From Verrucomicrobiota bacterium (GTDB lineage Bacteria; Verrucomicrobiota; Verrucomicrobiia; Limisphaerales; JACQFS01): 64,000 nucleotides of DNA. The translations under genes were made by a program, and so were the position numbers. The stretch is taken from positions 1 to 64,000 of the forward strand of contig JACQFS010000015.1 of the NCBI GenBank assembly GCA_016199935.1, written 5' to 3'. Below, piece after piece: positions 1 to 64,000 of the stretch. Position 1 is the first letter of the stretch; the number at the start of each line of letters is the position of its first letter. The notes under the pieces were generated by a model, which searched no databases, was not told the DNA's origin, and saw nothing but the letters and a program-made list of their open reading frames with translations.

Positions 1-240
1 GGCGTCTCCCGACGAGCCGAACTGGAATTCGGCGCTCCGGGGGGTGTCCGGTTGCGATTCGAGCAGGGCGATGAGGTGGCGGAGGAAGGCGAGGCGCGGC
101 GTGGTGTTGGCGTGGGGCGGAGCGTTCAGACGCCAGTTCGCGGCGAGAATCTGGCGGGCTTCCTCCAGCTTGCCGAGCATGATGAGGGTGAGCACCAGAT
201 TGTTGCGACGATGGATGGCACGTAGATGAAAACGAATACA
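1..240 (-). pseudogene. 3' remnant of a TPR-type protein, runs off the left edge
   Basis: On the minus strand a frame is open from 240 to the window edge and has coding character, reading for example RRNNLVLTLIMLGKLEEA and then a helical LAFLRHLIALLE segment. This is typical of the C-terminal helices of TPR proteins. An in-frame stop lies at 243-241, and no start codon joins this piece to the TPR frame that ends at 264. The simplest reading is the tail of a second TPR paralogue whose 5' part was lost. Assignment rests on helix pattern and context, and the rest of the gene lies outside the window. Confidence 0.5.
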
Positions 241-263
241 TCAGGTGGGTGGGACAGACGCTC

Positions 264-833
264 CTAAGCGGGGCTGCCGAATTGTATGCCATACGGTTTG
301 CCAATTGCGTTAAGTTCCGTCTGAGTTTGCTCCTTACTACGGCCCATTTCTCGCAGCAACCTAGCGTAGTTTCCAATGGCTGTTTGAAAATGAGGATGCG
401 GATGGCCAGTGCCACAGATGTATTTCAAATATATTTCCAGTTGCCGCCGCATCGGCAGTTCGGCCTCGGCTAAGCGATTCATGGCTTGTAGCAAGGTCGC
501 AAGGTTGTTTAGATTGGTTGCGACGTCGGGATGCTCCAAACCGAAACTGTTTTCGTTGATCGTCAGCGCCCGACGAAACAACGGCTCGGCCTCCGCAAGC
601 CGGTTGCTGTCCTTCAATAATCCGGCAAGGTTATTGAGGTGTCCGGCTACAGTGGGATGCTCCAGACCGAGAATTCTTTCGGCAATGGTAAGTGCGCGCC
701 GATAAAGCGGCTCAGCGTCCGCCAGCCGATTCGTATCTTGAAGTAGCATCGCTAAGTTGTTGAGCGAAGTAGAAAAATGGGGGTGATTTTCTCCAAAATT
801 TGTTTCAATGATTGAAATTGACCGCCGCATCAA
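264..833 (-). pseudogene. 3' part of the TIR-NB-ARC-TPR gene (TPR repeats), frameshifted
   Basis: About 190 residues of 42-residue TPR_10/TPR_12 repeats, each with the pattern HP.xA..LNNLA.LL...NRL.EAEPL.RRAL. The frame is open back to about 851 and continues the repeat series of the gene ending at 830. The first repeat is joined imperfectly: the other repeats read ATNRLAEAEPL-like, while here the upstream frame runs through the same DNA and stops. The available start (TTG at 833, ATG at 830) falls in the middle of a repeat, so this is very probably not an independent gene. TPR arrays of this type act as the sensor or partner-binding end of STAND proteins. It ends normally with a short Gly/Ser tail. 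Confidence 0.75.
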
Positions 834-2809
834 CGGCTCGGTTTCTGGCAGGTGGCCTTCAGCAATTGCGCGAGGTTGTTCAGTGCGCTAGCAAAACTCG
901 GATGGCTAGAGCCGAGTTTATTTTCACAAACCGCAATCATGCGTCGCATCAGTGGTTCGGCTTTGCCCCATTCCGCTAGGTGAGTCCAACGAGCGCCCGT
1001 TTGATTGAGAAGCCACGCAGCTTCGGGATGTTTCATTTCATCCCAAAGATCGGCAAGTGCGGCAAACGGTTCAAGTTCCCAGCGCGCGTCCACCCAGTTT
1101 GTGGCCTGTAGCAAAACCGCGTCACGTTCAGTTACCAGCACATCGACGGCTTGCTGCCGGACGGCACGATCAGATTCAGAACAATTATGCTTCGTCAATT
1201 CCTGCACAAGTCGGTGAACACGCACCACCCGTGGCTGTCCGTCAGTGTCCATCGCGTCAGTCGCTTGAATCAGACGCATGCTGAACAGGCGGCGCAGGAC
1301 ATTTTTCCACGGGTCGGGGTAGCCCGGCTCGGCGTCGCGTTCAATTTCGGGAAACGTCTTTGCCACCAGCGCGCGCAGCCACGGCAGCGGCACTTGGTCG
1401 GGCGGCAGCAGGGCGGCAAATTCCAGCGCCAGTTTCTCCGCTGCGCCCAATCGTTCCAGTGTCGGCTGGAGCGTCGCGCTCAAACGCTTTTCTCCGTGCA
1501 ACACGCCTTCGCTGCTCTGGCTGGCGGCGGTGTCGAGTCCTTCCAGTCCTTCCTTCTTCAGCCGCGCGAGAAAAGCGGCGCAGGTCACGTCGTTCGTAAA
1601 CTGGCCGAGATACACGGCGGCGGATTCCACGGCGAGGGTGAAGCTGCCGAGCAGTCGCACGATCTCTCGCGCGGCGTCGCGCTCCGCCTCGCTGCGGAAA
1701 CGTCCGTCGGGCTGGTAGCTCTCGATGAGCGCGAGGGCGTCGTCCGGCGGCAGTTCGTCAATGGCCAGGAACGAGCGGTCGCGGTGCGCGCCGTGCAGTT
1801 CGTTTTCGCCCAGCCGCGTGGTGGCGAGGACGTGCAGCCAGTCGCCGCCGTTGAGCCGCGCGACCTGCGCGGGGTCGAGCAGGCCGGGCCGGTCCACGTT
1901 GTCGAGGAGGAGCAGGCAGCGGTGAGGCGCGCGGGCGTCGGCGAGTTTCTTCAGTTCGCGGCGGGTGCGCTCGAACTGGAGGTCGGCATTTTTCTTTTCG
2001 TCGTCGGTGAACTCGAAGCCGATGGGCGTGGCGAGTTCGGCGAGGGCGAGGCGCAGGTCGTCCTTGCCCGCGCAGCGCACCTGCCAGCGTCCGCCGCCGT
2101 ATTCGTCGGCAAAGGCGTGGGCGTATTCGATGGCGAGCGCGGTCTTGCCCAGCCCGCCGACGCCGTTGACGGCGGTGACGACGCCGATGTGTCCAGGCGT
2201 GACGAAGTTTTCGCGAAGCATCCGCAGGTTGGCGGTGCGTCCGATGAAGTGAGGATTGTGCGCGTCCACGTTGCCGAGACTTTTTTCGGCGCGTTCGCCG
2301 CGCGAGATGGTCTTGGCAATCTGCTCGTTGAGCCTGCCCATGCGTTCCTGCACGGCGGCTTCGCGCAGGGCTTCCTCGCCTTGGTCATGCCAGGGACGCA
2401 GGTCAAAGTATTGGCGCTTGCGCAGTTCGGCGACCCACGCGGCGCATTGCTGCTCGAAGCCTTTGCTGTCCCAGCCCGGCACTTCGACGAAGTAAATCGG
2501 CGCGACGCCGTTGAAGCCGTGCAGATGGCCGATCTCGTATTTGAGGTATTCGACAAATTCCCATTCGCAATACTCGCTCTTGAGATACGCCGGGGAAAGA
2601 CACGCGAGCAGCAAGCGTGACTCGCGGAGGCCTTGAAGAATGCGTTGCCGCCAGTCTTGCATCCCGTGGATTTCCTGCTGGTCGAAGAACGGGACGAGTT
2701 CGCGCTTCGCGAATGGAGCAAAATCTTTCTTGATGCGCTCGACGAGCTGCGTGATTCGGCCATCGGCATTATCGCGCCGGGAGTAGCTGATGAAGATGTC
2801 GTAGGGCAT
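830..2809 (-). CDS. TIR / NB-ARC (STAND) / TPR protein, N-terminal part of a broken gene
   Basis: 659 residues. Residues 1-150 form a TIR domain starting YDIFISYSRRD, with the SEYCEWE element; E84 sits where TIR NADases have the catalytic Glu. Residues about 190-480 form an NB-ARC STAND ATPase with P-loop GVGGLGKT (near 215-222) and Walker B RCLLLLDNVD (near 305). The last 60 residues begin a TPR array and end abruptly after LLKAT. The TPR frame resumes one frame over at about 851 (downstream piece 264-833), so the native protein would be about 850 residues. In the family, TIR-STAND proteins are immune-type sensors that deplete NAD+ on activation; this role is an inference here. No neighbouring defence genes are visible. 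The TIR and ATPase halves are intact, so a truncated protein could still be made. Confidence 0.85.
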   Translation of the reverse strand: MPYDIFISYSRRDNADGRITQLVERIKKDFAPFAKRELVPFFDQQEIHGMQDWRQRILQGLRESRLLLACLSPAYLKSEYCEWEFVEYLKYEIGHLHGFNGVAPIYFVEVPGWDSKGFEQQCAAWVAELRKRQYFDLRPWHDQGEEALREAAVQERMGRLNEQIAKTISRGERAEKSLGNVDAHNPHFIGRTANLRMLRENFVTPGHIGVVTAVNGVGGLGKTALAIEYAHAFADEYGGGRWQVRCAGKDDLRLALAELATPIGFEFTDDEKKNADLQFERTRRELKKLADARAPHRCLLLLDNVDRPGLLDPAQVARLNGGDWLHVLATTRLGENELHGAHRDRSFLAIDELPPDDALALIESYQPDGRFRSEAERDAAREIVRLLGSFTLAVESAAVYLGQFTNDVTCAAFLARLKKEGLEGLDTAASQSSEGVLHGEKRLSATLQPTLERLGAAEKLALEFAALLPPDQVPLPWLRALVAKTFPEIERDAEPGYPDPWKNVLRRLFSMRLIQATDAMDTDGQPRVVRVHRLVQELTKHNCSESDRAVRQQAVDVLVTERDAVLLQATNWVDARWELEPFAALADLWDEMKHPEAAWLLNQTGARWTHLAEWGKAEPLMRRMIAVCENKLGSSHPSFASALNNLAQLLKATCQKPSR

Positions 2810-2942
2810 CGGCTTTGCCTCTGCAATCTGTTTGGATTGACGCGGACGAGTCTGCCCGGCTGCCGCCGTGCTGGCAAGTGGAGGCTGGAAAGGAGCCAGG
2901 GACTTGCGGAGTTCGTCCCTCCGCAGTGTTTGCTCGCTTCCT

Positions 2943-2985
2943 CCGCATCACCCGCACGCGGTGCGTCTCGCTGTCGCCGATGGAG
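2943..2985 (-). pseudogene. remnant of an NHL-propeller 3' end
   Basis: These 43 bases match 3299-3341, the last codons of the NHL gene, with two differences. Read on the minus strand they give IGDSETHRVRVMRRK, against IGDSEAHRVRVMRKK in the intact gene. The similarity stops on both sides. It looks like the debris of a duplicated NHL gene now lying between the TIR gene and a small ORF. Confidence 0.6.
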
Positions 2986-3031
2986 GCTTCACGGCTTGCT
3001 TCATCAGGCCGCGCGTGGTAGTCATCCAAAC

Positions 3032-3238
3032 ATGAAAGCGGTGAATCTCCTGGACGCGCTGGAAAAGCCCAAGTTCAAGCCATTCGACTTGTGCCTGGAC
3101 AACGGGCGGGTCATTCGCATCAAGCACCCGGATTGCGTGTTGTTTAATGACCCGAAGACGGTCGCGGTCATCGCCGACGGGGAGCACTTGCACATCGTGG
3201 ACTTGGACCACGTTTCCAATCTCGCGCTCGCGAGCTAG
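3032..3238 (+). CDS. small conserved-looking protein of unknown function
   Basis: 68 residues starting at ATG 3032. The sequence runs MKAVNLLDALEKPKFKPF, then an extended segment (CLDNGRVIRIKHPDCVL) and then VAVIADGEHLHIVDLDHV. This layout, an N-terminal helix followed by beta strands around a '.HPD.' element, resembles small PVC proteins of unknown function that I know only as hypothetical. A longer upstream extension in the same frame overlaps the TIR gene and has no coding character, so the internal ATG is preferred. A weak GC hairpin followed by T's (about 3272-3298) could end its transcript. Confidence 0.6.
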   Translation: MKAVNLLDALEKPKFKPFDLCLDNGRVIRIKHPDCVLFNDPKTVAVIADGEHLHIVDLDHVSNLALAS

Positions 3239-3289
3239 GCGGAAGTTATTTCCTTGGGAAAAATTGCCCGGTCGGAGACCGGCGCTCCG

Positions 3290-4384
3290 TCATTTTTTCC
3301 GCATCACCCGCACGCGGTGCGCCTCGCTGTCGCCGATGAAGATCGAGCCGTCGGCGTCCACGTAAATGCCGTGGAGGCGGGCCATCGCGCACTTCAATGG
3401 GTCGCCATCAGGGCCGTCGCCCTTTTCGCCGGTGCCGGCCATGAGGAGGAGTTTGCCGGTCTTGGCCTCGACCATGCGCACGGTGTGGCTCTCGGTGTCG
3501 GCGAGCCAGGCGTTGCCGTCGCGGTCAATGGCGATGCCCTTGGGGCCGGAGAGCGTGGCGAGTTTCGCCGGACCGCCGTTGCCGGTGAAACCCTTCGGGC
3601 CCGTGCCGGCGATGTGGTGAATTTTCCCCGCCTTGAGATCGAACTTGAAGACTTGGTTGCCCTCGCGCGTGACGGCCCAGAGATTTCCCGCCGCGTCGAA
3701 GTCGAGCGAGCGCGGCCCCTTGAGCGGCGTGCCGGCGATGGGCGCGCCGTCGGGCGTGGCGCCGGCTTTGCCCGTGCCGGCGAAGGTGGAGATGACGCCG
3801 GTCTTCATGTCCACGCGGCGGATGACGTGATTGGCGATGTCGCAGATGTAGAGGCTGCCGTCGGGGCCAAACTGGATGCTGTGCGGTTGCTTGAGCTGCG
3901 CCTTGTTCGCGGGGCCGCCGTCGCCGCTGTAGCCGGCGGTGCCGGTGCCGGCGAAGGTGGTGATGACCTGCGTCTTCGCATCCACGCGGCGGATGGCGTG
4001 GTTCTGCATGTCGGCGATGTAGAAATTGCCGGCTTTGTCGAAGCGGATTTCGTGCGGGAGGTTGAAGGTCGCCTGAAGCGCCGGCCCGCCATCGCCGGAG
4101 TAGCCCTTCACGCCACTCCCGGCGACGGCGTGAATTTTTCCATCCGCGGTGACTTTGCTGATCCGTTGCCCGGTGTATTGGCAAAAATAAATCGCACCGT
4201 CCGGTCCGCGCACGACACCGAAGGGATTGTCGAGCTTCGCGGCTGTGGCGGGGCCGCCGTCTCCGGCGAAGCCTTTCTCGCCGGTGCCGGCGAAGGTGGA
4301 GATGGTCCATTGCGCGGCGGAGGCGGCGGAGCACAGGGCCACGGAAAAAATCAAAGCGAGCGAGAGCGAGTTGAGTCGTTGCAT
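3290..4384 (-). CDS. secreted NHL-repeat beta-propeller protein
   Basis: 364 residues. The chosen ATG at 4384 gives a clean signal peptide (MQRLNSLSLALIFSVALC, cleaved near SAA-AQ); the frame is open further upstream but that stretch crosses a palindromic repeat and looks non-coding. About six NHL blades carry the recurrent FAGTG.KG..GDGGPA..A.L..P motif followed by G.L.V.D..NH.IR.VD. NHL propellers bind proteins or ligands and some are lyases or oxidoreductases; no catalytic motif stands out. Probably periplasmic or extracellular. A fragment of its 3' end is duplicated at 2943-2985. Confidence 0.85.
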   Translation of the reverse strand: MQRLNSLSLALIFSVALCSAASAAQWTISTFAGTGEKGFAGDGGPATAAKLDNPFGVVRGPDGAIYFCQYTGQRISKVTADGKIHAVAGSGVKGYSGDGGPALQATFNLPHEIRFDKAGNFYIADMQNHAIRRVDAKTQVITTFAGTGTAGYSGDGGPANKAQLKQPHSIQFGPDGSLYICDIANHVIRRVDMKTGVISTFAGTGKAGATPDGAPIAGTPLKGPRSLDFDAAGNLWAVTREGNQVFKFDLKAGKIHHIAGTGPKGFTGNGGPAKLATLSGPKGIAIDRDGNAWLADTESHTVRMVEAKTGKLLLMAGTGEKGDGPDGDPLKCAMARLHGIYVDADGSIFIGDSEAHRVRVMRKK

Positions 4385-4410
4385 TGGAAAATCCTGAGGG
4401 GAATCCCGAA

Positions 4411-4480
4411 GAAGGTCAAACGAATGGGGGCAGGCGAATGAAGAAAAAGAAATTCGTCTGACCCCATTCGTTTGACCTTC
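4411..4480. repeat. 70-bp inverted repeat, family A copy 1
   Basis: The left arm begins GAAGGTCAAACGAATGGGG and the right arm ends CCCCATTCGTTTGACCTTC, with a spacer rich in A. A second copy lies at 16794-16866, with the same core TCAGGCGAATG / CATTCGCCTGA. It sits between two divergent genes, just 5' of the NHL gene. The size and symmetry suggest a REP- or MITE-type element. No transposase is nearby. Confidence 0.8.
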
Positions 4481-4506
4481 TCCCTCCATGCCGTTAGAAG
4501 CCGCGC

Positions 4507-5013
4507 GTGCTTTTGAATTTCGCACAAGTCTTCTGGCAGCTCATCGAGCTGCCGTTTCATCACGCCGACTTGGTGTGGGCCATCGTGCCGCTTTATTTCG
4601 GCTGGCTTGTCAACGAGCTGACCTCGAACAAGGCGAACTTCGGCACCGCGCTCAACACCGGCTTCAGCTTCGTGTGGTCCGGCGCGCACTGGCTGTGGCA
4701 GACGTTCGGCACGCGCGCCGCGCACGCGCCGAAGGTGAACCTCGATTTCCTGCTCGCCGTGAACGTGGCCGTCACGCTCGCGACCATCGCCGTGGGGTTG
4801 GTGGCGCTGTGGTGCGGCGTGCGGCGGAAATTCCCGGGCGGCACGTCATTCCTCGGTCACGCGCGGTTCAGCAATTATTTCATGATCACGCTGTTTCCCA
4901 TCCAGGCCAGCTACCTCCCGTGGTCGTGGGCGCGCGTCGCGGCGATCCTGATTTTCGCCGGGCCGCTGTGGCTCGCGTGTCACTTCGGGCTGAAGCCGTT
5001 GCGGAAAAAGTGA
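4507..5013 (+). CDS. small multi-pass membrane protein of unknown function
   Basis: 168 residues from a GTG start. Hydrophobic segments lie near residues 5-35 (broken by charged or His residues: LPFHHADLVWAIVPLYFGWLV), 80-105 (LLAVNVAVTLATIAVGLVAL), 120-135 and 140-160 (ILIFAGPLWLACHFGL). No motif I recognise. The GTG start follows the palindromic repeat with no strong ribosome site. It stands alone on the plus strand and converges with the GYF_2 gene. An inner-membrane location is the only safe inference. Confidence 0.65.
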   Translation: MLLNFAQVFWQLIELPFHHADLVWAIVPLYFGWLVNELTSNKANFGTALNTGFSFVWSGAHWLWQTFGTRAAHAPKVNLDFLLAVNVAVTLATIAVGLVALWCGVRRKFPGGTSFLGHARFSNYFMITLFPIQASYLPWSWARVAAILIFAGPLWLACHFGLKPLRKK

Positions 5014-5057
5014 ACTGGCTCCTGGCCGCCGCCGCTCCGAGGCCAACGAAAAGCGGC

Positions 5058-5873
5058 CTACTTGTCCGGTCCATCCCACGGCGGAAGCGTGGCGAGGAAT
5101 GACTCGTGGACGCCCACCAGCCAGATGCGCTCCTTGGTGATGCGTTTGGCGGAAACCACCCGCGCCCCAGCGGTCCCCACGACGGCTCCGGCCAGAATCG
5201 CGACGATCCCCAAGATGATCAACACGACCAGATCTTTTCCGACGGCGCCCGCCACGATCATCCCGATGCCGGCGAAGACCAATCCCCACGCGACCCACAC
5301 AAACGTGCGCCGTTTCCGCCGGTGGCGTTCGCACAAGCCGATGTGAATGGTCGCGCGCTTGCGGACGATGAGCGCCGCGATCGCATAGACCAGGACGCTG
5401 ATGAGGACGAGCAGGAAAAGCCAGGGCGTGTGCCAGTAGAGCTTGCGCCGGAAATCAGCGGCGGTGACGGGCTCGTTGCACTTCACGCAGCGCGGGGGCA
5501 GCGGCGATTCCAGGTCCATCACCAGTTGTTTGCCCGAGCGCCACACGCGGGCGCCGGTCATCAGCGCGGCGGGGGCGCCCTCGCGCAGCCCTTGCAGATA
5601 CAGCGGCTTGCACGCGGCGCAAATCTTGTGGCCGAAAAGTTCGACCATCTCGTCTTCGGGAAATGCCTGGCCGCAGCGGGCGCAACGCGACCCGGCCGGC
5701 ATCGGCGGCGGAACGGCGCCGGAGTTGCGGGTGCCGTAGGGAACCCAGCCAGCGAGGCCTTCGCGCCAGACGCGCGTGGTGGTGGTGACTTCGCCCGTCT
5801 GCGCCAGACGGTTCAGTTCCTCCTCCGCCACCGGACCGAGGGGTTGGCCGTTCCGCTCGTAGTGCCATTGCAT
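5058..5873 (-). CDS. GYF_2-domain membrane protein with zinc-ribbon-like cysteines
   Basis: 271 residues. The start at ATG 5873 is preferred because the protein then opens with the GYF_2 (DUF4339) domain: MQWHYERNGQPLGPV..EEL..L...G.....T.VWREG..GWVP. Next come two CxxC pairs (CARCGQAF...CAAC) that look like a zinc ribbon or LIM-like knuckle, another CVKC, and two or three transmembrane helices around residues 150-240. In this family the GYF_2 domain is linked to membrane proteins of unknown function and probably mediates protein contacts. Upstream codons in frame give an unlikely extension. It is followed closely by the minus-strand methyltransferase-like gene, so the two may be cotranscribed. 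Confidence 0.75.
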   Translation of the reverse strand: MQWHYERNGQPLGPVAEEELNRLAQTGEVTTTTRVWREGLAGWVPYGTRNSGAVPPPMPAGSRCARCGQAFPEDEMVELFGHKICAACKPLYLQGLREGAPAALMTGARVWRSGKQLVMDLESPLPPRCVKCNEPVTAADFRRKLYWHTPWLFLLVLISVLVYAIAALIVRKRATIHIGLCERHRRKRRTFVWVAWGLVFAGIGMIVAGAVGKDLVVLIILGIVAILAGAVVGTAGARVVSAKRITKERIWLVGVHESFLATLPPWDGPDK

Positions 5874-5930
5874 GACGGGCGACTTATGCGCGGAACGCGC
5901 CGCTGCGGCAAGCGGCAAACCCAATCGCCG

Positions 5931-6395
5931 TCAGTAAAGTCCGGGGAAGAAACGTTTCACCCGCCGCGCGTAGTCCGCGTAGTTGGAAAATTTTTCCCGA
6001 AGCCACCGCTCCTCGCGCCGGGCCTTCAGGTCGAGGAAGACCGCCTGCACCAGCGCGACCGCGAGGACCGCGCGGCTCGACCACACCAGCGCCCAGCCGA
6101 ACGCGAGCAGGATGAGGCTCGCGTAGAGCGGATGCCGGATGCGCGCGTAGATGCCGGTGGTGATGAGTTGCGAACCGCCGACCGGTTGCGGAAAGGGCGT
6201 GCGAAACTTGCCGAGCACGCGGTCGCCGCGGATGCCAACAACGGCACCGAGCGCGAACAATACTGCGCCGGCGGCGAGCGTGAGCCAGTTGCCCCAGCGT
6301 TCACGACACAGCGGCGCGAGTAGAATCACCGCGCCCATCAGCACGAACTGCACGACGACCCAGATGCCGCCGCGTTGCTGGAAGGAGTCACTCAT
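5931..6395 (-). CDS. isoprenylcysteine carboxyl methyltransferase (ICMT/PEMT)-like membrane protein
   Basis: 154 residues starting MSDSFQQRGG at 6395. There are three or four hydrophobic segments and the signature GIYARIRHPLYASLILLAFG, which matches the 'G.Y...RHP.Y' loop of the ICMT/phospholipid methyltransferase superfamily, followed by an E..L...F...Y..Y...V.RF.P ending. These membrane enzymes use S-adenosylmethionine; the substrate is unknown in bacteria lacking prenylated proteins. It is divergent from leuC with about 90 bp between the starts. Confidence 0.8.
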   Translation of the reverse strand: MSDSFQQRGGIWVVVQFVLMGAVILLAPLCRERWGNWLTLAAGAVLFALGAVVGIRGDRVLGKFRTPFPQPVGGSQLITTGIYARIRHPLYASLILLAFGWALVWSSRAVLAVALVQAVFLDLKARREERWLREKFSNYADYARRVKRFFPGLY

Positions 6396-6488
6396 TTGAC
6401 CGCATGGAAATTCCACGGCGCAGGCGTGGCAAGCGGATTCCCCTGTTGCACCGCCCCAGCTCGTCGGCTAGTTTTCGCCCCCTGAATT

Positions 6489-7865
6489 ATGACACTGACT
6501 GAAAAACTGCTCGCTCGCGCCGCCGGCAAAGCGTCCGTCGCCGCCGGCGACAACGTGTGGGTGAAGGCCGACGTGCTGATGACCCACGACGTGTGCGGGC
6601 CGGGGACCATCGGCGTGTTCAAGCGCGAGTTCGGCAAGACGGCGAAGGTCTGGGACAAGAACCGCGTCGTCATCATTCCCGACCATTACATTTTCACCGC
6701 CGACTCGCTCTCCAACCGCAACGTGGACATTCTCCGCGACTTCTCGCGCGAGCAGGGGCTGCCGTATTTCTACGACGTGATTGACGACCCGAACGGCTCG
6801 TGGAAGTTCGACGCGGCCAAGGGCAACCTGAAGAGGCAATACGGCTCGCGCTATGCCGGCGTCTGCCACACCGCGCTGCCGGCCAAGGGCCACACGCGCC
6901 CCGGTGAAGTGCTCTTCGGCACCGACTCGCACACGTGCATGGCCGGCGCGTTCAATGAATTCGCCACCGGCATCGGCAACACCGACGCGGGCTTCGTCAT
7001 GGGCACCGGCAAACTGCTCATCAAGGTGCCCGAGACGATGCACTTCCGGCTCGAAGGAAAATTGCAACCCGGCGTGATGGCGAAGGACGTGATCCTCCAT
7101 TGCATCGGCGAGATCGGCTTCGACGGCGCGACCTATCGCGCGATGCAGTTCGACGGCCCCGGCGTCGCGAGCCTCTCGATGGACGACCGCATGACCATCG
7201 CGAACATGGCCATCGAGGCCGGCGGCAAGAACGGCATCTTCGAGTTCGACGCGCGCACGGCGGAATACGTGGACGCGCGCACGCGGCTCAACGGAACGAT
7301 TCAGAAATACGAACCCGTCGTCGTGGATAAGAACCAGAAGTTCGTTTACGAGACCGTCATCGATCTCGACAAGCTGGAGCCGACGGTCGCGTGTCATCCG
7401 GACCCCGGCCAGCGCAAGAAGGCGAAGGACATGGGCGACGTGAAACTCGACCGCGCCTACGTCGGCTCCTGCACCGGGGGCAAGACGAGCGACTTCATCG
7501 AGGTCGCGCGCGTGTTGCGCGGGCGCAAGGTGAGCATTGACACCTTCGGCGTGCCGGCGACGCCGGACATCGTGCATGAACTCCAGACCACGCGCTGGGG
7601 CGACCAGACCATCTGGCAGATTCTCGAGGACGCCGGCGTGCGCATGACGGAAAACGCCGGCTGCTCCGCGTGTCTCGGCGGCCCGGTGGACACGTTCGGC
7701 CGCATGAACCAGGGCGGGCTCAAGTGCATCAGCGCCACGAACCGCAATTTCCCCGGCCGCATGGGCCACAAGGAATCGCAAGTCTTCCTCGCGTCGCCTG
7801 CCACGGTTGCGGCCAGCGCCATCACCGGCAAAGTCACCGACCCGCGCGAGTATCTGGTGAACTGA
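6489..7865 (+). CDS. leuC: 3-isopropylmalate dehydratase large subunit (aconitase family)
   Basis: 458 residues. Aconitase-superfamily enzymes with a [4Fe-4S] cluster isomerise 2- to 3-isopropylmalate in leucine synthesis. The cluster ligands are visible as C328 (GSCTGGK), C392 and C395 (GCSACLGG). Other family landmarks are GTDSHTCMAGAF and the ATNRNFPGRMG block near the C-terminus. The length fits the LeuC/homoaconitase HacA branch. No small subunit (leuD) lies beside it, so the partner must be encoded elsewhere; a homoaconitase role cannot be excluded from sequence alone. Confidence 0.9.
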   Translation: MTLTEKLLARAAGKASVAAGDNVWVKADVLMTHDVCGPGTIGVFKREFGKTAKVWDKNRVVIIPDHYIFTADSLSNRNVDILRDFSREQGLPYFYDVIDDPNGSWKFDAAKGNLKRQYGSRYAGVCHTALPAKGHTRPGEVLFGTDSHTCMAGAFNEFATGIGNTDAGFVMGTGKLLIKVPETMHFRLEGKLQPGVMAKDVILHCIGEIGFDGATYRAMQFDGPGVASLSMDDRMTIANMAIEAGGKNGIFEFDARTAEYVDARTRLNGTIQKYEPVVVDKNQKFVYETVIDLDKLEPTVACHPDPGQRKKAKDMGDVKLDRAYVGSCTGGKTSDFIEVARVLRGRKVSIDTFGVPATPDIVHELQTTRWGDQTIWQILEDAGVRMTENAGCSACLGGPVDTFGRMNQGGLKCISATNRNFPGRMGHKESQVFLASPATVAASAITGKVTDPREYLVN

Positions 7866-7935
7866 GTGCGTTCCGAAACCTTTCGCGAAATTCCGCGCTG
7901 GCGACGGCGCGGGTTTTCTTTTCCAAAAACATTTT

Positions 7936-7964
7936 TTGACAAACGCGTGCGGATGAAGTTTCTT
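7936..7964 (+). promoter_or_regulatory. candidate sigma-70 promoter
   Basis: A perfect -35 box TTGACA at 7936-7941 follows a T-rich stretch and stands 17 bases from TTTCTT at 7959-7964, a weak -10. It lies about 70 bases after leuC and just before a 38-codon ORF whose unit ends at a good terminator. A start near 7971 would leave almost no leader. Confidence 0.45.
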
Positions 7965-7976
7965 CCGCGCCCTGAG

Positions 7977-8093
7977 ATGAAACTCACAAACACAACCAAA
8001 GCGAGCTTCCGGTCCTCCGGCCCCTGCGGCCACATGGTCCACGTGACCATCGGCCAGCGCTGGCTCCCCGGCTTTGGCATCGTGAGTTCCTGA
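7977..8093 (+). CDS. candidate 38-residue small protein
   Basis: ATG 7977 to TGA 8091-8093. It encodes MKLTNTTKASFRSSGPCGHM and continues with VHVTIGQRWLPGFGIVSS. It lies between a candidate promoter (TTGACA) and a strong hairpin terminator, in a stretch otherwise empty of genes. That position supports a short transcribed unit, either a small protein or a non-coding RNA. I do not recognise the sequence. Confidence 0.35.
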   Translation: MKLTNTTKASFRSSGPCGHMVHVTIGQRWLPGFGIVSS

Positions 8094-8116
8094 AACATTT
8101 AACCAGATTTTCACCG

Positions 8117-8155
8117 AAACCCACGATTGCCGAAGCAGTCGTGGGTTTTTGTTTT
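8117..8155 (+). terminator. rho-independent terminator
   Basis: A perfect 10-bp stem, AAACCCACGA (8117-8126) with TCGTGGGTTT (8139-8148), has a 12-base loop and is followed by TTGTTTT. It ends the short unit that begins near 7970, and possibly leuC read-through. Confidence 0.85.
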
Positions 8156-8202
8156 GGCCCGCAAGCTGCGGACCAGCCGGTGAGGAAAGCGAAAGGCAAA
8201 AC

Positions 8203-8547
8203 ATGACCAACAAAATCAAAACCCTGCGGACACGCTTCGGGCCGGAAACCCGGTTCGAGGTGCCGCCCCGGCCCGCCGTGCCGTTCCGCGGCGCGCAGGA
8301 GACCGAATTGGAACAGTTCAAGGCCCGGCTGTTGCGCGAGGCGCTGGCGGAAAACAATCTGCCTGCCTTCAACGCGCCACTGCGCCGCGCCGCCAACGAC
8401 GCCGCCACCGTTGCGTGGGTCACGCCGTTTCCGCTGCTGGTGCTCCCAGAGTTGTTTGCGGAAAAGGCGCGGACCGCCATCGCCCAGACCGTGAAGCAGC
8501 AGCGGGTCTATGCCCGCAGCCGCGCCATCCTCGCGATCACCGAATGA
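8203..8547 (+). CDS. hypothetical protein, 114 residues
   Basis: Starts at ATG 8203 behind a purine-rich GAGGAAAGCGAAAGG site. The protein opens MTNKIKTLRTRFGPETRFEV, has a charged middle (ETELEQFKARLLREALAE) and a hydrophobic segment near residues 70-85 (VAWVTPFPLLVLPELF), then a basic helix KQQRVYARSRAILAITE. No family recognised. Its stop overlaps the next small ORF by ATGA, which suggests translational coupling. Confidence 0.55.
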   Translation: MTNKIKTLRTRFGPETRFEVPPRPAVPFRGAQETELEQFKARLLREALAENNLPAFNAPLRRAANDAATVAWVTPFPLLVLPELFAEKARTAIAQTVKQQRVYARSRAILAITE

Positions 8548-8669
8548 CTACCACGATTCATTTCCGGCCGGTCTGCGGGGAACCGACGTCGCGAATGTCC
8601 GCGTGCCTCGCGCGCGGCCTCATGCGCGACGCCGGCTCCCCGTGGGCCAGCGCATTGGGGAAACAGTAA
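8544..8669 (+). CDS. candidate 41-residue small protein coupled to the upstream ORF
   Basis: The ATG at 8544 overlaps the stop of the preceding gene (ATGA). It encodes MTTTIHFRPVCGEPTSRMSA and continues for 21 residues to TAA. The overlap is the main support; composition is unremarkable and no family is recognised. It could be chance. Confidence 0.35.
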   Translation: MTTTIHFRPVCGEPTSRMSACLARGLMRDAGSPWASALGKQ

Positions 8670-8763
8670 ACGAACGCGCGCCGGTCGCGGTGCGGTGGCG
8701 AACCACCCTGAGGGGAAGAGCTTCTCCTCCGCCCGCGCCGGCGCGCGATAAATTTACGGAGGA

Positions 8764-8875
8764 GGGGCGCGGCGTTCACGCCGCTTCGCATCCGGTCGTG
8801 ACGAGTCGCCAGAAATTTCCACCGGCCTCGGGCTGACGCACGTTGAAGCGGCGTAAACGCCGCACTCCGCGCACT
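8764..8875. repeat. GC-rich paired palindromes, family B copy 1
   Basis: Contains GCGGCGTTCACGCCGCTTC and, about 60 bases on, the opposite-facing GAAGCGGCGTAAACGCCGC, each a small palindrome and together an inverted pair. The same arrangement recurs at 39546-39640. This layout resembles bacterial BIME/REP elements. Nothing else is seen between the small ORF and the carboxypeptidase. Confidence 0.75.
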
Positions 8876-8910
8876 TGCGCCGCGTTCACGCCCACTTACA
8901 CTCGCCGGTC

Positions 8911-10137
8911 ATGCGCCTGTTTCGATTCCTGCCGTTCGCCGCCCTGCTCACTTCGCTCGCTTTTGCCCAATCCAACGCACCCGTCCTCATCAACAAAAAC
9001 TTCGAAGGCGGCTCGCTCGGCAAGGTGGAGAAGCTCGGCGACGCCGAGTTCCGCCTGCACGTCGAGGGGCAATGCGACGAGCGCGGGCGCAATCGCCAGG
9101 CGTCGTGGCATTTCTTCCGCATGGACAACGTCGCCGGGCGCGACCTCACGCTCACGCTCACGGACTTCGTCGGCGAATACAACGACAAGCCCGGCGCGTG
9201 CCCGATGTATGCCGAGACGATTCCCGTCTTCAGCTACGACGGCAAAACGTGGACGCACTTCCCCGCGATGGACTGGGACGACAAGGCGAAGGAAGCCACG
9301 CTGAAATTTCACGCCGAGAGCAACACGCTCTGGATCGCGCACATCCCGCCCTACACCCACGGCGATTTGCTGCGCCTGCTCGCCGACGTGGACCGGTCGC
9401 CGCACGCGCGCACCGAGGTGATCGGCAAGACCGTTCAAGGCCGCGACCTGCATCTCGTCACCGTCACCGATTTCAGCACGCCCGATGACACGAAGAAAAC
9501 CGTCTGGCTCCAGGCGCGTCAGCACGCGTGGGAGGCCGGCACGAGCTACGTGATGGAGGGCGCGTTGCGTTTCGTCACCAGCGACGACCCGCGCGCCGCC
9601 GAACTGCGCCGCAAGGTCGTCTTCAAGTTCACGCCCATGATGCACCCCGACGGCTGCGCGAATGGCTGGGTGCGTTTCAACGCGAACGGCTTCGACGTGA
9701 ACCGCCACTGGGACGAGGTGGATTTGCGCGACAAGGAGAAGCTGCGGCTCATGCCCGAGATCTGGTATGTGAAGCGCGCCGTCTTCGCGCTGCTCGATTC
9801 CGGCCGGCGCATTGACCTCATGATCAACCTGCACAACACCGAGGTCACCGAATACGTAGACACCTTCGCGGACGACGACGCCTCGCAGGCCATGATGCAG
9901 CGGCTCTACACGAATCTCGTGAAGAAAACCTCGTTCGATCCCGCGCGCAAACTCGGCATCAACAAGAACCCGTCGAACACCACCAACTCACTCTACACTG
10001 AGCGCAAGGTGCCCGTGCTGCTGATGGAGCAACGCACCGGTCGCAGCAAGAAACTTGGCCGCCAACCGACCGTCGCCGACCGCCTCCAGTTCGGCCGCGA
10101 ACTCATCGCCGTGATGGCGGAGACGGTGCTTCCCTAG
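8911..10137 (+). CDS. secreted zinc carboxypeptidase, peptidase family M14
   Basis: 408 residues with a signal peptide (MRLFRFLPFAALLTSLAFAQ). Residues about 25-150 form a beta-sandwich of the kind that precedes the catalytic domain in cytosolic-carboxypeptidase-like M14 enzymes. The catalytic domain starts near PPYTHGDLLRLLADVDRS. Zinc ligands are in ARQHAWEAGTS (His and Glu near 204-207) and LMINLHN (His near 306), with NPDG-like MHPDGCANGWVRFNANGFDVNRHWDE between. It should remove C-terminal residues from peptides outside the cytoplasm. The longer in-frame start overlaps the palindromic repeats and is not preferred. Confidence 0.88.
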   Translation: MRLFRFLPFAALLTSLAFAQSNAPVLINKNFEGGSLGKVEKLGDAEFRLHVEGQCDERGRNRQASWHFFRMDNVAGRDLTLTLTDFVGEYNDKPGACPMYAETIPVFSYDGKTWTHFPAMDWDDKAKEATLKFHAESNTLWIAHIPPYTHGDLLRLLADVDRSPHARTEVIGKTVQGRDLHLVTVTDFSTPDDTKKTVWLQARQHAWEAGTSYVMEGALRFVTSDDPRAAELRRKVVFKFTPMMHPDGCANGWVRFNANGFDVNRHWDEVDLRDKEKLRLMPEIWYVKRAVFALLDSGRRIDLMINLHNTEVTEYVDTFADDDASQAMMQRLYTNLVKKTSFDPARKLGINKNPSNTTNSLYTERKVPVLLMEQRTGRSKKLGRQPTVADRLQFGRELIAVMAETVLP

Positions 10138-10140
10138 CTG

Positions 10141-10164
10141 GTAGCAGCCGACGTAAGGAGGCTC
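10141..10164. repeat. GCCGACGTAAGGAGGCTC motif, family C copy 1
   Basis: GTAGCAGCCGACGTAAGGAG followed by GCTCTGA begins four bases after the carboxypeptidase stop. Near-identical copies occur after the mntA stop (10957) and after the PQQ gene stop (16714), and an inverted copy lies at 11004-11027. Confidence 0.8.
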
Positions 10165-10223
10165 TGACACCTTCCCTCAAAAATATCATCGGCAATTCGA
10201 GCCAGCCCCCGTAGCATTTCCCC

Positions 10224-10643
10224 ATGCCGACGAACCCGGACATTCGCTGGAAGCAACGCTTCCAAAACTTTGACCGCGCGTTCCTCCTGTTGCAGGACGC
10301 CTTGAAGGACGGGCCGGGCCGCCTCTCGCTCCTTGAGAAGCAGGGCACCATCCAGCGCTTCGAGTTTTCCTTCGAGCTGGCGTGGAAGACCGCGAAGGAT
10401 TTTCTCGAGGACGGCGGCCTCGTCATTTCACCCGTCACTCCGCGGCAGGTGCTCAAGGATGCCTTCGCGGCGAAAGTGTTGGACGATGGGCAGGTGTGGA
10501 TTGAGATGCTCGACCATCGCAATCTGCTTTCGCACACCTACGACAGCGCGGTGTTCGAGAAAGCCGTCGAAGCCATCGCGGCGCGCTACCTGCCCGCGCT
10601 CGCCGCGTTGCACCAATTCTTTCTGGCCAAAGGCGCGGAATGA
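10224..10643 (+). CDS. hepT: HEPN-domain toxin, HepT-like (nucleotidyltransferase substrate-binding family)
   Basis: 139 residues, an all-helical HI0074-type protein. The RNase/AMPylation motif R-x4-H-x-Y is present exactly: R99 NLLS H104 T Y106. In characterised HepT/MntA pairs the toxin cuts RNA, and the partner AMPylates the Tyr of this motif to silence it. Landmarks include IQRFEFSFELAWKTAKDFLE. It overlaps the downstream mntA by four bases (ATGA), the usual order and coupling for this toxin-antitoxin type. Function is inferred from family and pairing. Confidence 0.88.
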   Translation: MPTNPDIRWKQRFQNFDRAFLLLQDALKDGPGRLSLLEKQGTIQRFEFSFELAWKTAKDFLEDGGLVISPVTPRQVLKDAFAAKVLDDGQVWIEMLDHRNLLSHTYDSAVFEKAVEAIAARYLPALAALHQFFLAKGAE

Positions 10644-10954
10644 CAACGCCCCCGCTCGCCCCCGCCGAACTCGCGCTGTTGCGCGGCGTCTTCCGCCGCC
10701 ATCCCGAGATCACCGCCGTCAAACTCTTCGGCTCCCGCGCCAAGGGCACGCACGCGCCGCACTCGGACGTTGACCTTGCGCTCTGGGGCGCCGTGAGCGA
10801 GTTGCAGGCCGAAGCCGTCGCGGCGGAACTCGACGAACTCACCCTGCCCTACCGCTACGACGTGAAACCGTTTGCCGCCATCAGCCTCCGCCCGCTTCGG
10901 GAGCACATCGAGCGCGTGGGCATTCCGCTCTACCCGGACACGGTGCTCGACTGA
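10640..10954 (+). CDS. mntA: minimal nucleotidyltransferase antitoxin, MntA-like
   Basis: 104 residues, about the family size. The nucleotidyltransferase signature is GSRAKGTHAPHSDVDLAL with G31-S32, D43 and D45, and a third acidic residue D74 in RYDVKPF. All catalytic residues appear intact. In the family it transfers AMP from ATP to the Tyr in the HEPN partner. It is translationally coupled to hepT. Three bases after its stop begins a family C repeat. Confidence 0.88.
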   Translation: MTTPPLAPAELALLRGVFRRHPEITAVKLFGSRAKGTHAPHSDVDLALWGAVSELQAEAVAAELDELTLPYRYDVKPFAAISLRPLREHIERVGIPLYPDTVLD

Positions 10955-10955
10955 C

Positions 10956-11028
10956 TGGTGGCAGCCGACGTAAGGAGGCTCCAACTTTTCCGCTGATGAA
11001 TTTGAGCCTCCTCACGTCGGCTGTTACC
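10956..11028. repeat. family C inverted repeat, copies 2 and 3 face to face
   Basis: The left arm GGTGGCAGCCGACGTAAGGA (10957 on) and right arm CCTCACGTCGGCTGTTACC (11009-11027) are near-perfect complements, with the full arms about 27 bp and a short AT-rich spacer. The right arm forms the first codons of the cyanophycinase-like frame that starts at 10996. Confidence 0.85.
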
Positions 11029-11788
11029 GCGCGTAGGGCTGCGACGGTCGCCGCTCTGGCACTCGCCACATTCTTGCACGCCGCCGACTCCGCGAAAGGC
11101 AAACTCGTCATCGTCGGCGGCGGCAACACGCCGGCGGGTTTGCATCGCCGAATGCTCGATCTCGCGGGCGGCACCAACGCGCGCGTGCTCGTCATCGCCC
11201 ACGCCTCGGCGGTGACGAACGCGGGCGTCGCCTCAGTCGAAGCCTTCCGCAAAGCCGGTGCCGCGCGTTTCCAACCTCACCACCACCAACGCGACCGAAG
11301 CCCTCGCCGCCGTGCGCGCGGCGGAGGTGATCTGGTTTCCCGGCGGCGAGCAGTCGCGGCAGATGGCGGAACTGAACCGCCTCGGCCTCGTGGCGGCGAT
11401 CCGCGAGCGGCACGCGACGGGCGCGGTGATCGGCGGCACCAGCGCGGGCGCGGCGGTGATGGCGAAGGTGATGATCACCGGCAGCCCGAAGAACGCGGGC
11501 GAGGTGCCGCCGCTGGCGGAGGGACTCGGCCTGTGGCCCGAGGCCATCGTGGACCAGCATTTCGTGGTGCGGAAGCGCGAGCCGCGTTTGCAGGCGGCGG
11601 TGAAGGCCAATCCAAAACTGCTGGGCGTGGGCATTGACGAATCCACCTACGTCGTGGTGAACGGAAACGGATTTGAGGTGAGCGGAAAGAGTGTGGTGAT
11701 CGTGTTCGATGGACAGATCGGATCGGGGATCAAGCGGACGGAAATGAAATCGGGCCAGAGGTATTCAATCAGTGGTGAAGCAAAATAG
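10996..11788 (+). pseudogene. cyanophycinase-like peptidase (S51), frameshifted
   Basis: Two overlapping frames make one S51 protein of about 264 residues. The first (10996 to about 11265) has a signal-like N-terminus and then KGKLVIVGGGNTPAGLHRRM, the family's opening strand. The second (GTG 11258 to 11788) carries WFPGGEQSRQM, the nucleophile elbow GGTSAGAAVMA, DQHFVVRKREPRL and GIDESTYVVV, all cyanophycinase landmarks. Joining GAAR to VSNLTTTNA needs two bases; loss of one CG from a GCGCGCG run at 11262-11268 explains it. The family hydrolyses cyanophycin to beta-Asp-Arg dipeptides. The first 12 or so residues are encoded by the palindromic repeat arm. It could be a sequencing error rather than decay. 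Confidence 0.75.
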
Positions 11789-11825
11789 CCTTGTTCAGCC
11801 ACGACGAGCCGTTGAATCTCCTGCC

Positions 11826-12506
11826 ATGAAATCCCGGTCACTGCCGCTGCTTGTCGTCGTCTTGTCGACGGCACTTGCAGCTCGAGCGGGAGACGTGACG
11901 GGCAGGGTTGTTCTCGCAGGCACGCCGCCGCCCGAAACCAAGATTGATCTCGCCGATTTCCCTACGCTCGCGAAGAGGCACCCCAACGGTCTGACGACCC
12001 GCCGTTATCAGGTCAGTTCCGAAGGCGGGCTTCAGAATGTGCTCGTCTCCATCCGCGGCGACTTTAATGGGCGGACCTTCGAGCCGCCGAAAGCAGGTGT
12101 GGTCTTCGACCATCAAGAGGGGTGGTTCGCGCCGTATGTGATGGGAATCCAGGCCGGCCAATCGCTTGATCTGCGCCATCCATCCGACGATTTGTATCTG
12201 CAAGCGACAGCCAAAACAAACAAGGGATTCAGATACATCGGGAAAGGATCGCATATTTTCCGCATGCCTGAGACCGGCATCCGGCTCAGTTGCGAATGTC
12301 ATCTGTGGAACTTCGCGTTTCTCAGTGTGTTTGATCACCCCTTCTTCGCCGTCACAGGCCGAGACGGAAACTATCGCATCAGCGGGGTGCCGGCTGGGAC
12401 CTACGCGTTAGACGTTTATCATCCCAAGGCTGGAACTTTTTCGGCAGAAGTCGTGGTTACCGATGGCGAAGTTCGCGTGCCGGATGTTGCTGTGAAGCCG
12501 CGTTGA
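11826..12506 (+). CDS. secreted cupredoxin-like / carboxypeptidase-regulatory-like protein
   Basis: 226 residues with a signal peptide (MKSRSLPLLVVVLSTALAAR). It starts with a GDVTGRVVLAG strand. The middle has VVFDHQEGWFAPYVMGIQAG, and near residue 155 SCECHLWNFAFLSVFDHPFF, followed by FAVTGRDGNYRISGVPAGTY, a carboxypeptidase-regulatory-like beta domain. This order is seen in periplasmic 'plastocyanin-like' proteins of PVC bacteria. In typical members the C.(V/L)H.W motif suggests metal binding, but the usual set of cupredoxin ligands is not clear here. Likely extracytoplasmic; exact role unknown. Confidence 0.7.
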   Translation: MKSRSLPLLVVVLSTALAARAGDVTGRVVLAGTPPPETKIDLADFPTLAKRHPNGLTTRRYQVSSEGGLQNVLVSIRGDFNGRTFEPPKAGVVFDHQEGWFAPYVMGIQAGQSLDLRHPSDDLYLQATAKTNKGFRYIGKGSHIFRMPETGIRLSCECHLWNFAFLSVFDHPFFAVTGRDGNYRISGVPAGTYALDVYHPKAGTFSAEVVVTDGEVRVPDVAVKPR

Positions 12507-12536
12507 ACAACACTCGCGCGACCCGTTGCGGAAGTT

Positions 12537-13178
12537 TCAGCGCTTCCTGATCAAACACCGCGCCGGGGCGCCGTCACCTTTGTGGAACTTGATCGGCAGG
12601 CAGATGAGGTCGTAGTTGCCGGGTTTCACGTGCTCGAAGTTCAGGCCCTCGATGATCCACACCTCGGCGCCGAGCAGCACGTGGTGCGTCTCGATGCCGT
12701 CCTGGTAGAAGCCGCCCACGCTGAAGTAATCCACGCCCACGGTCTGCACGCCGCAGTCCACGAGGTATTGCGCGCCTTCCTTGGCGATGTAGATGAAGTC
12801 CTTGTCGAAGGATTTTTTCCTCCAGCTCCCGGCGGAGTTGCGCGTCTTGAAGAGCAGGCGTTCGCCTTTGCGCGGCTTGAGCTTCTTCAACTCGGCGGGC
12901 TTGATGGCTTCCTTGTCGCAGATCTCCACGACGCGCGCGGGGCCGATGACGGCGTCCCACGGGAGGTCGTCCATGGTCTTGGTGCCGGGGAGGAAATGCA
13001 GCGGCGCGTCCATGTGCGTGCCGGTGTGGGAATTGAAATTGATGGCGGAGACGTTGCACACGTCGCCCTTGGCGGTGCCGAGGTGCATGGTGATGACGGT
13101 GGGCGGATTGCCCGGCCATCCGTGCATGCCGTTGGCGAGGGGGATGGAGACGTCGAGCCAGGGGGAGGGTTTGCTCAT
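12537..13178 (-). CDS. metal-dependent cyclase family hydrolase (arylformamidase-like)
   Basis: 213 residues. The diagnostic motif HTGTHMDAPLH (H51, H55, D57, H61) binds the metals in the cyclase/kynurenine formamidase superfamily. Members hydrolyse N-formylkynurenine, isatin or similar substrates, or act in polyketide cyclisation. No tryptophan-catabolic genes are nearby, so the substrate is unknown. Cytoplasmic, no signal peptide. It lies downstream of the glucose-dehydrogenase-like gene on the same strand, but a repeat-bearing gap of about 150 bases separates them. Confidence 0.85.
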   Translation of the reverse strand: MSKPSPWLDVSIPLANGMHGWPGNPPTVITMHLGTAKGDVCNVSAINFNSHTGTHMDAPLHFLPGTKTMDDLPWDAVIGPARVVEICDKEAIKPAELKKLKPRKGERLLFKTRNSAGSWRKKSFDKDFIYIAKEGAQYLVDCGVQTVGVDYFSVGGFYQDGIETHHVLLGAEVWIIEGLNFEHVKPGNYDLICLPIKFHKGDGAPARCLIRKR

Positions 13179-13181
13179 AAA

Positions 13182-13316
13182 GAAATGACCAATGACAGAT
13201 GACCAATGTCCAAGGAAGTTCCAAATTTCAATGACCAGTCAGGAATCGCCACGCGCGGTTGGAATTTGAGCCTTGGGCCTTCCTTGGTCATTGGTCCTTT
13301 GACATTGGACATTCGC
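13182..13316. repeat. imperfect inverted repeat built from 'tgaccaatg' units
   Basis: Contains several copies of TGACCAATG or CATTGGTCA. The left part includes AATGTCCAAGGAAG and the right part CTTCCTTGGTCATT, which pair with one mismatch. It fills the gap between two minus-strand genes and has no coding character. Confidence 0.6.
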
Positions 13317-13325
13317 GCCCCGGCG

Positions 13326-14453
13326 TCACGCGAACTCGATCACGTTCTTGATCCCCTGTGCCTTGCCGACGAGGAGTTCGCGGTGCGCGTCAATCTTGTG
13401 GCGGCCGGTGATGAGCGCCTTCACGGCGGCGGGCCAGCGCCGCTTGAATTCGCCGAGGTCATGGATCGCGTCAATGAACGCCTGCGGGCTGGCGTTCACG
13501 GTGCCGATGAGCGCCTGATTTTTCAGCGTGATGTTCCGCATCGTGCTGTCCGCGCGAATCGGGATCGCGGGCTTCTGCGCGGGGATGCCGGTGAAGATGA
13601 ACACGCCGTTGATGCCGAGCACGCGCATCACGTCGAACGACACGCTTCCCTCGCCGACGGCCTCATAGACTAGGTCAATGTTCCCGACCTTCTGAGAGAA
13701 ATCGTCCGCGCCCATCTTCACCGCCGAGATGTATTCGGCGCCGATGGATTCGGCGAGGTCGGCCTTGAAGTTCGGCTTGGGCGAGCGCGAATAGACGAAC
13801 ACCTTGAAGCCCTCGATGAGCAGCTTCATCGCACCGAGCAAGCCGATGGGCCCCGCGCCGAGCACGACGGCGGTCTTGCCGTGGCCGCGGCCTTTGCCGT
13901 CGCGGTTGTGATGTTCCCAACCGGGCACGCGCTTTTGCACGAGCCACGCCTGCGCGAGTCCCTTCTCGGCGATGGTCAGCGGCTCGGCCAGAACCGCGGC
14001 GTCGCGCAACGATTTGGGCACCGGCGTGAGATAAGCCTCCTCTTCGACGAAATACTCCGTCATGTAGCCATGGCGCTGATTGATGCCGCGCTCGGTGAAT
14101 TTCCACGTCGAACAAAAATCCTGACGGCCTTCGCGGCACGGGATGCAATTGGGATCGGGGCACGGACGACGCACGCTCGGCACCACGAGATCACCGGTTT
14201 TGAAATGCCTCACCTTCGCACCGACCTCGACCACTTCACCGAGGCACTCGTGGCCGAGCACGAGGTAGTCGTCGCCAGCGGGTGGCTGGCCGTAGGCGAA
14301 CGTGCAAATCTCGCGGTCCGTCCCGCAGATGCCGACCTCGAGGGTGCGGATGTGAACTTCGTTGTCGCGGGTGATCTGCGGGTGCGGGTGTTCGAGCTGC
14401 CGGACTTCCTTCCGGCTGGGCACCACGCCCACGGCTTTCATTGGTTGGCTCAT
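13326..14453 (-). CDS. zinc-dependent MDR dehydrogenase, glucose 1-dehydrogenase-like
   Basis: 375 residues from ATG 14453 (MSQPMKAVGVV). Zinc-site landmarks are ICGTDREI and LGHECLGEVVEVG. A lobe RRPCPDPNCIPCREGRQDFC carries the structural cysteines in the spacing typical of archaeal-type glucose dehydrogenases. The Rossmann fold has VLGAGPIGLLG, and the long C-terminal block (VYEAVGEGSVSFDVM, RNITLKNQALIGTVNA) fits the Glu_dehyd_C family. The reaction would be NAD(P)-dependent oxidation of an aldose to its lactone. The lobe shows only three or four Cys, so structural zinc should be checked. Substrate is inferred. Confidence 0.85.
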   Translation of the reverse strand: MSQPMKAVGVVPSRKEVRQLEHPHPQITRDNEVHIRTLEVGICGTDREICTFAYGQPPAGDDYLVLGHECLGEVVEVGAKVRHFKTGDLVVPSVRRPCPDPNCIPCREGRQDFCSTWKFTERGINQRHGYMTEYFVEEEAYLTPVPKSLRDAAVLAEPLTIAEKGLAQAWLVQKRVPGWEHHNRDGKGRGHGKTAVVLGAGPIGLLGAMKLLIEGFKVFVYSRSPKPNFKADLAESIGAEYISAVKMGADDFSQKVGNIDLVYEAVGEGSVSFDVMRVLGINGVFIFTGIPAQKPAIPIRADSTMRNITLKNQALIGTVNASPQAFIDAIHDLGEFKRRWPAAVKALITGRHKIDAHRELLVGKAQGIKNVIEFA

Positions 14454-14636
14454 GTGATGAAATTCTCCGGCGCGTCGTCCGCCGGGAAACTGGCCCGGCA
14501 GCATAGCGAAACCGTCCGACAGGGAAACAGATTTCTTGAGTGCGAATCCGCGCCGTTTTTCTTCGCGCTTTCCTCCGCCGGTGGTCCTGCTACGGTTCGC
14601 ACGATTAAACCGCCGCCCTCACACGTCCATTCACTC

Positions 14637-15302
14637 GTGAACACATTCCGGCTCTCCGCCCTTGCTCTCCTCCTTGCGTTTCATTTCACCGCGCCGGCCG
14701 CGGAGAAAAAATCTGCCACCGACGGTGGCACGCCGATCTTCGACGGCAAATCGCTCGCGGGCTGGAAGCTCTCCGATTTCGCCACGCAGGGCGGCGCGAC
14801 CATCGAGACCGACTTCAAGGGCGGCGGCCCGGCCATCGTTGTGGACCAGGGCGAGGTGCTCAGCGGCATCACCTACACCAACGCCGTGCCGAAGGACGAT
14901 TACGAGGTCTCGCTCGAGGCGATGAAAATTTCCGGCAGCGACTTTTTCTGCGGCCTCACGTTTCCCCACCGAAAGGAATACGCCACGCTCGTGCTCGGCG
15001 GCTGGGGCGGCGGCGTGGTCGGCATCAGCAGCGTGGATGGGGCCGATGCCTCGGAAAACGAGACGACCAAATACTGCGCCTTCGAGAAGAACAAATGGTA
15101 TCGCGTCCGCGTGCGCGTGGGTGGCGACAAGATCCAGGCGTGGCTCGACGACGAGCAGATCGCCAACCTCGAAACGACGGACAAGAAAATTTCCATGCGC
15201 CCCGGCGAGATCGAAAGCGCGGTGCCGCTCAGTCTCTCGACGTATCAGACCCGCGCGGCATACCGAAATATCAGGCTGAAGAAACTGGGCGCGACCAAGT
15301 GA
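14637..15302 (+). CDS. secreted DUF1080 (3-keto-disaccharide hydrolase-type) protein
   Basis: 221 residues from a GTG start, with signal peptide VNTFRLSALALLLAFHF. The DUF1080 fold, a concanavalin-like beta sandwich, is marked by PIFDGKSLAGWK near residue 35 and by NKWYRVRVRVGGDKIQAWLDD and AYRNIRLKKL at the end. Family members are abundant in Planctomycetes and Verrucomicrobia, and some hydrolyse 3-keto-glycosides. Extracytoplasmic. The next gene is a PQQ-like propeller on the same strand, separated by a repeat-bearing gap. Confidence 0.85.
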   Translation: MNTFRLSALALLLAFHFTAPAAEKKSATDGGTPIFDGKSLAGWKLSDFATQGGATIETDFKGGGPAIVVDQGEVLSGITYTNAVPKDDYEVSLEAMKISGSDFFCGLTFPHRKEYATLVLGGWGGGVVGISSVDGADASENETTKYCAFEKNKWYRVRVRVGGDKIQAWLDDEQIANLETTDKKISMRPGEIESAVPLSLSTYQTRAAYRNIRLKKLGATK

Positions 15303-15423
15303 GCGTGCGCGCCCGAGTCCGAGCGCCGAAGGCGCGTTCCGTTGCAGCCCGGGGCGCAGTGCAGCGAAGCCCGGGGTTCGTCCGACAAACAAACCGCCAG
15401 CCCTGAAAGGGCGGCCCAAAATC
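15303..15423. other. intergenic region with GC-rich palindromic sequence
   Basis: Holds GCGCCGAAGGCGC (a small palindrome), CCCGGGGCGCAGTGCAGCGA with its mirror AAGCCCGGGG, and GCCAGCCCTGAAAGGGCGGC. These look like short repeat elements. No ORF or clear terminator was seen. Confidence 0.5.
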
Positions 15424-16713
15424 ATGAAAACCAAAACCGTTTCGTTCCTCCTCTGTTTCCTCGTCGCCTCGACCGCCCTCGCCGCCAACTGGCCCGCGTG
15501 GCGCGGCCCGCTCGGCACCGGCCTCACCGAGGAGAAAAACCTCCCGACCAAGTGGAGCACCGCCGAGAACGTCAAGTGGCGCATCGCACTGCCCGAGGCC
15601 GGCAACTCCACGCCCGTCGTCTGGGGCGACCGCGTGTTCGTCACGCAGGCCGTCGGCGAAAAGCGCACGCTCATGTGCTTCAACCGCGCCGATGGCAAAC
15701 TGCTCTGGCAGGTCGGCGTGACCACGAAGGAAAAGGAACCGACGCACGCCACGAATCCCTATTGCTCCGCGTCGCCGGTGACCGATGGCGAGCGCGTCAT
15801 CGTCTCCTTCGCGTCGGACGGTTTGTTCTGCTACGACTTCACCGGCAAGGAACTCTGGCACCGCACCGATCTCGGCCGGCAGATTCACATCTGGGGCAAC
15901 GCCGCGTCGCCCGCCATCTACAGCAACCTCTGCTTCCTCAACTTCGGCCCCGGCGAGACGACCTACCTGCTCGCCGTGGACAAAAAGACAGGCAAGACCA
16001 TCTGGAAAAAGGACGAGGAGACCGGCTACGGCAAGGCACAGCCCGCCGCGGCGGATTCGGGTGAAAAGAAAAACCGCGGCAACCCGCAATACATCGGCTC
16101 ATGGACCACGCCCACGATCATGAAGGTTGAGGGCAAGGACCAGTTGCTCATGAGCTGGCCCGTGCGCCTTGCCGCTTACGACCCTGCGACCGGCAAGGAA
16201 CTCTGGACCTGCTCCGGCCTCAACCCGCTCGTTTACACCTCGCCGATTTATGAGAACGATGTCGTCGCCGCGCTTGGCGGCTTCAGCGGCACGGCCATTG
16301 GCGTGCGCGCCGGCGGCAGCGGCGACGTGACCGCCTCGCGCCGCGTGTGGCATCACCCGCGCTCGCCGCAGCGCATCGGTTCCGGCGTCGTGAAGGACGG
16401 AAAAATTTACATCCACAACGATCCCGGCACCGCGATGTGTCTCGATTTGAAAACTGGCGAGCAGGTCTGGAGCGAACGTCTCCAAGGCGCGGGCAAGACC
16501 GGCCAGAACTGGAGCAGCGTGATGTTGTCCGAGGACAAGTGCTACACCATCACGCAGGGCGGCGACTGCTTCGTGTTCCGCGCGGCTCCGAAGTTTGAAT
16601 TGATCTCCGTGAACTCGCTCGGCGAACGCAGCAACTCCTCCATCGTCCCCAGCAACGGTGAACTCTTCATCCGCACCCACGCTGCCCTCTACTGCATCGC
16701 CTCCAAGAAGTAG
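15424..16713 (+). CDS. secreted PQQ-like beta-propeller protein
   Basis: 429 residues with signal peptide MKTKTVSFLLCFLVASTALA. The mature protein starts NWPAWRGPLGTG, the standard opening of the PQQ_2-like 'outer membrane protein assembly BamB-like' propellers of PVC bacteria. Repeats of the type L.AYDPATGKELW are visible (for example LAVDKKTGKTIWKK, AMCLDLKTGEQVWSE). No PQQ-ligand or heme motif is present, so it may be a binding or scaffold propeller rather than a dehydrogenase. It is a paralogue of the gene at 53511-54785. Confidence 0.88.
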   Translation: MKTKTVSFLLCFLVASTALAANWPAWRGPLGTGLTEEKNLPTKWSTAENVKWRIALPEAGNSTPVVWGDRVFVTQAVGEKRTLMCFNRADGKLLWQVGVTTKEKEPTHATNPYCSASPVTDGERVIVSFASDGLFCYDFTGKELWHRTDLGRQIHIWGNAASPAIYSNLCFLNFGPGETTYLLAVDKKTGKTIWKKDEETGYGKAQPAAADSGEKKNRGNPQYIGSWTTPTIMKVEGKDQLLMSWPVRLAAYDPATGKELWTCSGLNPLVYTSPIYENDVVAALGGFSGTAIGVRAGGSGDVTASRRVWHHPRSPQRIGSGVVKDGKIYIHNDPGTAMCLDLKTGEQVWSERLQGAGKTGQNWSSVMLSEDKCYTITQGGDCFVFRAAPKFELISVNSLGERSNSSIVPSNGELFIRTHAALYCIASKK

Positions 16714-16734
16714 GTGCCGACGTAAGGAGGCTCT
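16714..16734. repeat. GCCGACGTAAGGAGGCTC motif, family C copy 4
   Basis: GTGCCGACGTAAGGAGGCTC begins immediately after the PQQ gene stop codon, in the same position relative to the stop as the copies at 10141 and 10957. Confidence 0.75.
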
Positions 16735-16793
16735 GATCAAATGCGGAATGAGGAATGTGGTCTGCGGGTTTGAAAATGAATTCGACCCGAGTT

Positions 16794-16866
16794 GGTCAAG
16801 CGAATGGGGTCAGGCGAATGAAAACGAGTTTCTTTTCCCTCATTCGCCTGACCCCATTCGTTTGAC
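16794..16866. repeat. 73-bp inverted repeat, family A copy 2
   Basis: The left arm opens GGTCAAGCGAATGGGGTCAG and the right arm ends ACCCCATTCGTTTGACC. The arms of 27 bp pair with one mismatch around a 19-base spacer. It is homologous to the element at 4411-4480. It lies between two convergent genes, where it could also terminate transcription. Confidence 0.85.
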
Positions 16867-16875
16867 CCTCTCGAT

Positions 16876-17691
16876 TCAGCCCGGCCACACTTTCTCCCAC
16901 GCATCCCCGCGCGCCGGGCGCGGCTTCAATTCCACATCCACATACAACACCGTCTCCGCGCTCTCGCCATAAGGCCCCATCACCACTTGCTTCCCATCCG
17001 ACCCAATGACCAGCGAGCACCCGATGCACTTGTCACCCTTCCACGCGCCCTCGCTCACCCAGCCGACGTTGCTGCAACCGGCGATCCACATCCGGAATTC
17101 CCGCGCCACCGGGCCGTAGTTCTCCAGCCACACCTTGCCGTAAGGCTCCTTCGCGTTGTCGTGGTCCGCCGGCATCGCCCACGCGCACGGCGAGAGAATG
17201 ATGTCCGCGCCCATCAGGCCGAGCGTGCGGCTCACCACCTGCCCGCGCGCGAAGGCGTCCGCGCAAATCATCAGGCCGAACGTGCCCAGCGGCGTGTGCG
17301 CCACCGCCAGCCGGTCGCCCTGTGCGTAAAGGTCGTGCGCGATGTCGAGTTCGTTGAGCTTGCGATGATGGAGGAGAATCTCACCGGCCGGATTGATGAA
17401 CACCGCCGCATTGAAAAGTTTGTCGCCCGCGCGCTCCACCAATCCGGCGCAGATGAAGACGCCATGACGCCTCGCCGCTGCGCGCAGTCGCTCGCAAGAT
17501 TCGCCACCGGGAATTTCCCCTGCGCCCATCCGTGCCGAACTGTGGCCCCAGCCAAAATCCAGCGTCTCCGGCAGCACAACCACCGTGGCTCCGGCCTTCA
17601 CAGCCTGCGCGATGAACTCTTCCGCGCGCCGCAGATTCTCCGCCGGACGACCGCCCTCCACGAGCATCTGGATCAGGGCGAGTTCGAACAT
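16876..17691 (-). CDS. carbon-nitrogen hydrolase (nitrilase superfamily)
   Basis: 271 residues from ATG 17691 (MFELALIQM). The catalytic Glu-Lys-Cys triad is present: E42 in LPETLDFGW, K111 in HHRKLNELD and C143 in GLMICADAF. The family hydrolyses nitriles, amides or carbamoyl groups; the mature length fits the omega-amidase/N-carbamoylputrescine branch more than true nitrilases, but the substrate cannot be named. Cytoplasmic. It lies just downstream of the alpha-2-macroglobulin gene's 3' side with opposite promoters unlikely, so the two may share a message only if read-through from 23989 occurs. Confidence 0.88.
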   Translation of the reverse strand: MFELALIQMLVEGGRPAENLRRAEEFIAQAVKAGATVVVLPETLDFGWGHSSARMGAGEIPGGESCERLRAAARRHGVFICAGLVERAGDKLFNAAVFINPAGEILLHHRKLNELDIAHDLYAQGDRLAVAHTPLGTFGLMICADAFARGQVVSRTLGLMGADIILSPCAWAMPADHDNAKEPYGKVWLENYGPVAREFRMWIAGCSNVGWVSEGAWKGDKCIGCSLVIGSDGKQVVMGPYGESAETVLYVDVELKPRPARGDAWEKVWPG

Positions 17692-17773
17692 GGAGCGATT
17701 GCCGCAAAAAATCGCAGAAGGCGCAAAGGGGAAATTCTTTTTGCGCTGGTTTGCGTTCTTTGCGGCCAACTAC

Positions 17774-20700
17774 TCACGGCTTCGCGTCCTCGACTGTCAC
17801 GCGCACCTCGGCGCCGTTGCAGCGGATCTCGGGCACATACATCGCGTGGCCCAGAACCGGCAGCGCGTGGAACTGGCCGGGCACTTCGGCGCGGAAGTCG
17901 TAGCGGATTTCCCAGACGCCTTCGGGGAGCTTGTCCACAAACATCGCCACCTTGCGGTCGCGGAGTTCCTGATAGACCCAGCGCGAGCGGCCGGTGAAAT
18001 CCGTGTCCGACATCAGCACCGGGCGCGGCAGGCCGACGGGCGCGATGCCACCGATGCGGCGTGCGGCTCCGCCACCCTTCTTCTTCGAGGGCGCGACCTG
18101 CGGTGCGGCGGCGGCGGGTTTGGCCGCGCTGAATTTTCTTTCGACCGCGCCGCTCTTCATTTCACGCGCGTAGAGCGATTCGCCGCTGCGGATTTCCACG
18201 GCCTCGAAGCCGGCGGGCTTGAGGTCCTCGAAGAGCAGATACTCGTAGTTGTTCTTCGTCTCGACGGTCAGCACGGTCTCGATGCGCTCGCCGCTTTTCA
18301 CGCTCTCGCCGTCCTTGAGCGGCACCTTGTCATAGACGAAGCCCTTCAAGAGCGTCGGGCGGCCGACGAGTTTGTAATACTCGCGCTTCACGAAGATTTC
18401 GTTGCCGGCGGGCGTGATGGGTTCTTCGAGGCTGAAAAACTTCGCCTCGGCCGCAAAGTAAACCGCGCCGTCGCCGTTGCGCTTGATGCGGATTTCGTTC
18501 GCGCCGTCCTTGATGAGCTTCGGGTCCACGGTGAAACGGCTCGGAGCATTGAACACGTCCGCGCCGCTGACCTTGCGGTCGGCCACCTTCGAGCCGTTGA
18601 CGAACACGCTGAACTCCAACTCCGGCTTCAGCTCGCCGCTCACCTTGAGGTAATCGTTCATCGCGAGGACGACGATGGCGGTGTCGCGCGTGTTGCTCCA
18701 CTGCGCGCCGCGGCGGTTCTTGATGAGCCAGTTGGTGACCGGTTCGATGAGCGGGTTCTTCGGGTCAATCGTCAGCAGCGCGCGCAACGCAAACGCCGTC
18801 GCCTCCACGCCGCCGTCGGACCAGCGCCAATACACGCCGTCCTCGCCCCAATGCGCGGTGCCCATCACGCCCTTGTTCGCGGGCGCGGTGCCGCCGATGA
18901 GCACGCTCGCATCCGGTCGCTCGTCGCGCTTCACGCCGTTCTCCAGATTTTCGATGAGCGTCTTGGCTTTCGTCTTGTAGTCTGTCTCGTCAAAACTGAA
19001 ATAGTGGGCGCTTAAGGCCAGCAAGGCTCTAGTGTAAGCGTTCAGCCTTTCTCGATTAGCCCAGAGATTTTCAAATGCTTTCGCTTGGAATTGTGGAACG
19101 TGACGCTCCTGGCTGCGCACGCGCTCGCGAGACAGCGAAAGCGCGTGCAGCATCCACGCCTGCATGTCGGGATTCAATTCTTCCTCGACGAGCGTCTTGT
19201 CGAGGAAGCTCGCGCCTCGTTCAAGGACGTTGCCTTTGATTTCCACGCCGGTCTGCTTGGCAAGCGTGAGGCCCCACACGACGTAAGCGGTCATCCAACG
19301 GTCGCTGTCGCCGGGTTTCCACCAGCCCCAGCCGCCGTCGCCGTGCTGGAAATCGTAGAGGCGTTCGAGGCCGGCCTTCACCATTTCGTCGAGCTTGGCC
19401 AAATCCTTTTTCCCCTTGGGTTGAGTGGCTTTCACGTTCGCCGGCTCGATGCCGCCGAAGACGCGGCCCATCACGTCCTCGGGCGCGAGGCCGAGGTCGC
19501 GCAGCGTCTTTGCGGTGATGGCGGCGGGGAGGAAACGGCTCATCGTCTGCTCGGTGCAGCCGTAGGGGTAATCAATCAGGTAGGGCAACGCATCGAGCAT
19601 CGTGACGGCGAGGCTCGGCGTGACCTGCACGGTGAGCGTGGTGGACTCGGGCTTGCGCGCCTGCGGAATGTCGAGCTTCACGGTGATGTCGTTGCCGCGG
19701 ACCTTGCCGGCCTTGGTGATGAACTTCTCGATGCCGTGTTCGTGCGCGACGTAAGTCTTCTCCATCGCGTCGGAAAACTTCCCGCCGCGCCCGGTGACTT
19801 TGAGTTTCGCTTCGCCCGGAGATTTCACGATGGCCTTCCAATCCGCGCGCGCCTCGCTGTTCGCGGGGACTTTGAGTAGCGCAGGCTTCCAGCCTGCGGG
19901 TTTCGCGGCATCCTGCCGCGAGTCAACTGGCAGCAAGATGCTGCCAGAACCCGCAGGCAGGGATGCCTGCGCTACGTTGGTCGAGTCCAGCGTCACCTTC
20001 ACCTCCATCGCCTCGTCGGTGTTGTTGTTCACGACGGCGCTTAACACAACCTCATCCCCCACGACAAAAAAGCGCGGAGCCTGGAGGCGGACGATGAGCG
20101 GTTGCTTGGTGCGCGTGTTGGTGCTCGCGAGGCCGAACTGATTTCCGACGCTGACGGCGCGCGCGGTGGCCTTCCAGCCGGTGAGGGAGTCGGGATACTT
20201 CACCTTCACGATGGCCGTCCCTTTGGCGTCGGTCTTCAAGTCGGGCTGCCAGAGAATCGTGGAGCGGAAATCAGAGCGCACCACGACGGCGGGTTCTTGG
20301 CTGGCCCGTCCTTCGCCGAGTTGCATCTCGGATCTTTTGTCGGACATGCCCTTCATCAACTGCCGGTTCGCTCCCATTGGCGCGCTCGCTGGCATCGCTC
20401 CGCGCGCGAGCATTCCACCCACGGCACTCATAGACTTCGCCGCCATTTCCATGGGTGCGGCCGCATCCATTGCGAGCACATTGGCATTGGCATAGCCGAA
20501 TTGGTCCTCCAGTCGCCCGTCATAAAGCCCATCACGGTCGAGTGACTCCAATTCCTCGCGTCCGCCCAACCCCGCCTGCCTCCGGCGCTTCCCGCTTTCA
20601 TCCGCCTCGCGCTCGTCGAACAACTCGTCCTTCTCGCCCTTCAACAGCTTCGCGTAGCTCTTCCAGTTCATCGTCGCCTGCATCTGGATCTGGTGCGGGC

Positions 20701-23700
20701 GCTTGGTGCCGTAGAAAAATTGCCGCGGGTCGCCGGCGTAATCGCTCTGGATGTAGAAGACCGATTCGTCCACAAGTCCGAACGCCACCTCAGCGGCGAC
20801 CGGTTTGCCGTCGTGGTCGCGCGTGGTGATGGTGAGCGTGCCTTCGTCGCGCGGCTGGTATTGGGCGCGATCAGGCTTCACGTCCACGGTGAGGAAATTT
20901 TTCGTCGGCGGCACCACGACCTGTTTCGTGTCGGTGAAAATCTGCCGGTCGGTCACGAGCGCCGCGCCGAGGAAAATGTTCGGCACGTGCTGCTCCGCGA
21001 TGTCTAGCTCGACGAGTTTCACCGTGCCGGTCACGTGGACAAGCTGGTAACTCATCAACTCCTCGGCCTCGGTGGTGAAGAGCACGTAACGGTCGGCGGT
21101 CGGTGTGACGAGCATCACCGGCGCGCGCTGGCCGACGCGGAACGTGTCCTGGTCCGCGATGATTTCCACGCCGCCGTGGCGGTAGCCGATTTCCGTCGTG
21201 GCGTTGTTCGCGACCCACACGGTCGTCTCGGCGCGGATGGGCTGCGGCGGGCGCTTGGGCGCAACGTCTTCGCTCAACCACGTCACGCGATAGTAGCCCT
21301 CGCGCTCCGGCGTGAAGGTGAACTCGCCCTTGCCATCGGCGTCGGTCTTCACGGTGAGCGTCTTGATTTCGTCGCGCTCGTAACCGCGGAATTTCAGCCG
21401 CCAATCCTTCTGGTCGGGACGCTCGGGCGCGGGCGGCCAGATTTTTTGCTGCGCCTGGAGCTTCTTCAGTTCGTCGCCCTTCACCTCGCGGCCGTCGGGC
21501 GCAATCCAGATTTCCCACCAATACTCGCGCAGCAATTTCACGATGCCCTCGGCGACGACGGGCTGCTCATTCGCGTCCTTGGCGGTAAACTCGATGCGCA
21601 CCTTGTCCTGCGGGCGGTAGAGATTGTGGTCGGGCCGCGCGAAAACGTAGTAGCGCTGCTGCGTGACGCGCACGGCGCCGTTGCCGGTGATTTCGCGCCG
21701 GCTCGAATCGGTCACGCGCGCCTCGACGCGATACTCGAAGTCCTGCCCGCCGCCCTTGGGCGTGTCGAAGGTGAGCGCGGCCTTGCCGGTCGCGTCGGTC
21801 TTGAGCGTCTCGCGCTTGATGATTTGCCCGCCGGCACCGCCGGGCCAGCGGCCGAAGCGGTTCACGGCTAGGTCCATGTCGTCGTAAAACCACGGGAAGT
21901 CGCGCGGTTGCGGGAAGTGCATCCAGAAGGGGTTTTGATAGACGAGCACCTCGACGCTCGCGTTGGCGACGGCGCCGCCGAAATAATAATCCGCCTGCAC
22001 GCTCACCTCGACGGTTTCGCCGAGGCGGAAGGCTTTTTTGCGCGGCTTGCCTTCGGCGGTCTTCTCCTCCGGCGTCTGCACGGTGACTTTGAATTCCGGC
22101 AGCTTGTATTCCTCCAACCGGAACAACTGCGCGTTGCCGATGTGCTGCTTGCGGCCCTCGTTCCAGAACTGGATTTGATATTCGCCGAGCGGCATCGCCT
22201 CGGTGAGTTCGAGCGCGCCCCACGCGCTGCCGAACGGGTTGAGCTTCGCCTTGTCGGCCTTCACCTTCGCGCCGCGCGGGTCGGTGATTTCAAACTCGAT
22301 GGTCGCGTCGCTCGGCGTGGAATAGACCGAGCCGTTGTAGCGGCGCGCGATGAACTTCCACTGCACCGTCTCCTTCGGGCGATACGCAGGCCGGTCGGTG
22401 AAGGCGTAAATCTTCCAACGCTCGAACTCGGCGCGGCCCCAGTAACTGTTGCCCAAGCTGAACGCCTGCCGGTCGGCAGTGATGGCGGCGGCGAAGAGTT
22501 CCAGATTGTTGTTCGCCGGGCGCGACAACTCGAACACCGCGATGCCGTCGGCGTTGACCTCCTTCTCCGACTCGCGCGACTGCCAGCGTTTGCCGTCGTG
22601 CCAGCGTTCCCAGAGCTTCACCTTGCCCTCGCGCTGCGGCGAGGAGTTGAGCGCGTTGCAGAAATAGATGAGCGCCTGCTTGCCGGAAGTTTTCAGCACG
22701 AGCGCCGAGTCGGTCACGAGCACAATGTCGCGCGCCGACTTGCCGCCACCGCGCGCTTCGAGGATGTAGGCGCCGGGCTTGAGTTTTTGTTCGAGGCGCA
22801 GCGACGCATTGCCGGGCTGGTAATCCTTCTTGTCCTTCGTGTCGTGCGACCACTCCTTCAACTTCTCGCGGCCCGCGAGGTCAATGGAGGTGAGCCAGTC
22901 GGTGCGGCGCTTCTCGTCAATGTTCGCGAGGCTCACGTCCTTCGCGAGGGCCACCGGGTAGAGCGCGAGTTCGATGCGACCGACGTTGCGCCAGTTGAGG
23001 TGATATTGAACTTCCGAGTCCGGCAGAAAAAAATGTGAGACGCTCACGCCGACCTGTTCGTCCGTGATGTTTTTGATTTGCTGCTGCGCCTGCTCGAAGT
23101 AGCGCGTCTCGCCCTTCTTGAACTCCGTAACGAGGCGGCGGAAGAGTTCGAGCGCCTTCACGAAATCCGGCTCGTTGCGCCAGCCGCCGTCCTTGAGCGG
23201 CACGACGCGGCCCTGATTCATCATCCACTCGGCGTATTGGTAGAGCGCGTCGTCATACCATTCGGTCTTCTGTCCAAGCTTCACCGCCGCCTCGAACTCC
23301 TCCGGCACACGCGCGCGCTGCTCCCAATCGCCGCCCTGCTGCTGGATGGTCCGCGCGAGCAGGTAGTGCGCGTGCGCCTGGTCGTTTTCGGTCTGCGCAA
23401 TCTTCAGCGCGTTCTCGGCGATGGGGAGCGGGAGGATGTTGCCGTAATTTCCGAAGTAGTAATTGCGCGCTTGGATGCCCGGCGGCCGCTCGATGCGCCA
23501 CACGATGCCGAGGTAACGCCCGCGCGCCGTCTCGAGGTCGCGCGCACCCGCCCACCACTCGAGCGCGTTCTGATAAAACGGCCAAGCCCCACCCCAGTTC
23601 TGCTGATTGCGCCGCGTCCACCAAAAATCCCCGAGCGACTCCTGCACCTCGACCCACACGCGGTCCTTGTCTTCCGTGCGCTGAATGTCGCGCACCATTT

Positions 23701-23989
23701 TGTCCAGCGCATCGCGAGCCGCATCGAGTTTCGTCGTGTCCGCCCGCTGCGTGCTGGCTTCCGAGCGCCACGCCGTATCCAAGAGGCGGAACTGCACCCA
23801 GCGCTGCTCGGCGGGCGGGAGATTGGTGACGACGATTTTCGCATAAGCTTCACGCGCCTTCGCAAACGACTTCTCGGCAAAGAGCCGCTCGCCTTCGGCC
23901 TTGAGCGAGTCGTAATCGCTGAGTTGTGCGTGAAGCGAGGCGGTGAAGAAAGTGGCCGCAAGCGCGGCGAGCAGGAGACGAAGTTTCAT
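17774..23989 (-). CDS. bacterial alpha-2-macroglobulin family protein with thioester
   Basis: 2071 residues. ATG 23989 gives signal peptide MKLRLLLAALAATFFTASLH, with no lipobox Cys, so it is probably soluble in the periplasm (a TTG two codons upstream is also possible). Residues 20-300 are helical and rich in Trp and Gln. MG-type beta domains follow (AYRPKETVQWKF, VFARPDHNLYRPQDKVRIEF), then the central A2M domain (STILWQPDLKTDAKGTA). The thioester motif GCTEQ has its Cys at 1478, inside LIDYPYGCTEQTMSRF, followed by alpha-toroid repeats (GGWGWWKPGDSD) and a receptor-binding-like C-terminus. The family traps proteases. It is longer than E. coli YfhM (about 1650), and no pbpC neighbour is present. 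A palindromic repeat is inserted in frame at residues about 1338-1372. Confidence 0.93.
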   Translation of the reverse strand: MKLRLLLAALAATFFTASLHAQLSDYDSLKAEGERLFAEKSFAKAREAYAKIVVTNLPPAEQRWVQFRLLDTAWRSEASTQRADTTKLDAARDALDKMVRDIQRTEDKDRVWVEVQESLGDFWWTRRNQQNWGGAWPFYQNALEWWAGARDLETARGRYLGIVWRIERPPGIQARNYYFGNYGNILPLPIAENALKIAQTENDQAHAHYLLARTIQQQGGDWEQRARVPEEFEAAVKLGQKTEWYDDALYQYAEWMMNQGRVVPLKDGGWRNEPDFVKALELFRRLVTEFKKGETRYFEQAQQQIKNITDEQVGVSVSHFFLPDSEVQYHLNWRNVGRIELALYPVALAKDVSLANIDEKRRTDWLTSIDLAGREKLKEWSHDTKDKKDYQPGNASLRLEQKLKPGAYILEARGGGKSARDIVLVTDSALVLKTSGKQALIYFCNALNSSPQREGKVKLWERWHDGKRWQSRESEKEVNADGIAVFELSRPANNNLELFAAAITADRQAFSLGNSYWGRAEFERWKIYAFTDRPAYRPKETVQWKFIARRYNGSVYSTPSDATIEFEITDPRGAKVKADKAKLNPFGSAWGALELTEAMPLGEYQIQFWNEGRKQHIGNAQLFRLEEYKLPEFKVTVQTPEEKTAEGKPRKKAFRLGETVEVSVQADYYFGGAVANASVEVLVYQNPFWMHFPQPRDFPWFYDDMDLAVNRFGRWPGGAGGQIIKRETLKTDATGKAALTFDTPKGGGQDFEYRVEARVTDSSRREITGNGAVRVTQQRYYVFARPDHNLYRPQDKVRIEFTAKDANEQPVVAEGIVKLLREYWWEIWIAPDGREVKGDELKKLQAQQKIWPPAPERPDQKDWRLKFRGYERDEIKTLTVKTDADGKGEFTFTPEREGYYRVTWLSEDVAPKRPPQPIRAETTVWVANNATTEIGYRHGGVEIIADQDTFRVGQRAPVMLVTPTADRYVLFTTEAEELMSYQLVHVTGTVKLVELDIAEQHVPNIFLGAALVTDRQIFTDTKQVVVPPTKNFLTVDVKPDRAQYQPRDEGTLTITTRDHDGKPVAAEVAFGLVDESVFYIQSDYAGDPRQFFYGTKRPHQIQMQATMNWKSYAKLLKGEKDELFDEREADESGKRRRQAGLGGREELESLDRDGLYDGRLEDQFGYANANVLAMDAAAPMEMAAKSMSAVGGMLARGAMPASAPMGANRQLMKGMSDKRSEMQLGEGRASQEPAVVVRSDFRSTILWQPDLKTDAKGTAIVKVKYPDSLTGWKATARAVSVGNQFGLASTNTRTKQPLIVRLQAPRFFVVGDEVVLSAVVNNNTDEAMEVKVTLDSTNVAQASLPAGSGSILLPVDSRQDAAKPAGWKPALLKVPANSEARADWKAIVKSPGEAKLKVTGRGGKFSDAMEKTYVAHEHGIEKFITKAGKVRGNDITVKLDIPQARKPESTTLTVQVTPSLAVTMLDALPYLIDYPYGCTEQTMSRFLPAAITAKTLRDLGLAPEDVMGRVFGGIEPANVKATQPKGKKDLAKLDEMVKAGLERLYDFQHGDGGWGWWKPGDSDRWMTAYVVWGLTLAKQTGVEIKGNVLERGASFLDKTLVEEELNPDMQAWMLHALSLSRERVRSQERHVPQFQAKAFENLWANRERLNAYTRALLALSAHYFSFDETDYKTKAKTLIENLENGVKRDERPDASVLIGGTAPANKGVMGTAHWGEDGVYWRWSDGGVEATAFALRALLTIDPKNPLIEPVTNWLIKNRRGAQWSNTRDTAIVVLAMNDYLKVSGELKPELEFSVFVNGSKVADRKVSGADVFNAPSRFTVDPKLIKDGANEIRIKRNGDGAVYFAAEAKFFSLEEPITPAGNEIFVKREYYKLVGRPTLLKGFVYDKVPLKDGESVKSGERIETVLTVETKNNYEYLLFEDLKPAGFEAVEIRSGESLYAREMKSGAVERKFSAAKPAAAAPQVAPSKKKGGGAARRIGGIAPVGLPRPVLMSDTDFTGRSRWVYQELRDRKVAMFVDKLPEGVWEIRYDFRAEVPGQFHALPVLGHAMYVPEIRCNGAEVRVTVEDAKP
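19876..19976. repeat. palindromic repeat inside the alpha-2-macroglobulin gene, family D copy 1
   Basis: Arms start GTAGCGCAGGCTTCCAGCCT on the left and end GGGATGCCTGCGCTACG on the right, about 28 bp each with a second small palindrome between (GCAGCAAGATGCTGC). The element is translated in frame as residues reading AQASLPAGSGSILL and PAGWKPALL. An intergenic relative lies at 63644-63760. Confidence 0.85.
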
Positions 23990-24132
23990 AAGCAATGTCG
24001 CCCAGTTGGACGGGACGGCCGGAAGATTACTCCCGTGAACTGCGGCGTGTCACGACAGGAGCGTGACCGGCCCGCGCGCTGACCGGCGTCGAAGGGCTGG
24101 CAATCCATTGCTCGCTCGCTAGACTCGGGCGC

Positions 24133-25326
24133 ATGAAACTCCGCTTGTGTCTTCGCACCTGCCTGCTGGTTGTGCTCCTTGCCGTGTTGGTGTCGGCCGC
24201 GAATTCTCCACAACTCGCGGCCATTCCCGCCGCCGTTCAAAAGTTCGTGGACAACGAAACTGTCGCTGGCGCGGTCACGCTCGTCGCGCGCAATGGCGAG
24301 GTCATGAGTGTCGCGGCCGTGGGCTTCGTTGATCTCGCGGCGAAGAAGCCAATGCGTGAGGACAACCTCTTTTGGATCGCCTCAATGACCAAGCCGATGA
24401 CCGCCGTCGCGGTGCTGATGTTGCAGGACGAGGGCAAGCTCTCGGTGAACGACCCGGTGGAGAAATATCTGCCGGAGTTCAAGGGGCAGATGCTCCTCGC
24501 CGCGCGCACCAACGGGCAGGTCATCCTGAAGAAGACGCGACCCATCACGTTGCACGACCTGCTCACGCACACGTCCGGCCTCAACGCCGAGGCGCCCGAA
24601 GTGGGCCGCGACCTCACGCTCGCCGAGCGCACGCTGGCCTACGCGTTGCAGCCGCTCCAGTTCGAGCCGGGCAGCAAGTGGCAATACAGCAATCCCGGCA
24701 TCAACACCCTCGGCCGCATCGTCGAGGTCGTGGCGCAGCAGCCGTATGCGGAGTTCATGGAGAAAAGAATTCTCAAGCCGCTCGGCATGAAGGACACGAC
24801 CTTCTGGCCCACCGCGAGCCAGGCACGCCGCATCGCCAAATCCTACGCGCCCGGTGAAAACAACAAAGGCCTGGCCGAGACAAACATCTTCTTCGTGCGC
24901 GGCGAACTGGGCGACCACCACCGCACCGCGCTGCCCGCCGGCGGTCTTTTCTCCACCGCGCGCGACGTCGCGAAGTTTTACCAGATGATGCTCAACGGCG
25001 GCGCGGCGAACGGGAAAATTTATCTCAAGCCGGAGACCGCGAAGCTGATGACCACCACGCAGAGCGGCGACATCAAGACCGGCTTCACCGAGGGCATGAG
25101 CTGGGGCCTCGGCTTTCAGGTTGTGAAGGAGCCGACCGGCGTGACGGCGATGCTTTCGCCCGGCACGTTCGGCCACGGCGGCGCGTATGGCACGCAAAGC
25201 TGGGGCGACCCGAAGGCGCAGACCATTTACATTCTCATGATTCAGCGCGCGAAAATGCAAAACGGCGACGCCAGCGGCATCCGGCAGGCGTTTCAGGAGG
25301 CCGCGGCGGCCACCGTTCGGAACTGA
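24133..25326 (+). CDS. secreted serine hydrolase, class C beta-lactamase family
   Basis: 397 residues with signal peptide MKLRLCLRTCLLVVLLAVLV. Catalytic motifs are S84-x-x-K87 (WIASMTKPMTA), Y185-S-N (WQYSNPGINTLG) and HGG in GHGGAYGT, a variant of the KTG box. The family includes AmpC-type beta-lactamases, D-aminopeptidases and EstB-like esterases; PVC genomes contain many uncharacterised paralogues. Acts outside the cytoplasm. Nine bases separate it from the next membrane-protein gene, suggesting an operon. Confidence 0.88.
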   Translation: MKLRLCLRTCLLVVLLAVLVSAANSPQLAAIPAAVQKFVDNETVAGAVTLVARNGEVMSVAAVGFVDLAAKKPMREDNLFWIASMTKPMTAVAVLMLQDEGKLSVNDPVEKYLPEFKGQMLLAARTNGQVILKKTRPITLHDLLTHTSGLNAEAPEVGRDLTLAERTLAYALQPLQFEPGSKWQYSNPGINTLGRIVEVVAQQPYAEFMEKRILKPLGMKDTTFWPTASQARRIAKSYAPGENNKGLAETNIFFVRGELGDHHRTALPAGGLFSTARDVAKFYQMMLNGGAANGKIYLKPETAKLMTTTQSGDIKTGFTEGMSWGLGFQVVKEPTGVTAMLSPGTFGHGGAYGTQSWGDPKAQTIYILMIQRAKMQNGDASGIRQAFQEAAAATVRN

Positions 25327-25334
25327 CTGAAACC

Positions 25335-25691
25335 ATGAGCGACTCCCTCCCATCGCAGAATCCCGGCGGTGCCGCCGAACTCGATTCGTTCATCCTGAAC
25401 GAAGTCCAGTTGCTCCTCGCCGAGAAGCGCACCGCGATGTCCGTGATGCGCACGGGCATCGCCATTTTCGCGCTGCCGCTCTCGGTGCTGAGCGTGCTCA
25501 TCGCCACGTCGCGCTTTTACGACGTGCTTAACGTGATGCATCTCCTCGTGCCGCTTGGCGTGCTGAACCTCGCACTCATCGTGCTCGGTGCCTACCTCAT
25601 CCTCCACGCGCTGCGGCGCATCCGGCACTACGACCGCCTGATCGCCGAGTTCAAGCGCAAGCATAGCAAGCTCGCCGAACTGGTGGACTGA
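25335..25691 (+). CDS. small membrane protein resembling DUF202/YidH
   Basis: 118 residues. The segment LLLAEKRTAMSVMRTGIAIF followed by LPLSVLSVLIATS matches the 'AEERT.LAW.RT' helix of DUF202-type proteins. A second transmembrane helix (VPLGVLNLALIVLGAYLILH) follows, then a basic C-terminal helix. Function unknown; inner membrane. It converges with the regulator gene, whose stop is 11 bases away. Confidence 0.75.
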   Translation: MSDSLPSQNPGGAAELDSFILNEVQLLLAEKRTAMSVMRTGIAIFALPLSVLSVLIATSRFYDVLNVMHLLVPLGVLNLALIVLGAYLILHALRRIRHYDRLIAEFKRKHSKLAELVD

Positions 25692-25701
25692 CCGCGCGGT
25701 T

Positions 25702-26301
25702 TCAGCGGTAGATGTCCACAAGGTAAACGGTCGCCTCGCCCTTGCCGGCGTTGATGATCGCGTGCGGCACGTCGGCGCGGTAACTCGCCGAGTCGCCCGG
25801 CGCGAGGCTTTCCGAATCATCGGCGGACTCCAACCGCACCTGCCCCTTCGCCACCGTGATGAATTCGCGGGTGCCCTCGAAGTGCGCCGAACTTCGCAGC
25901 GCGCCGCCGGGTTGCAATTGCACTTCGTAAAACTCCACGTCCTTCTCCAGGTTCAGCGGTGAGAGCGTGCGCACGCGGCAGAGCTTGTCGGACTTGTAAT
26001 GGTAGGCGTGGTCGTCGCCGCGGATGACCGAGATGGCCGACGCCGCGCCGGGCATTTCGAGCAGATCGCCGAGCGCCATGCCGAACGCCTGCGCGATGCG
26101 GAGCGTGACGGCGAGCGTGGGGTTGGCCTGCTCGCGCTCAATCTGGCTGAGCATCGAACGGCTCACCCCGCTGGCGTTCGCCAGACCTTCGAGTGACCAG
26201 CCCTTTTCCGTGCGCAGCTTCTTCACGCGCACGCCGAGGTGGCGGTTGATGGCCTCCGCCGAGCCGGCGGCGGCTTTCTTTGGCTTAACGGGCGAACTCA
26301 T
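25702..26301 (-). CDS. XRE-family HTH regulator with C-terminal cupin sensor
   Basis: 199 residues from ATG 26301 ([10 protein letters not shown]). Residues 20-75 are an HTH_3/XRE domain ([40 protein letters not shown]). Residues about 120-199 are a cupin_2 sensor domain ([14 protein letters not shown]-like [24 protein letters not shown]). This is the architecture of small-molecule-responsive regulators such as PuuR. It is divergent from tdh, so control of the threonine/proline catabolic run and of itself is likely. A TATACT box lies eight bases from its ATG, so the message may be leaderless. Confidence 0.9.
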
Positions 26302-26308
26302 GGTGTGC

Positions 26309-26356
26309 AGTATAGTGGAATTAAATCTTGCATAAAGGAAAACCTTTTCCATTATA
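26309..26356 (+). promoter_or_regulatory. divergent operator/promoter between the XRE regulator and tdh
   Basis: For tdh: TTGCAT (26328-26333), 17 bases, then ATTATA (26351-26356). For the regulator on the minus strand: TATACT at 26314-26309. Two nested symmetric sites are present: TATAGTGGAA (26311-26320) with TTCCATTATA (26347-26356), and GGAAAA-CC-TTTTCC (26337-26350). The inner one sits in the tdh spacer, where a bound repressor would block RNA polymerase. The binding factor is inferred to be the adjacent regulator. Confidence 0.6.
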
Positions 26357-26397
26357 CCGCACAGACAGACAACATACCGCACAACACCTCCTTCGCC

Positions 26398-27423
26398 ATG
26401 AAAGCCCTCGTCAAACAGCACGCCCGCCCCGGACTCTGGCTCGGCGAGGTTCCGAATCCGACGCCCGGCATCAACGACGTGCTCATCCGCGTGCTCAAGA
26501 CGGGCATCTGCGGCACCGACCTGCACATCTACAAATGGGACGCGTGGGCGCAGAAGACCATCCCGGTGCCGATGGTGGTGGGCCATGAGTTCGTCGGTGA
26601 AGTCGTCGAGGTTGGCTCGAACGTCTCCGACTTTCATCCCGGCGAGATTGTCAGTGCGGAGGGCCACGTGGTCTGCGGGCGCTGCCGCAACTGCCTCGCC
26701 GGCCGTCGGCATCTTTGCAAAGACACCTCGGGCATCGGCGTGAATCGCCCCGGCGCGTTTGCCGAGTTCATCTCCGTGCCAATGACGAATGTCTGGCACC
26801 ACCGCCCCGACATTGACCGCGAGGTGGCGGCAATTTTCGACCCGTTTGGCAACGCCGTGCACACTGCTCTCTCCTTCGACCTGCTCGGCGAGGACGTGCT
26901 CATCACCGGCGCGGGGCCGATCGGCATCATGGGCGCGGCGATCGCGAGGCACGCGGGCGCGCGCTACGTCGTTGTCACCGACGTGAACGATCACCGCCTC
27001 GAGCTCGCGAAGCAGATGGGCGCGACCATTGCCGTGAATGTCCAGCGCGAGAAGTTGCGCGACGTGCAGGCTCAACTCGGCATGAAGGAAGGCTTCGATG
27101 TCGGCCTCGAAATGAGCGGCAACCCGGCGGCGTTCCGCGACATGATCGAGCAGATGGCGCACGGCGGAAAAATCGCGATGCTCGGCATTCCCTCCGAGCC
27201 GATGCCGATCGACTGGAACAAGGTCATTTTCAACATGCTCACGATCAAGGGCATTTACGGCCGCGAGATGTATGAGACGTGGTATAAAATGTCCGTGATG
27301 CTTGAGAGCGGCCTCGACATCCGGCCCGTCATCACGCACCGCTTCCACTTCACCGAGTTCGAGAAGGGCTTCGAGGCCATGCTGTCGGGCAACTGCGGCA
27401 AGGTGATCCTCGACTGGCAGTGA
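26398..27423 (+). CDS. tdh: L-threonine 3-dehydrogenase
   Basis: 341 residues, the normal Tdh length. This zinc MDR enzyme oxidises L-threonine to 2-amino-3-ketobutyrate with NAD+. Catalytic zinc landmarks are [13 protein letters not shown] and [12 protein letters not shown], and the structural zinc lobe is [15 protein letters not shown]. The Rossmann motif is [10 protein letters not shown]. The C-terminal [14 protein letters not shown] stretch is characteristic of Tdh. The ATG at 26398 is about 42 bases after the -10 box. It is followed after 30 bases by kbl, which uses its product. Confidence 0.95.
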
Positions 27424-27453
27424 CGGCGCGGGCAGATTTCCGGCACGCATCCC

Positions 27454-28638
27454 ATGTTTGATTCCTTCCAACCTCACGTTCTGAAACAGCTCGCGGACAT
27501 CCGCGCCGCGGGCACCTACAAGCGCGAGCGCGTCATCCTCACGCCGCAGGGCACGACCATCCGCGTGGCCGATGGCAAGCCGGTGCTGAATCTTTGCGCG
27601 AACAATTACCTCGGTCTCGCGCAGCATCCCGACGTGAAAGCCGCCGCGCACGCCGCGCTCGATCAATGGGGCTACGGCTGCGCGAGCGTGCGGTTCATAT
27701 GCGGCACGCAGGGCGTCCACAAGCAGCTTGAGCAAAAGCTCAGCGAGTTTCTCGGGACGGAGGACACGATTCTATACGGCTCGTGCTTCGATGCGAACGG
27801 CGGGCTGTTCGAGACGTTGCTCGGCGCGGAGGACACCATCATCAGCGATGAGTTGAACCATGCCTCGATCATCGACGGCGTCCGGCTTTGCAAAGCGCAG
27901 CGCCATCGCTACCGCAACAACGACATGGCCGATCTCGAAGCGAAGCTGAAGGAGGCGAGCGGCGCGCGCTTCCGCATGATCGCAACCGATGGCGCGTTCT
28001 CGATGGACGGCTACATCGCGAACCTCCGCGCCATCTGCGACCTCGCCGACAAATACAACGCCCTCGTTATGGTGGACGACTCGCACGCCGTCGGCTTCAT
28101 GGGCCGCACCGGCCGCGGCACGCACGAGCATTGCGACGTGATGGGTCGCGTGGACATTCTCACCGGCACGCTCGGCAAGGCGCTCGGCGGCGCGAGCGGC
28201 GGTTACACCAGCGGACGCAAGGGGATCATCGAACTCCTCCGCCAGCGCTCGCGCCCTTATCTGTTCAGCAACACCCTCGCGCCCACCATCGCCGGCGCGT
28301 CGCTCAAGGTTCTCGAACTGCTCACCCAATCCACCGCGCTGCGCGACAAGCTGGAGTCGAACACGAAATTCTTCCGCGACGGCATGGGCAAACTCGGCTT
28401 CGCCATCCTGCCCGGCACGCATCCGATCTGCCCCGTGATGCTCGGCGACGCCGCGCTCGCCACGAAGTTCGCCGACGCGATGCTCGCGCACGGCGTTTAC
28501 GTCATCGGCTTCAGCTACCCTGTCGTGCCGCAGGGCAAGGCCCGCATCCGGACGCAGATCAGCGCCGCGCATTCACGCGAGGAATTGCAACTTGCGCTCG
28601 ACGCTTTCGCCGCCGTGAAGAAGGAGCTTGGCCTGTGA
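27454..28638 (+). CDS. kbl: 2-amino-3-ketobutyrate CoA ligase (glycine C-acetyltransferase)
   Basis: 394 residues of the PLP-dependent alpha-oxoamine synthase family. It cleaves 2-amino-3-ketobutyrate with CoA to glycine and acetyl-CoA, completing the two-step threonine pathway begun by Tdh. Landmarks are [29 protein letters not shown], the [17 protein letters not shown] block, and the PLP-lysine motif [12 protein letters not shown]. Its stop overlaps the next GTG start (GTGA), so the two are translationally coupled. Confidence 0.95.
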
Positions 28639-29294
28639 AAATATTTTTCACTCCGCTGCTCTCGTTACTTCTTTGTGGAACCGCCGTGTGCGCGGCCGAC
28701 TCTCACGCGCGCATCCACGTGGACTGGTCCGCCGCGCCCGAGTGCGAGGCGTTCGCGCGCAAGTCGCAGGCGCAGTGCGAAGAGTGGTATCCCCGCATCA
28801 ATGAGTTGCTCAATGGCAAGGACGCGCCGCTGCCTTACGCGGAAATTTTTCTCAAGTTCGCGCCGATGAAAGGCGTCGCCGCGACGAGCGGCAACCGCAT
28901 CACCGTCTCCGCCGAGTGGGTGACGAGGAAGGCGACGAACGACTACGGCATGGTCATCCACGAGCTGACGCACATCGTGCAGGACTATCACGGGCGCGGC
29001 CTCGGCTGGCTCACCGAGGGCATCGCCGACTACGTCCGGCATCGCCACTTCGAGTCGGGCGCGTGGAAGCCGGTCATCAATCCCGAAAAGGACAGTTACA
29101 AGCAGGGCTACAAAAGCGCCGCCGCATTTCTGATGTGGCTCGAAGGGACGAAGGACAAGGACATCGTCCGCAAGCTCAACACCGCCTCGCGCGAGAACAA
29201 GGCCACGCCCGCGCTCTTCCACGAACTGCTCGGCAAGGAGTTGGATGAGTTGTGGAGCGAGTTCGCCGCGACGATGAAGAAGCCGGCGCGGTGA
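28635..29294 (+). CDS. secreted BSP-family metallopeptidase (PF04450)
   Basis: 219 residues from GTG 28635, overlapping the kbl stop. Signal peptide [20 protein letters not shown]. The zinc motif is H109-E-L-T-H113 in [15 protein letters not shown], followed by [12 protein letters not shown], whose Glu is a likely third ligand. This matches the 'basic secretory protein' peptidases of plants and bacteria. Probably periplasmic or exported. Its place inside a threonine-catabolic run suggests peptides as the amino-acid source, but this is inference. Confidence 0.85.
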
Positions 29295-29323
29295 GTTGGA
29301 ACCGCAGATCAACGGCTGACCTC

Positions 29324-29944
29324 ATGCAACCCTGGCTCGAATATCTCGCCGTCGCCGTGTGCGCCATCTCGGGCGCGCTCGCGGCGGCGGGCAAGCGGCT
29401 CGATCTTTTCGGCGTCATCGTGCTCGCGGTCGTGACGGCGGTGGGCGGCGGGACGATTCGCGACCTGTGCCTCGGCGCGAAGCCGGTGTTCTGGATCGAG
29501 AACCCCAGCCTCATCGTCGTCGCCACGCTCACCGCGCTCGCCACGTTCGTCGTCGCGCGCTTCTGGACGATGCCGCAGCGCGCGTTGCTCGTGGCGGATG
29601 CGTTCGGCCTCGCGCTCTTCACCATCGCTGGCACGGAGAAATCGCTGCTGCTCCAAACCTCCGGTGTCATCGCCGTCATGCTCGGCGTGATCACGGGCGT
29701 CGCGGGCGGCGTTTTGCGCGACGTGTTGCGGCGCGAGGTGCCGCTCGTGTTCCAGCCGGAGATCTACCTTTATGCGACGGCGGCATTTTGCGGGGCCACT
29801 GCGTTCGTGACGCTCGACAAGTTTTTCCCGGACTCGCCCGCCAACCGGCTCATCGCGATGGCGCTCATACTCAGCCTGCGCCTCGCGGCGATGTGGTGGA
29901 AGCTACGGTTGCCCGTGTTCAAATCGCGCGACGGGCAGACATGA
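29324..29944 (+). CDS. TRIC-family cation channel (UPF0126/YadS-like)
   Basis: 206 residues. Two repeats of three helices each carry the glycine-rich hallmarks AVGGGTIRDL and GVAGGVLRDV. ISGALAAAGKR in the first helix is also diagnostic. In characterised members this is a trimeric, K+-permeable channel of the inner membrane. The ATG at 29324 is chosen for the classical N-terminus; a GTG at 29291 that overlaps the previous stop is an alternative and would add 11 residues. The stop overlaps the putA ATG (ATGA). Confidence 0.85.
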   Translation: MQPWLEYLAVAVCAISGALAAAGKRLDLFGVIVLAVVTAVGGGTIRDLCLGAKPVFWIENPSLIVVATLTALATFVVARFWTMPQRALLVADAFGLALFTIAGTEKSLLLQTSGVIAVMLGVITGVAGGVLRDVLRREVPLVFQPEIYLYATAAFCGATAFVTLDKFFPDSPANRLIAMALILSLRLAAMWWKLRLPVFKSRDGQT

Positions 29945-32900
29945 AACCGCTTTGCGACCAGAGCTTGATTGATCGCGCCGTCGAACTCGCACGCGTGCTC
30001 CAGCAGCGCGCGGGTGAATTGCAGACGCCCGCCGAGCGCCGCCAGCAGGCCGAACTGGACCGCATGCTCCAGACGCCCGCCGACAAGGCCACGCTCGTCC
30101 AGCTCACCGACCAGGCGTTTCGCTCGCGCCAGTCCGCGCGCGTGGCGGAGCAGTTCACGCACATCCTCGACGTGCAGGGCGTGCCGCGCTTTTTTAATCC
30201 GCTCGACCGCGCGCTCATGCGCGGCTTCCAAACTTTCGGCGCGTGGCTCCCCGGCGTCGCCGTGCCGCTCGTGAAGGAGCACATGCGCCACGAGACCGCG
30301 AATGTCGTCCTGCCCGCTGAGACCGAGCACCTCACGCGGCACTTGCGCGAACGCAGCGCCGAGGGCGTGCGGATGAACCTGAATTTTCTCGGCGAGGCGT
30401 TGCTCGGCGAGGAGGAGGCCGGGCATCGGCTGGAAAAATATCTCGCCGCGCTGCAACTCCCCGAGGTCGAGGTGCTGTCGGTGAAAATCTCGACGCTCTT
30501 TTCCCAAATCAATCCGCTCGCGCGCGAGCACACCTTGCGCGTGCTGTGCGAGCGGCTCGAACTGCTCTACCGCGCGGCGGACCGGGCGCGGTTTGCACTC
30601 AGTAGTGGCACAGGCGTCCCGCCTGTGAGTGGCAATCCCGACATTGCTCAGAAGGTTTCTGTGGACAGGCAGGATGCTTGTCCCACGATCGCGAAGTTTG
30701 TCTATCTCGACATGGAGGAATACCGCGATCTCTCGCTCACCGCCGAGGCGTTCATGCGCACGCTCGACCGGCGCGGCCTGGAGCAGGTGCGCGCCGGCAT
30801 CGCGTTGCAGGCTTACATTCCCGACAGCGCCCGCGTGCAGCGCACCATCAACGACTGGGCGCGCAAACGCGTCGCGCGCGGCGGTTCGCCCGTCACCATC
30901 CGAATCGTGAAAGGCGCGAACATGGAGATGGAACGCGTCGAGGCGTCGCTGCGCGACTGGCCGCAGGCGCCCTTCAAACGCAAGGTCGAGACCGACGCGA
31001 ACTACAAGCGGATGCTCGTCGAGGCGATGCGCCCGGAAAATCTGGCCGCCGTCCGCGTCGGCGTCGCGTCGCACAATCTTTTTGATCTCGCCTTCGGCCT
31101 CGTCCTCGCCGCCGAAGCGGATGCGGGCGACCACGTGCAATTCGAGATGCTCGAAGGCATGGCGAATCATCAACGCCGCGCGTTGCTGGAACATTCGCGC
31201 AACCTCTTGCTCTACGCGCCCGCGTGTCGCCGCGAGGAATTCCTCAACGCCATCGGCTACCTCATCCGCCGCCTCGACGAGAACACCGGCCCGGACAATT
31301 TCCTCCGCCACGCCTTCAGGCTCACGGTGGATTCGCCCGACTGGCACCAACTGGAGGGCGGTTTCCGCGAAGCTTTCACGGCGGAAACCTCCGACGCGCC
31401 GCGTCGCACGCAGGATCGGAGCACCGAGCGCTTTGACTCGCCCGTCGCCGAGATGTCGCTCAGCAACTTCCGCAACGAGCCGGATACCGATTGGTCGCTG
31501 CCGCAAAACAGCGCGTGGGCTGAGCAACTTGTCGCGCGTAAGGAACCCAGCACGCCCCGTATCCCGTGCGTTGTCGCGGGCGAGGAACTTCAGCCTGAGT
31601 CGCAGGCTGGCGTATGCACCGACCCGTCACGACCGGGTGTTGAACTTGCCCGCTACCGTCTGGGCACGGAAGCCGATGTGAACCGCACCGTCGCCTGCGC
31701 GAAGGCCGATCCCGGTGGCTGGCGTGCGATGAGCGTGGACACGCGCAGCGCCGTGCTCGGTCGCGTGGCGGAGGAACTCCGCCGGGCGCGCGGCGAGCTG
31801 ATGTGGACCGCGCTCGCCAATGGCGGGAAGATTCTTTCCGAGAGCGATCCCGAAGTGAGCGAGGCGGTGGACTTCGTGGAGTTCTACCGCGCCAGCGCTC
31901 GCACGTTCTTCGAATGGCCCGGCTTGCGTGCCGAGCCGCGCGGCGTGGTTGTGGTGGTTCCACCGTGGAATTTTCCCATCGCGATTCCGTGTGGCGGAAT
32001 CGCGGCGGCGCTCGCGGCGGGCAACACCGTCATCCTCAAGCCCGCGTCCGACACGGTGCTCATCGCATGGGAGCTGTGCCAGTGCTTCTGGCGTGCGGGC
32101 GTGCCGAGGACGGCGCTGCAATTCCTCCCGTGCCCCGGCGGCGGCGCGGGCGCGAAGCTTGTCGCGCATCCCGACGTGGACGCCGTGATCCTCACCGGCG
32201 GCACTGCGACGGCGCAGCGGATGCTCGACGCGAAACCTTCGCTGCATCTCTTCGCCGAGACGGGCGGCAAGAACGCCACCATCGTCACCGCGCTCAGCGA
32301 CCGCGAACTCGCCATCAAGCACGTCGTCCACAGCGCGTTCAGTCATAGCGGACAGAAATGTTCCGCCACGTCGCTGCTGCTGCTGGAGGCGGAGGTTTAC
32401 GACGACCCGCAATTCAAGCGGATGCTCTGCGACGCAGTGAAAAGTTTGAACGTCGGCAGCGCGTGGGATTTGCCCACGCGCGTCGGTCCGTGCATCCGTC
32501 CGCCTAGTGGTGATCTCGAAACCACGGAGTTCTTCGGCCCCGTGCTCGGCGTGATGCGCTTCGAGCGGCTGGAGGACGCTATCGAGATGGTCAACGCGAC
32601 CGGCTACGAACTCACGAGCGCGATCCACAGTCTCGACGACCGCGAGATTAAATTGTGGAAGTCACGCGTGCGCGCCGGAAACCTCTACATCAACCGCGGC
32701 ACCACGGGCGCGGTCGTGTTGCGCCAGCCGTTCGGCGGGATGGGGAAGAGCTGCTTCGGCGCGGGCATGAAAGCGGGCGGGCCGAATTACGTGGCGCAGT
32801 TCATGAGGTTCGCCGAATCGGATACGAACGCGGTGGAGAACTCCCCGCTTGCGAATCAGGATTTGGAATCGCTGCGTCTTGGGCTGCTTAATTCTTCAGA

Positions 32901-33480
32901 AGAGAAAATTAGAGTCTCGCCACCTCGACTCCTGCGGGCGTTGGCCAGTTACGGACGCTGGTGGCGCGAGGAATTCGGCGGCAAACACGATCACCTTCGA
33001 TTGCTGGGGCAGGACAATTTGCGGCGCTATCTGCCGTTTCGCTCGGTTCACCTGCGGGTCAACCGCGAGGATTCACTTTTTGAAATCATCGCCCGCGTGG
33101 CGGCCGCGCGAGCAACCGGCGCGCGGGTGATTGTCTCCCATTCGTCTGACACCGATTCGGCTGCCATCAAACTGCTCGAACAACTCACCGACTCGTGGGC
33201 CGCCGGCATCGAATTCGTCGAGGAGACAGATGCGCAACTCGCCGCCGCCATCCGCGAGGGACACGTGGAGCGCATCCGCACGGCGGGTCCGGGGCGTGTG
33301 AGCGAGGAAATGCTGCGCGCGGCGGCGGAGCATTTCGTCCACGTGGCGAGCGAGCCGGTGCTTGCCGAAGGACGCGTGGAGTTGCTCTGGTATCTGCGCG
33401 AACAAAGCGTCAGCTTTGATTATCACCGTTACGGAAACCTTGGCAGCCGCGCCGGTGAAGCGCGCCGCGAGCCGGAATGA
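29941..33480 (+). CDS. putA: bifunctional proline dehydrogenase / P5C dehydrogenase, with an ALDH deletion
   Basis: 1179 residues. Residues about 100-480 are the FAD-dependent PRODH barrel (FLGEALLGEEEAGHRLEKYL, RIVKGANMEMERV, VGVASHNLFDLA). Residues about 560-960 are an ALDH domain with PPWNFPIAIPCG, catalytic E773 (FAETGGKNA) and C807 (SGQKCSATS), and FFGPVLGVMRF. Together they would turn proline into glutamate. Two oddities: between RVGPCIRPPSGDLE and TTEFFGPV about 40-50 residues usual for ALDHs are missing (near residue 858), so P5CDH activity is doubtful. Also, a palindromic repeat is read in frame at residues about 222-249. There is no N-terminal DNA-binding domain. The C-terminal 200 residues are a further conserved tail. 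Confidence 0.9.
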   Translation: MKPLCDQSLIDRAVELARVLQQRAGELQTPAERRQQAELDRMLQTPADKATLVQLTDQAFRSRQSARVAEQFTHILDVQGVPRFFNPLDRALMRGFQTFGAWLPGVAVPLVKEHMRHETANVVLPAETEHLTRHLRERSAEGVRMNLNFLGEALLGEEEAGHRLEKYLAALQLPEVEVLSVKISTLFSQINPLAREHTLRVLCERLELLYRAADRARFALSSGTGVPPVSGNPDIAQKVSVDRQDACPTIAKFVYLDMEEYRDLSLTAEAFMRTLDRRGLEQVRAGIALQAYIPDSARVQRTINDWARKRVARGGSPVTIRIVKGANMEMERVEASLRDWPQAPFKRKVETDANYKRMLVEAMRPENLAAVRVGVASHNLFDLAFGLVLAAEADAGDHVQFEMLEGMANHQRRALLEHSRNLLLYAPACRREEFLNAIGYLIRRLDENTGPDNFLRHAFRLTVDSPDWHQLEGGFREAFTAETSDAPRRTQDRSTERFDSPVAEMSLSNFRNEPDTDWSLPQNSAWAEQLVARKEPSTPRIPCVVAGEELQPESQAGVCTDPSRPGVELARYRLGTEADVNRTVACAKADPGGWRAMSVDTRSAVLGRVAEELRRARGELMWTALANGGKILSESDPEVSEAVDFVEFYRASARTFFEWPGLRAEPRGVVVVVPPWNFPIAIPCGGIAAALAAGNTVILKPASDTVLIAWELCQCFWRAGVPRTALQFLPCPGGGAGAKLVAHPDVDAVILTGGTATAQRMLDAKPSLHLFAETGGKNATIVTALSDRELAIKHVVHSAFSHSGQKCSATSLLLLEAEVYDDPQFKRMLCDAVKSLNVGSAWDLPTRVGPCIRPPSGDLETTEFFGPVLGVMRFERLEDAIEMVNATGYELTSAIHSLDDREIKLWKSRVRAGNLYINRGTTGAVVLRQPFGGMGKSCFGAGMKAGGPNYVAQFMRFAESDTNAVENSPLANQDLESLRLGLLNSSEEKIRVSPPRLLRALASYGRWWREEFGGKHDHLRLLGQDNLRRYLPFRSVHLRVNREDSLFEIIARVAAARATGARVIVSHSSDTDSAAIKLLEQLTDSWAAGIEFVEETDAQLAAAIREGHVERIRTAGPGRVSEEMLRAAAEHFVHVASEPVLAEGRVELLWYLREQSVSFDYHRYGNLGSRAGEARREPE
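30605..30690. repeat. palindromic repeat inside putA
   Basis: Left arm GTGGCACAGGCGTCCCGCCT and right arm ending AGGATGCTTGTCCCACG pair imperfectly over about 24 bases, with GC hairpins within each arm. Translated in frame as SGTGVPPVSG and DRQDACPT. It interrupts a stretch of the PRODH domain between RFALS and KFVYLDMEEY. Confidence 0.75.
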
Positions 33481-33487
33481 TTTAACC

Positions 33488-35686
33488 ATGAAACCAATCA
33501 GCATCCTCACCTCACTCCTCGTATTCGCCCGGACTCTTGACGCGCAAACCGCCTCCCCCGACCTCGCGCAGCTCACGCGTGGCGTGACGAAAATCGCCAG
33601 CCCCGGCACGCCGGGACGCGTGTGCGTGTTTGGCGACACAGCTTTTCCCATCGTCGTGGGTGGCGCGGGCAAGGGGCTCGTGCAGCCCGTCGTCGGCGCG
33701 GGCCGGCTCGGCGCGGGGCGCGTCGTGGTGTTCGGCCACGGCGGCTACTTCGACGCGGCGACGATGAAGGAAGGCGACAGCGGAAAATTTCTCGCGAACT
33801 GCATCACGTGGGCGGCGCGCGGCGCGGCCAAGCCCGAGGTCGTGGTGCTCGGCGGCAAGGGCGTGTCCGAAGGGTTGATCTCACTCGGCTTCGCGCCCGT
33901 GCCCGCCGACCTCGCGAAACTTTCGCCGAAGCAGGTGCTCTTCGCCGACGCGAGCCGCATCAAGCCGGGCGACGTCGAGACCATCGTGAAATTCATCCGC
34001 GCCGGCGGCGGCTGGATCACCGCCGGAACGGGCTGGGGCTGGAAGCAGTTGAACCCCGGCAAGGAACTCGGCACCGACCTGATCGGCAATCGCATCCTGC
34101 ACCTCGCGGGCGTGCTGATCGCGGACGGAACCTCGACCGACACGACGGCGAACGGCTTCACCGTCGGCGGCGACATCCCGCTGCTCGCGCACGCGGGACG
34201 GGCGCTCTCTTCGGCCATCGCGAGCACCGGCGGCGCGGTGAAACTCAGCAAGTCCGACGCGGCGCTCGCGAGTGCTTCGCTCGTCGGCGCGATGGAAAGC
34301 CTGCCGGCGAATGACACGCAGTTCCTCCCGCGCCTGCGCTCGCTCGCGGCCAATCCGAAAGTTGTCGCCGTGCCGTCGGCCAAGACGCCCGTGAAGTCGG
34401 ATAATTTCGCCGGGCGGATGCTGGTGACGATGCAGGGCCAGTCGCTGCGCAAGCTCGCGCCGGAGCAGACGCGCGCGCATCCGGCGGCGGAATTTTTCCC
34501 CGGCCCAGTGCCGAAGACCGCGGCGCGCCTCGCGAGCGCGAGCGTGAGCGTGGACACGAAGATTCCCGCGTGGCACAGCACCGGCCTCTACGCCGCGCCG
34601 GGCGAGTTGATCACGGTCACGGTTCCGGCCGAAGCCGCGAAGAAAAAGTTGCGCGTCCGCATCGGCTCGCACACGGATCATTTGTGGCAGTTGGATTCGT
34701 GGAAACGCTTTCCGGAAATCTCGCGCGAGTTCCCGCTCGACGCGGCGGTCACGCGCGCAGCGAATGCGTTCGGCGGCTTGATCTACATCGAAGTGCCGAA
34801 CGACTCCGCGCTCGGCCGGATCAACGTCACGATTCAGAACGCCGTGGCCGCGCCGCGTTTCGTGCTCGGCCAGACCGATCTCGCGACATGGCGCTCAAAG
34901 CTGCGAGCGCTGCCCGCGCCATGGGCGGAGATCGAGGGCGCGAAGTTGATCGTCACGCTGCCCGCCGAAAATGTCCGCACGCTCGATGACCCGGACGAGG
35001 TCGCGAAGTATTGGGACCGCGTCGTCACAGCCGAGGACGAGCTGTCCGGCGTGAACGACCGCGTGCGCCCGGAGCGCTTCGTCCTCGATCAGCAGATTTC
35101 CGCTGGCTACATGCACTCGGGCTATCCGATCATGGCGTGGCTCGATCAATCGGACAAAGTCGCGAACATGGCCGCGCTGAAGCAGGGCAACTGGGGTTTC
35201 TACCACGAGCTTGGCCACAATCATCAGAAAGGCGACTGGACCTTCGAGGGCACGACAGAAGTGACGTGCAACCTTTTCAGCTTTTACATTTTCGACAAAC
35301 TCTGCGGCGTGAAGCCGCGCGACTACGTCCACGGCCGGGGCGAGGCCAAGGTCATCGAGCTGCACAAAAAATATTTCGCGGGCGGCGCGGCGAGCTTCGA
35401 GCGGTGGAAGGCGGACCCGTTCACGGCGCTGTGCATGTATGCGCAGTTGCAGGACGCGTTCGGGTGGGAGGCTTACCAGAAAGTTTTCATCGAGTATCGC
35501 GACCTGCCGGACGGCCAGCGGCCCAAGAGCGACCAGGACAGGCGCGACCAGTGGATGGTGCGCTTCTCGAAGACGGTCGGAAAAAATCTCGCGCCGTTCT
35601 TCCGCAAATGGGGTGTGCCGGTGACCGACGCGGCGGCGCAATCCGTCGCGAGCCTGCCCGCGTGGATGCCGGTGGACATGAAGTAA
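33488..35686 (+). CDS. secreted M60-like (enhancin/mucinase-type) metallopeptidase
   Basis: 732 residues with signal peptide MKPISILTSLLVFARTLDA. The N-terminal half (about 20-330) has an alternating strand-helix pattern with AGGGWITAGTGWGWKQL. The C-terminal half is the peptidase_M60 domain: a gluzincin motif H573-E-L-G-H577 in FYHELGHNHQ, then EGTTEVTCNL with the third ligand Glu. M60-like proteins in other bacteria cleave O-glycoproteins such as mucin. The start lies eight bases after the putA stop, so it is probably part of the same operon. Secreted or cell-surface. Confidence 0.88.
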   Translation: MKPISILTSLLVFARTLDAQTASPDLAQLTRGVTKIASPGTPGRVCVFGDTAFPIVVGGAGKGLVQPVVGAGRLGAGRVVVFGHGGYFDAATMKEGDSGKFLANCITWAARGAAKPEVVVLGGKGVSEGLISLGFAPVPADLAKLSPKQVLFADASRIKPGDVETIVKFIRAGGGWITAGTGWGWKQLNPGKELGTDLIGNRILHLAGVLIADGTSTDTTANGFTVGGDIPLLAHAGRALSSAIASTGGAVKLSKSDAALASASLVGAMESLPANDTQFLPRLRSLAANPKVVAVPSAKTPVKSDNFAGRMLVTMQGQSLRKLAPEQTRAHPAAEFFPGPVPKTAARLASASVSVDTKIPAWHSTGLYAAPGELITVTVPAEAAKKKLRVRIGSHTDHLWQLDSWKRFPEISREFPLDAAVTRAANAFGGLIYIEVPNDSALGRINVTIQNAVAAPRFVLGQTDLATWRSKLRALPAPWAEIEGAKLIVTLPAENVRTLDDPDEVAKYWDRVVTAEDELSGVNDRVRPERFVLDQQISAGYMHSGYPIMAWLDQSDKVANMAALKQGNWGFYHELGHNHQKGDWTFEGTTEVTCNLFSFYIFDKLCGVKPRDYVHGRGEAKVIELHKKYFAGGAASFERWKADPFTALCMYAQLQDAFGWEAYQKVFIEYRDLPDGQRPKSDQDRRDQWMVRFSKTVGKNLAPFFRKWGVPVTDAAAQSVASLPAWMPVDMK

Positions 35687-35786
35687 GCGTCGGCTCACGC
35701 GGCCATTTAGTTTTTTTCCAAGCCAGCACGCGACGTTGCGCGTCACCGCGATTGCCTGCCGCGTCGGGCCGCGTCACAGTGGCCGC

Positions 35787-36911
35787 ATGAAATTCACCTT
35801 CTCGGCTTGCGGCCCTTTCGCGCTCGCCGCTTTCGCCGCTGCGCTCATCGGATTGACCTCGTGCTCGACGCCGCCTGCCGGTGGCGAGCGCCATCTGCTC
35901 TACGTCGCCGTGCCGGGCATCCGCAACCAGCTCGAGTTCGGCGGGCATGGCGTGCTCGTGTTCGACATGGATCGCGGGCACCAGTTCGTGAAGCGCATCC
36001 CCGCCGCCGGCCTCGACGCGAAGGGCGTGCCGGTGAACGTGAAGGGCATCTGCGCCAGCGCGCCCACGCAGCGGCTCTACGTGACCACGACGAACACGCT
36101 CACGTGCTTCGACCTCGTGTCGGAAAAAATCCTTTGGGAGAAACCTTACGAGGGCGGTTGCGACCGCATGGCCATCGCGCCCAACGGAAAATTTCTCTAC
36201 GTGCCGTCGTTCGAGAAGGACCACTGGCACGTGGTGGACGGGGCGAGCGGCGCGGTCATCAAGAAAATTTCAATCCGCGCGGGCGCGCACAACACCATCG
36301 TGGGCCTCGACGGACGCCACGCGTATCTCGCCGGCCTCAAGTCGCCGCTGCTGCGCGTGACGGACACGGCGACGCACACGGTCACGCGCGAGGTCGGGCC
36401 GTTCAGCCATTCCATCCGGCCCTTCACCATCAACGGCGCGCAGACGCTCTGCTTCGTGAATGTGAACGAGCTGCTCGGCTTCGAGATCGGCGATTTGCGC
36501 TCGGGGAAAATGCTCCATCGCGTCGAGGTGAAGGGTTTTGAAATGGGCCCGGTGAAACGCCACGGCTGCCCGAGCCACGGCATCGGCCTCACGCCGGACG
36601 AAAAGGAAATCTGGGTCACTGACGGGCACAACCAGCAACTCCACATTTTCGACGCGACGGTGATGCCGCCGAAGCAAATCCAGAGCATCGCCGTGCGCGA
36701 CCAGCCGGGCTGGGTGACCTTCAGCCTCGACGGCCGCTACGCGTATCCCTCGACGGGCGAGGTCATCGAAGTCGCGACTAAGAAAATCCTCACCGGCCTC
36801 ACCGACGAACACGGCGTGGCCGTGCACAGCGAGAAGATGGTGGAGATTGTTTGGGCGGGTGGACGGCCCGTGCGCACGGGCGACCAGTTCGGGCTGGGGC
36901 GCGTGCGGTGA
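35787..36911 (+). CDS. lipoprotein with YVTN-like beta-propeller
   Basis: 374 residues from ATG 35787. The N-terminus MKFTFSACGPFALAAFAAAL is followed by the lipobox LTSC near residue 26. The remainder is a seven-bladed propeller of the YVTN/lactonase_2 kind: RLYVTTTNTLTCFDLVS, GKFLYVPSFEKDHWHVVDG, WVTFSLDGRYAYPSTGEVI. No catalytic residues are obvious. It would be lipid-anchored in the envelope. No operon partner is evident. Confidence 0.8.
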   Translation: MKFTFSACGPFALAAFAAALIGLTSCSTPPAGGERHLLYVAVPGIRNQLEFGGHGVLVFDMDRGHQFVKRIPAAGLDAKGVPVNVKGICASAPTQRLYVTTTNTLTCFDLVSEKILWEKPYEGGCDRMAIAPNGKFLYVPSFEKDHWHVVDGASGAVIKKISIRAGAHNTIVGLDGRHAYLAGLKSPLLRVTDTATHTVTREVGPFSHSIRPFTINGAQTLCFVNVNELLGFEIGDLRSGKMLHRVEVKGFEMGPVKRHGCPSHGIGLTPDEKEIWVTDGHNQQLHIFDATVMPPKQIQSIAVRDQPGWVTFSLDGRYAYPSTGEVIEVATKKILTGLTDEHGVAVHSEKMVEIVWAGGRPVRTGDQFGLGRVR

Positions 36912-36946
36912 GCAACGGGGTGGCGCAGCACCGCGGCCCCCCGCAT

Positions 36947-37798
36947 TCAAGACTGGCCGGAAACCCGGAACCGGATTGCTTCGGACGCGGTCGGTGCGGC
37001 GGCCGAGGGTCGGTTCATGGTCGCATCCATCCGGCGATGTTCGTCCGCCGTCGGGCTGCGGGAGAAGGCGAGGTAGAGAAAACCCAGGAGCGAAGTGACG
37101 GGCAGGATCAGCATGACCGTGAGCCACGCGCTCTTCTTGCGGACACGGACGATGTTCACGCTCCAGACGATGTGGGCGACCGGCGCGGCCACGAGGGAAA
37201 CCAGAAACCACCACCACGGCAGGCGCGCGGCGCGGAGCAGCGGAAAAATCTGAAGCACCGGCAGCCATGCCACGATGCCGGGGTTGACGACGGACTTGAC
37301 GCAAATCAGATAGCAGCACCAACCGTAGAAGAGCCAGCCGACCACCAGCCCGAGCACCAAGCCCGCGACCATCGCCGGAGTCAGTTTTATTTCGCGGCCG
37401 GCCACGACGAAATCCATCGCCCAGTGGGCGGGCAGCTCGGGCAGTTGGAATTTTGACGGCACCGGTTCGGCCTTGGGTTTCGCCCCCATGCGCGGGAGCT
37501 TCGAGCGCACCGAGTCGATCTCCGCGAGCGAGTCCGGTTCGATCTCCTTCAACTTGATGTTCAGCACGCCGCCGGGATGGGAGATGAACAGGTCCGTGTC
37601 GCTGATCGCGCGCAGCGTCACGTTTGTGTAGGTCACTGTCTTGGTCTTGAGCACGGGGACGGTCTCGCCCTCCGTGCGCTCGACGACCGCCGCCCGGTCC
37701 GTCTCGGGCACGGCGGCGCGGAGGTTAAGCGTGGAAACGCACGCGGCCAGGGCGATCCACCCTCGCACCGCCCGGCTCCAATTCGGCTTCATAATCAT
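36947..37798 (-). CDS. membrane protein with signal peptide and DUF5684-like C-terminus
   Basis: About 283 residues; ATG at 37798 or 37792 (MIMKPNW...) gives a signal peptide ending near LNLRA. An extracytoplasmic part (VTYTNVTLRAISDTDLFISH, HPGGVLNIKL) resembles a short beta domain that senses or stores a 'table' of strands, as seen in PVC secreted proteins. The C-terminal half has four or five transmembrane helices: LTPAMVAGLVLGLVVGWLFY, then CVKSVVNPGIVAWLPVLQIFP, typical of DUF5684. Function unknown. It is divergent from lipA. Confidence 0.7.
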   Translation of the reverse strand: MIMKPNWSRAVRGWIALAACVSTLNLRAAVPETDRAAVVERTEGETVPVLKTKTVTYTNVTLRAISDTDLFISHPGGVLNIKLKEIEPDSLAEIDSVRSKLPRMGAKPKAEPVPSKFQLPELPAHWAMDFVVAGREIKLTPAMVAGLVLGLVVGWLFYGWCCYLICVKSVVNPGIVAWLPVLQIFPLLRAARLPWWWFLVSLVAAPVAHIVWSVNIVRVRKKSAWLTVMLILPVTSLLGFLYLAFSRSPTADEHRRMDATMNRPSAAAPTASEAIRFRVSGQS

Positions 37799-37904
37799 GG
37801 TTTTGATCCGGGCGCACCGGCCCGCACCGGCCCGGAGACGCAAGGACGGTGCCAGTTTTTCCTGTCCCGCGCGCGCGTGGGCGCTAGGCTGCGCGCCCGG
37901 TCAA

Positions 37905-38810
37905 ATGAGTTGCTCGTCGGAAAATCTCACGCTCCCGCGCCCACGCCTCCCCGCGTGGCTGCGGCTGCCGCTGCCCACGTCGAACACCTTCGGGCAGACG
38001 CGCGCGCTGCTCGACGGACTGAAGTTGCACACCGTGTGCGAAAGCGCGAAGTGCCCGAACCACTGGGAGTGCTGGAGCAAGGGCACGGCGACCTTCATGA
38101 TCGCGGGCGACCGCTGCACGCGCGCGTGCGGCTTCTGCGCCGTCGCCACCGCCAAACCGCTCGCGCTCGAAGCCGACGAACCGGAGCGCGTCGCCGAGGC
38201 CACGCGGCGGATGAACCTCAAGCACGTCGTCATCACGGCGGTCGCGCGTGATGATCTCGCCGATGGCGGCGCGGAACATTTTCGGAAAACCATCGAGGCC
38301 ACGCGCGCGGCGAATCCCGGCATCGTCATCGAGGTGCTCGTGCCGGACTTTCTCGACAACGACGCGGCCATCGAGTCGGTGCTCGCGGCGCGGCCTGAGA
38401 TTTACAACCACAACCTCGAGACCGTCCGCCGGCTCACGCCCTCGGTGCGGCATCGCGCGACCTACGACCGCTCGCTCAGCGTGTTGCACAAGGTGAAGGA
38501 GAAGCGCGGCGACACGATTTACACCAAGTCCGGCATCATGCTCGGCCTCGGCGAGACGGAGTCCGAACTTCTCGCCGCGATGGAGGACCTGCGTCGCTCA
38601 CGCTGCGACATCCTCACGCTCGGCCAGTATCTCCAGCCGACGCTGAAGCACCTGCCGGTCGTGGAGTTCGTCCATCCCGGGAAGTTTGCGGAGTATGGAC
38701 GCGTGGCGGAGCAGATGGGTTTCGTCCACGTCGCGAGCGGGCCGATGGTGCGGAGCAGCTACCACGCGGATGAATTTGCGCCGCTGCCGGCGCTGGCGAA
38801 GACAAGGTGA
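37905..38810 (+). CDS. lipA: lipoyl synthase
   Basis: 301 residues, the usual length. A radical SAM enzyme that inserts two sulfurs into octanoyl-protein to make lipoyl cofactor. The radical SAM cluster is C71-x3-C75-x2-C78 (CTRACGFC). The auxiliary cluster ligands are C45, C50 and C56 (CESAKCPNHWEC), and the C-terminal serine ligand is in RSSYHAD. ATG 37905 gives the expected N-terminus; longer forms overlap the divergent gene. No lipB or dehydrogenase gene is close by. Confidence 0.95.
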   Translation: MSCSSENLTLPRPRLPAWLRLPLPTSNTFGQTRALLDGLKLHTVCESAKCPNHWECWSKGTATFMIAGDRCTRACGFCAVATAKPLALEADEPERVAEATRRMNLKHVVITAVARDDLADGGAEHFRKTIEATRAANPGIVIEVLVPDFLDNDAAIESVLAARPEIYNHNLETVRRLTPSVRHRATYDRSLSVLHKVKEKRGDTIYTKSGIMLGLGETESELLAAMEDLRRSRCDILTLGQYLQPTLKHLPVVEFVHPGKFAEYGRVAEQMGFVHVASGPMVRSSYHADEFAPLPALAKTR

Positions 38811-38814
38811 GGGA

Positions 38815-38900
38815 TTTTTGATTTATGATTTACGATTGATGATTTGCCAGCGCGGGCCGGCATTTTCCAATCATCAATCAAAAATCGTAAATCATAAATT
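38815..38900. terminator. AT-rich inverted repeat between convergent genes (probable bidirectional terminator)
   Basis: Left arm TTTGATTTATGATTTACGAT and right arm AATCGTAAATCATAAATT pair over about 25 bases with one indel, around a GC-rich loop (CCAGCGCGGGCCGG). It lies between the lipA stop and the stop of the minus-strand GNAT-like gene. The T-rich edges on both strands fit two-way termination. Confidence 0.6.
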
Positions 38901-38902
38901 CT

Positions 38903-39505
38903 TCAGAACGCCCCGTGCTTGAGCATCACGAGGAGCCACCAGACCACCAGGATCAGCACGACGACGCAGACGATCACCGCGACGACCTTCAGCACTTTGG
39001 CCTGCTGCATGATTCTCTCCGACTCGACGCGCGCCGTGTCCTTGAAGAGCTTGAACTCGTCGTCGAGCGACACGGGGGCGGCGGTTTCGTCTTTGAGCTT
39101 GAGCGTGAGCCACTCAATGTCGGCCACGCCGAGCGCGGGCGGAAGTTTTTTCAACGTGTTCGCGTCCGCGGCGGCGAAACCCTGCTGCGTCCAGAACGGC
39201 GCCCGCTCCATCGTCCAAAGGCGCACGAGGCCGTGATTGCGCGCGACCGCCTGCACGCGGGCCCAGAGCAGCGCGCGCCATTCATCCGGGTTGCCGTCGC
39301 GGAGGAACTCGCCGTGGAGCCGGCCATTCAACGCGGAGATCTGGAGGGCCAGCAAACCGAGCAACCGACCGTCCTGTTCGACGAGCTGGAAATCCGTGAC
39401 GCGTTTCTCGAGATCGGCGACGGGCAGGCCGGCGGATTGCCAGAGCGTGCGGAGGGCGGGCAGGTCGTCCACCGTGGCTCGGCGTGCTTGGGCGGGTGAG
39501 CTCAC
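38903..39505 (-). CDS. GNAT-like protein with C-terminal membrane anchor
   Basis: 200 residues from GTG 39505 (VSSPAQARRATVDDLPALRT). Residues 10-125 have the strand-helix order of a GNAT acyltransferase: ATVDDLPALRTLWQSAGLP, GRLLGLLALQI, ARVQAVARNHGLVRLWTMER and WTQQGFAAA. The acetyl-CoA loop is not the canonical Q/RxxGxG/A, so activity is uncertain. A linker follows and then a single helix near residues 170-195 (VLKVVAVIVCVVVLILVVWW). This would be a cytoplasmic domain tethered to the inner membrane. Confidence 0.7.
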   Translation of the reverse strand: MSSPAQARRATVDDLPALRTLWQSAGLPVADLEKRVTDFQLVEQDGRLLGLLALQISALNGRLHGEFLRDGNPDEWRALLWARVQAVARNHGLVRLWTMERAPFWTQQGFAAADANTLKKLPPALGVADIEWLTLKLKDETAAPVSLDDEFKLFKDTARVESERIMQQAKVLKVVAVIVCVVVLILVVWWLLVMLKHGAF

Positions 39506-39545
39506 GGGCGCGAGTGAAGCACGGCGGGCGCGGGTGGTAAAGGGC

Positions 39546-39640
39546 GGAGCGCGGCGTTTACGCCGCTTCACCGTCCGGAGGGCATGGGCGAAACGATTGG
39601 CTGTGAATTTACGAATGACGAAGCGGCGTGAACGCCCCGC
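39546..39640. repeat. GC-rich paired palindromes, family B copy 2
   Basis: GCGCGGCGTTTACGCCGCTT, a 50-base spacer, then CGAAGCGGCGTGAACGCC facing the other way. It has the same layout as 8764-8875. It lies between the divergent GNAT-like gene and the ABC exporter. Confidence 0.75.
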
Positions 39641-39712
39641 GCCGCGCCGCGCCGCTTGCGCCGCGCGCGCGCTTCCGCAAAGCTCCCGCCGCAACGAACG
39701 CTGTGAACACCG

Positions 39713-41611
<1,899 letters not shown>

Positions 41612-41612
41612 G

Positions 41613-41710
41613 AACCACGAATGGACACGAATAAACACGAATGTAGATGCCGGGCCGCGGTCTCCGAGCGCTTGCTCCGCATTCGTGTCCATTCGTGTCC
41701 ATTCGTGGTT
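41613..41710. repeat. inverted repeat of 'cacgaat' units between the two ABC genes
   Basis: ACCACGAATGGACACGAATA (left) pairs with CATTCGTGTCCATTCGTGGT (right) through repeated ACGAAT and ATTCGT. The element fills the space between the first exporter's stop and the second exporter's ATG. Confidence 0.7.
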
Positions 41711-41723
41711 AAAAAATAGTTCC

Positions 41724-43526
41724 ATGCCCTCCAAAGACGACATCCGGCTGGAAGAAGAACTCGCTCAGAAAAAAATGAGCGCGGGCACCTTCTTTCGCCT
41801 CACGGCCTGGCTGCGGCCGTATCGGCGGCGTGTGGTGTGGAATCTGATTTTCACCGCGCTCGCCACCGCTTCGTCGCTGCTCGGGCCGAAGTTCATCCAG
41901 ATCGGCATTGACCGTTTCCTCACCAACTTTTCCACGGCAGAAGTGGCGATGCACGGCATTCTCATCGTGAGCGTGGTGTTCCTCCTCAACCTCCTGCTCG
42001 GTTGGGGACTCTCCGTCGCGCAGGTGACGAGCGCCATCACCGTCGGGCAGGGCGCGATGAACGACCTGCGCATGGCGGTCTTCGAGCACATCCAGAAACT
42101 TTCGCTCAACTATTTCGACAAGACGCACCAGGGCCGCATCATCGCGCGCGCGGATACGGACATTGAATCGCTCGACCGCATCCTGACATGGGGCGCGACG
42201 CAGATGCTCGGCAGCGCGCTCACGCTCGTCGGCGTCGTCGCGCTCATGCTGCAATATGACTGGCGCCTTTGCCTCGCCGTGAGCGCGGTGCTGCCGCCGC
42301 TCGCGATTGCGTCGCGAATTTTTCACACCAAAGGCATGGCCGCCTACCGCAAGGTGCGCGCGCAGTCGTCGCGGCTCACGGCGGCGATGGCGGAAAACAT
42401 CGCGGGCGTGCGAGTGGTGCAGGCGTTCACGCGTGAGGAGGAAAACCTCGGGCGCTTCGAGGAACTGCACGAGACCTATAACAGCCACGTGCTCGCGGCG
42501 TCGCGGGTGTTCCACACTTACCTGCCGTTCATCGGGCTGATGTCGGGCGTGGGCGCGGCGGTGATCCTCGGCTACGGCGGCGCGCTGGTGATGCGCGATG
42601 AAATCACCGTCGGCCAGCTCGCGGCGTTCGTGCTCTACTTGGGAATGTTCTTCGGGCCAATCCAGACGATGGGCGACCTCTACAACTCGCTGCTGTCAAC
42701 CGCCGCGAGCGCCGAGCGGATTTTCCAACTGCTCGACACCGAGCCGCAGGTCCGCAACCGCCCTGCGTCACAGCCGCTCCCGCCGATCCGCGGGCACATT
42801 GTTTTTGACCACGTGTGGTTCCGCTACGACTCGACGCCCGCCGATGCATGGGTGCTGGAGGACATCGCGTTTGAGGCGAAGCCGGGCGAGACTGTCGCGC
42901 TCGTGGGTGCCACCGGAAGCGGCAAGACGAGCGTCATCAGCCTGCTCACGCGCTTCTACGAGCCGCAGCGCGGGCGCATCACGATGGACGGCCTCGATTT
43001 GCAAACCGTGACCATCGAGTCGCTCCACGAGCAGATCGGCATCGTGACGCAGGACAACTTCCTCTTCACCGGCACGGTGATGGAGAATCTAAAATTCGGC
43101 CGCCCTGCCGCGACCGACGACGACGTGATGGCCGCCGCGAAAAAGCTCGGCACGCACGAGGTCATCCTTCGCTTCGCCGATGGCTACGCGACAAAGGTGG
43201 GCGAGCGCGGCGCGAACTTCAGCGCGGGCGAGCGGCAGTTGCTCTGTTTCACGCGCGCGATGGTCGCGCAACCGCGCCTGCTCATCCTCGACGAGGCGAC
43301 GAGCGCGGTGGACCCGCAGACGGAGGGCTTGATCCAGCACGCGCTGGAGGAGCTTTTTGCGAAACGCACGAGCTTCGTCATCGCGCACCGCTTGAGCACC
43401 GTGCGGCACGCGCACCGCATCCTCGTGCTCGACCACGGGCGCATCATCGAGCAGGGCACGCACGCGGAGCTGCTTGCGCTCGGCGGGAGATACGCGCGGC
43501 TGCACGAGGAGTTTGTGCGGCAGTGA
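41724..43526 (+). CDS. ABC exporter, second half transporter
   Basis: 600 residues from ATG 41724. Membrane domain with AAMAENIAGVRVVQAFTREE, then ATP-binding domain: Walker A GATGSGKTSVISL, Walker B LLILDEATSAVD, and H-loop AHRLSTVRHAHRI with His. The signature is degenerate (FSAGERQLLCFTRAM instead of LSGGQ), while the first exporter has a canonical signature but lacks the H-loop His. This complementary asymmetry is typical of heterodimeric exporters with one consensus and one degenerate site. It overlaps no gene and ends before a Sel1 protein on the other strand. Confidence 0.9.
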   Translation: MPSKDDIRLEEELAQKKMSAGTFFRLTAWLRPYRRRVVWNLIFTALATASSLLGPKFIQIGIDRFLTNFSTAEVAMHGILIVSVVFLLNLLLGWGLSVAQVTSAITVGQGAMNDLRMAVFEHIQKLSLNYFDKTHQGRIIARADTDIESLDRILTWGATQMLGSALTLVGVVALMLQYDWRLCLAVSAVLPPLAIASRIFHTKGMAAYRKVRAQSSRLTAAMAENIAGVRVVQAFTREEENLGRFEELHETYNSHVLAASRVFHTYLPFIGLMSGVGAAVILGYGGALVMRDEITVGQLAAFVLYLGMFFGPIQTMGDLYNSLLSTAASAERIFQLLDTEPQVRNRPASQPLPPIRGHIVFDHVWFRYDSTPADAWVLEDIAFEAKPGETVALVGATGSGKTSVISLLTRFYEPQRGRITMDGLDLQTVTIESLHEQIGIVTQDNFLFTGTVMENLKFGRPAATDDDVMAAAKKLGTHEVILRFADGYATKVGERGANFSAGERQLLCFTRAMVAQPRLLILDEATSAVDPQTEGLIQHALEELFAKRTSFVIAHRLSTVRHAHRILVLDHGRIIEQGTHAELLALGGRYARLHEEFVRQ

Positions 43527-43537
43527 AGACACGGATT

Positions 43538-44227
43538 TCACGGATGGGCACGGAACGGGACATGGCCAATCCGGACCGTCAGCCGACGAGGCTCGGGATG
43601 GCCGGCAACTGTTCGACCCGCATCTGAAACGGAATTCAGCCGTTGAGCCCGCGAAGCACGCCAAAGACGCGAATGGGAATCGGGCCGGGTGTCGTGATTC
43701 GAATCAATCCCGCGGGGGGGGCGGCGTGGTGACTTTGCCTTCGCGTGGGTTCGCGTGTTTCGCGGGCGCCACTCCGGACTTCGGATTTGCCCCTCAGTCC
43801 TGCGTGTGCGGATGCGTTTCCCCGGCGTGCGATTCGTGCGCGGGATCATGCGCGGGATCATGATTCGGATCCCGGCGGTGAGTTTCACCTTCGCGGTCTC
43901 CAAAGATTTTTTCGCGGGCGCGTGGCCGCGACGCGACGCGACGATCAGCCATTTTGCTCCCTCGATGGCGTCCTTGGGCACGCCGCGGCCGAGGCAATAC
44001 ATGAGGCCGAGACTCGTCATCGCTTTCGCGTGGCCCTGATCGGCGGCGCGCTGAAACCAGTAGGCGGCTTCCCAATCGTTTTTGTCCACGCCCTGCCCGT
44101 CGAGATAGGCGGTGCCGAGGAGGTATTGCTCGCGCACGTCGCCGCCGAGCGCCTTCTCGCGCGTGTCGCGCAGGGAGAAGGCGTTCAGCTCGTTGACGAT
44201 TTTGAACACGGCGCCGAAAAGACTCAT
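43538..44227 (-). CDS. Sel1-repeat protein, C-terminus probably frameshifted
   Basis: 229 residues as read from ATG 44227. Residues 1-110 are sound: MSLFGAVFKIVNELNAFSLR, then two Sel1 repeats (GTAYLDGQGVDKNDWEAAYW; GLMYCLGRGVPKDAIEGAKW). Sel1 arrays mediate protein contacts. After KVKLTAG the frame becomes Arg/Pro-rich and looks non-coding. One frame over, the DNA reads DPNHDPAHDPAHESHAGETH and stops at 43794, a far more natural end. Loss of one G from a run at 43871-43873 would explain it, so the real gene is probably 43794-44227, about 144 residues. A sequencing error is possible. Confidence 0.7.
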   Translation of the reverse strand: MSLFGAVFKIVNELNAFSLRDTREKALGGDVREQYLLGTAYLDGQGVDKNDWEAAYWFQRAADQGHAKAMTSLGLMYCLGRGVPKDAIEGAKWLIVASRRGHAPAKKSLETAKVKLTAGIRIMIPRMIPRTNRTPGKRIRTRRTEGQIRSPEWRPRNTRTHAKAKSPRRPPRGIDSNHDTRPDSHSRLWRASRAQRLNSVSDAGRTVAGHPEPRRLTVRIGHVPFRAHP

Positions 44228-44324
44228 GGCCGCGGAGCATACGCACGTCGCGCGGCGACCGCAATTCCGCAGAAGCGAAGATTGCAACGGCCGGGTGAGT
44301 TCCTATCCTCCCGCGACTCGTCCG

Positions 44325-45404
44325 ATGAAAGTCCTCTTTGAATCGCGCCGCGCCGAGACGCCCACGCTCTCGGTCATCATCCCTTACAAGAACGCGTCGC
44401 CGACGATTCTCGTGGCGCTGGAGAGCCTGGCGATTCAGGAGGCGGAGTTTGCGTTTGAGGTGATCTTCGCCGATGGCTGTTCGGATGACGATTCGGTGGA
44501 ACTCATCAAGAAGCACCGGCTCGTGCAGAAGCCGGGCGTGTCGGTGAGCGTGGTGACGTTTCCGCCGGAGAAAAGCGGGCAGATGCCGGCGACCAACGCC
44601 TCGGTGAAGATCGCCCGCGCCGAACTGCTCCTGCTGATGCAAGCCGACGTGAAGGTCACCGACCCGCGCGCGCTGGCGAAGCTGGTGAAGTGTTTCGAGA
44701 ACCCGAAGGTGATCGGCACGCTCTTCACGATGCTCGGCGCGGGGGAGGATTTCGCGAAATACAATTTCTGGGGTCAGGTGTTCAACGCGCGTTACGAGGG
44801 CCACCGCGTCGAGAATCATTTCGACACGAAGTTCAACGCGCTGCGGAAGTTGGTCTTCGAAAAGATCGGCGGCTACGACGAGGTGAACCAGGCGCTGGCC
44901 GGCGGCGACACGGACCTCTACCAGCGGCTGAAGCCGGAGGGTGAGTTCGCGCCGACCGACATCGAGGGCTGGCATCTGCACGGGCTGGGGCAGGAGTTCA
45001 CGTTCGGTGGCTGCATCAAAAAGTATTGCCGCAACGCCGAGGCCGCGGGCGTGGCCGTGCATTTCAATTTGAAGCAGCCGAGCGTCGGCCTGCTCATCGG
45101 CATCGGCCTCCAATTTTTCCTGTGCGTGATGTGCCTGCTCACGCTCGTGCCGTGGACGTGGCCGTGGACGCCGCTCGTCGTCTTCCTGCTCGGCGTGTAT
45201 TGGCAGAAGGACTCCTACGTCCACTGCCGCGGCTGGCGGAAAATCTACCTGCCGTTCTTCGGCGTGATCGGGCTGTATGTGTTCACGTGGTATTTCCTCT
45301 CGGGCCTGATTCTGAAAAAAACGCGCTTCCAGTTCAGCAACCGCATGGGCCGCGCGGCGGCGGGCGGCGGTTCGGAGTTGACCCGCCCCGGCCTGAAAAA
45401 CTAG
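44325..45404 (+). CDS. glycosyltransferase family 2 with C-terminal membrane helices
   Basis: 359 residues from ATG 44325. GT2 landmarks: PTLSVIIPYKNASPTILVAL, FADGCSDDDS, the sugar-binding LLMQADVKV (DxD-like) and GGYDEVNQALAGGDTDLYQR with a later ED/GGDT acceptor motif. Two or three transmembrane helices near residues 260-330 anchor it. It probably transfers a sugar to a lipid-linked acceptor at the inner membrane. First gene of a run with FkbM, two methyltransferases and a GT4. Confidence 0.88.
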   Translation: MKVLFESRRAETPTLSVIIPYKNASPTILVALESLAIQEAEFAFEVIFADGCSDDDSVELIKKHRLVQKPGVSVSVVTFPPEKSGQMPATNASVKIARAELLLLMQADVKVTDPRALAKLVKCFENPKVIGTLFTMLGAGEDFAKYNFWGQVFNARYEGHRVENHFDTKFNALRKLVFEKIGGYDEVNQALAGGDTDLYQRLKPEGEFAPTDIEGWHLHGLGQEFTFGGCIKKYCRNAEAAGVAVHFNLKQPSVGLLIGIGLQFFLCVMCLLTLVPWTWPWTPLVVFLLGVYWQKDSYVHCRGWRKIYLPFFGVIGLYVFTWYFLSGLILKKTRFQFSNRMGRAAAGGGSELTRPGLKN

Positions 45405-45456
45405 CGTCGCGCGTGTTTTTCCGGCCCGCACTCATGCCGACAACCCGCTGACCGCC

Positions 45457-46383
45457 TTGAAGACCCTCGCTGAATCGCTCCGGGGAAATTTCGTCGTGGC
45501 CAACCTCGGCTGCATCGGCGACTGGGACTACGGGCTGCCCGCGGAGTTGAAGGCGGCGCTCACGCTCATCGAGATTGACGCGGGCGGCGGCGCGTGGACG
45601 GGCGGCGGTTATTTCAAAAAGATCGGCGTCAACCAGGTCATCGGCGGCACCGCGGGCCCGGCGAAGTTTCGCAAAAACACTTTCGTCGGGAGCTGCTCGT
45701 TGCTGAAGCCCAAGTTCGAACTCGTGAAAGCCTTCGGCATCGAGCGCTACCACACGATGGAGCAGGAGCTGGATGTCGAATGCACGACGATGCCCGAGGT
45801 GCTCAAGCAAAACGGCCTTGCGCACGTGGACTTCCTCAAGACCGATCTCGAAGGCGTGGACTTCGCGGTCGTGAAAAGTTGCGAGCCGCTGCTCGATCAA
45901 CTGCTCGCGGTCCAGTGCGAGCTGCGCTTCGAGCCGTTCTATCAGGGCGAGCCGCCGTATCACGAAGTCGCGGCGTATCTGCACGCGCACGGCTTCGAAT
46001 TGGTCGGCATGTTTACCGAGTATTGGAAATACGACACGGCCCACCGCTTCTCGCAGAGCCACGGCAAGCCGATCTACGCCGACTGCCTCTTCTTCCGGCG
46101 ACCCGAGGTCATCGCTCAATGGCCGGCCGAGGCGCGCGCCCTCGCGCTGGCGAAGCAGATCGTCATCGCCGCGATGGTCGGCCAGAAAAATCACGCCGAG
46201 CAACTGCTCGAAACCCAGCGCGCGCAGCTTCCGCCCGAATGGCTCGCGCCGCTCGGTGCGCTGGTTCGGCCGCGCTTTCCGACGCCGAAGGAAATGATCG
46301 CCGGCTTCCGGAAATTTTTCTGGCCGCTCGAACTCAAGCTCCGCTACCTCGTCGGCTCCAGCCGCCACGTCGCCACCAAATAG
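45457..46383 (+). CDS. FkbM-family methyltransferase-like protein
   Basis: 308 residues. The start is uncertain: TTG 45457 is used because no upstream ATG is in frame. FkbM landmarks are LTLIEIDAGGGAW and, near residue 120, ECTTMPEVLKQNGLAHVDFL followed by KTDLEGVDFAVVKSCEPLL and a conserved CELRFEPFYQGEPPYHE. The family methylates sugar or polyketide hydroxyls using SAM; in glycan clusters sugar O-methylation is likely. It is followed six bases on by the next methyltransferase. Confidence 0.8.
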   Translation: MKTLAESLRGNFVVANLGCIGDWDYGLPAELKAALTLIEIDAGGGAWTGGGYFKKIGVNQVIGGTAGPAKFRKNTFVGSCSLLKPKFELVKAFGIERYHTMEQELDVECTTMPEVLKQNGLAHVDFLKTDLEGVDFAVVKSCEPLLDQLLAVQCELRFEPFYQGEPPYHEVAAYLHAHGFELVGMFTEYWKYDTAHRFSQSHGKPIYADCLFFRRPEVIAQWPAEARALALAKQIVIAAMVGQKNHAEQLLETQRAQLPPEWLAPLGALVRPRFPTPKEMIAGFRKFFWPLELKLRYLVGSSRHVATK

Positions 46384-46388
46384 CCGCC

Positions 46389-47132
46389 ATGTTTCTCAAG
46401 GACATCGTCTATCGCTACTACGCCTCGAGCTGCGACGCCTCGTATCACTGGGCCGGCGAGACCATCGCGGCGTTGCAACCGCGCCGCCTCCTCGACGTGG
46501 GCTGCGGCGACGGCTCGCGGTTGTTTCATTACCTCAAGCACAAGCCGGAGAAGTTCTGCGGCGTCGAGGGCAACCCGCCGCTCGCCGACGGCGCGCGCGC
46601 GCGCGGCCTCGAGGTCACGTCGTTCGACCTCAACGGCCGCTGGCCCTACCCGGACAATTCCTTCGACGCCGTCCATTCGAGCCAGGTCATCGAGCACGTG
46701 CACAACACGCGGCTGTTTCTTTGCGAGGCGTTCCGTGTGCTCGCGCCCGGCGGCACGGCGGTGTTCACGTCGGAAAATCTCACGAGCCTCCTCAACCTCG
46801 GCGCGATGGTGATGGGCTACACGCCGTTCTCGTCGCAGAACGTTTGCGGCTGGTATGTCGGCAACCCGCTCGGCCTGCATCACGGCGAGGGATTTCCGGT
46901 GGATGTTTCCGGCGTTCCGATCGAGCACCCGGCGTTCTCCGGCATCTCCGGCCACAACCGCATCCTTTCTGTGGCACAGGCGCGCGATCTGTTCGCGAAG
47001 GCGGGCTTCGGCGGAATCGACGTGCGCTCCCTCGGCCTCATGCCGCTGCCGCGCTGGCTCGGCAAGCCGCTCGAAGGCCTCATGCCGCGGCGCGGACACT
47101 GGCTGCTCATGCGCGCGACGAAGCCGAAATAA
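46389..47132 (+). CDS. class I SAM methyltransferase (Methyltransf_11)
   Basis: 247 residues from ATG 46389. SAM-binding motif I is RRLLDVGCGDGSRLF. Motif II region FDAVHSSQVIEHVHNTRLFL, then VLAPGGTAVFTSEN. The remainder is typical of small-molecule methyltransferases of sugar or lipid clusters. Cytoplasmic. Substrate unknown. It is a paralogue of the next gene. Confidence 0.88.
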   Translation: MFLKDIVYRYYASSCDASYHWAGETIAALQPRRLLDVGCGDGSRLFHYLKHKPEKFCGVEGNPPLADGARARGLEVTSFDLNGRWPYPDNSFDAVHSSQVIEHVHNTRLFLCEAFRVLAPGGTAVFTSENLTSLLNLGAMVMGYTPFSSQNVCGWYVGNPLGLHHGEGFPVDVSGVPIEHPAFSGISGHNRILSVAQARDLFAKAGFGGIDVRSLGLMPLPRWLGKPLEGLMPRRGHWLLMRATKPK

Positions 47133-47167
47133 TTGACGCCCACCTGACCCAACCCTAGCCTCACAAA

Positions 47168-47929
47168 ATGGCAGTTGATCCAAAATACTACGAGCAGCAG
47201 CACTCGCGCGACGCGGGCTACGGCAAGTCCGTCTTCAACCTCGGGCGCCTGACTTCCTCCGCCGGCTTTCGCGCGTGGATGCAACGCCAGTCGGGCCGGC
47301 CGATCCGGATGCTCGACGTCGGCTGCGGCAAGGGGCAGTTCCTCCTCGACCTCACGCGGCATTTCCGCAACTCGGGCCAGACCGTCGAACGCGTCGTCGG
47401 CCTCGACCTCGTGAAGACGGAGCAGAATGTCTTCGCCGAAATTTCCCCGAAGCTGGAGTTCATCCAGCAGAGCGTCGAGGGCACCAAGCTGCCGTTCGCC
47501 GACAACAGCTTCGACTTCGTGTCGTGCAACCACGTCGTCGAGCACATTTTTCAGACCGAGGCGCTCGTGCGCGAATTCCACCGCGTGATGGACAAGCGCG
47601 GCCTCTGCGTCGTGAGCGTGCCGAACATCGCCGCGTGGATGAACCGCATCGCGTTCCTCTTCGGCGGCCAACCGCTCGGCAGCGAGGTCGGCGTCGAGAC
47701 CACGGCTTACGGTTTCTGGCCGGGCTTCATGAAGGAAAAACTCGCGCGCTTCGTGCCGTCGGGGCACATCCGCGATTTCACGCCGGGCTCGTTGCGCGAC
47801 CTGACCTCCGCGTGCGGCTTCCGTCCGCTCGGCTTCTGGGCGCAGAACGGCGGCTTCCTCTGCGGCCTCAACCCGCGCCTGGACCGCAACCTCGGCATCG
47901 TCCTCGAGTCAACCCAGCGCCCCGCGTGA
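47168..47929 (+). CDS. class I SAM methyltransferase
   Basis: 253 residues. Motif I is IRMLDVGCGKGQFLLDL; FDFVSCNHVVEHIFQTEALV and DKRGLCVVSVPN follow. The C-terminal half has a WPGFMKEKLARFVPSGHIRD loop and a hydrophobic CGFRPLGFW. It has about the same family as the preceding gene but the N-terminus differs. Likely modifies a glycan or its precursor. Confidence 0.88.
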   Translation: MAVDPKYYEQQHSRDAGYGKSVFNLGRLTSSAGFRAWMQRQSGRPIRMLDVGCGKGQFLLDLTRHFRNSGQTVERVVGLDLVKTEQNVFAEISPKLEFIQQSVEGTKLPFADNSFDFVSCNHVVEHIFQTEALVREFHRVMDKRGLCVVSVPNIAAWMNRIAFLFGGQPLGSEVGVETTAYGFWPGFMKEKLARFVPSGHIRDFTPGSLRDLTSACGFRPLGFWAQNGGFLCGLNPRLDRNLGIVLESTQRPA

Positions 47930-47948
47930 GCCGCCGCGCCGCGAGCGG

Positions 47949-49073
47949 ATGAAAAAACTGCTCTTCATCTGGAACGGCACCGTGGCGGGCACCGGCAAGA
48001 CCGTGCTCGGCGAGATCGGCGGCGGCGACCAGGTCATCATCAAGTGCGTCAACCTCGGCGGCCTCAAGCCGGATCTGCTCCTGCCCAAATCCGCCGCGGG
48101 CCTCGTGCCCGGCGCGGGCCGGCTTTATTTCTCCGCCGCAAATTTCAACGCGGGCCTCGCGGGACTCATCCTGCTCCTGTGCTGGCGGACCTTGCAGGGC
48201 ATCGGGCACGCGCTGCGGCTGCGCGGCGCGGGCTATGGTTTCATCATCGCGACCTCGCCATTTTTTTTCGACCTGCTGCCGCTGCTGTTCGCGAAGGCGA
48301 AGCGCAAGGGCGCGATCATCTATCACGTGCCGCCGCCGCGGAAGGCGGTGAACCTCGCCACGCGCATCCGCTTCACGCTCGCGCGGCTGGAGACGATTTT
48401 TTCGCTCCAGCTCGTCCGCTGGTCGTGCGACTTCCTCATCGTCGGCAACGACCACACCGGCCAACAGCTCGAAATCATCGCGCCGGGCAAGCCGTGGGCA
48501 ATCCTCCACGCCGGCTTCGACACCAAAAAGGTGGACCGCTTTCCCGACCAGCCGAAGAAAATGAAGCAGGCCTGTTTCCTCGGCCGGATGACCTCGCAAA
48601 AGGGCATCTTCGATCTGCTCGACGTGATGGAGCGCGTCGCGAAAGCGGACCCGGAGTTCCGGCTGCTGATGATGGGCAACGGCCCCGAGCGCGCGGCGTT
48701 CGTCGCCGAACTGGAGAAGCGGCGCCTCGCGAACGTGATCGTGAAGGGTTTCGTGAGCGACGAGGAGAAATACGCGATCCTCAAGGAGTCGGCGTTTTTC
48801 TTTTTCCCGAGCCTCGAGGAAGGCTGGGGCATCGCGCTCGCGGAGGCGCTCTACTGCGGTTGCAAATGCGTGACCTACGAGCTGCCGCATTACCGCAGCA
48901 TCTTCGGCGAGTTCCCGGCCTACGTTCCGCTCGGTGATCGCGTCGCGTTCGCCGACGCCGTGATCGCGAACCTCAACTCCCCCGCCGATCCCGCGCAGAA
49001 AAATTTCATCGCGCAATACGACGACGTTCAGGTGGTGCGGCAGTTCGCGGAGAATCTCGAACAGTTGAAGTAA
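47949..49073 (+). CDS. glycosyltransferase family 4
   Basis: 374 residues. GT-B fold with donor-side landmarks CFLGRMTSQKGIFDLLDVME, LLMMGNGPERAAF and the E-x7-E type SLEEGWGIALAEALYCGC. It begins KKLLFIWNGTVAGTGKTVLG. The family transfers sugars from nucleotide donors and retains configuration. It follows the methyltransferases by 20 bases in the probable glycan operon. It faces a second GT2 gene on the other strand. Confidence 0.88.
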   Translation: MKKLLFIWNGTVAGTGKTVLGEIGGGDQVIIKCVNLGGLKPDLLLPKSAAGLVPGAGRLYFSAANFNAGLAGLILLLCWRTLQGIGHALRLRGAGYGFIIATSPFFFDLLPLLFAKAKRKGAIIYHVPPPRKAVNLATRIRFTLARLETIFSLQLVRWSCDFLIVGNDHTGQQLEIIAPGKPWAILHAGFDTKKVDRFPDQPKKMKQACFLGRMTSQKGIFDLLDVMERVAKADPEFRLLMMGNGPERAAFVAELEKRRLANVIVKGFVSDEEKYAILKESAFFFFPSLEEGWGIALAEALYCGCKCVTYELPHYRSIFGEFPAYVPLGDRVAFADAVIANLNSPADPAQKNFIAQYDDVQVVRQFAENLEQLK

Positions 49074-49088
49074 CACGAGTCCCCGCGG

Positions 49089-50099
49089 CTATTCCTTCAG
49101 CGTCTGCTTTGGCTGGAGCTTCGACACCATTTGCTTGTCACCCGAGTGCCGCTTGAAGGTCCACCAACCCCACACGGTGCCGAGCGCCGAGACGAAACAC
49201 GCCGGCGTGTGCCACAGCCACCGGCGGTCGCCCGTGCGCGCGAGGCCGGTGACGGTGTGATACAGCGGCCCGATGACCGTCACCGCGTAGAGGCACGCGA
49301 GCCATGCCGGCACGCGCGGTTTTTCCCGGCTCCAGTTCGCGCCGGTTTTTTTCTGCACGTTGAAATAATGCGCGATGGCGCGGCGGCGCTTGTGCAGGAA
49401 CCCGGGCAGCAAATCCTGCACGTAGTAGTGGTGCACGCCGCGCCCGCGCAGGCGCAGCCACTCGCGTTTGCCCGCGCGCATCAGGTGCATCGCCACGTGG
49501 GTGTCCTGGAATTGCTCGCGCGCCTTCGCCGCTTCGAGGTCGGCGCGGCGGAAGAGAAATCCATTCGCGCCGAGCGGATACGCGAACGTCCCCTCCGGCA
49601 GCGTCCACCGTTCCACTTCGCCGTCGGTCGCGACGAGTCGTGGGCGCACCGTCATCAGCCACGCGATCGGGTCGCTGATGTGGAGCGTCGCGGTGATGTA
49701 GGCGCAGAACGAACTCATCTTCGGCGAAGCCAGATAGTAGCTCTCCACGCCGAGCGCCTGCGGGTTTTTCTCCAGCCCAGCGACGGCGAGGCGAAAAAAA
49801 TCCGCGTGCGTGAACTCGTTGTCCGCGTCGGCGAAGAGGACGTAGTCGCCCGTCGCGCGCGCGAGGGCGATGCGCTTGGCTTCCTCCATGTCGCTGCCGT
49901 TGTCATCCATCACCGTCGCGCCGAACTTTGCCGCCAGCTCGCGCGTGCCGTCGGTCGAGCGCGCGTCGGAAATGAGCAGCTCAATCCGGTCGCGCGGGTA
50001 GTCCTGCCGCGCGACGGATTGCAGCAGGTTTTCCAGCAGCGCCCGCGCGTTGCGCGTGGGCGTGATGACGGAAATTTTTGGCAACAGTTCGCTGCTCAT
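49089..50099 (-). CDS. glycosyltransferase family 2, membrane-anchored
   Basis: 336 residues from ATG 50099 (MSSELLPKISVITPTRNARA). GT2 landmarks are the PKISVITPTRNARALLENLL start, LISDARSTDGTRELA, and LFADADNEFTHADF with a DxD-like DAD. TEGTFAYPLGANGFLFRRAD is the acceptor side. The last 80 residues have two hydrophobic helices (WLACLYAVTVIGPLYHTV, FVSALGTVWGWWTF). It is a likely member of the surface-glycan locus, converging with the GT4. An in-frame extension upstream lacks coding character. Confidence 0.88.
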   Translation of the reverse strand: MSSELLPKISVITPTRNARALLENLLQSVARQDYPRDRIELLISDARSTDGTRELAAKFGATVMDDNGSDMEEAKRIALARATGDYVLFADADNEFTHADFFRLAVAGLEKNPQALGVESYYLASPKMSSFCAYITATLHISDPIAWLMTVRPRLVATDGEVERWTLPEGTFAYPLGANGFLFRRADLEAAKAREQFQDTHVAMHLMRAGKREWLRLRGRGVHHYYVQDLLPGFLHKRRRAIAHYFNVQKKTGANWSREKPRVPAWLACLYAVTVIGPLYHTVTGLARTGDRRWLWHTPACFVSALGTVWGWWTFKRHSGDKQMVSKLQPKQTLKE

Positions 50100-50201
50100 C
50101 GGTTGCGAGGGCGCGAGGGTGCCGCGCCGCGTCCGGAGCGTCAACGCGGATGAGGCCGCGAATCTTGCGGCCCGCGTGGCTTCTGCCGCATACTCGACCC
50201 G

Positions 50202-53200
50202 ATGTGGCGTAAACTGTTCTATGCCGTTGTCGCAATCCTGCTGGTGGCCAACCTCGTTGTTCGTTGGTGGGCCGATGACGGGCAGGCGGGGTTGGCACGC
50301 CGGCTTCCCGACGTTTCGCCGGGATGGAAACTCAAGGTCGTCGCCCAGTCTCCCCGGATCCGCAACCCGACGGCCGTCTGCTGCGCGCCTGATGGCCGGG
50401 TGTTTGTCGGGGAAGACGTGATGGATGGCGAGGGCGTCACCGATCGGCCCGTGAGCCGCGTCGCGTGCATCCATCCCGGCGGCCGGGTGGAGGTTTTTGC
50501 GGACCAGCTTTTCTGTGTGCAGGGACTGGCTTACCTCGACGGCCAACTTTATGTGAATCACGCGCCCAAGTTCAGCGTGTTCACCGACGACGGCGCCCGC
50601 GCCACGCAACGCCGTGACCTCTTCGACTGCACCAGCCCGCGGGCGGACGGCACGGTGCTGCTCGGCTCGCGCACGCATGTGCCGGGAAATTTCCGGCTCG
50701 GCATGGATGGATTTTTTTATCTGGCCGTCGGCGACGCGGGCCTGTTCAACGTGCGGAGCCGGGACGGCCAGACCATTCAACTTCACGGCGGCGGCGTCTT
50801 TCGCTTCCGGCTCGACGGCTCGGACATGGAGGTGTTCGCCAGCGGCACGCGCAACCATCCCGACGTGGCGCTCAACGCCGAGGACGAACTGTTCACTTAC
50901 GACAACACCGACGACGGCAACGGCTGGGGCACGCGCCTCACGCACATGGTCGAGGGCGGCACCTACGGTTACCCGTGGGACTTCAAGCCGCGCCGGCCCC
51001 ACACGCTCTGGATGATCAGTGACTTCGGCGGGGGGGCGGGCGCGGGAGCGTTCTGTTACAACGAGGACGCGCTGCCGACTGAGTTTGGAGGCGATCTGTT
51101 TCTGGCCGACTTTAGTCGGCAGCAGATTATGCGTGTGACCCTTGGGCGGGCCGGTGCGAGTTTCGTCCTCGCGACACGGCACAACGACGGCGGAAGCGAT
51201 TTCGTTGCGTCGCGCGGACTTTTCCTGCCGGTCGGCTTGGCCGTCTCGCCAGATGGCGCGGCGGTTTACATCACCGATTGGAATACCGGCGAAGTGAAAA
51301 CGGACAAGGGCCGGCTGATCAAACTAACCTATCAGGGACCGAGCGCCGCTGCGGCCAGACCTCCGTGGTGGCTGCCCGCCGCACTCGGCAAACCGATCGA
51401 AGCTTCCGTCTCGGAACTCCTCACCGGCCTCCGGCACCCCGCGCAATCCGTCCGGCTTGTGGCGCAACGACAACTTGCCACGCAAGCCACGGCCGCGTTG
51501 CCGGCCGTGCGCGCATTGCTGGCTGATACGAACGCGCCGCCCTTCGCGCGCTGGAGCGCGATCTGGACGCTCGACGCAATCCACGGCGGCCTCGACTCCC
51601 GCACGAATGTAATCGCCGCGTTGCGCGATGCCGATGCCAGCGTGCGGCGGCAGGCCGCGCGGCAACTCTGGGTGCGGCGCGCGAGCGAAGCCGTCGGGCC
51701 GCTCGTCGAGTTGCTGCACGACCCGGACGCTTCCGTGCGGTTTCACGCCGCGACGGCGTTGGGCCGCATCGCCGACCCAACGGCCATCGCGCCGCTTCAG
51801 GGCGCGCTGGTGGAGAAGGATTTGTTCGCCCGTTACGCAGCGTTTACCGCTCTGAACCGCGTGGGCCGCGTGCATCCCGACCGCTGGCCGGAAATTGCAC
51901 TCGGTCTCGACGCGCCGGAATCGGAAATTCGGGAGGGAACCATTTTTGCGTTGCGCGAAGTTTTTGAAACGGCCGTTGTCGCGGCGCTGGCGCAATGCGT
52001 CGTCTCGACGAACGCGTCCGCCACGGTGCGCGTCCTGGCGCTGGATGCGATCACCTTGGCCGCGCGAAAATCCGTGGCTTGGGACGGCGGCTGGTGGGGC
52101 GCCAATGGTCATCCTTCGGTGCAACCGCGGCCGGCACGGACGCTCGACTGGGAAGGCACACCGGTTTGCCTCGCGCGCATACGCGCTGCGTTGCGTGACC
52201 CGGACAGTTCGGTGCGGCAGACCGCGGCACGCAGCACCGCGTGGCTGCGCGACGCGGAGGCGGAAGCCGAACTGGCCGCCGCGCTCGCCACGGAATCGGA
52301 GCCCGGAACCGTGGTCGCGCAGCTCGAAGCTCTGGCCGAACTTGGCGGCGACCTCGCGCGCCGGGCCGTCGCGGATGAACTCGTTCGTCTCCGACATTCC
52401 GGCTCCATCGGTGCCACCAACGACCCGCCGGTTTTTTATGCCGCACTCGAGGCCGCGGGCCGGTTGGGCGGGCCGGAGATCGAATCCGCGCTCGCCCGGT
52501 TTCTGGACCAGCCGCCGAACCCGTCCGGCCTCGTCGAAATCATCCGACACCTCGGTGAACTGAAAATTTCCGGAGCCGTCTCCGGGCTGGCAAAACGCCT
52601 GGACGATCCGGACGCGGAGATTGGCCAGGTCGTCGCGGTCGCACTGGGGAGCATTGGCGGCGATGCGGCGGCGCAAGCGTTGGAACGGCGGCTGGCCGGC
52701 GCGGCCGGCAATTTGCGCCGCGAGATCATCCGCAGCCTCGGCCTGCTGCGCGCCACCAACGCGATCCCGGCGTTGCTACAGACGGCGAAGGACGAAGACG
52801 TTCGGGCAGTGGCCACCGAAGCGCTCGCGCGGATGCCGGACCTGCGGGCGCTGCGCCTGTTCCTCGACAGTGTCGCCCACGGCGACCCGCGCACCCGGAT
52901 GGTTTCGCGCACGGCGCTCGGCGCGCTTTGCCGACGGGACTCGGCGGCGGTGTCGCGTGCGGCAGACGTTGCAAAATTATCGCGCGCCGAGCGCCGAGTG
53001 CTGAATGAAATCCGCGCCGCGTCTTCGCCGGCTGAATCGCACGCCGTGAAGGCCCTCGCCGGCTTCGCCCTCGCCAATCCGGGCGACGCCGAACTGGGGG
53101 CGCGTTTGTTTCACGACGACCCGGCGCTGGCCTGCGCGAAGTGTCATCGCGCCGGCCGGCCGGGCGGTCGGCTCGGTCCCGACCTGGCGCGCGTGGGCAC

Positions 53201-53498
53201 GAAACTGTCGCGCCAACAGTTGATTGACGCCGTGCTCTTTCCCTCCCGCTGGATCGCGCCCGGCTACGAGGCGGTCGAGTTGCGCACGCAAAGCGGCGAG
53301 GTTTTCACCGGACTCATCGCGCGCGAAACGCCGGACACAGTCACGTTGCTCAACGCAGAGGGTGAAACTGCGGTCCCCAAGACGGCCATCGCCTCCCGCC
53401 GCCGGAGCAGCGTCTCCGCGATGCCCGAAGGATTGTGCGCGTCCCTTTCGCCCGTCGAGTTTGCCGATCTGATCGCGTTCCTCTCCTCGCCGCACTGA
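50202..53498 (+). CDS. PVC-type heme-binding dehydrogenase with HEAT repeats
   Basis: 1098 residues with an N-terminal signal anchor (WRKLFYAVVAILLVANLVVR). Residues 35-390 form a GSDH/PVC-type six-bladed propeller (VRSRDGQTIQLHGGGVFRFR). Residues 400-930 are HEAT/PBS-lyase-like helical repeats (LRHPAQSVRLVAQRQLATQA, AGNLRREIIRSLGLL). The C-terminal cytochrome c domain has C978-A-K-C981-H982 (CAKCHRAGRPGG). This is the standard PVC 'dehydrogenase-cytochrome' architecture, which is thought to oxidise sugars or other small molecules outside the cytoplasm. The substrate is unknown. Confidence 0.88.
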   Translation: MWRKLFYAVVAILLVANLVVRWWADDGQAGLARRLPDVSPGWKLKVVAQSPRIRNPTAVCCAPDGRVFVGEDVMDGEGVTDRPVSRVACIHPGGRVEVFADQLFCVQGLAYLDGQLYVNHAPKFSVFTDDGARATQRRDLFDCTSPRADGTVLLGSRTHVPGNFRLGMDGFFYLAVGDAGLFNVRSRDGQTIQLHGGGVFRFRLDGSDMEVFASGTRNHPDVALNAEDELFTYDNTDDGNGWGTRLTHMVEGGTYGYPWDFKPRRPHTLWMISDFGGGAGAGAFCYNEDALPTEFGGDLFLADFSRQQIMRVTLGRAGASFVLATRHNDGGSDFVASRGLFLPVGLAVSPDGAAVYITDWNTGEVKTDKGRLIKLTYQGPSAAAARPPWWLPAALGKPIEASVSELLTGLRHPAQSVRLVAQRQLATQATAALPAVRALLADTNAPPFARWSAIWTLDAIHGGLDSRTNVIAALRDADASVRRQAARQLWVRRASEAVGPLVELLHDPDASVRFHAATALGRIADPTAIAPLQGALVEKDLFARYAAFTALNRVGRVHPDRWPEIALGLDAPESEIREGTIFALREVFETAVVAALAQCVVSTNASATVRVLALDAITLAARKSVAWDGGWWGANGHPSVQPRPARTLDWEGTPVCLARIRAALRDPDSSVRQTAARSTAWLRDAEAEAELAAALATESEPGTVVAQLEALAELGGDLARRAVADELVRLRHSGSIGATNDPPVFYAALEAAGRLGGPEIESALARFLDQPPNPSGLVEIIRHLGELKISGAVSGLAKRLDDPDAEIGQVVAVALGSIGGDAAAQALERRLAGAAGNLRREIIRSLGLLRATNAIPALLQTAKDEDVRAVATEALARMPDLRALRLFLDSVAHGDPRTRMVSRTALGALCRRDSAAVSRAADVAKLSRAERRVLNEIRAASSPAESHAVKALAGFALANPGDAELGARLFHDDPALACAKCHRAGRPGGRLGPDLARVGTKLSRQQLIDAVLFPSRWIAPGYEAVELRTQSGEVFTGLIARETPDTVTLLNAEGETAVPKTAIASRRRSSVSAMPEGLCASLSPVEFADLIAFLSSPH

Positions 53499-53510
53499 AG
53501 CGGTGGCCGG

Positions 53511-54785
53511 TCATTCCTCGATCCGGTAAAGGTGCGTCTCCGTCCGCAGCAGCAGCGCGCCGCCGATCACGGCCGGCGAGGCGTAACAGCCGCCCTCCAG
53601 CCGGTTGGTGGCGAGCACCGAGAATTTCCGGTCGGCGGCGACCACCTTCGTGTCGCCCTCCGCGTTGAAAAAATAAATCCGCCCGGCTGCGGCGAGCGGC
53701 GACGCGTAATGGTTGCCACCGAGGCGCTCGCTCCAGCGTTCGCGGCCCGTGTTGAGTTCAAGGCAGGCGGCGAGACCACTGTCGGAAACGAGGAAAAGAT
53801 TTTCGCCGTCAGCGACAGGCGTGGCGATGTGCGGAACCTGGCGCGCGTATTTCCACGCGACGTGGCTGCGCGTGACGTCGCCCGTCCCGTCGGGCCGGAT
53901 CGCCCACAGCTCGGCTTTGGGAAAGCCGGTGCACACGAACACGAGGCCGCCGGCGAACACCGGCCGCGGCACGATGGTCACCCCGGGCAGGTCGCAGAAC
54001 CACACCTCGCGCCCGGTGGCCGGCTCGTAGGCGGAGACGCGGTGCGCGCCGGGACTGACGAGCAGTTCGCGTCCGGCCGCGCGGATCACCAGCGGCGTGG
54101 AAAAAGATTTGCCCTCGGCACCGACCGCCGCCGTCGATGACCGTGGGATTTTCCAGGCCACTTTCCCGCTGGCCAGACGCAGGGCCGCGACGTGGTGCGT
54201 GTCGGCGCCGTCGCAATTCAGGATCGCGAGCGCGCCGTGAATGATGGGCGAGCTGCCCGCGCCGTTGCCGTCGTGGTGGTAGGTCAGGCCGGTCTGGCGC
54301 CAAAGCACGCGGCCGCTCTCCGGGTCGAGGCCCGCGACGCCGTTGGGACCGAAGCTCGTGACGATCACTCCCGCCGCGGCGGCCGGCGTGGGCGAGGCGT
54401 AGCCGTTGGGCACCACGACCAGCGGCTCGGCATCGGCGCGGTGAAACAGTTCGAGGTCACGGACGATTTTTCCCGAATCGAAATCCACCGCCATCGCGCG
54501 CAGCGACCGGCCCGAATCGGTGGCGGTGGTGAGCCAGACGCGGCCATTCCAAACGATGGGCGAGGAGTGTCCGCGGCCGGGGAGCGCCGTCTTCCACCGG
54601 ACATGGCTCGTCTCGCCCCAGGTCAACGGCCCGCGGTTGGTGGATTCCCCCTGGCCGGTCGGCCCGCGGAACTGTGGCCAGTTTTCCCCGGCCGGTGCCG
54701 CCAGCGCGCCGGCCAGCCAGGCCGCCGCGAGCCACGCGGTGTGGTAGTGGCCGGATTTCGGAGAATTAAAAAACAGGCGACGCAC
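53511..54785 (-). CDS. secreted PQQ-like beta-propeller protein
   Basis: 424 residues from a GTG at 54785, giving an N-terminal hydrophobic segment WLAAAWLAGALAAPAG; the frame is open to ATG 54878, so the start is uncertain. The mature opening NWPQFRGPTGQG matches its paralogue at 15424. Propeller motifs include VAGLDPESGRVLWRQTG, RVSAYEPATGREVWFCD and CLELNTGRERWSERLGG. No PQQ-binding or heme residues seen. It converges with the heme dehydrogenase, 12 bases apart, and is divergent from the DUF1549 gene. Confidence 0.85.
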   Translation of the reverse strand: MRRLFFNSPKSGHYHTAWLAAAWLAGALAAPAGENWPQFRGPTGQGESTNRGPLTWGETSHVRWKTALPGRGHSSPIVWNGRVWLTTATDSGRSLRAMAVDFDSGKIVRDLELFHRADAEPLVVVPNGYASPTPAAAAGVIVTSFGPNGVAGLDPESGRVLWRQTGLTYHHDGNGAGSSPIIHGALAILNCDGADTHHVAALRLASGKVAWKIPRSSTAAVGAEGKSFSTPLVIRAAGRELLVSPGAHRVSAYEPATGREVWFCDLPGVTIVPRPVFAGGLVFVCTGFPKAELWAIRPDGTGDVTRSHVAWKYARQVPHIATPVADGENLFLVSDSGLAACLELNTGRERWSERLGGNHYASPLAAAGRIYFFNAEGDTKVVAADRKFSVLATNRLEGGCYASPAVIGGALLLRTETHLYRIEE

Positions 54786-54916
54786 GCGGAAGCGAGCATA
54801 GGTGTTCGTTGCGCGAGCGTCACGCGGACTTTGGCGCCGCGCCAAACTTCCGGTGACGGCGGATGAAACCTCAGGCATATTTGCCCGTCAAAGTTCCCAG
54901 CCCGAAATCGCCGGCC

Positions 54917-57844
54917 ATGAAATCATCGCTCCTCACTCTGGCTTTCGCCGCCGCGGTCGCCCTTCCGTTGGCCCGGGCGGCCCAGCCGGTGCCGGCGAAT
55001 TCTGAAATCGAGTCGTTGTTCATCCGGCGCGTCACACCGCTGTTCAACGAGAAGTGCCTTGCGTGCCACGGCAAGGACGAGCAGAAGATCAAGGGTGGCT
55101 TCGATATGCACACGCCGGCCGGCTTGCTCAAGGGCGGCGAGAGCGAGAAACCTTCCATTGTTCCGGGCAGGCCCGATGCGAGTCCGTTGTATCTCGCCGT
55201 CACGCGCCTGCACGAGGACGACAACTGGATGCCGATGCCGCCGAAGGAGGCGGACAAACTCACGCCGGAGCAGATCGGCTGGATCAGGCAATGGATCGCC
55301 GGCGGCGCGCCGTGGCCCGACGAGGCGCGCGTGAAGGAACTCTCCAGGGCCAACGCGGACAAGTGGTCCGCCGAGGACGGCGTCACGGTGAAGACCGCCG
55401 GCGGCCTCTCGCCGGAGTGGACGAACCGCAAATACAAGCCGGAGGGTTTGTGGGCGTATCAGGCGGTGAGGAAGCCGGCGGTGCCGGCGGCGGAAACTCG
55501 AAACTCGAAACTCGAAACTCGAAACCCCATTGACGCCTTCCTCGCCGCGAAGATGCCCGCCGGTCTCCAGCCCGCGCCGCTCGCCGACCGCACGACGCTC
55601 ATCCGCCGCGCGACGTTTGACCTGACCGGCCTGCCGCCGAAGCCAGAGGAGATTGAAAGTTTTCTGAACGACCCGCTGCCGGACGAAAGGGCCTTCAACA
55701 AAGTCATCACGCGCCTGCTCGCCTCGCCGCACTACGGCGAGCGCATGGCGCAGCACTGGCTTGATGTGGTGCGTTACGCTGATTCTAGCGGCTTCGCGAA
55801 TGACTACGAGCGCGGCAACGCGTGGCGCTATCGCGACTACGTCGTGCGCGCGTTCAACTCGGACAAGCCTTACGACCAGTTCATCCGCGAGCAGATTGCG
55901 GGTGACGAAATCGCCGAGTCGCGCTCCGAAGACGGCGAATTGCTCATCGCCGCCGGCTTCCTCCGCATGGGCCCGTGGGAGTTGACCGGCATGGAGGTCG
56001 CGAAGGTTGCGCGCCAGCGTTTCCTCGACGACGTGGCGAACAGCGTGGGCGAAACCTTCCTCGCGCACGCGCTGCAATGCGCCCGTTGCCACGACCACAA
56101 GTTCGATCCGATTCCGACGCGCGATTACTATTCGCTGCAGGCGGTCTTCGCGACGACGCAACTCAGCGAGCGTGCCGCGCCGTTCTTGAAGGAGGAGAAC
56201 ACCGGCGGGTTCGAGGAACGGAAATTTCTCGAAGCGCGCCGCGCCGAATACATGACCACGCTCGCGGCGCTCGATGCGAAACTGGTCAGGAACGCGGAGC
56301 AGTGGTTCAAGGACAAGGGCCTCGACGCCACGAAGTGGAATGCCGCCATCGCGCAGGCGCGCACGCAGCCGCCCGTGAATCGCAACGGCAAGCGGCGCGA
56401 GTTCGGCGGCATTTTCGACGGCGCGCGCGCGGCGATGGTGAAGCAAGGCGTGCCCGAGGATCAGTATCCGCCCAAGCTCGTCGGCTTCTCCCCGCAGGAC
56501 TACGGCAACGAGCGCGTCGCGCGCAAGGGAGTCGAGCGCCTCAAGTGGGAGCTTGATCGTTACGAGCCGTTCGCGCTCTCGGTCCACAGCGGCCGCACGC
56601 CCGAGGTGAAGGCGGTGCTCGCGCCCGTGCGCATGCCGGCCAATCGCATGAGTGACGGCGAACTCGAGGAGACGTGCGTGCTCACCGGCGGCGATCCGTT
56701 TGCCTCGGGGCAGAAGGTGAAGCCCGGTGTGCTCAGCGTGCTCGGCTCGGTGCAGCAGACGCCCATCCCCGACGCCATCGAAGGCCGGCGCAAGGCGTTC
56801 GCTGATTGGGTCGCAAGCCCGGAGAATCCGCTCACCGCGCGCGCCATTGTGAACCGCATCTGGCTCTGGCATTTCGACCAGCCCATCGCGGGCAACCCGA
56901 ATAATTTCGGCAGCACGGGCAAGAAGCCCACGCATCCCGAACTGCTCGACTGGCTCGCGGCGACGTTCGTCGAGGGGAGCGCGGGCGGCGTGCCCGCGAG
57001 TCCGTGGTCCGTCAAGGCGATGCACCGGCTCATCATGAGTTCCGAGGCGTATCGGCGTTCGGCCAGTTTCCCCGACCGAAAACTTCTCGCCGAGAAAGAT
57101 CCAACCGGCACGAGCTACGCCGTCTTCAAACCGCGCCGGCTCTCGGCGGAAGAACTCCGCGACTCGATGCTCGCCGCCACGGGCGAGTTGAACCCGACAC
57201 TCGGCGGCATTCCGAATCGTCCCGAGATCAATCTCGAAGCCGCGCTCCAGCCGCGCCAGGTCATGGGCACGTTCGCCAACGCGTGGACGCCGAATCCGAA
57301 GCCGGAGCAGCGTCATCGCCGCTCGCTCTACGCGCTGCGGATTCGCGGACTGCCCGATCCGTTTCTCGAGGTGTTCAACAATCCCGCGCCGGACTTCTCG
57401 TGTGAGAACCGCTCCGCCTCGACCGTCACGCCCCAGGTCTTCAGCCTCTTCAACGGCCGCGCCAGCTACGACCGCGCGCTCGCCCTCGCCAACCGTGCCG
57501 TGAAGGAAACGAAGTCCGATGAAGCGGCGCTCACGCGTTGCTTTCAACTCACCTACGGACGCGCGCCAAACGCGAACGAACTCAAGTCCTGCTTCGCGCA
57601 CTGGCGCGTGATGGAAGCGGAACAGAAGTCCACGAAGCTCGAATCGCCGAAGCCGCCGCTCGAAGTGAAGCGCGAGGCCGTGGAGGAAAACACCGGCGAG
57701 AAATTCACCTTCAACGAGAAGCTCGAGGCCTACGCCGAGTTCGTCCCCGACCTTCAACCGGCCGCCGTGGACGCCCACACCCGCGCGCTGGCCGATGTCT
57801 GCCTCGTGCTCTTCAACTCCAACGAGTTTGCGTATGTTTACTAG
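54917..57844 (+). CDS. DUF1549/DUF1553 protein with planctomycete cytochrome C domain
   Basis: 975 residues, signal peptide MKSSLLTLAFAAAVALPLAR. PSCyt1 domain at 30-120 with C47-L-A-C-H (CLACHGKDEQKIKGGFDMHT). DUF1549 at about 200-400 (RRATFDLTGLPPKPEEIESF, QHWLDVVRYADSSGFANDYE) and a second CxxCH (C388-A-R-C-H). DUF1553 at about 620-920 (NPLTARAIVNRIWLWHFDQ). In PVC bacteria this pairs with a DUF1501 protein; the role is unknown but the hemes imply electron transfer outside the cytoplasm. An in-frame 'gaaactc' tandem repeat lies near residues 193-203. Confidence 0.92.
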   Translation: MKSSLLTLAFAAAVALPLARAAQPVPANSEIESLFIRRVTPLFNEKCLACHGKDEQKIKGGFDMHTPAGLLKGGESEKPSIVPGRPDASPLYLAVTRLHEDDNWMPMPPKEADKLTPEQIGWIRQWIAGGAPWPDEARVKELSRANADKWSAEDGVTVKTAGGLSPEWTNRKYKPEGLWAYQAVRKPAVPAAETRNSKLETRNPIDAFLAAKMPAGLQPAPLADRTTLIRRATFDLTGLPPKPEEIESFLNDPLPDERAFNKVITRLLASPHYGERMAQHWLDVVRYADSSGFANDYERGNAWRYRDYVVRAFNSDKPYDQFIREQIAGDEIAESRSEDGELLIAAGFLRMGPWELTGMEVAKVARQRFLDDVANSVGETFLAHALQCARCHDHKFDPIPTRDYYSLQAVFATTQLSERAAPFLKEENTGGFEERKFLEARRAEYMTTLAALDAKLVRNAEQWFKDKGLDATKWNAAIAQARTQPPVNRNGKRREFGGIFDGARAAMVKQGVPEDQYPPKLVGFSPQDYGNERVARKGVERLKWELDRYEPFALSVHSGRTPEVKAVLAPVRMPANRMSDGELEETCVLTGGDPFASGQKVKPGVLSVLGSVQQTPIPDAIEGRRKAFADWVASPENPLTARAIVNRIWLWHFDQPIAGNPNNFGSTGKKPTHPELLDWLAATFVEGSAGGVPASPWSVKAMHRLIMSSEAYRRSASFPDRKLLAEKDPTGTSYAVFKPRRLSAEELRDSMLAATGELNPTLGGIPNRPEINLEAALQPRQVMGTFANAWTPNPKPEQRHRRSLYALRIRGLPDPFLEVFNNPAPDFSCENRSASTVTPQVFSLFNGRASYDRALALANRAVKETKSDEAALTRCFQLTYGRAPNANELKSCFAHWRVMEAEQKSTKLESPKPPLEVKREAVEENTGEKFTFNEKLEAYAEFVPDLQPAAVDAHTRALADVCLVLFNSNEFAYVY
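55493..55526. repeat. tandem 'gaaactc' repeat inside the DUF1549 gene
   Basis: Five near-perfect 7-base units (GAAACTC GAAACTC and so on) translate as ETRNSKLETRN. They lie in the linker before the PIDAFLAAK start of DUF1549. Seven-base units cannot all stay in frame, so the number present must satisfy the frame. Confidence 0.75.
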
Positions 57845-59276
57845 ACCCTTCTTCCCCTGTGCCGGTGCCCGCGCGTTGCACGCGCCGACGCGCCGGGAGT
57901 TCATCTACAGCTTGGGCACGAGTCTCGGCAGCGTGGCGTTGACTGCGATGCTCGCGCGCGATGCGGGCGCGGCCGAGAAAGTCAGCCCGCTCGCGCCGAA
58001 GGCCGGACATTTTCCCGCGAAGGCGAAGAGTTGCATCTTCCTGATGATGGAGGGCGGGCCGTCGCACATCGACACGTTCGACCCGAAGCCGGAACTGGAA
58101 CGGCAGCACCTCAAGGAATTCGTGCGCGAGGGCAGGCAGAAGTCCGCGATGGAAAGCGGCAAGCGCTACTACGTGAAGAGCCCGTTCAAGTTCCGCAAGG
58201 CCGGCCAGAGCGGTGCGGACATGGCGGAGAACTGGGAGCATCTCGCGAAGGTCGCCGACGAGATTTGTTTCTGGCGCGGCTGCAACGTGGATTCGGTGAA
58301 TCACCCGACCGCGATGTATCAGATGAATTGCGGCAACCGCTTCGGCGGCGACCCCGGCCTCGGCGCGTGGGTGACTTACGGCATCGGCTCGGTGAACCAG
58401 GATTTGCCCGGCTTCATCGTGCTGCCGGAAGTTTCGTATCCGCAGGGCGGCGCGGCGAACTGGAGCAATGGCTATCTCCCCGCGAGCTTTCAGGGGACGC
58501 CGCTGCGCGCGAAAGGTTCGCCCATCCTCGACCTCACCCCCCCCGCCGGCATCACGCCCGAGCACCAGCGCGCAAACCTCGACCTGCTCGCCAAACTCAA
58601 CACCGCGCACGCCGCGCAGCATCCCGGCCACGACGAACTCGCCGCGCGCATGGACAATTACGAACTCGCCTTCCGCATGCAGATGCAGGTGCCGGAGACA
58701 CTCGACCTCTCGAAGGAAGACGCGCGCACGAAGGAGTCCTACGGCATCGGCAGGGACGCGACGGATTCGTTCGGCCGCAAATGTCTCCTTGCCCGCAAGC
58801 TCGTCGAGAAAGGCGTGCGCTTCATCCAGCTCTACAACGGCACGTGGGACTCGCACGACTACATCGAGCGCGCGCACGGGAATCTCGTCCGCGGGGTGGA
58901 CCAACCCATCGCCGCGCTCATCGCCGATCTCAAGCAGCGCGGCCTGCTCGACAGCACACTGCTCGTCTGGTGCGGCGAATTCGGCCGCACGCCCGACAAC
59001 GGCGTCCGCGGCGGCACCGCCTACGGCCGCGACCACAATCCCAAGGCGATGACCATCTGGCTCGCCGGCGGCGGCTGCAACGCCGGCCACACTCTCGGAA
59101 TGACCGACGACTTGGGAATGCAGGCCGTCGAAGGCATTGCCCACGTCCGCGACTTTCACGTCACGCTCCTGCGCCTCCTTGGCCTCGACGACAACAAACT
59201 CACCTACTACCACGCCGGCCGCTTCAAGCAGCTCTCACAATTCGGCGGCCAGGTGATCAAGGGGTTGATCGCGTAA
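57834..59276 (+). CDS. DUF1501 protein with Tat-type signal
   Basis: 480 residues from ATG 57834, overlapping the upstream stop by 11 bases, so translationally coupled. N-terminus has PTRREFIYSLGTSLGSVALT, a Tat-like RR motif. DUF1501 landmarks: CIFLMMEGGPSHIDTFDPKP, FGRTPDNGVRGGTAYGRDHN and GGCNAGHTLGMTDD. The fold is related to alkaline phosphatases or sulfatases, but no activity is established. In the DUF1549/1553 pair it is usually periplasmic. The Tat signal implies export folded. Confidence 0.9.
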   Translation: MFTRPFFPCAGARALHAPTRREFIYSLGTSLGSVALTAMLARDAGAAEKVSPLAPKAGHFPAKAKSCIFLMMEGGPSHIDTFDPKPELERQHLKEFVREGRQKSAMESGKRYYVKSPFKFRKAGQSGADMAENWEHLAKVADEICFWRGCNVDSVNHPTAMYQMNCGNRFGGDPGLGAWVTYGIGSVNQDLPGFIVLPEVSYPQGGAANWSNGYLPASFQGTPLRAKGSPILDLTPPAGITPEHQRANLDLLAKLNTAHAAQHPGHDELAARMDNYELAFRMQMQVPETLDLSKEDARTKESYGIGRDATDSFGRKCLLARKLVEKGVRFIQLYNGTWDSHDYIERAHGNLVRGVDQPIAALIADLKQRGLLDSTLLVWCGEFGRTPDNGVRGGTAYGRDHNPKAMTIWLAGGGCNAGHTLGMTDDLGMQAVEGIAHVRDFHVTLLRLLGLDDNKLTYYHAGRFKQLSQFGGQVIKGLIA

Positions 59277-59349
59277 GGAAGCGGTCGAGCTTCATCGCGC
59301 AAAATTCTTTGTGTCCTTTGTGTCTCTTCGCGGCTAAAAAATCCGCCGC

Positions 59350-60315
59350 ATGAGAATTTTGTCCGGCATCCAGCCCAGCGGCGCGCTGCACCTCGGGAAT
59401 TATTTCGGGATGATGCGCCCGGCCATCGAGCTTCAGGAAAAGGGCGAGGCCTTTTATTTCATTGCCAACTACCACTCGATGACCTCGCTCTTCGATGCCG
59501 CCGAGCGCCGCAAGAACACGCTCGACGTCGCCCTCGATTTCCTCGCGTGCGGTCTCGACCCGAAGCGCTCGGTTTTCTGGCGTCAGTCGGATGTGCCGGA
59601 GGTCTGCGAGCTCACGTGGATGCTCGGCACGCTCACGCCGATGGGCCTGCTCGAGCGCTGCCACAGTTTCAAGGACAAGTCCGCCAAGGGCATCCCCGTG
59701 AATCACGGCCTCTTCGCCTACCCGGTGCTGATGGCTGCCGACATTCTGCTCTTCGACTCAAACATCGTCCCCGTTGGCCGCGACCAGAAGCAGCACGTTG
59801 AAGTCACGCGCGACATCGCGATCAAATTCAACGAGGCCTACGGCCACACGTTCGTGATCCCCGAGCCGCAGATCAAGGACGAGACCGCCGCCGTCCCTGG
59901 CCTCGATGGGCAGAAAATGAGCAAGAGCTACGGCAACACCATCGAGATTTTCGGCGACGAGAAGGCGCTGCGGAAAAAAATCATGGGCATCGTGATGGAC
60001 TCGCGCACGCCCGCTGAGCCGAAGCCGGACGCGGAAAAAAACCTCGCCGTCCAACTGCTCCGACTCGTCGCGCCGGCCGACGTGGCGGCGGATTTCGAGA
60101 ACCGCCTGCGCGCCGGCGGGCTGGGCTACGGCGATTTGAAGAAGGCGCTGTTCGAGCATTACTGGAATCACTTCGCCGCCGCCCGCGCCCGCCGCGCCGA
60201 GCTCGCGGCCAATCTCGATCACGTGGAGAGCGTCCTCCGCGACGGCGCGAGCCGAGCGCGCACGGTCGCGGCGAAGGTTCTCAAACGCGCCCGGCAGGCG
60301 AGCGGGCTGGAGTGA
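59350..60315 (+). CDS. trpS: tryptophanyl-tRNA synthetase
   Basis: 321 residues, the normal bacterial length. Class I synthetase motifs: GIQPSGALHLGNYFG carrying the HIGH-type HLGN, and GLDGQKMSKSYGNT carrying KMSKS. DILLFDSNIVPVGRDQKQH is the tryptophan-recognition region. It charges tRNA-Trp with tryptophan in the cytoplasm. No obvious operon; 70 bases separate it from the next gene. The preceding spacer holds a short AT-rich repeat-like stretch (TTGTGTCCTTTGTGTC). Confidence 0.95.
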   Translation: MRILSGIQPSGALHLGNYFGMMRPAIELQEKGEAFYFIANYHSMTSLFDAAERRKNTLDVALDFLACGLDPKRSVFWRQSDVPEVCELTWMLGTLTPMGLLERCHSFKDKSAKGIPVNHGLFAYPVLMAADILLFDSNIVPVGRDQKQHVEVTRDIAIKFNEAYGHTFVIPEPQIKDETAAVPGLDGQKMSKSYGNTIEIFGDEKALRKKIMGIVMDSRTPAEPKPDAEKNLAVQLLRLVAPADVAADFENRLRAGGLGYGDLKKALFEHYWNHFAAARARRAELAANLDHVESVLRDGASRARTVAAKVLKRARQASGLE

Positions 60316-60384
60316 AGGCGCCACGCTTCCTGATTGCCAAAAGCCCGGCGCTTTGCTCACCATGCCGCCCCATTTATTGAAACC

Positions 60385-61467
60385 ATGAGCACTGGCTTGA
60401 ACATCCCCAAAAGTGGCGCGCTGGACTTCCTGTCCCTCGGCGCGCTCGTCCACCGGCTTGATCCCGGCATCATCCCGTTCCGCAAGGCGTCGCACTGCGA
60501 CATCCACGTGAGCGGCGGCGAATTCAACGTGTCGGCGAATCTTTCCGACTGCTTCCGCCTGAACACGGGCGTCGCGAGCGCGATGGTGGATTATCCGATT
60601 GGCGATCTCATTGCCGAGCGCGTGCGCGCGATGGGCGTGAAGCCGTTCTACAAAAAGTTCAAGCACGACGGCGTGCGCGGGCCGAACATGGCGACCGTGT
60701 ATTCCGACCGCGGCCAGGGCGTGCGCGCGCCCGTGGTGTTTTACAACCGCAGCAACGAAGCCGCCGCGCAGCTCAAGAGCGGTGACTTTAACTGGAAGGA
60801 AATCTTTGGCGCGGGCGTGCGGTGGTTCCACAGCGGCGGCATTTTCGCGGCGCTCTCCGAGACGACCGGCGAACTCATCATCGACGCGATGAAGACCGCC
60901 AAGGCACACGGAGCCATCACGTCCTTCGACCTGAACTACCGGCAGAAGCTCTGGGACATCTGGGGCGGCCAGTCCAAGGCCGTGGGAGTGCTCGCGCGCA
61001 TCGTCGAACACGTGGACGTGCTCGTCGGCAATGAGGAGGATCTTCAGAAGGGCCTTGGCGTCGAGGGCCAGGACGTGGAGAGCGCGTCCAAGCTCGACCC
61101 GTCGGCGTTCTACGCGGTCATCGAGAAGGCCACGAAGAAATTCCCGAACGTGAAGGCGGTCGCCACCACGCTGCGGGAAGTCCATTCCACCAATCGCCAC
61201 ACCTGGGGTGCCGTTGCGTGGGTCAACGGCAAGACCTACCAATCACCGATGTGCGAGCTCGACGTCGTGGACCGCGTGGGCGGCGGCGACGGCTACGCGG
61301 CGGGTTTCTTCTACGGCCTGCTCTCCGGCGCGAACGAACAGGAATCCGTGAACCTCGGCTGGGCGCACGGCGCGCTCCTCACCACCTTCCCCGGCGACAC
61401 CACGATGGCGACGGTCGAACAGGTGAAGGCCAATGCCAAAGGCGGCTCCGCCCGCATTCAGCGCTGA
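60385..61467 (+). CDS. PfkB-family sugar kinase, perhaps 2-dehydro-3-deoxygluconate kinase
   Basis: 360 residues from ATG 60385. PfkB motifs: GGEFNVSANLSDCFRLNTGV near 50 and the anion-hole/catalytic VVDRVGGGDGYAAGFFYGL near 290, where GGGDGYAAG replaces GAGDAF. It phosphorylates a sugar or sugar acid with ATP. Close match to KDG kinases is my impression from motif context, not proven; no aldolase is adjacent. A strong terminator follows. Confidence 0.8.
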   Translation: MSTGLNIPKSGALDFLSLGALVHRLDPGIIPFRKASHCDIHVSGGEFNVSANLSDCFRLNTGVASAMVDYPIGDLIAERVRAMGVKPFYKKFKHDGVRGPNMATVYSDRGQGVRAPVVFYNRSNEAAAQLKSGDFNWKEIFGAGVRWFHSGGIFAALSETTGELIIDAMKTAKAHGAITSFDLNYRQKLWDIWGGQSKAVGVLARIVEHVDVLVGNEEDLQKGLGVEGQDVESASKLDPSAFYAVIEKATKKFPNVKAVATTLREVHSTNRHTWGAVAWVNGKTYQSPMCELDVVDRVGGGDGYAAGFFYGLLSGANEQESVNLGWAHGALLTTFPGDTTMATVEQVKANAKGGSARIQR

Positions 61468-61497
61468 ACGGAAGCGACCCAAAGTCTCCACAAACAG

Positions 61498-61528
61498 AAA
61501 AGACCCGGGGCCATCCCGGGTCTTTTTT
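61498..61528 (+). terminator. rho-independent terminator
   Basis: Stem AAAAGACCCGGG (61498-61509) with CCCGGGTCTTTT (61515-61526), five-base loop, followed by more T's. It ends the sugar-kinase message. The stem could also act weakly on the opposite strand. Confidence 0.92.
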
Positions 61529-61610
61529 GTTTGGGTTGGGGTTGGGTGCGGATTTCGAAAACCGAGCCAGAATCACCGAACGTCGAGGGCGACCTCCCGC
61601 AAGAAGAAGT

Positions 61611-61817
61611 TCAAGCCAGGAAACGGTTGTTGCACAACCGACATTTCATCCGCACCGCTGAGCCGAGTCCCGGCAAGGTAAGGGCGCTGGTCACGACTGA
61701 CATCGGAACGAGCTTCAAGTTCTCGGCTGCCGCCAAGTCTAGCTTCGTGTCTTTGCTGCCGCACTTCGGACAACGCGCCGAGAATACTTCAAACTTCGGT
61801 GGGCGCTTTCGCTTCAT
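61611..61817 (-). CDS. small zinc-ribbon protein
   Basis: 68 residues from ATG 61817. Two Cys pairs, C16-P-K-C19 and C59-R-L-C62, make a zinc ribbon with a long middle. N-terminus is basic (MKRKRPPKFEVFSARCPKCG). Function unknown; nucleic-acid binding is typical of such proteins. It starts 16 bases after the sulfatase stop on the same strand, suggesting cotranscription. Confidence 0.7.
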   Translation of the reverse strand: MKRKRPPKFEVFSARCPKCGSKDTKLDLAAAENLKLVPMSVVTSALTLPGLGSAVRMKCRLCNNRFLA

Positions 61818-61833
61818 TCGCGATGCGAGAAGG

Positions 61834-63588
<1,755 letters not shown>

Positions 63589-63643
63589 GGCGGTGGAGGT
63601 CGCGTTGAGGACGCCTGAAATCGGCGCGAACTTCAAGTGATTC

Positions 63644-63760
63644 ATGTAGGGCAGGCTTCCAGCCTGCCGGTTAGCCGGGCATCTTGCCCGGCGGTTTTGA
63701 AACGCGCGGACACGAGGCAGGATGCCTCGTGAACCGGCAGGCTGGAAGCCTGCCCTACAT
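63644..63760. repeat. 117-bp palindromic repeat between genes, family D copy 2
   Basis: Outer arms ATGTAGGGCAGGCTTCCAGC and its complement at 63731-63760 match perfectly over 29 bases. Nested units are CCGGGCATCTTGCCCGG and GAGGCAGGATGCCTC. It is the intergenic relative of the element in the alpha-2-macroglobulin gene (shared CAGGCTTCCAGCCTGC). Confidence 0.9.
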
Positions 63761-63770
63761 CACGCCCAGC

Positions 63771-63788
63771 CGTCCGACGCGTCGGACG
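63771..63788. other. 18-bp perfect palindrome
   Basis: CGTCCGACGCGTCGGACG lies 15 bases after the stop of the outer-membrane barrel gene (minus strand). It has no T-run, so it is a weak terminator candidate; a protein-binding site or repeat fragment is possible. Confidence 0.5.
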
Positions 63789-63803
63789 AGTTCGGCCTTC
63801 CGA

Positions 63804-64000
63804 TTAAAACTTCACGCTCACCTGTGTGGCCACCATTTGCTCGCCCTGTTGCAGGTAGCCCTGCTGGTGGCTGTAGCTGTATTGCACCTTGGCCTGCACG
63901 TGGCGCGTGAAACGCCAGCCCAGCGCGGCGTCCGCGCGCCAGAGGTTGCGGTCCCACTGCGCCTCGCCGCCGAGGCCGTTGGGAATCTTGCCGAAGAATT
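63804..64000 (-). CDS. C-terminal end of an outer-membrane beta-barrel protein, runs off the right edge
   Basis: The minus-strand frame from 64000 to the TAA at 63806-63804 gives 65 residues of alternating pattern, for example NLWRADAALGWRFTRHVQAK and VQYSYSHQQGYL, ending QVSVKF. A final Phe after alternating hydrophobic residues is the BAM recognition signature of outer-membrane barrels. The body of the gene is outside the window. Confidence 0.7.
   Translation of the reverse strand, partial: FFGKIPNGLGGEAQWDRNLWRADAALGWRFTRHVQAKVQYSYSHQQGYLQQGEQMVATQVSVKF

Follow-up and report, generated by a model that had tools for sequence, protein, structure and literature searches.

The alpha-2-macroglobulin (A2M) gene of a Verrucomicrobiota genome carries a 100-bp palindrome that is very probably a non-autonomous mobile REP dimer, most likely moved by a RAYT transposase and lodged in frame in a loop of the protein predicted to be flexible. 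The gene lies in a stretch of 64,000 nucleotides, called the window below. A sequence-only reading had described a two-armed palindrome of about 100 bases in frame within A2M of a Verrucomicrobia-like genome, and both parts of that description were borne out: the palindrome occupies 19876–19975 (100 bp) of the ORF 17774–23995 on the minus strand, and the genome is Limisphaerales-like with a dispersed element in a protein gene.

The palindrome and its host gene

The features in the window are as follows.

17774–23995, minus strand: host gene, bacterial A2M, 2073 aa, open through the element (ORF, Pfam)
19876–19975, minus strand: whole element, head-head dimer of GTAG-tagged REPs, 100 bp, equal to A2M residues 1341–1374
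19876–19898, plus strand: first REP, GTAG tag and hairpin CGCAGGC-TTCCA-GCCTGCG (sequence, family alignment)
19903–19921, no strand assigned: inner hairpin TCGCGGC-ATCCT-GCCGCGA (sequence, fold)
19927–19947, no strand assigned: inner hairpin CTGGCAGC-AAGAT-GCTGCCAG (sequence, fold)
19952–19975, minus strand: second REP, inverted, hairpin CGCAGGC-AGGGAT-GCCTGCG and CTAC, which is GTAG on the minus strand (sequence)
30605–30686, plus strand: in-frame REP dimer, GTGG...CCAC, SGTGVPPVSGNPDIAQKVSVDRQDACPT, in the proline dehydrogenase part of bifunctional PutA (ORF 29359–33480, plus strand)
40820–40926, plus strand: four REP-like hairpins (GTGG/CCAC) clustered in frame within an ABC exporter (ORF 39713–41611, plus strand)
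63646–63758, no strand assigned: second copy of the same family (family 1), intergenic, arms of 45 nt at 89% (covariance model)

The sequence from 19876 to 19975 is an exact 100-bp palindrome, GTAG coming first and CTAC last, and its arms are 93% complementary. RNA folding gave –80.7 kcal/mol versus –45.2 kcal/mol in shuffled sequences (z –9.1), and on the minus strand the fold reached a z of –10.8 against shuffles. The element is translated as VAQASLPAGSGSILLPVDSRQDAAKPAGWKPALL; the in-frame stretch had thus been recognized correctly, but it corresponds to residues 1341–1374 instead of about 1338–1372.

Pfam domains found in the ORF are A2M, MG2, bMG10 and TED. With the A2M domain match running to residue 1336 and the thioester domain beginning at 1467, the insert sits just past the A2M match. 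In the AlphaFold model pLDDT falls below 50 for model residues 117–134 within the insert and is about 90 or above in the adjoining strands. The insert is therefore predicted to form a flexible loop between two beta-strands, its approximately 34 residues probably being unstructured. We propose that a flexible A2M loop of variable length, lying between two beta-strands past the A2M domain and ahead of the thioester domain, received the element or gave way to it in part. The insertion would have been tolerated or neutral with the A2M protein still working, and because the reading frame remained open the element would have been kept and translated as about 34 residues. As 100 bp is not a multiple of three, a clean addition of 33 or 34 codons is impossible without a change of 1–2 nt at the site, and a compensating change of this size is needed to hold the frame.

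A dispersed family of GTAG-tagged REP dimers

The window genome has at least 15 dispersed copies, this element among them. That it might occur only here had been named as grounds for rejecting the original reading, and this is not the case: the search suggested by the sequence-only reading was productive, with 14 genomic matches to the core 17-mer GCAGGCTTCCAGCCTGC and none to the reversed control. A covariance model search of the genome returned about 22 elements, which divide into 15 strong and about 7 weaker ones; the strong copies mostly measure 100–127 bp. The model was also matched in 63 of 116 genomes of the order. An initial consensus pattern for the second arm yielded mostly chance matches, with controls equally high. 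Among the weaker covariance model matches in the window genome we recognized a second family, GTAGCGCAGACTGGCAGTCTGC, and a third family, GTAGGGCGCGSTGTCCTCASCGCGCC, had 45 arm matches in this genome.

Ten full copies of family 1 were aligned and shared the layout GTAG-hairpin-GGTT-hairpin-spacer-hairpin-AACC-hairpin-CTAC, i.e. two inverted GTAG-tagged REP hairpins enclosing two inner hairpins. GTAG and CTAC are invariant in these ten copies, and GTGG variants occur among the others. The arm hairpins read either GGCAGGC-loop-GCCTGCC or CGCAGGC-loop-GCCTGCG, the C/G exchange being made jointly on both sides. The stem adjoining the tag has 7 bp and a loop of 5–6 nt, within the range of 6–13 bp for stems of GTAG REPs. 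Standard pairs were present in 96.2% of pair cells of the ten copies, with compensatory changes in 4 pairs (8 cells), while control partners slid by 1–3 columns paired in 31–45% of cells. Arm pairing, fold and covariation together describe an inverted head-head dimer able to fold as one long hairpin. A target-site duplication, a classical trait of MITEs, was not consistently seen when the 4-nt flanks of the ten copies were inspected.

The intergenic element at 63644–63760, whose arms had been said to match those of the A2M palindrome, is the second family-1 copy in the window and extends from 63646 to 63758. Its GTAG directly adjoins the ATG of a sulfatase ORF (61834–63645, minus strand), so that the element may lie in the leader of the gene or the true start may be located downstream. 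On another contig (C95, locus L014, 1496–1522) a copy consists of a single 27-bp GTAGGGCAGGCTTGAAGCCTGCCCTAC, apparently a dimer that collapsed through internal deletion.

Tag, stem-loops and inverted dimer match the published GTAG REPs, and the element is accordingly a GTAG-tagged REP dimer of the REPIN/BIME type with RPE-like behaviour, and not an RPE. With the GTAG REP dimers of Di Nocera et al. 2013 (PMC3733652) it has in common the GTAG tag, short stem-loops, the inverted dimer with GTAG outside, hairpins within the spacer, in-frame copies (encoding 20–30 aa in that study), a Verrucomicrobia host and REP-flanked RAYT genes; the comparison with the 24 GTAG REP families of that work covers their described anatomy, and the window-genome element differs in its four-hairpin unit. 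In-frame GTAG-REP dimers were reported there for the verrucomicrobium Opitutus terrae, which ranked first among the species for intragenic GTAG repeats; the paper also notes insertions at about the same site in recB from two Xanthomonas species (PMC3733652). Mobile palindromes in coding frames are thus already known, and the window element is a well-supported real instance. REPINs (Bertels and Rainey 2011, PMC3116915) likewise are REP doublets in inverted pairs that form a long hairpin and are tied to RAYTs; they are extragenic, whereas elements in the order studied here are found in coding frames as well. Coxiella QMITE1 and QMITE2 (PMC5896051) are also small mobile inverted repeats, QMITE1 overlapping ORFs and QMITE2 containing a GTAG REP, but they are longer and have direct repeats, while the window element lacks a consistent direct repeat.

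The palindrome had been compared with the RPEs of Rickettsia. The behaviour is indeed shared, as both are palindromes found in frame in many unrelated proteins, and one might accordingly think of a Rickettsia-type RPE that spread into Verrucomicrobia. We regard the chance of this as close to nil. RPEs carry CGTC ends, have no associated RAYT and belong to another lineage (PMC3733652), and the GTAG tag, the GTAG-REP stems and the repeat-flanked RAYT genes in the order speak against a kinship.

RAYT genes flanked by tagged hairpins

Single-stranded REP hairpins are the substrate cleaved by RAYTs, with GTAG serving in recognition (PMC8266576). The window genome contains four Y1-type transposase genes. 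One of them, on contig C16 (locus L063, 1472–2428), is RAYT-like, matching Y1_Tnp in its C-terminal part only, and has GTAG hairpins of family 2 on both sides; together with these REPs it is a candidate REPtron. No RAYT was seen adjoining a family-1 element in the window genome, the RAYT found there having family-2 flanks. In another genome of the order (G051) an exact family-1 arm, GTAGGGCAGGCTTCCAGCCTGCC, is present on both sides of a RAYT, and in two more (G033 and G099) the RAYT is flanked likewise, by related or family-2 arms.

Over 20 RAYT loci spanning 44 kb we counted 24 tagged hairpins, whereas A2M loci totalling 357 kb had 20, so that the density around the RAYTs is approximately tenfold higher; shuffled RAYT loci gave a mean of 1.0 compared with the 24. 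Under strict rules tagged hairpins were detected at only 7 of the 20 RAYT loci. From the flanking REPs we infer that the element is mobilised by a RAYT. Most likely an IS200/IS605-like RAYT would move it, acting on single-stranded DNA folded into hairpins.

The A2M loop and other loops in the order

Since searches at the family and genus level returned the window genome only, order-level relatives were compared. Public genomes and a set of 320 genomes of the order supplied the A2M orthologues. Anchored tblastn, used in place of a regular expression that had missed about half of them, let us read the loop at about 75 loci. Draft metagenome assemblies make up many of the genomes; for G002 and G211 the matching public records (JACRJY010000050 and DLMG01000151) show loops identical to those read from the assemblies.

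Most A2M orthologues have no palindrome, as the proposed comparison with close homologues had anticipated, but the closest homologue, G002, contains a REP of a different family. The flanks do not simply join without a gap as had been predicted, because the length of the loop varies among homologues. A near-identical empty A2M site was not found, given that this closest homologue carries another palindrome. A GTAG...CTAC palindrome is present at the A2M loop in five genomes: the window genome (G000), G002, G141, G081 and G211. All strong GTAG dimers in A2M loci (no more than 2 mismatches in 16) are located at this loop.

The loop palindrome of G002 belongs to a family whose arms match 45 times in the window genome and 5 times in G002 itself. 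G141, G081 and G211 hold yet another family at the loop, with 186 arm matches in G081, 71 in G002, 52 in G141 and 12 in G211; reversed controls of these arm searches gave no matches. The loop copies of the latter three genomes have nearly identical arms and related spacers, and a dispersed copy in G211 has the same type of spacer. A protein tree built from the flanks joins the window gene and that of G002 as sisters (support 98/93), and the two nevertheless have different REP families in the loop. Retention of the same insert in homologues had been named as evidence against the original reading, and only G010 shows it, in decayed form. Its insert is colinear with that of the window: 71 of 100 nt are identical and 32 of the 42 base pairs survive, shuffles reaching at most 27. 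On sequence comparison it is a decayed relative of a window-type copy. Shared descent of some of the loop inserts is possible, namely of those of the window and G010 and of those of G141, G081 and G211.

A single ancient insertion could in principle have been inherited, its arms diverging to different sequences with pairing retained. The colinear inserts of the window and G010, which are 64% identical over 50 residues including flanks, would agree with it. We consider this origin unlikely, as each loop palindrome matches its own dispersed family, for example with the 45 matches of the G002 type in G000 and the 186 of the G141 type in G081, which descent of one loop copy leaves unexplained. The very stable fold could alternatively mean that the palindrome is retained as an RNA hairpin regulating A2M translation or mRNA stability. 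This appears highly improbable given that most orthologues are devoid of it and given G010, which lost much of the pairing yet kept the coding frame.

Insertion of a mobile REP dimer, the reading we prefer, can be extended to a loop that is a true recurrent site of landing or replacement, where a RAYT would recognise resident REP DNA or a loop motif and newer REP families would replace older ones by insertion or conversion, so that the content of the loop turns over. The sister genes with different dispersed families, the further family in G141, G081 and G211, the decayed copy in register in G010 and the concentration of strong dimers at one loop in A2M, and likewise in PheS, are consistent with such a site. 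We put it forward tentatively and as somewhat doubtful: selection alone can yield the pattern by removing insertions at other places in the gene, and the junctions lie a few codons apart with no common target motif evident.

In-frame elements were not restricted to A2M. Solved PutA (5ux5) lacks the approximately 30 residues of the insert at 30605–30686, and the cluster at 40820–40926 lies between the membrane and ATPase domains of the exporter and is absent from solved homologues. Elsewhere in the window genome a 100-bp copy is in frame within HATPase_c of a histidine kinase (contig C18, locus L060, 1501–1608). Further in-frame elements were found in PheS of G002, ClpB of G104, MiaB of G075, HypF of G073 and HsdR of G059. 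The PheS insert falls between residues 162 and 164 of the solved enzyme 4p71. Among 13 genomes compared, several have a short PheS loop (G000, G010, G049, G072 and others), and the same loop is filled with different REP-like hairpins in G002, G141, G211 and G081. In-frame capture of mobile palindromes is thus widespread across the whole bacterial order and includes an essential tRNA synthetase.

We see about an even chance that particular surface loops of conserved proteins, those of A2M and PheS, are recurrent sites where mobile REP dimers from different families insert, remain in frame, degenerate and give way to others. If so, essential proteins of this Verrucomicrobia order continue to gain loop sequence from selfish palindromes, and the order seems to reuse selfish DNA in the loops of its proteins. 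For the A2M loop as a recurrent site of different REP families, and generally for different families of GTAG REP dimers at one loop in orthologues, we found no earlier report, and their recurrence in the same A2M and PheS loops is the part worth following. Orthologous loops can be compared in an empty, freshly filled, decayed or differently filled state, so that the alternative between neutral debris and raw material for protein evolution becomes testable. For annotation, AQASLPAGSG, PAGWKPAL and similar peptides in these proteins should be taken as translations of DNA repeats and not as domains. The REP-coded stretch of the window A2M was where a PheS query matched it weakly (E 4e-5).

Another repeat, CCCTCGCCCCCATCGGGGGAGAGGG, encoding peptides like SPPSGERAGVRG, was detected in the A2M loop of G168 and G076 (L185, L193) and in the PheS loop of G050 and G075 (L282, L286). 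As these are the same A2M and PheS loops, they also accept unrelated palindromic repeats.

Follow-up and report, generated by a model that had tools for sequence, protein, structure and literature searches.

Intragenic REP dimers have been described in Opitutus terrae, where GTAG/GTGG dimers encode 20-30 residues (Di Nocera et al. 2013, PMC3733652). Among the GTAG species these dimers are most numerous in O. terrae, the GTAG-20 family is mostly GTGG-headed, and RAYT genes are described near REPs (PMC3733652). In the REPINs of Bertels and Rainey (2011, PMC3116915), which are extragenic, an inverted REP pair forms a hairpin and REPs flank a RAYT gene; the movement of REPINs by RAYTs is a proposal in the cited literature. 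A GTAG-type head directs cutting by TnpA-REP, and a GTGG variant is still cut (PMC8266576). REPs can also lie in frame within the transposase gene itself, as in TnpA-REP subclass 2.4, and the main survey of these proteins discarded unexpectedly long TnpA as fusions or errors (PMC6006769). Among the Rickettsia palindromic elements (RPEs), RPE-4 and RPE-6 are members of the CGTC class, for which no link to transposase genes was found (PMC3733652).

We analysed a stretch of 64,000 nucleotides (the window) from a genome of the Verrucomicrobiota (contig JACQFS010000015.1), in which a preliminary description had placed a palindrome pair at 30605-30690 inside putA. The pair was confirmed in place, with a slightly shorter 3' end, at 30686. 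The features of this locus were:

29941-33480, plus strand: putA, the gene that carries the insert, coding for a bifunctional proline dehydrogenase / P5C dehydrogenase (Pfam Pro_dh at residues 133-457, and Aldedh; PDB 5ux5, E 3.8e-76)
30605-30686, plus strand: in-frame REPIN or REP dimer of 82 nt, with a GTGG head at one end and a CCAC head at the other
30605-30627, plus strand: left REP hairpin, GTGGCACAGGCGTCCCGCCTGTG, from folding, with identical letters beside the RAYT of locus L262
30628-30662, plus strand: spacer between the left and right REPs, from the sequence
30663-30686, minus strand: right REP hairpin, inverted, reading GTGGGACAAGCATCCTGCCTGTCC on the minus strand, with one stem base off the family pattern

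The insert consists of two inverted REP hairpins with GT[AG]G heads pointing outward and about 35 nt between them, which is the arrangement of a REP dimer, and a GTAG at 30602-30605 overlaps its left end. Both hairpins were predicted by DNA folding (z of -3.5 against shuffles, with 0 of 200 equally good), and an RNA of 88 nt (30602 to 30689) was able to pair end to end as one long hairpin of -40 kcal/mol. The putA frame across the insert reads RFAL-SSGTGVPPVSGNPDIAQKVSVDRQDACPT-IAKFVYLDMEEYRD, giving the stop-free peptide SGTGVPPV...VDRQDACPT at about residues 222-249, inside Pro_dh, so that the repeat peptides are indeed in frame within the PRODH domain, as first proposed.

This insert shares with the O. 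terrae dimers the palindromic form, the outward heads, the GTGG variant, the position within an open frame and the phylum; it differs in organism and gene, and GTAG-20 was compared through its description ('mostly GTGG'). Like the RPEs, it is in-frame palindromic DNA read as extra residues, but its GTGG heads and its different phylum place it outside the RPEs, by class description. It shares the inverted hairpin pair with the REPINs of PMC3116915, and in relatives REPs of its family likewise flank RAYT genes; the PutA REPIN differs in lying in coding sequence, at two loci, in a genome where no cognate RAYT was found. By itself, the PutA REPIN is of a kind already known, as intragenic REP dimers are on record.

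The segment was absent from all 85 aligned PutA homologues, which were drawn from genomes of the same order and from named genome contigs, the records of the latter being mainly of Verrucomicrobiota and Planctomycetota. The claim that it is an insertion thus stood, and conservation of the segment in unrelated PutA proteins, which would have spoken against it, was looked for in these homologues and seen in none. At this site most of them have TRPDGxxVP and some an even shorter loop, so the loop varies in length, which is the one point in favour of a native, ancestral PutA loop; with 0 of 85 homologues carrying the segment, which ruled out a conserved native loop, and with ends that are exactly two inverted REPs, we regard an ancestral origin as next to impossible. 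The insert interrupts the alignment of the window PutA with the solved PutA 5ux5, which has about 6 residues at that place. In an AlphaFold model built with 46 sequences, the insert had no structure (pLDDT 26-42) and its neighbours, a helix on one side and the strand with LDMEE on the other, were well modelled; the mean pLDDT of the model was 68, and for this reason we used it only to contrast the insert with its neighbours. In PRODH barrels the helix-to-strand loops sit on the face opposite the active site, and from the model the insert would thus sit away from it.

A useful insert, in which the putA mRNA hairpin or the new loop had been recruited for expression tuning or protein contacts, seems very improbable: the mRNA hairpin is predicted to be stable, but the segment is absent from all relatives, the loop is predicted to be unstructured, and its peptides are also found in proteins that are unrelated and have no role in common.

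Apart from the N-terminal start, the alignment showed exactly two differences of at least 5 residues specific to the window PutA. The first was a net gain of 24 residues at 228-251 (alignment scan). The second was a lack of 41 residues of the ALDH domain at 861 (window about 32521-32526), which were present in all the other rows covering the site in the 86-row alignment. Either these residues were lost in frame in this PutA alone, or the assembly is at fault here. Because of this loss putA may be a gene in decay, and the fact that it tolerates the insert does not have to imply function. It is accordingly conceivable, if unlikely, that the insert was tolerated merely through decay of putA, or that it is an artefact of metagenome assembly, in which case it would say little about tolerance; the genome also appears to be a fragmented draft of 260 contigs. 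This explanation is opposed by the putA frame, which is conserved and, apart from this, open over 1179 residues, by the many other genes and genomes in which the same REP family lies in frame, and by the palindromes themselves, whose matching spacing is atypical of assembly error.

The genome is the sole member of its family in the genome collection, and the comparison was therefore carried out at the level of the order. The 22-base pattern GTGGNACAGGCNTCCNGCCTGT, with one mismatch permitted, was found in 85 of 293 genomes of the same order, at up to 106 sites per genome, and the reversed control gave no match; these counts, together with the shuffles, ruled out a chance palindrome at the PutA site. 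A typical element of this ACAGGC family has the form TAGTGGGACAGGC...GCCTGTCC-spacer-GGACAGGC...GCCTGTCCCACTA and spans mainly 50-130 bp (about 60 loci). In a census of 61 elements, 28 were in frame in probable genes, as judged from a coding-like codon-position composition to either side of the element, which is in line with the intragenic dimers reported from O. terrae (PMC3733652); the census relied on this composition and on 10 hosts checked by HMM, its loci were a non-random sample, and most of the genomes were fragmented drafts, probably metagenome assemblies. The elements were entered in the frames VGQASxLS or SGTGxxPV, the third frame holding the TAG of the extended head. The 10 hosts, in most of which the insert lay at or close to a break in the NCBIfam match, were BioA (two cases), PurL, a PcrA/UvrD-type helicase, IleS, an EcoAI-type HsdR, xanthine dehydrogenase, a flavoprotein, a methyltransferase and a baseplate protein, and both BioA, from different families of the order, were broken near the TGFG motif. 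The span from GTGG to CCAC equalled 1 mod 3 in 15 of 20 intragenic REPINs and in 8 of 15 others, which is the expected direction, weakly so and among related copies. A literature search with the letters of the repeat gave unrelated matches only.

When the PutA insert peptides were sought elsewhere, they recurred in relatives, as SGTGVPPV...PDRQDACPT in BioA, SGTGILPV...LDRQDACPT in the flavoprotein and SGTGVSPV...LDRRDACPT in PurL, and in the genome itself the stem was seen besides PutA only in an ABC exporter, at 40825. The description of such repeats in two different proteins was borne out, since PutA, an A2M-like protein and the ABC exporter all have in-frame REP inserts; judging from the reading frames, the latter two are further inserts of this kind. 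Their positions, and that of another copy, were:

40820-40927, plus strand: second ACAGGC-family locus, a putative GTGG-headed REP array in frame in the ABC exporter gene (39713-41611)
19876-19975, minus strand: putative resident GTAG...GCAGGC element, in frame in the A2M-like gene (17774-23995, minus strand)
63646-63758, no strand assigned: another copy of the resident GTAG...GCAGGC element, directly upstream of the minus-strand frame 61834-63645

The array of the ABC exporter falls between the membrane part and the ATPase. The ACAGGC...GCCTGT stem of the PutA type thus has two loci in this genome, which falls short of the many copies expected of a REPIN. The two loci are just 10 kb apart in a genome of 5.0 Mb (30605-30686 and 40820-40927), which hints at a shared origin of the stretch, for example by horizontal transfer. 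The resident repeat of this genome is a distinct composite GTAG...GCAGGC element with 14 core copies, and its insert in the A2M-like gene reads NVAQASLPAG...DAAKPAGWKPALL. Other repeats were also seen in the window: a separate dispersed repeat, GCAGCCGACGTAAGGAGGCTC, at 10141-10167, 10958-11028 and 16710-16736, with some copies in inverted pairs; inverted repeats on GGTCAAACGAATGGGG / CCCCATTCGTTTGACC at 4410-4481 and 16788-16873, about 91-93% complementary; and, at 41613-41710, an intergenic inverted repeat of 31 nt made of CACGAATGGACACGAAT units.

No cognate RAYT or transposase for the ACAGGC REP was found in this genome, and none of its four transposases recovered by the Y1_Tnp search was flanked by the PutA-type stem. 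The suggestion of an active process rather than chance consequently stood in part: a dispersed family of mobile repeats exists in the order, but with the stem at two loci and no transposase flanked by it, present activity in this genome is unsupported. The genome does have a RAYT (L007, G000:C16), flanked by GTAGCGCAGA REPs, which is a free-standing REPtron of a different family; its frame of 607 aa was considered as a nested case and rejected, because the upstream part had no family match and the RAYT ends at its own stop.

In relatives, the ACAGGC-family REPs adjoin the RAYTs of L247, L254, L262, L266, L269, L273, L280 and L286, several of them on both flanks, and the RAYT of L262 is flanked by the exact left REP of the PutA insert. 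Linkage of the REPs to a RAYT gene was thus seen in these relatives (L262 and others), and no such RAYT was found in the genome of the window. IS200-like transposases, which had high Y1_Tnp scores, were set aside as movers of the repeat because no ACAGGC REP was close to them. The role reported for the GTAG head fits the mobilisation of this family by RAYTs, as does the cutting that is retained with GTGG. That the palindromes arose or spread without the help of a transposase, through recombination, slippage or gene conversion, appears improbable to us: the genome has no detected cognate RAYT, and RAYT-driven movement has not been fully reconstituted in the cited literature, but the RAYTs of relatives have the same REPs on their flanks, and RAYT units with REP boundaries are found at a number of sites and in more than one gene.

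The frames of these RAYTs continue without stops into host genes, namely DnaE (L247, L254, L286), PriA (L262), DinG/YoaA (L266, L269, L273) and a fucokinase-like protein (L280), and other nested RAYTs were found in PriA (L263, L264), ClpB (L258), AlaS (L255, L278) and a methyltransferase (L281). This differs from the arrangement described in PMC3733652, as here the RAYTs are in frame inside the host genes instead of near the REPs. In subclass 2.4 the insertion of REPs likewise keeps the frame, with the difference that there a REP lies in the transposase gene and here a transposase unit lies in other genes. The RAYT inside DnaE of L286 (289-3219, minus strand) appears to hold a REP-type peptide, RTGGTPVPL, in its own sequence, which resembles the in-frame REPs of that subclass. 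The nested RAYTs had intact HUH and Tyr motifs (MP[ND]HVH, YxxxNP), being of the HUH, single-Tyr class, and scored 52-86 bits against NF047646, mostly under its curated cut-off of 80 bits.

A survey of one genome per family in 58 families of the order, with the loci then fetched and scanned, gave 22 host-confirmed nested RAYTs in 13 genomes (13 of 58 families), with AlaS, ThrS, PriA, DinG, the fucokinase-like protein, DnaE and a methyltransferase as hosts. Many were a single long frame, bounded by stops and matching the host on either side of the RAYT, and a few were cut by contig ends. Further loci with nested RAYTs were:

L317, L318, L322, L324, L325, L328, L331, L332: RAYT in frame in AlaS, stop-free
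L321, L323: RAYT in frame in ThrS, stop-free
L336: RAYT in frame in PriA, stop-free
L329, L334: RAYT in frame in DinG, stop-free

The total for the order was 34, which leaves out L371 (arsenate reductase plus RAYT), L319 and L007, and five more were found elsewhere in the phylum (two in AlaS, and one each in LeuS, HsdR and MetH). In eight genomes (G021, G051, G025, G014, G038, G005, G032 and G027) the sole AlaS found carries a RAYT, and an uninterrupted AlaS is present in G049, G006, G001 and G023; the AlaS of G002 was rejected as a clean fusion, its N-terminal half being in another frame. An alignment of 16 AlaS showed two loop sites for the RAYT, after GSTLP and after TLDRGIxLF, with the remaining enzyme conserved, and both sites are occupied in G051. 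At the second site, the elements of G005 and G032 share one inverted pair at their ends, GTGGAACGGGC...GCCCGTTCCAC, with a span of 616 bp. Insertions other than RAYTs were seen at this same second loop in the AlaS of G050, G036 and G024 (L374, L375 and L376), suggesting a general hot spot for insertion.

In a tree of 88 RAYT domains, a well-supported clade of 20 contained nested members exclusively, the bootstrap being not fully settled, and most of the free-standing RAYTs fell in other clades. Since this all-nested clade mixes both AlaS sites, ThrS and PriA, nested RAYTs have likely moved between sites and genes, as far as the tree of their sequences tells.

Inteins with homing endonucleases are mobile in-frame coding DNA at recurrent sites in DNA-metabolism and other essential genes. 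Nested RAYTs would work in a similar way; they differ in their REP ends, in an insert that is presumably retained, and in that the nested proteins showed no intein splicing (HINT) family among their listed NCBIfam matches (E<=1e-3, for some of them the 25 families listed). No description of RAYTs lying in frame within essential genes turned up in open-access full text, and as far as found they appear to be undescribed; few subscription papers came within this coverage, so the absence of a prior description is weak evidence.

Taken together, the putA segment is very probably a REPIN of two inverted GTGG-headed REPs in a length-tolerant loop, retained because it fits the frame of putA and brings in no stop. 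Against this explanation stand the missing cognate RAYT, the small number of loci with the stem and the loss in the ALDH domain. Such a REPIN would be a miniature non-autonomous element, the gene-less version of a REP-bounded RAYT unit. The RAYT would move this unit, or a REPIN without the gene, as single-stranded DNA, cutting beside the heads; elements reaching a loop within an open frame would survive, harmful or out-of-frame ones would be lost by selection, and the added residues would contribute nothing to PutA. With more reserve, we lean towards a wider reading, in which a Verrucomicrobiota lineage of RAYTs lives as translated, in-frame, REP-bounded inserts in essential genes (AlaS, ThrS, PriA, DnaE, DinG, ClpB), has moved between sites and genes with the frame kept, and is the source of translatable REPINs like that of PutA. 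Nested RAYTs would then be translated within the host protein, and, speculatively, riding on DnaE, PriA or DinG could carry the transposase to single-stranded DNA; AlaS and ThrS as hosts do not fit this idea of delivery.

Landing in coding sequence is the usual cost of transposition. The present repeat family and its transposase seem to persist in essential proteins, by the use of stop-free frames, of loop sites and of a host gene impossible to lose. For annotation, the peptides GTGVPPV, VGQASxLS and RQDACPT are a warning, as they flag mobile DNA rather than protein function. If the reading of the RAYT lineage is true, these inserts would be a bacterial parallel to inteins, free of splicing, and the role of the RAYT would become open to direct test, since expression of the host gene would maintain that of the transposase; the host proteins would carry, and perhaps deliver, a transposase of single-stranded DNA.
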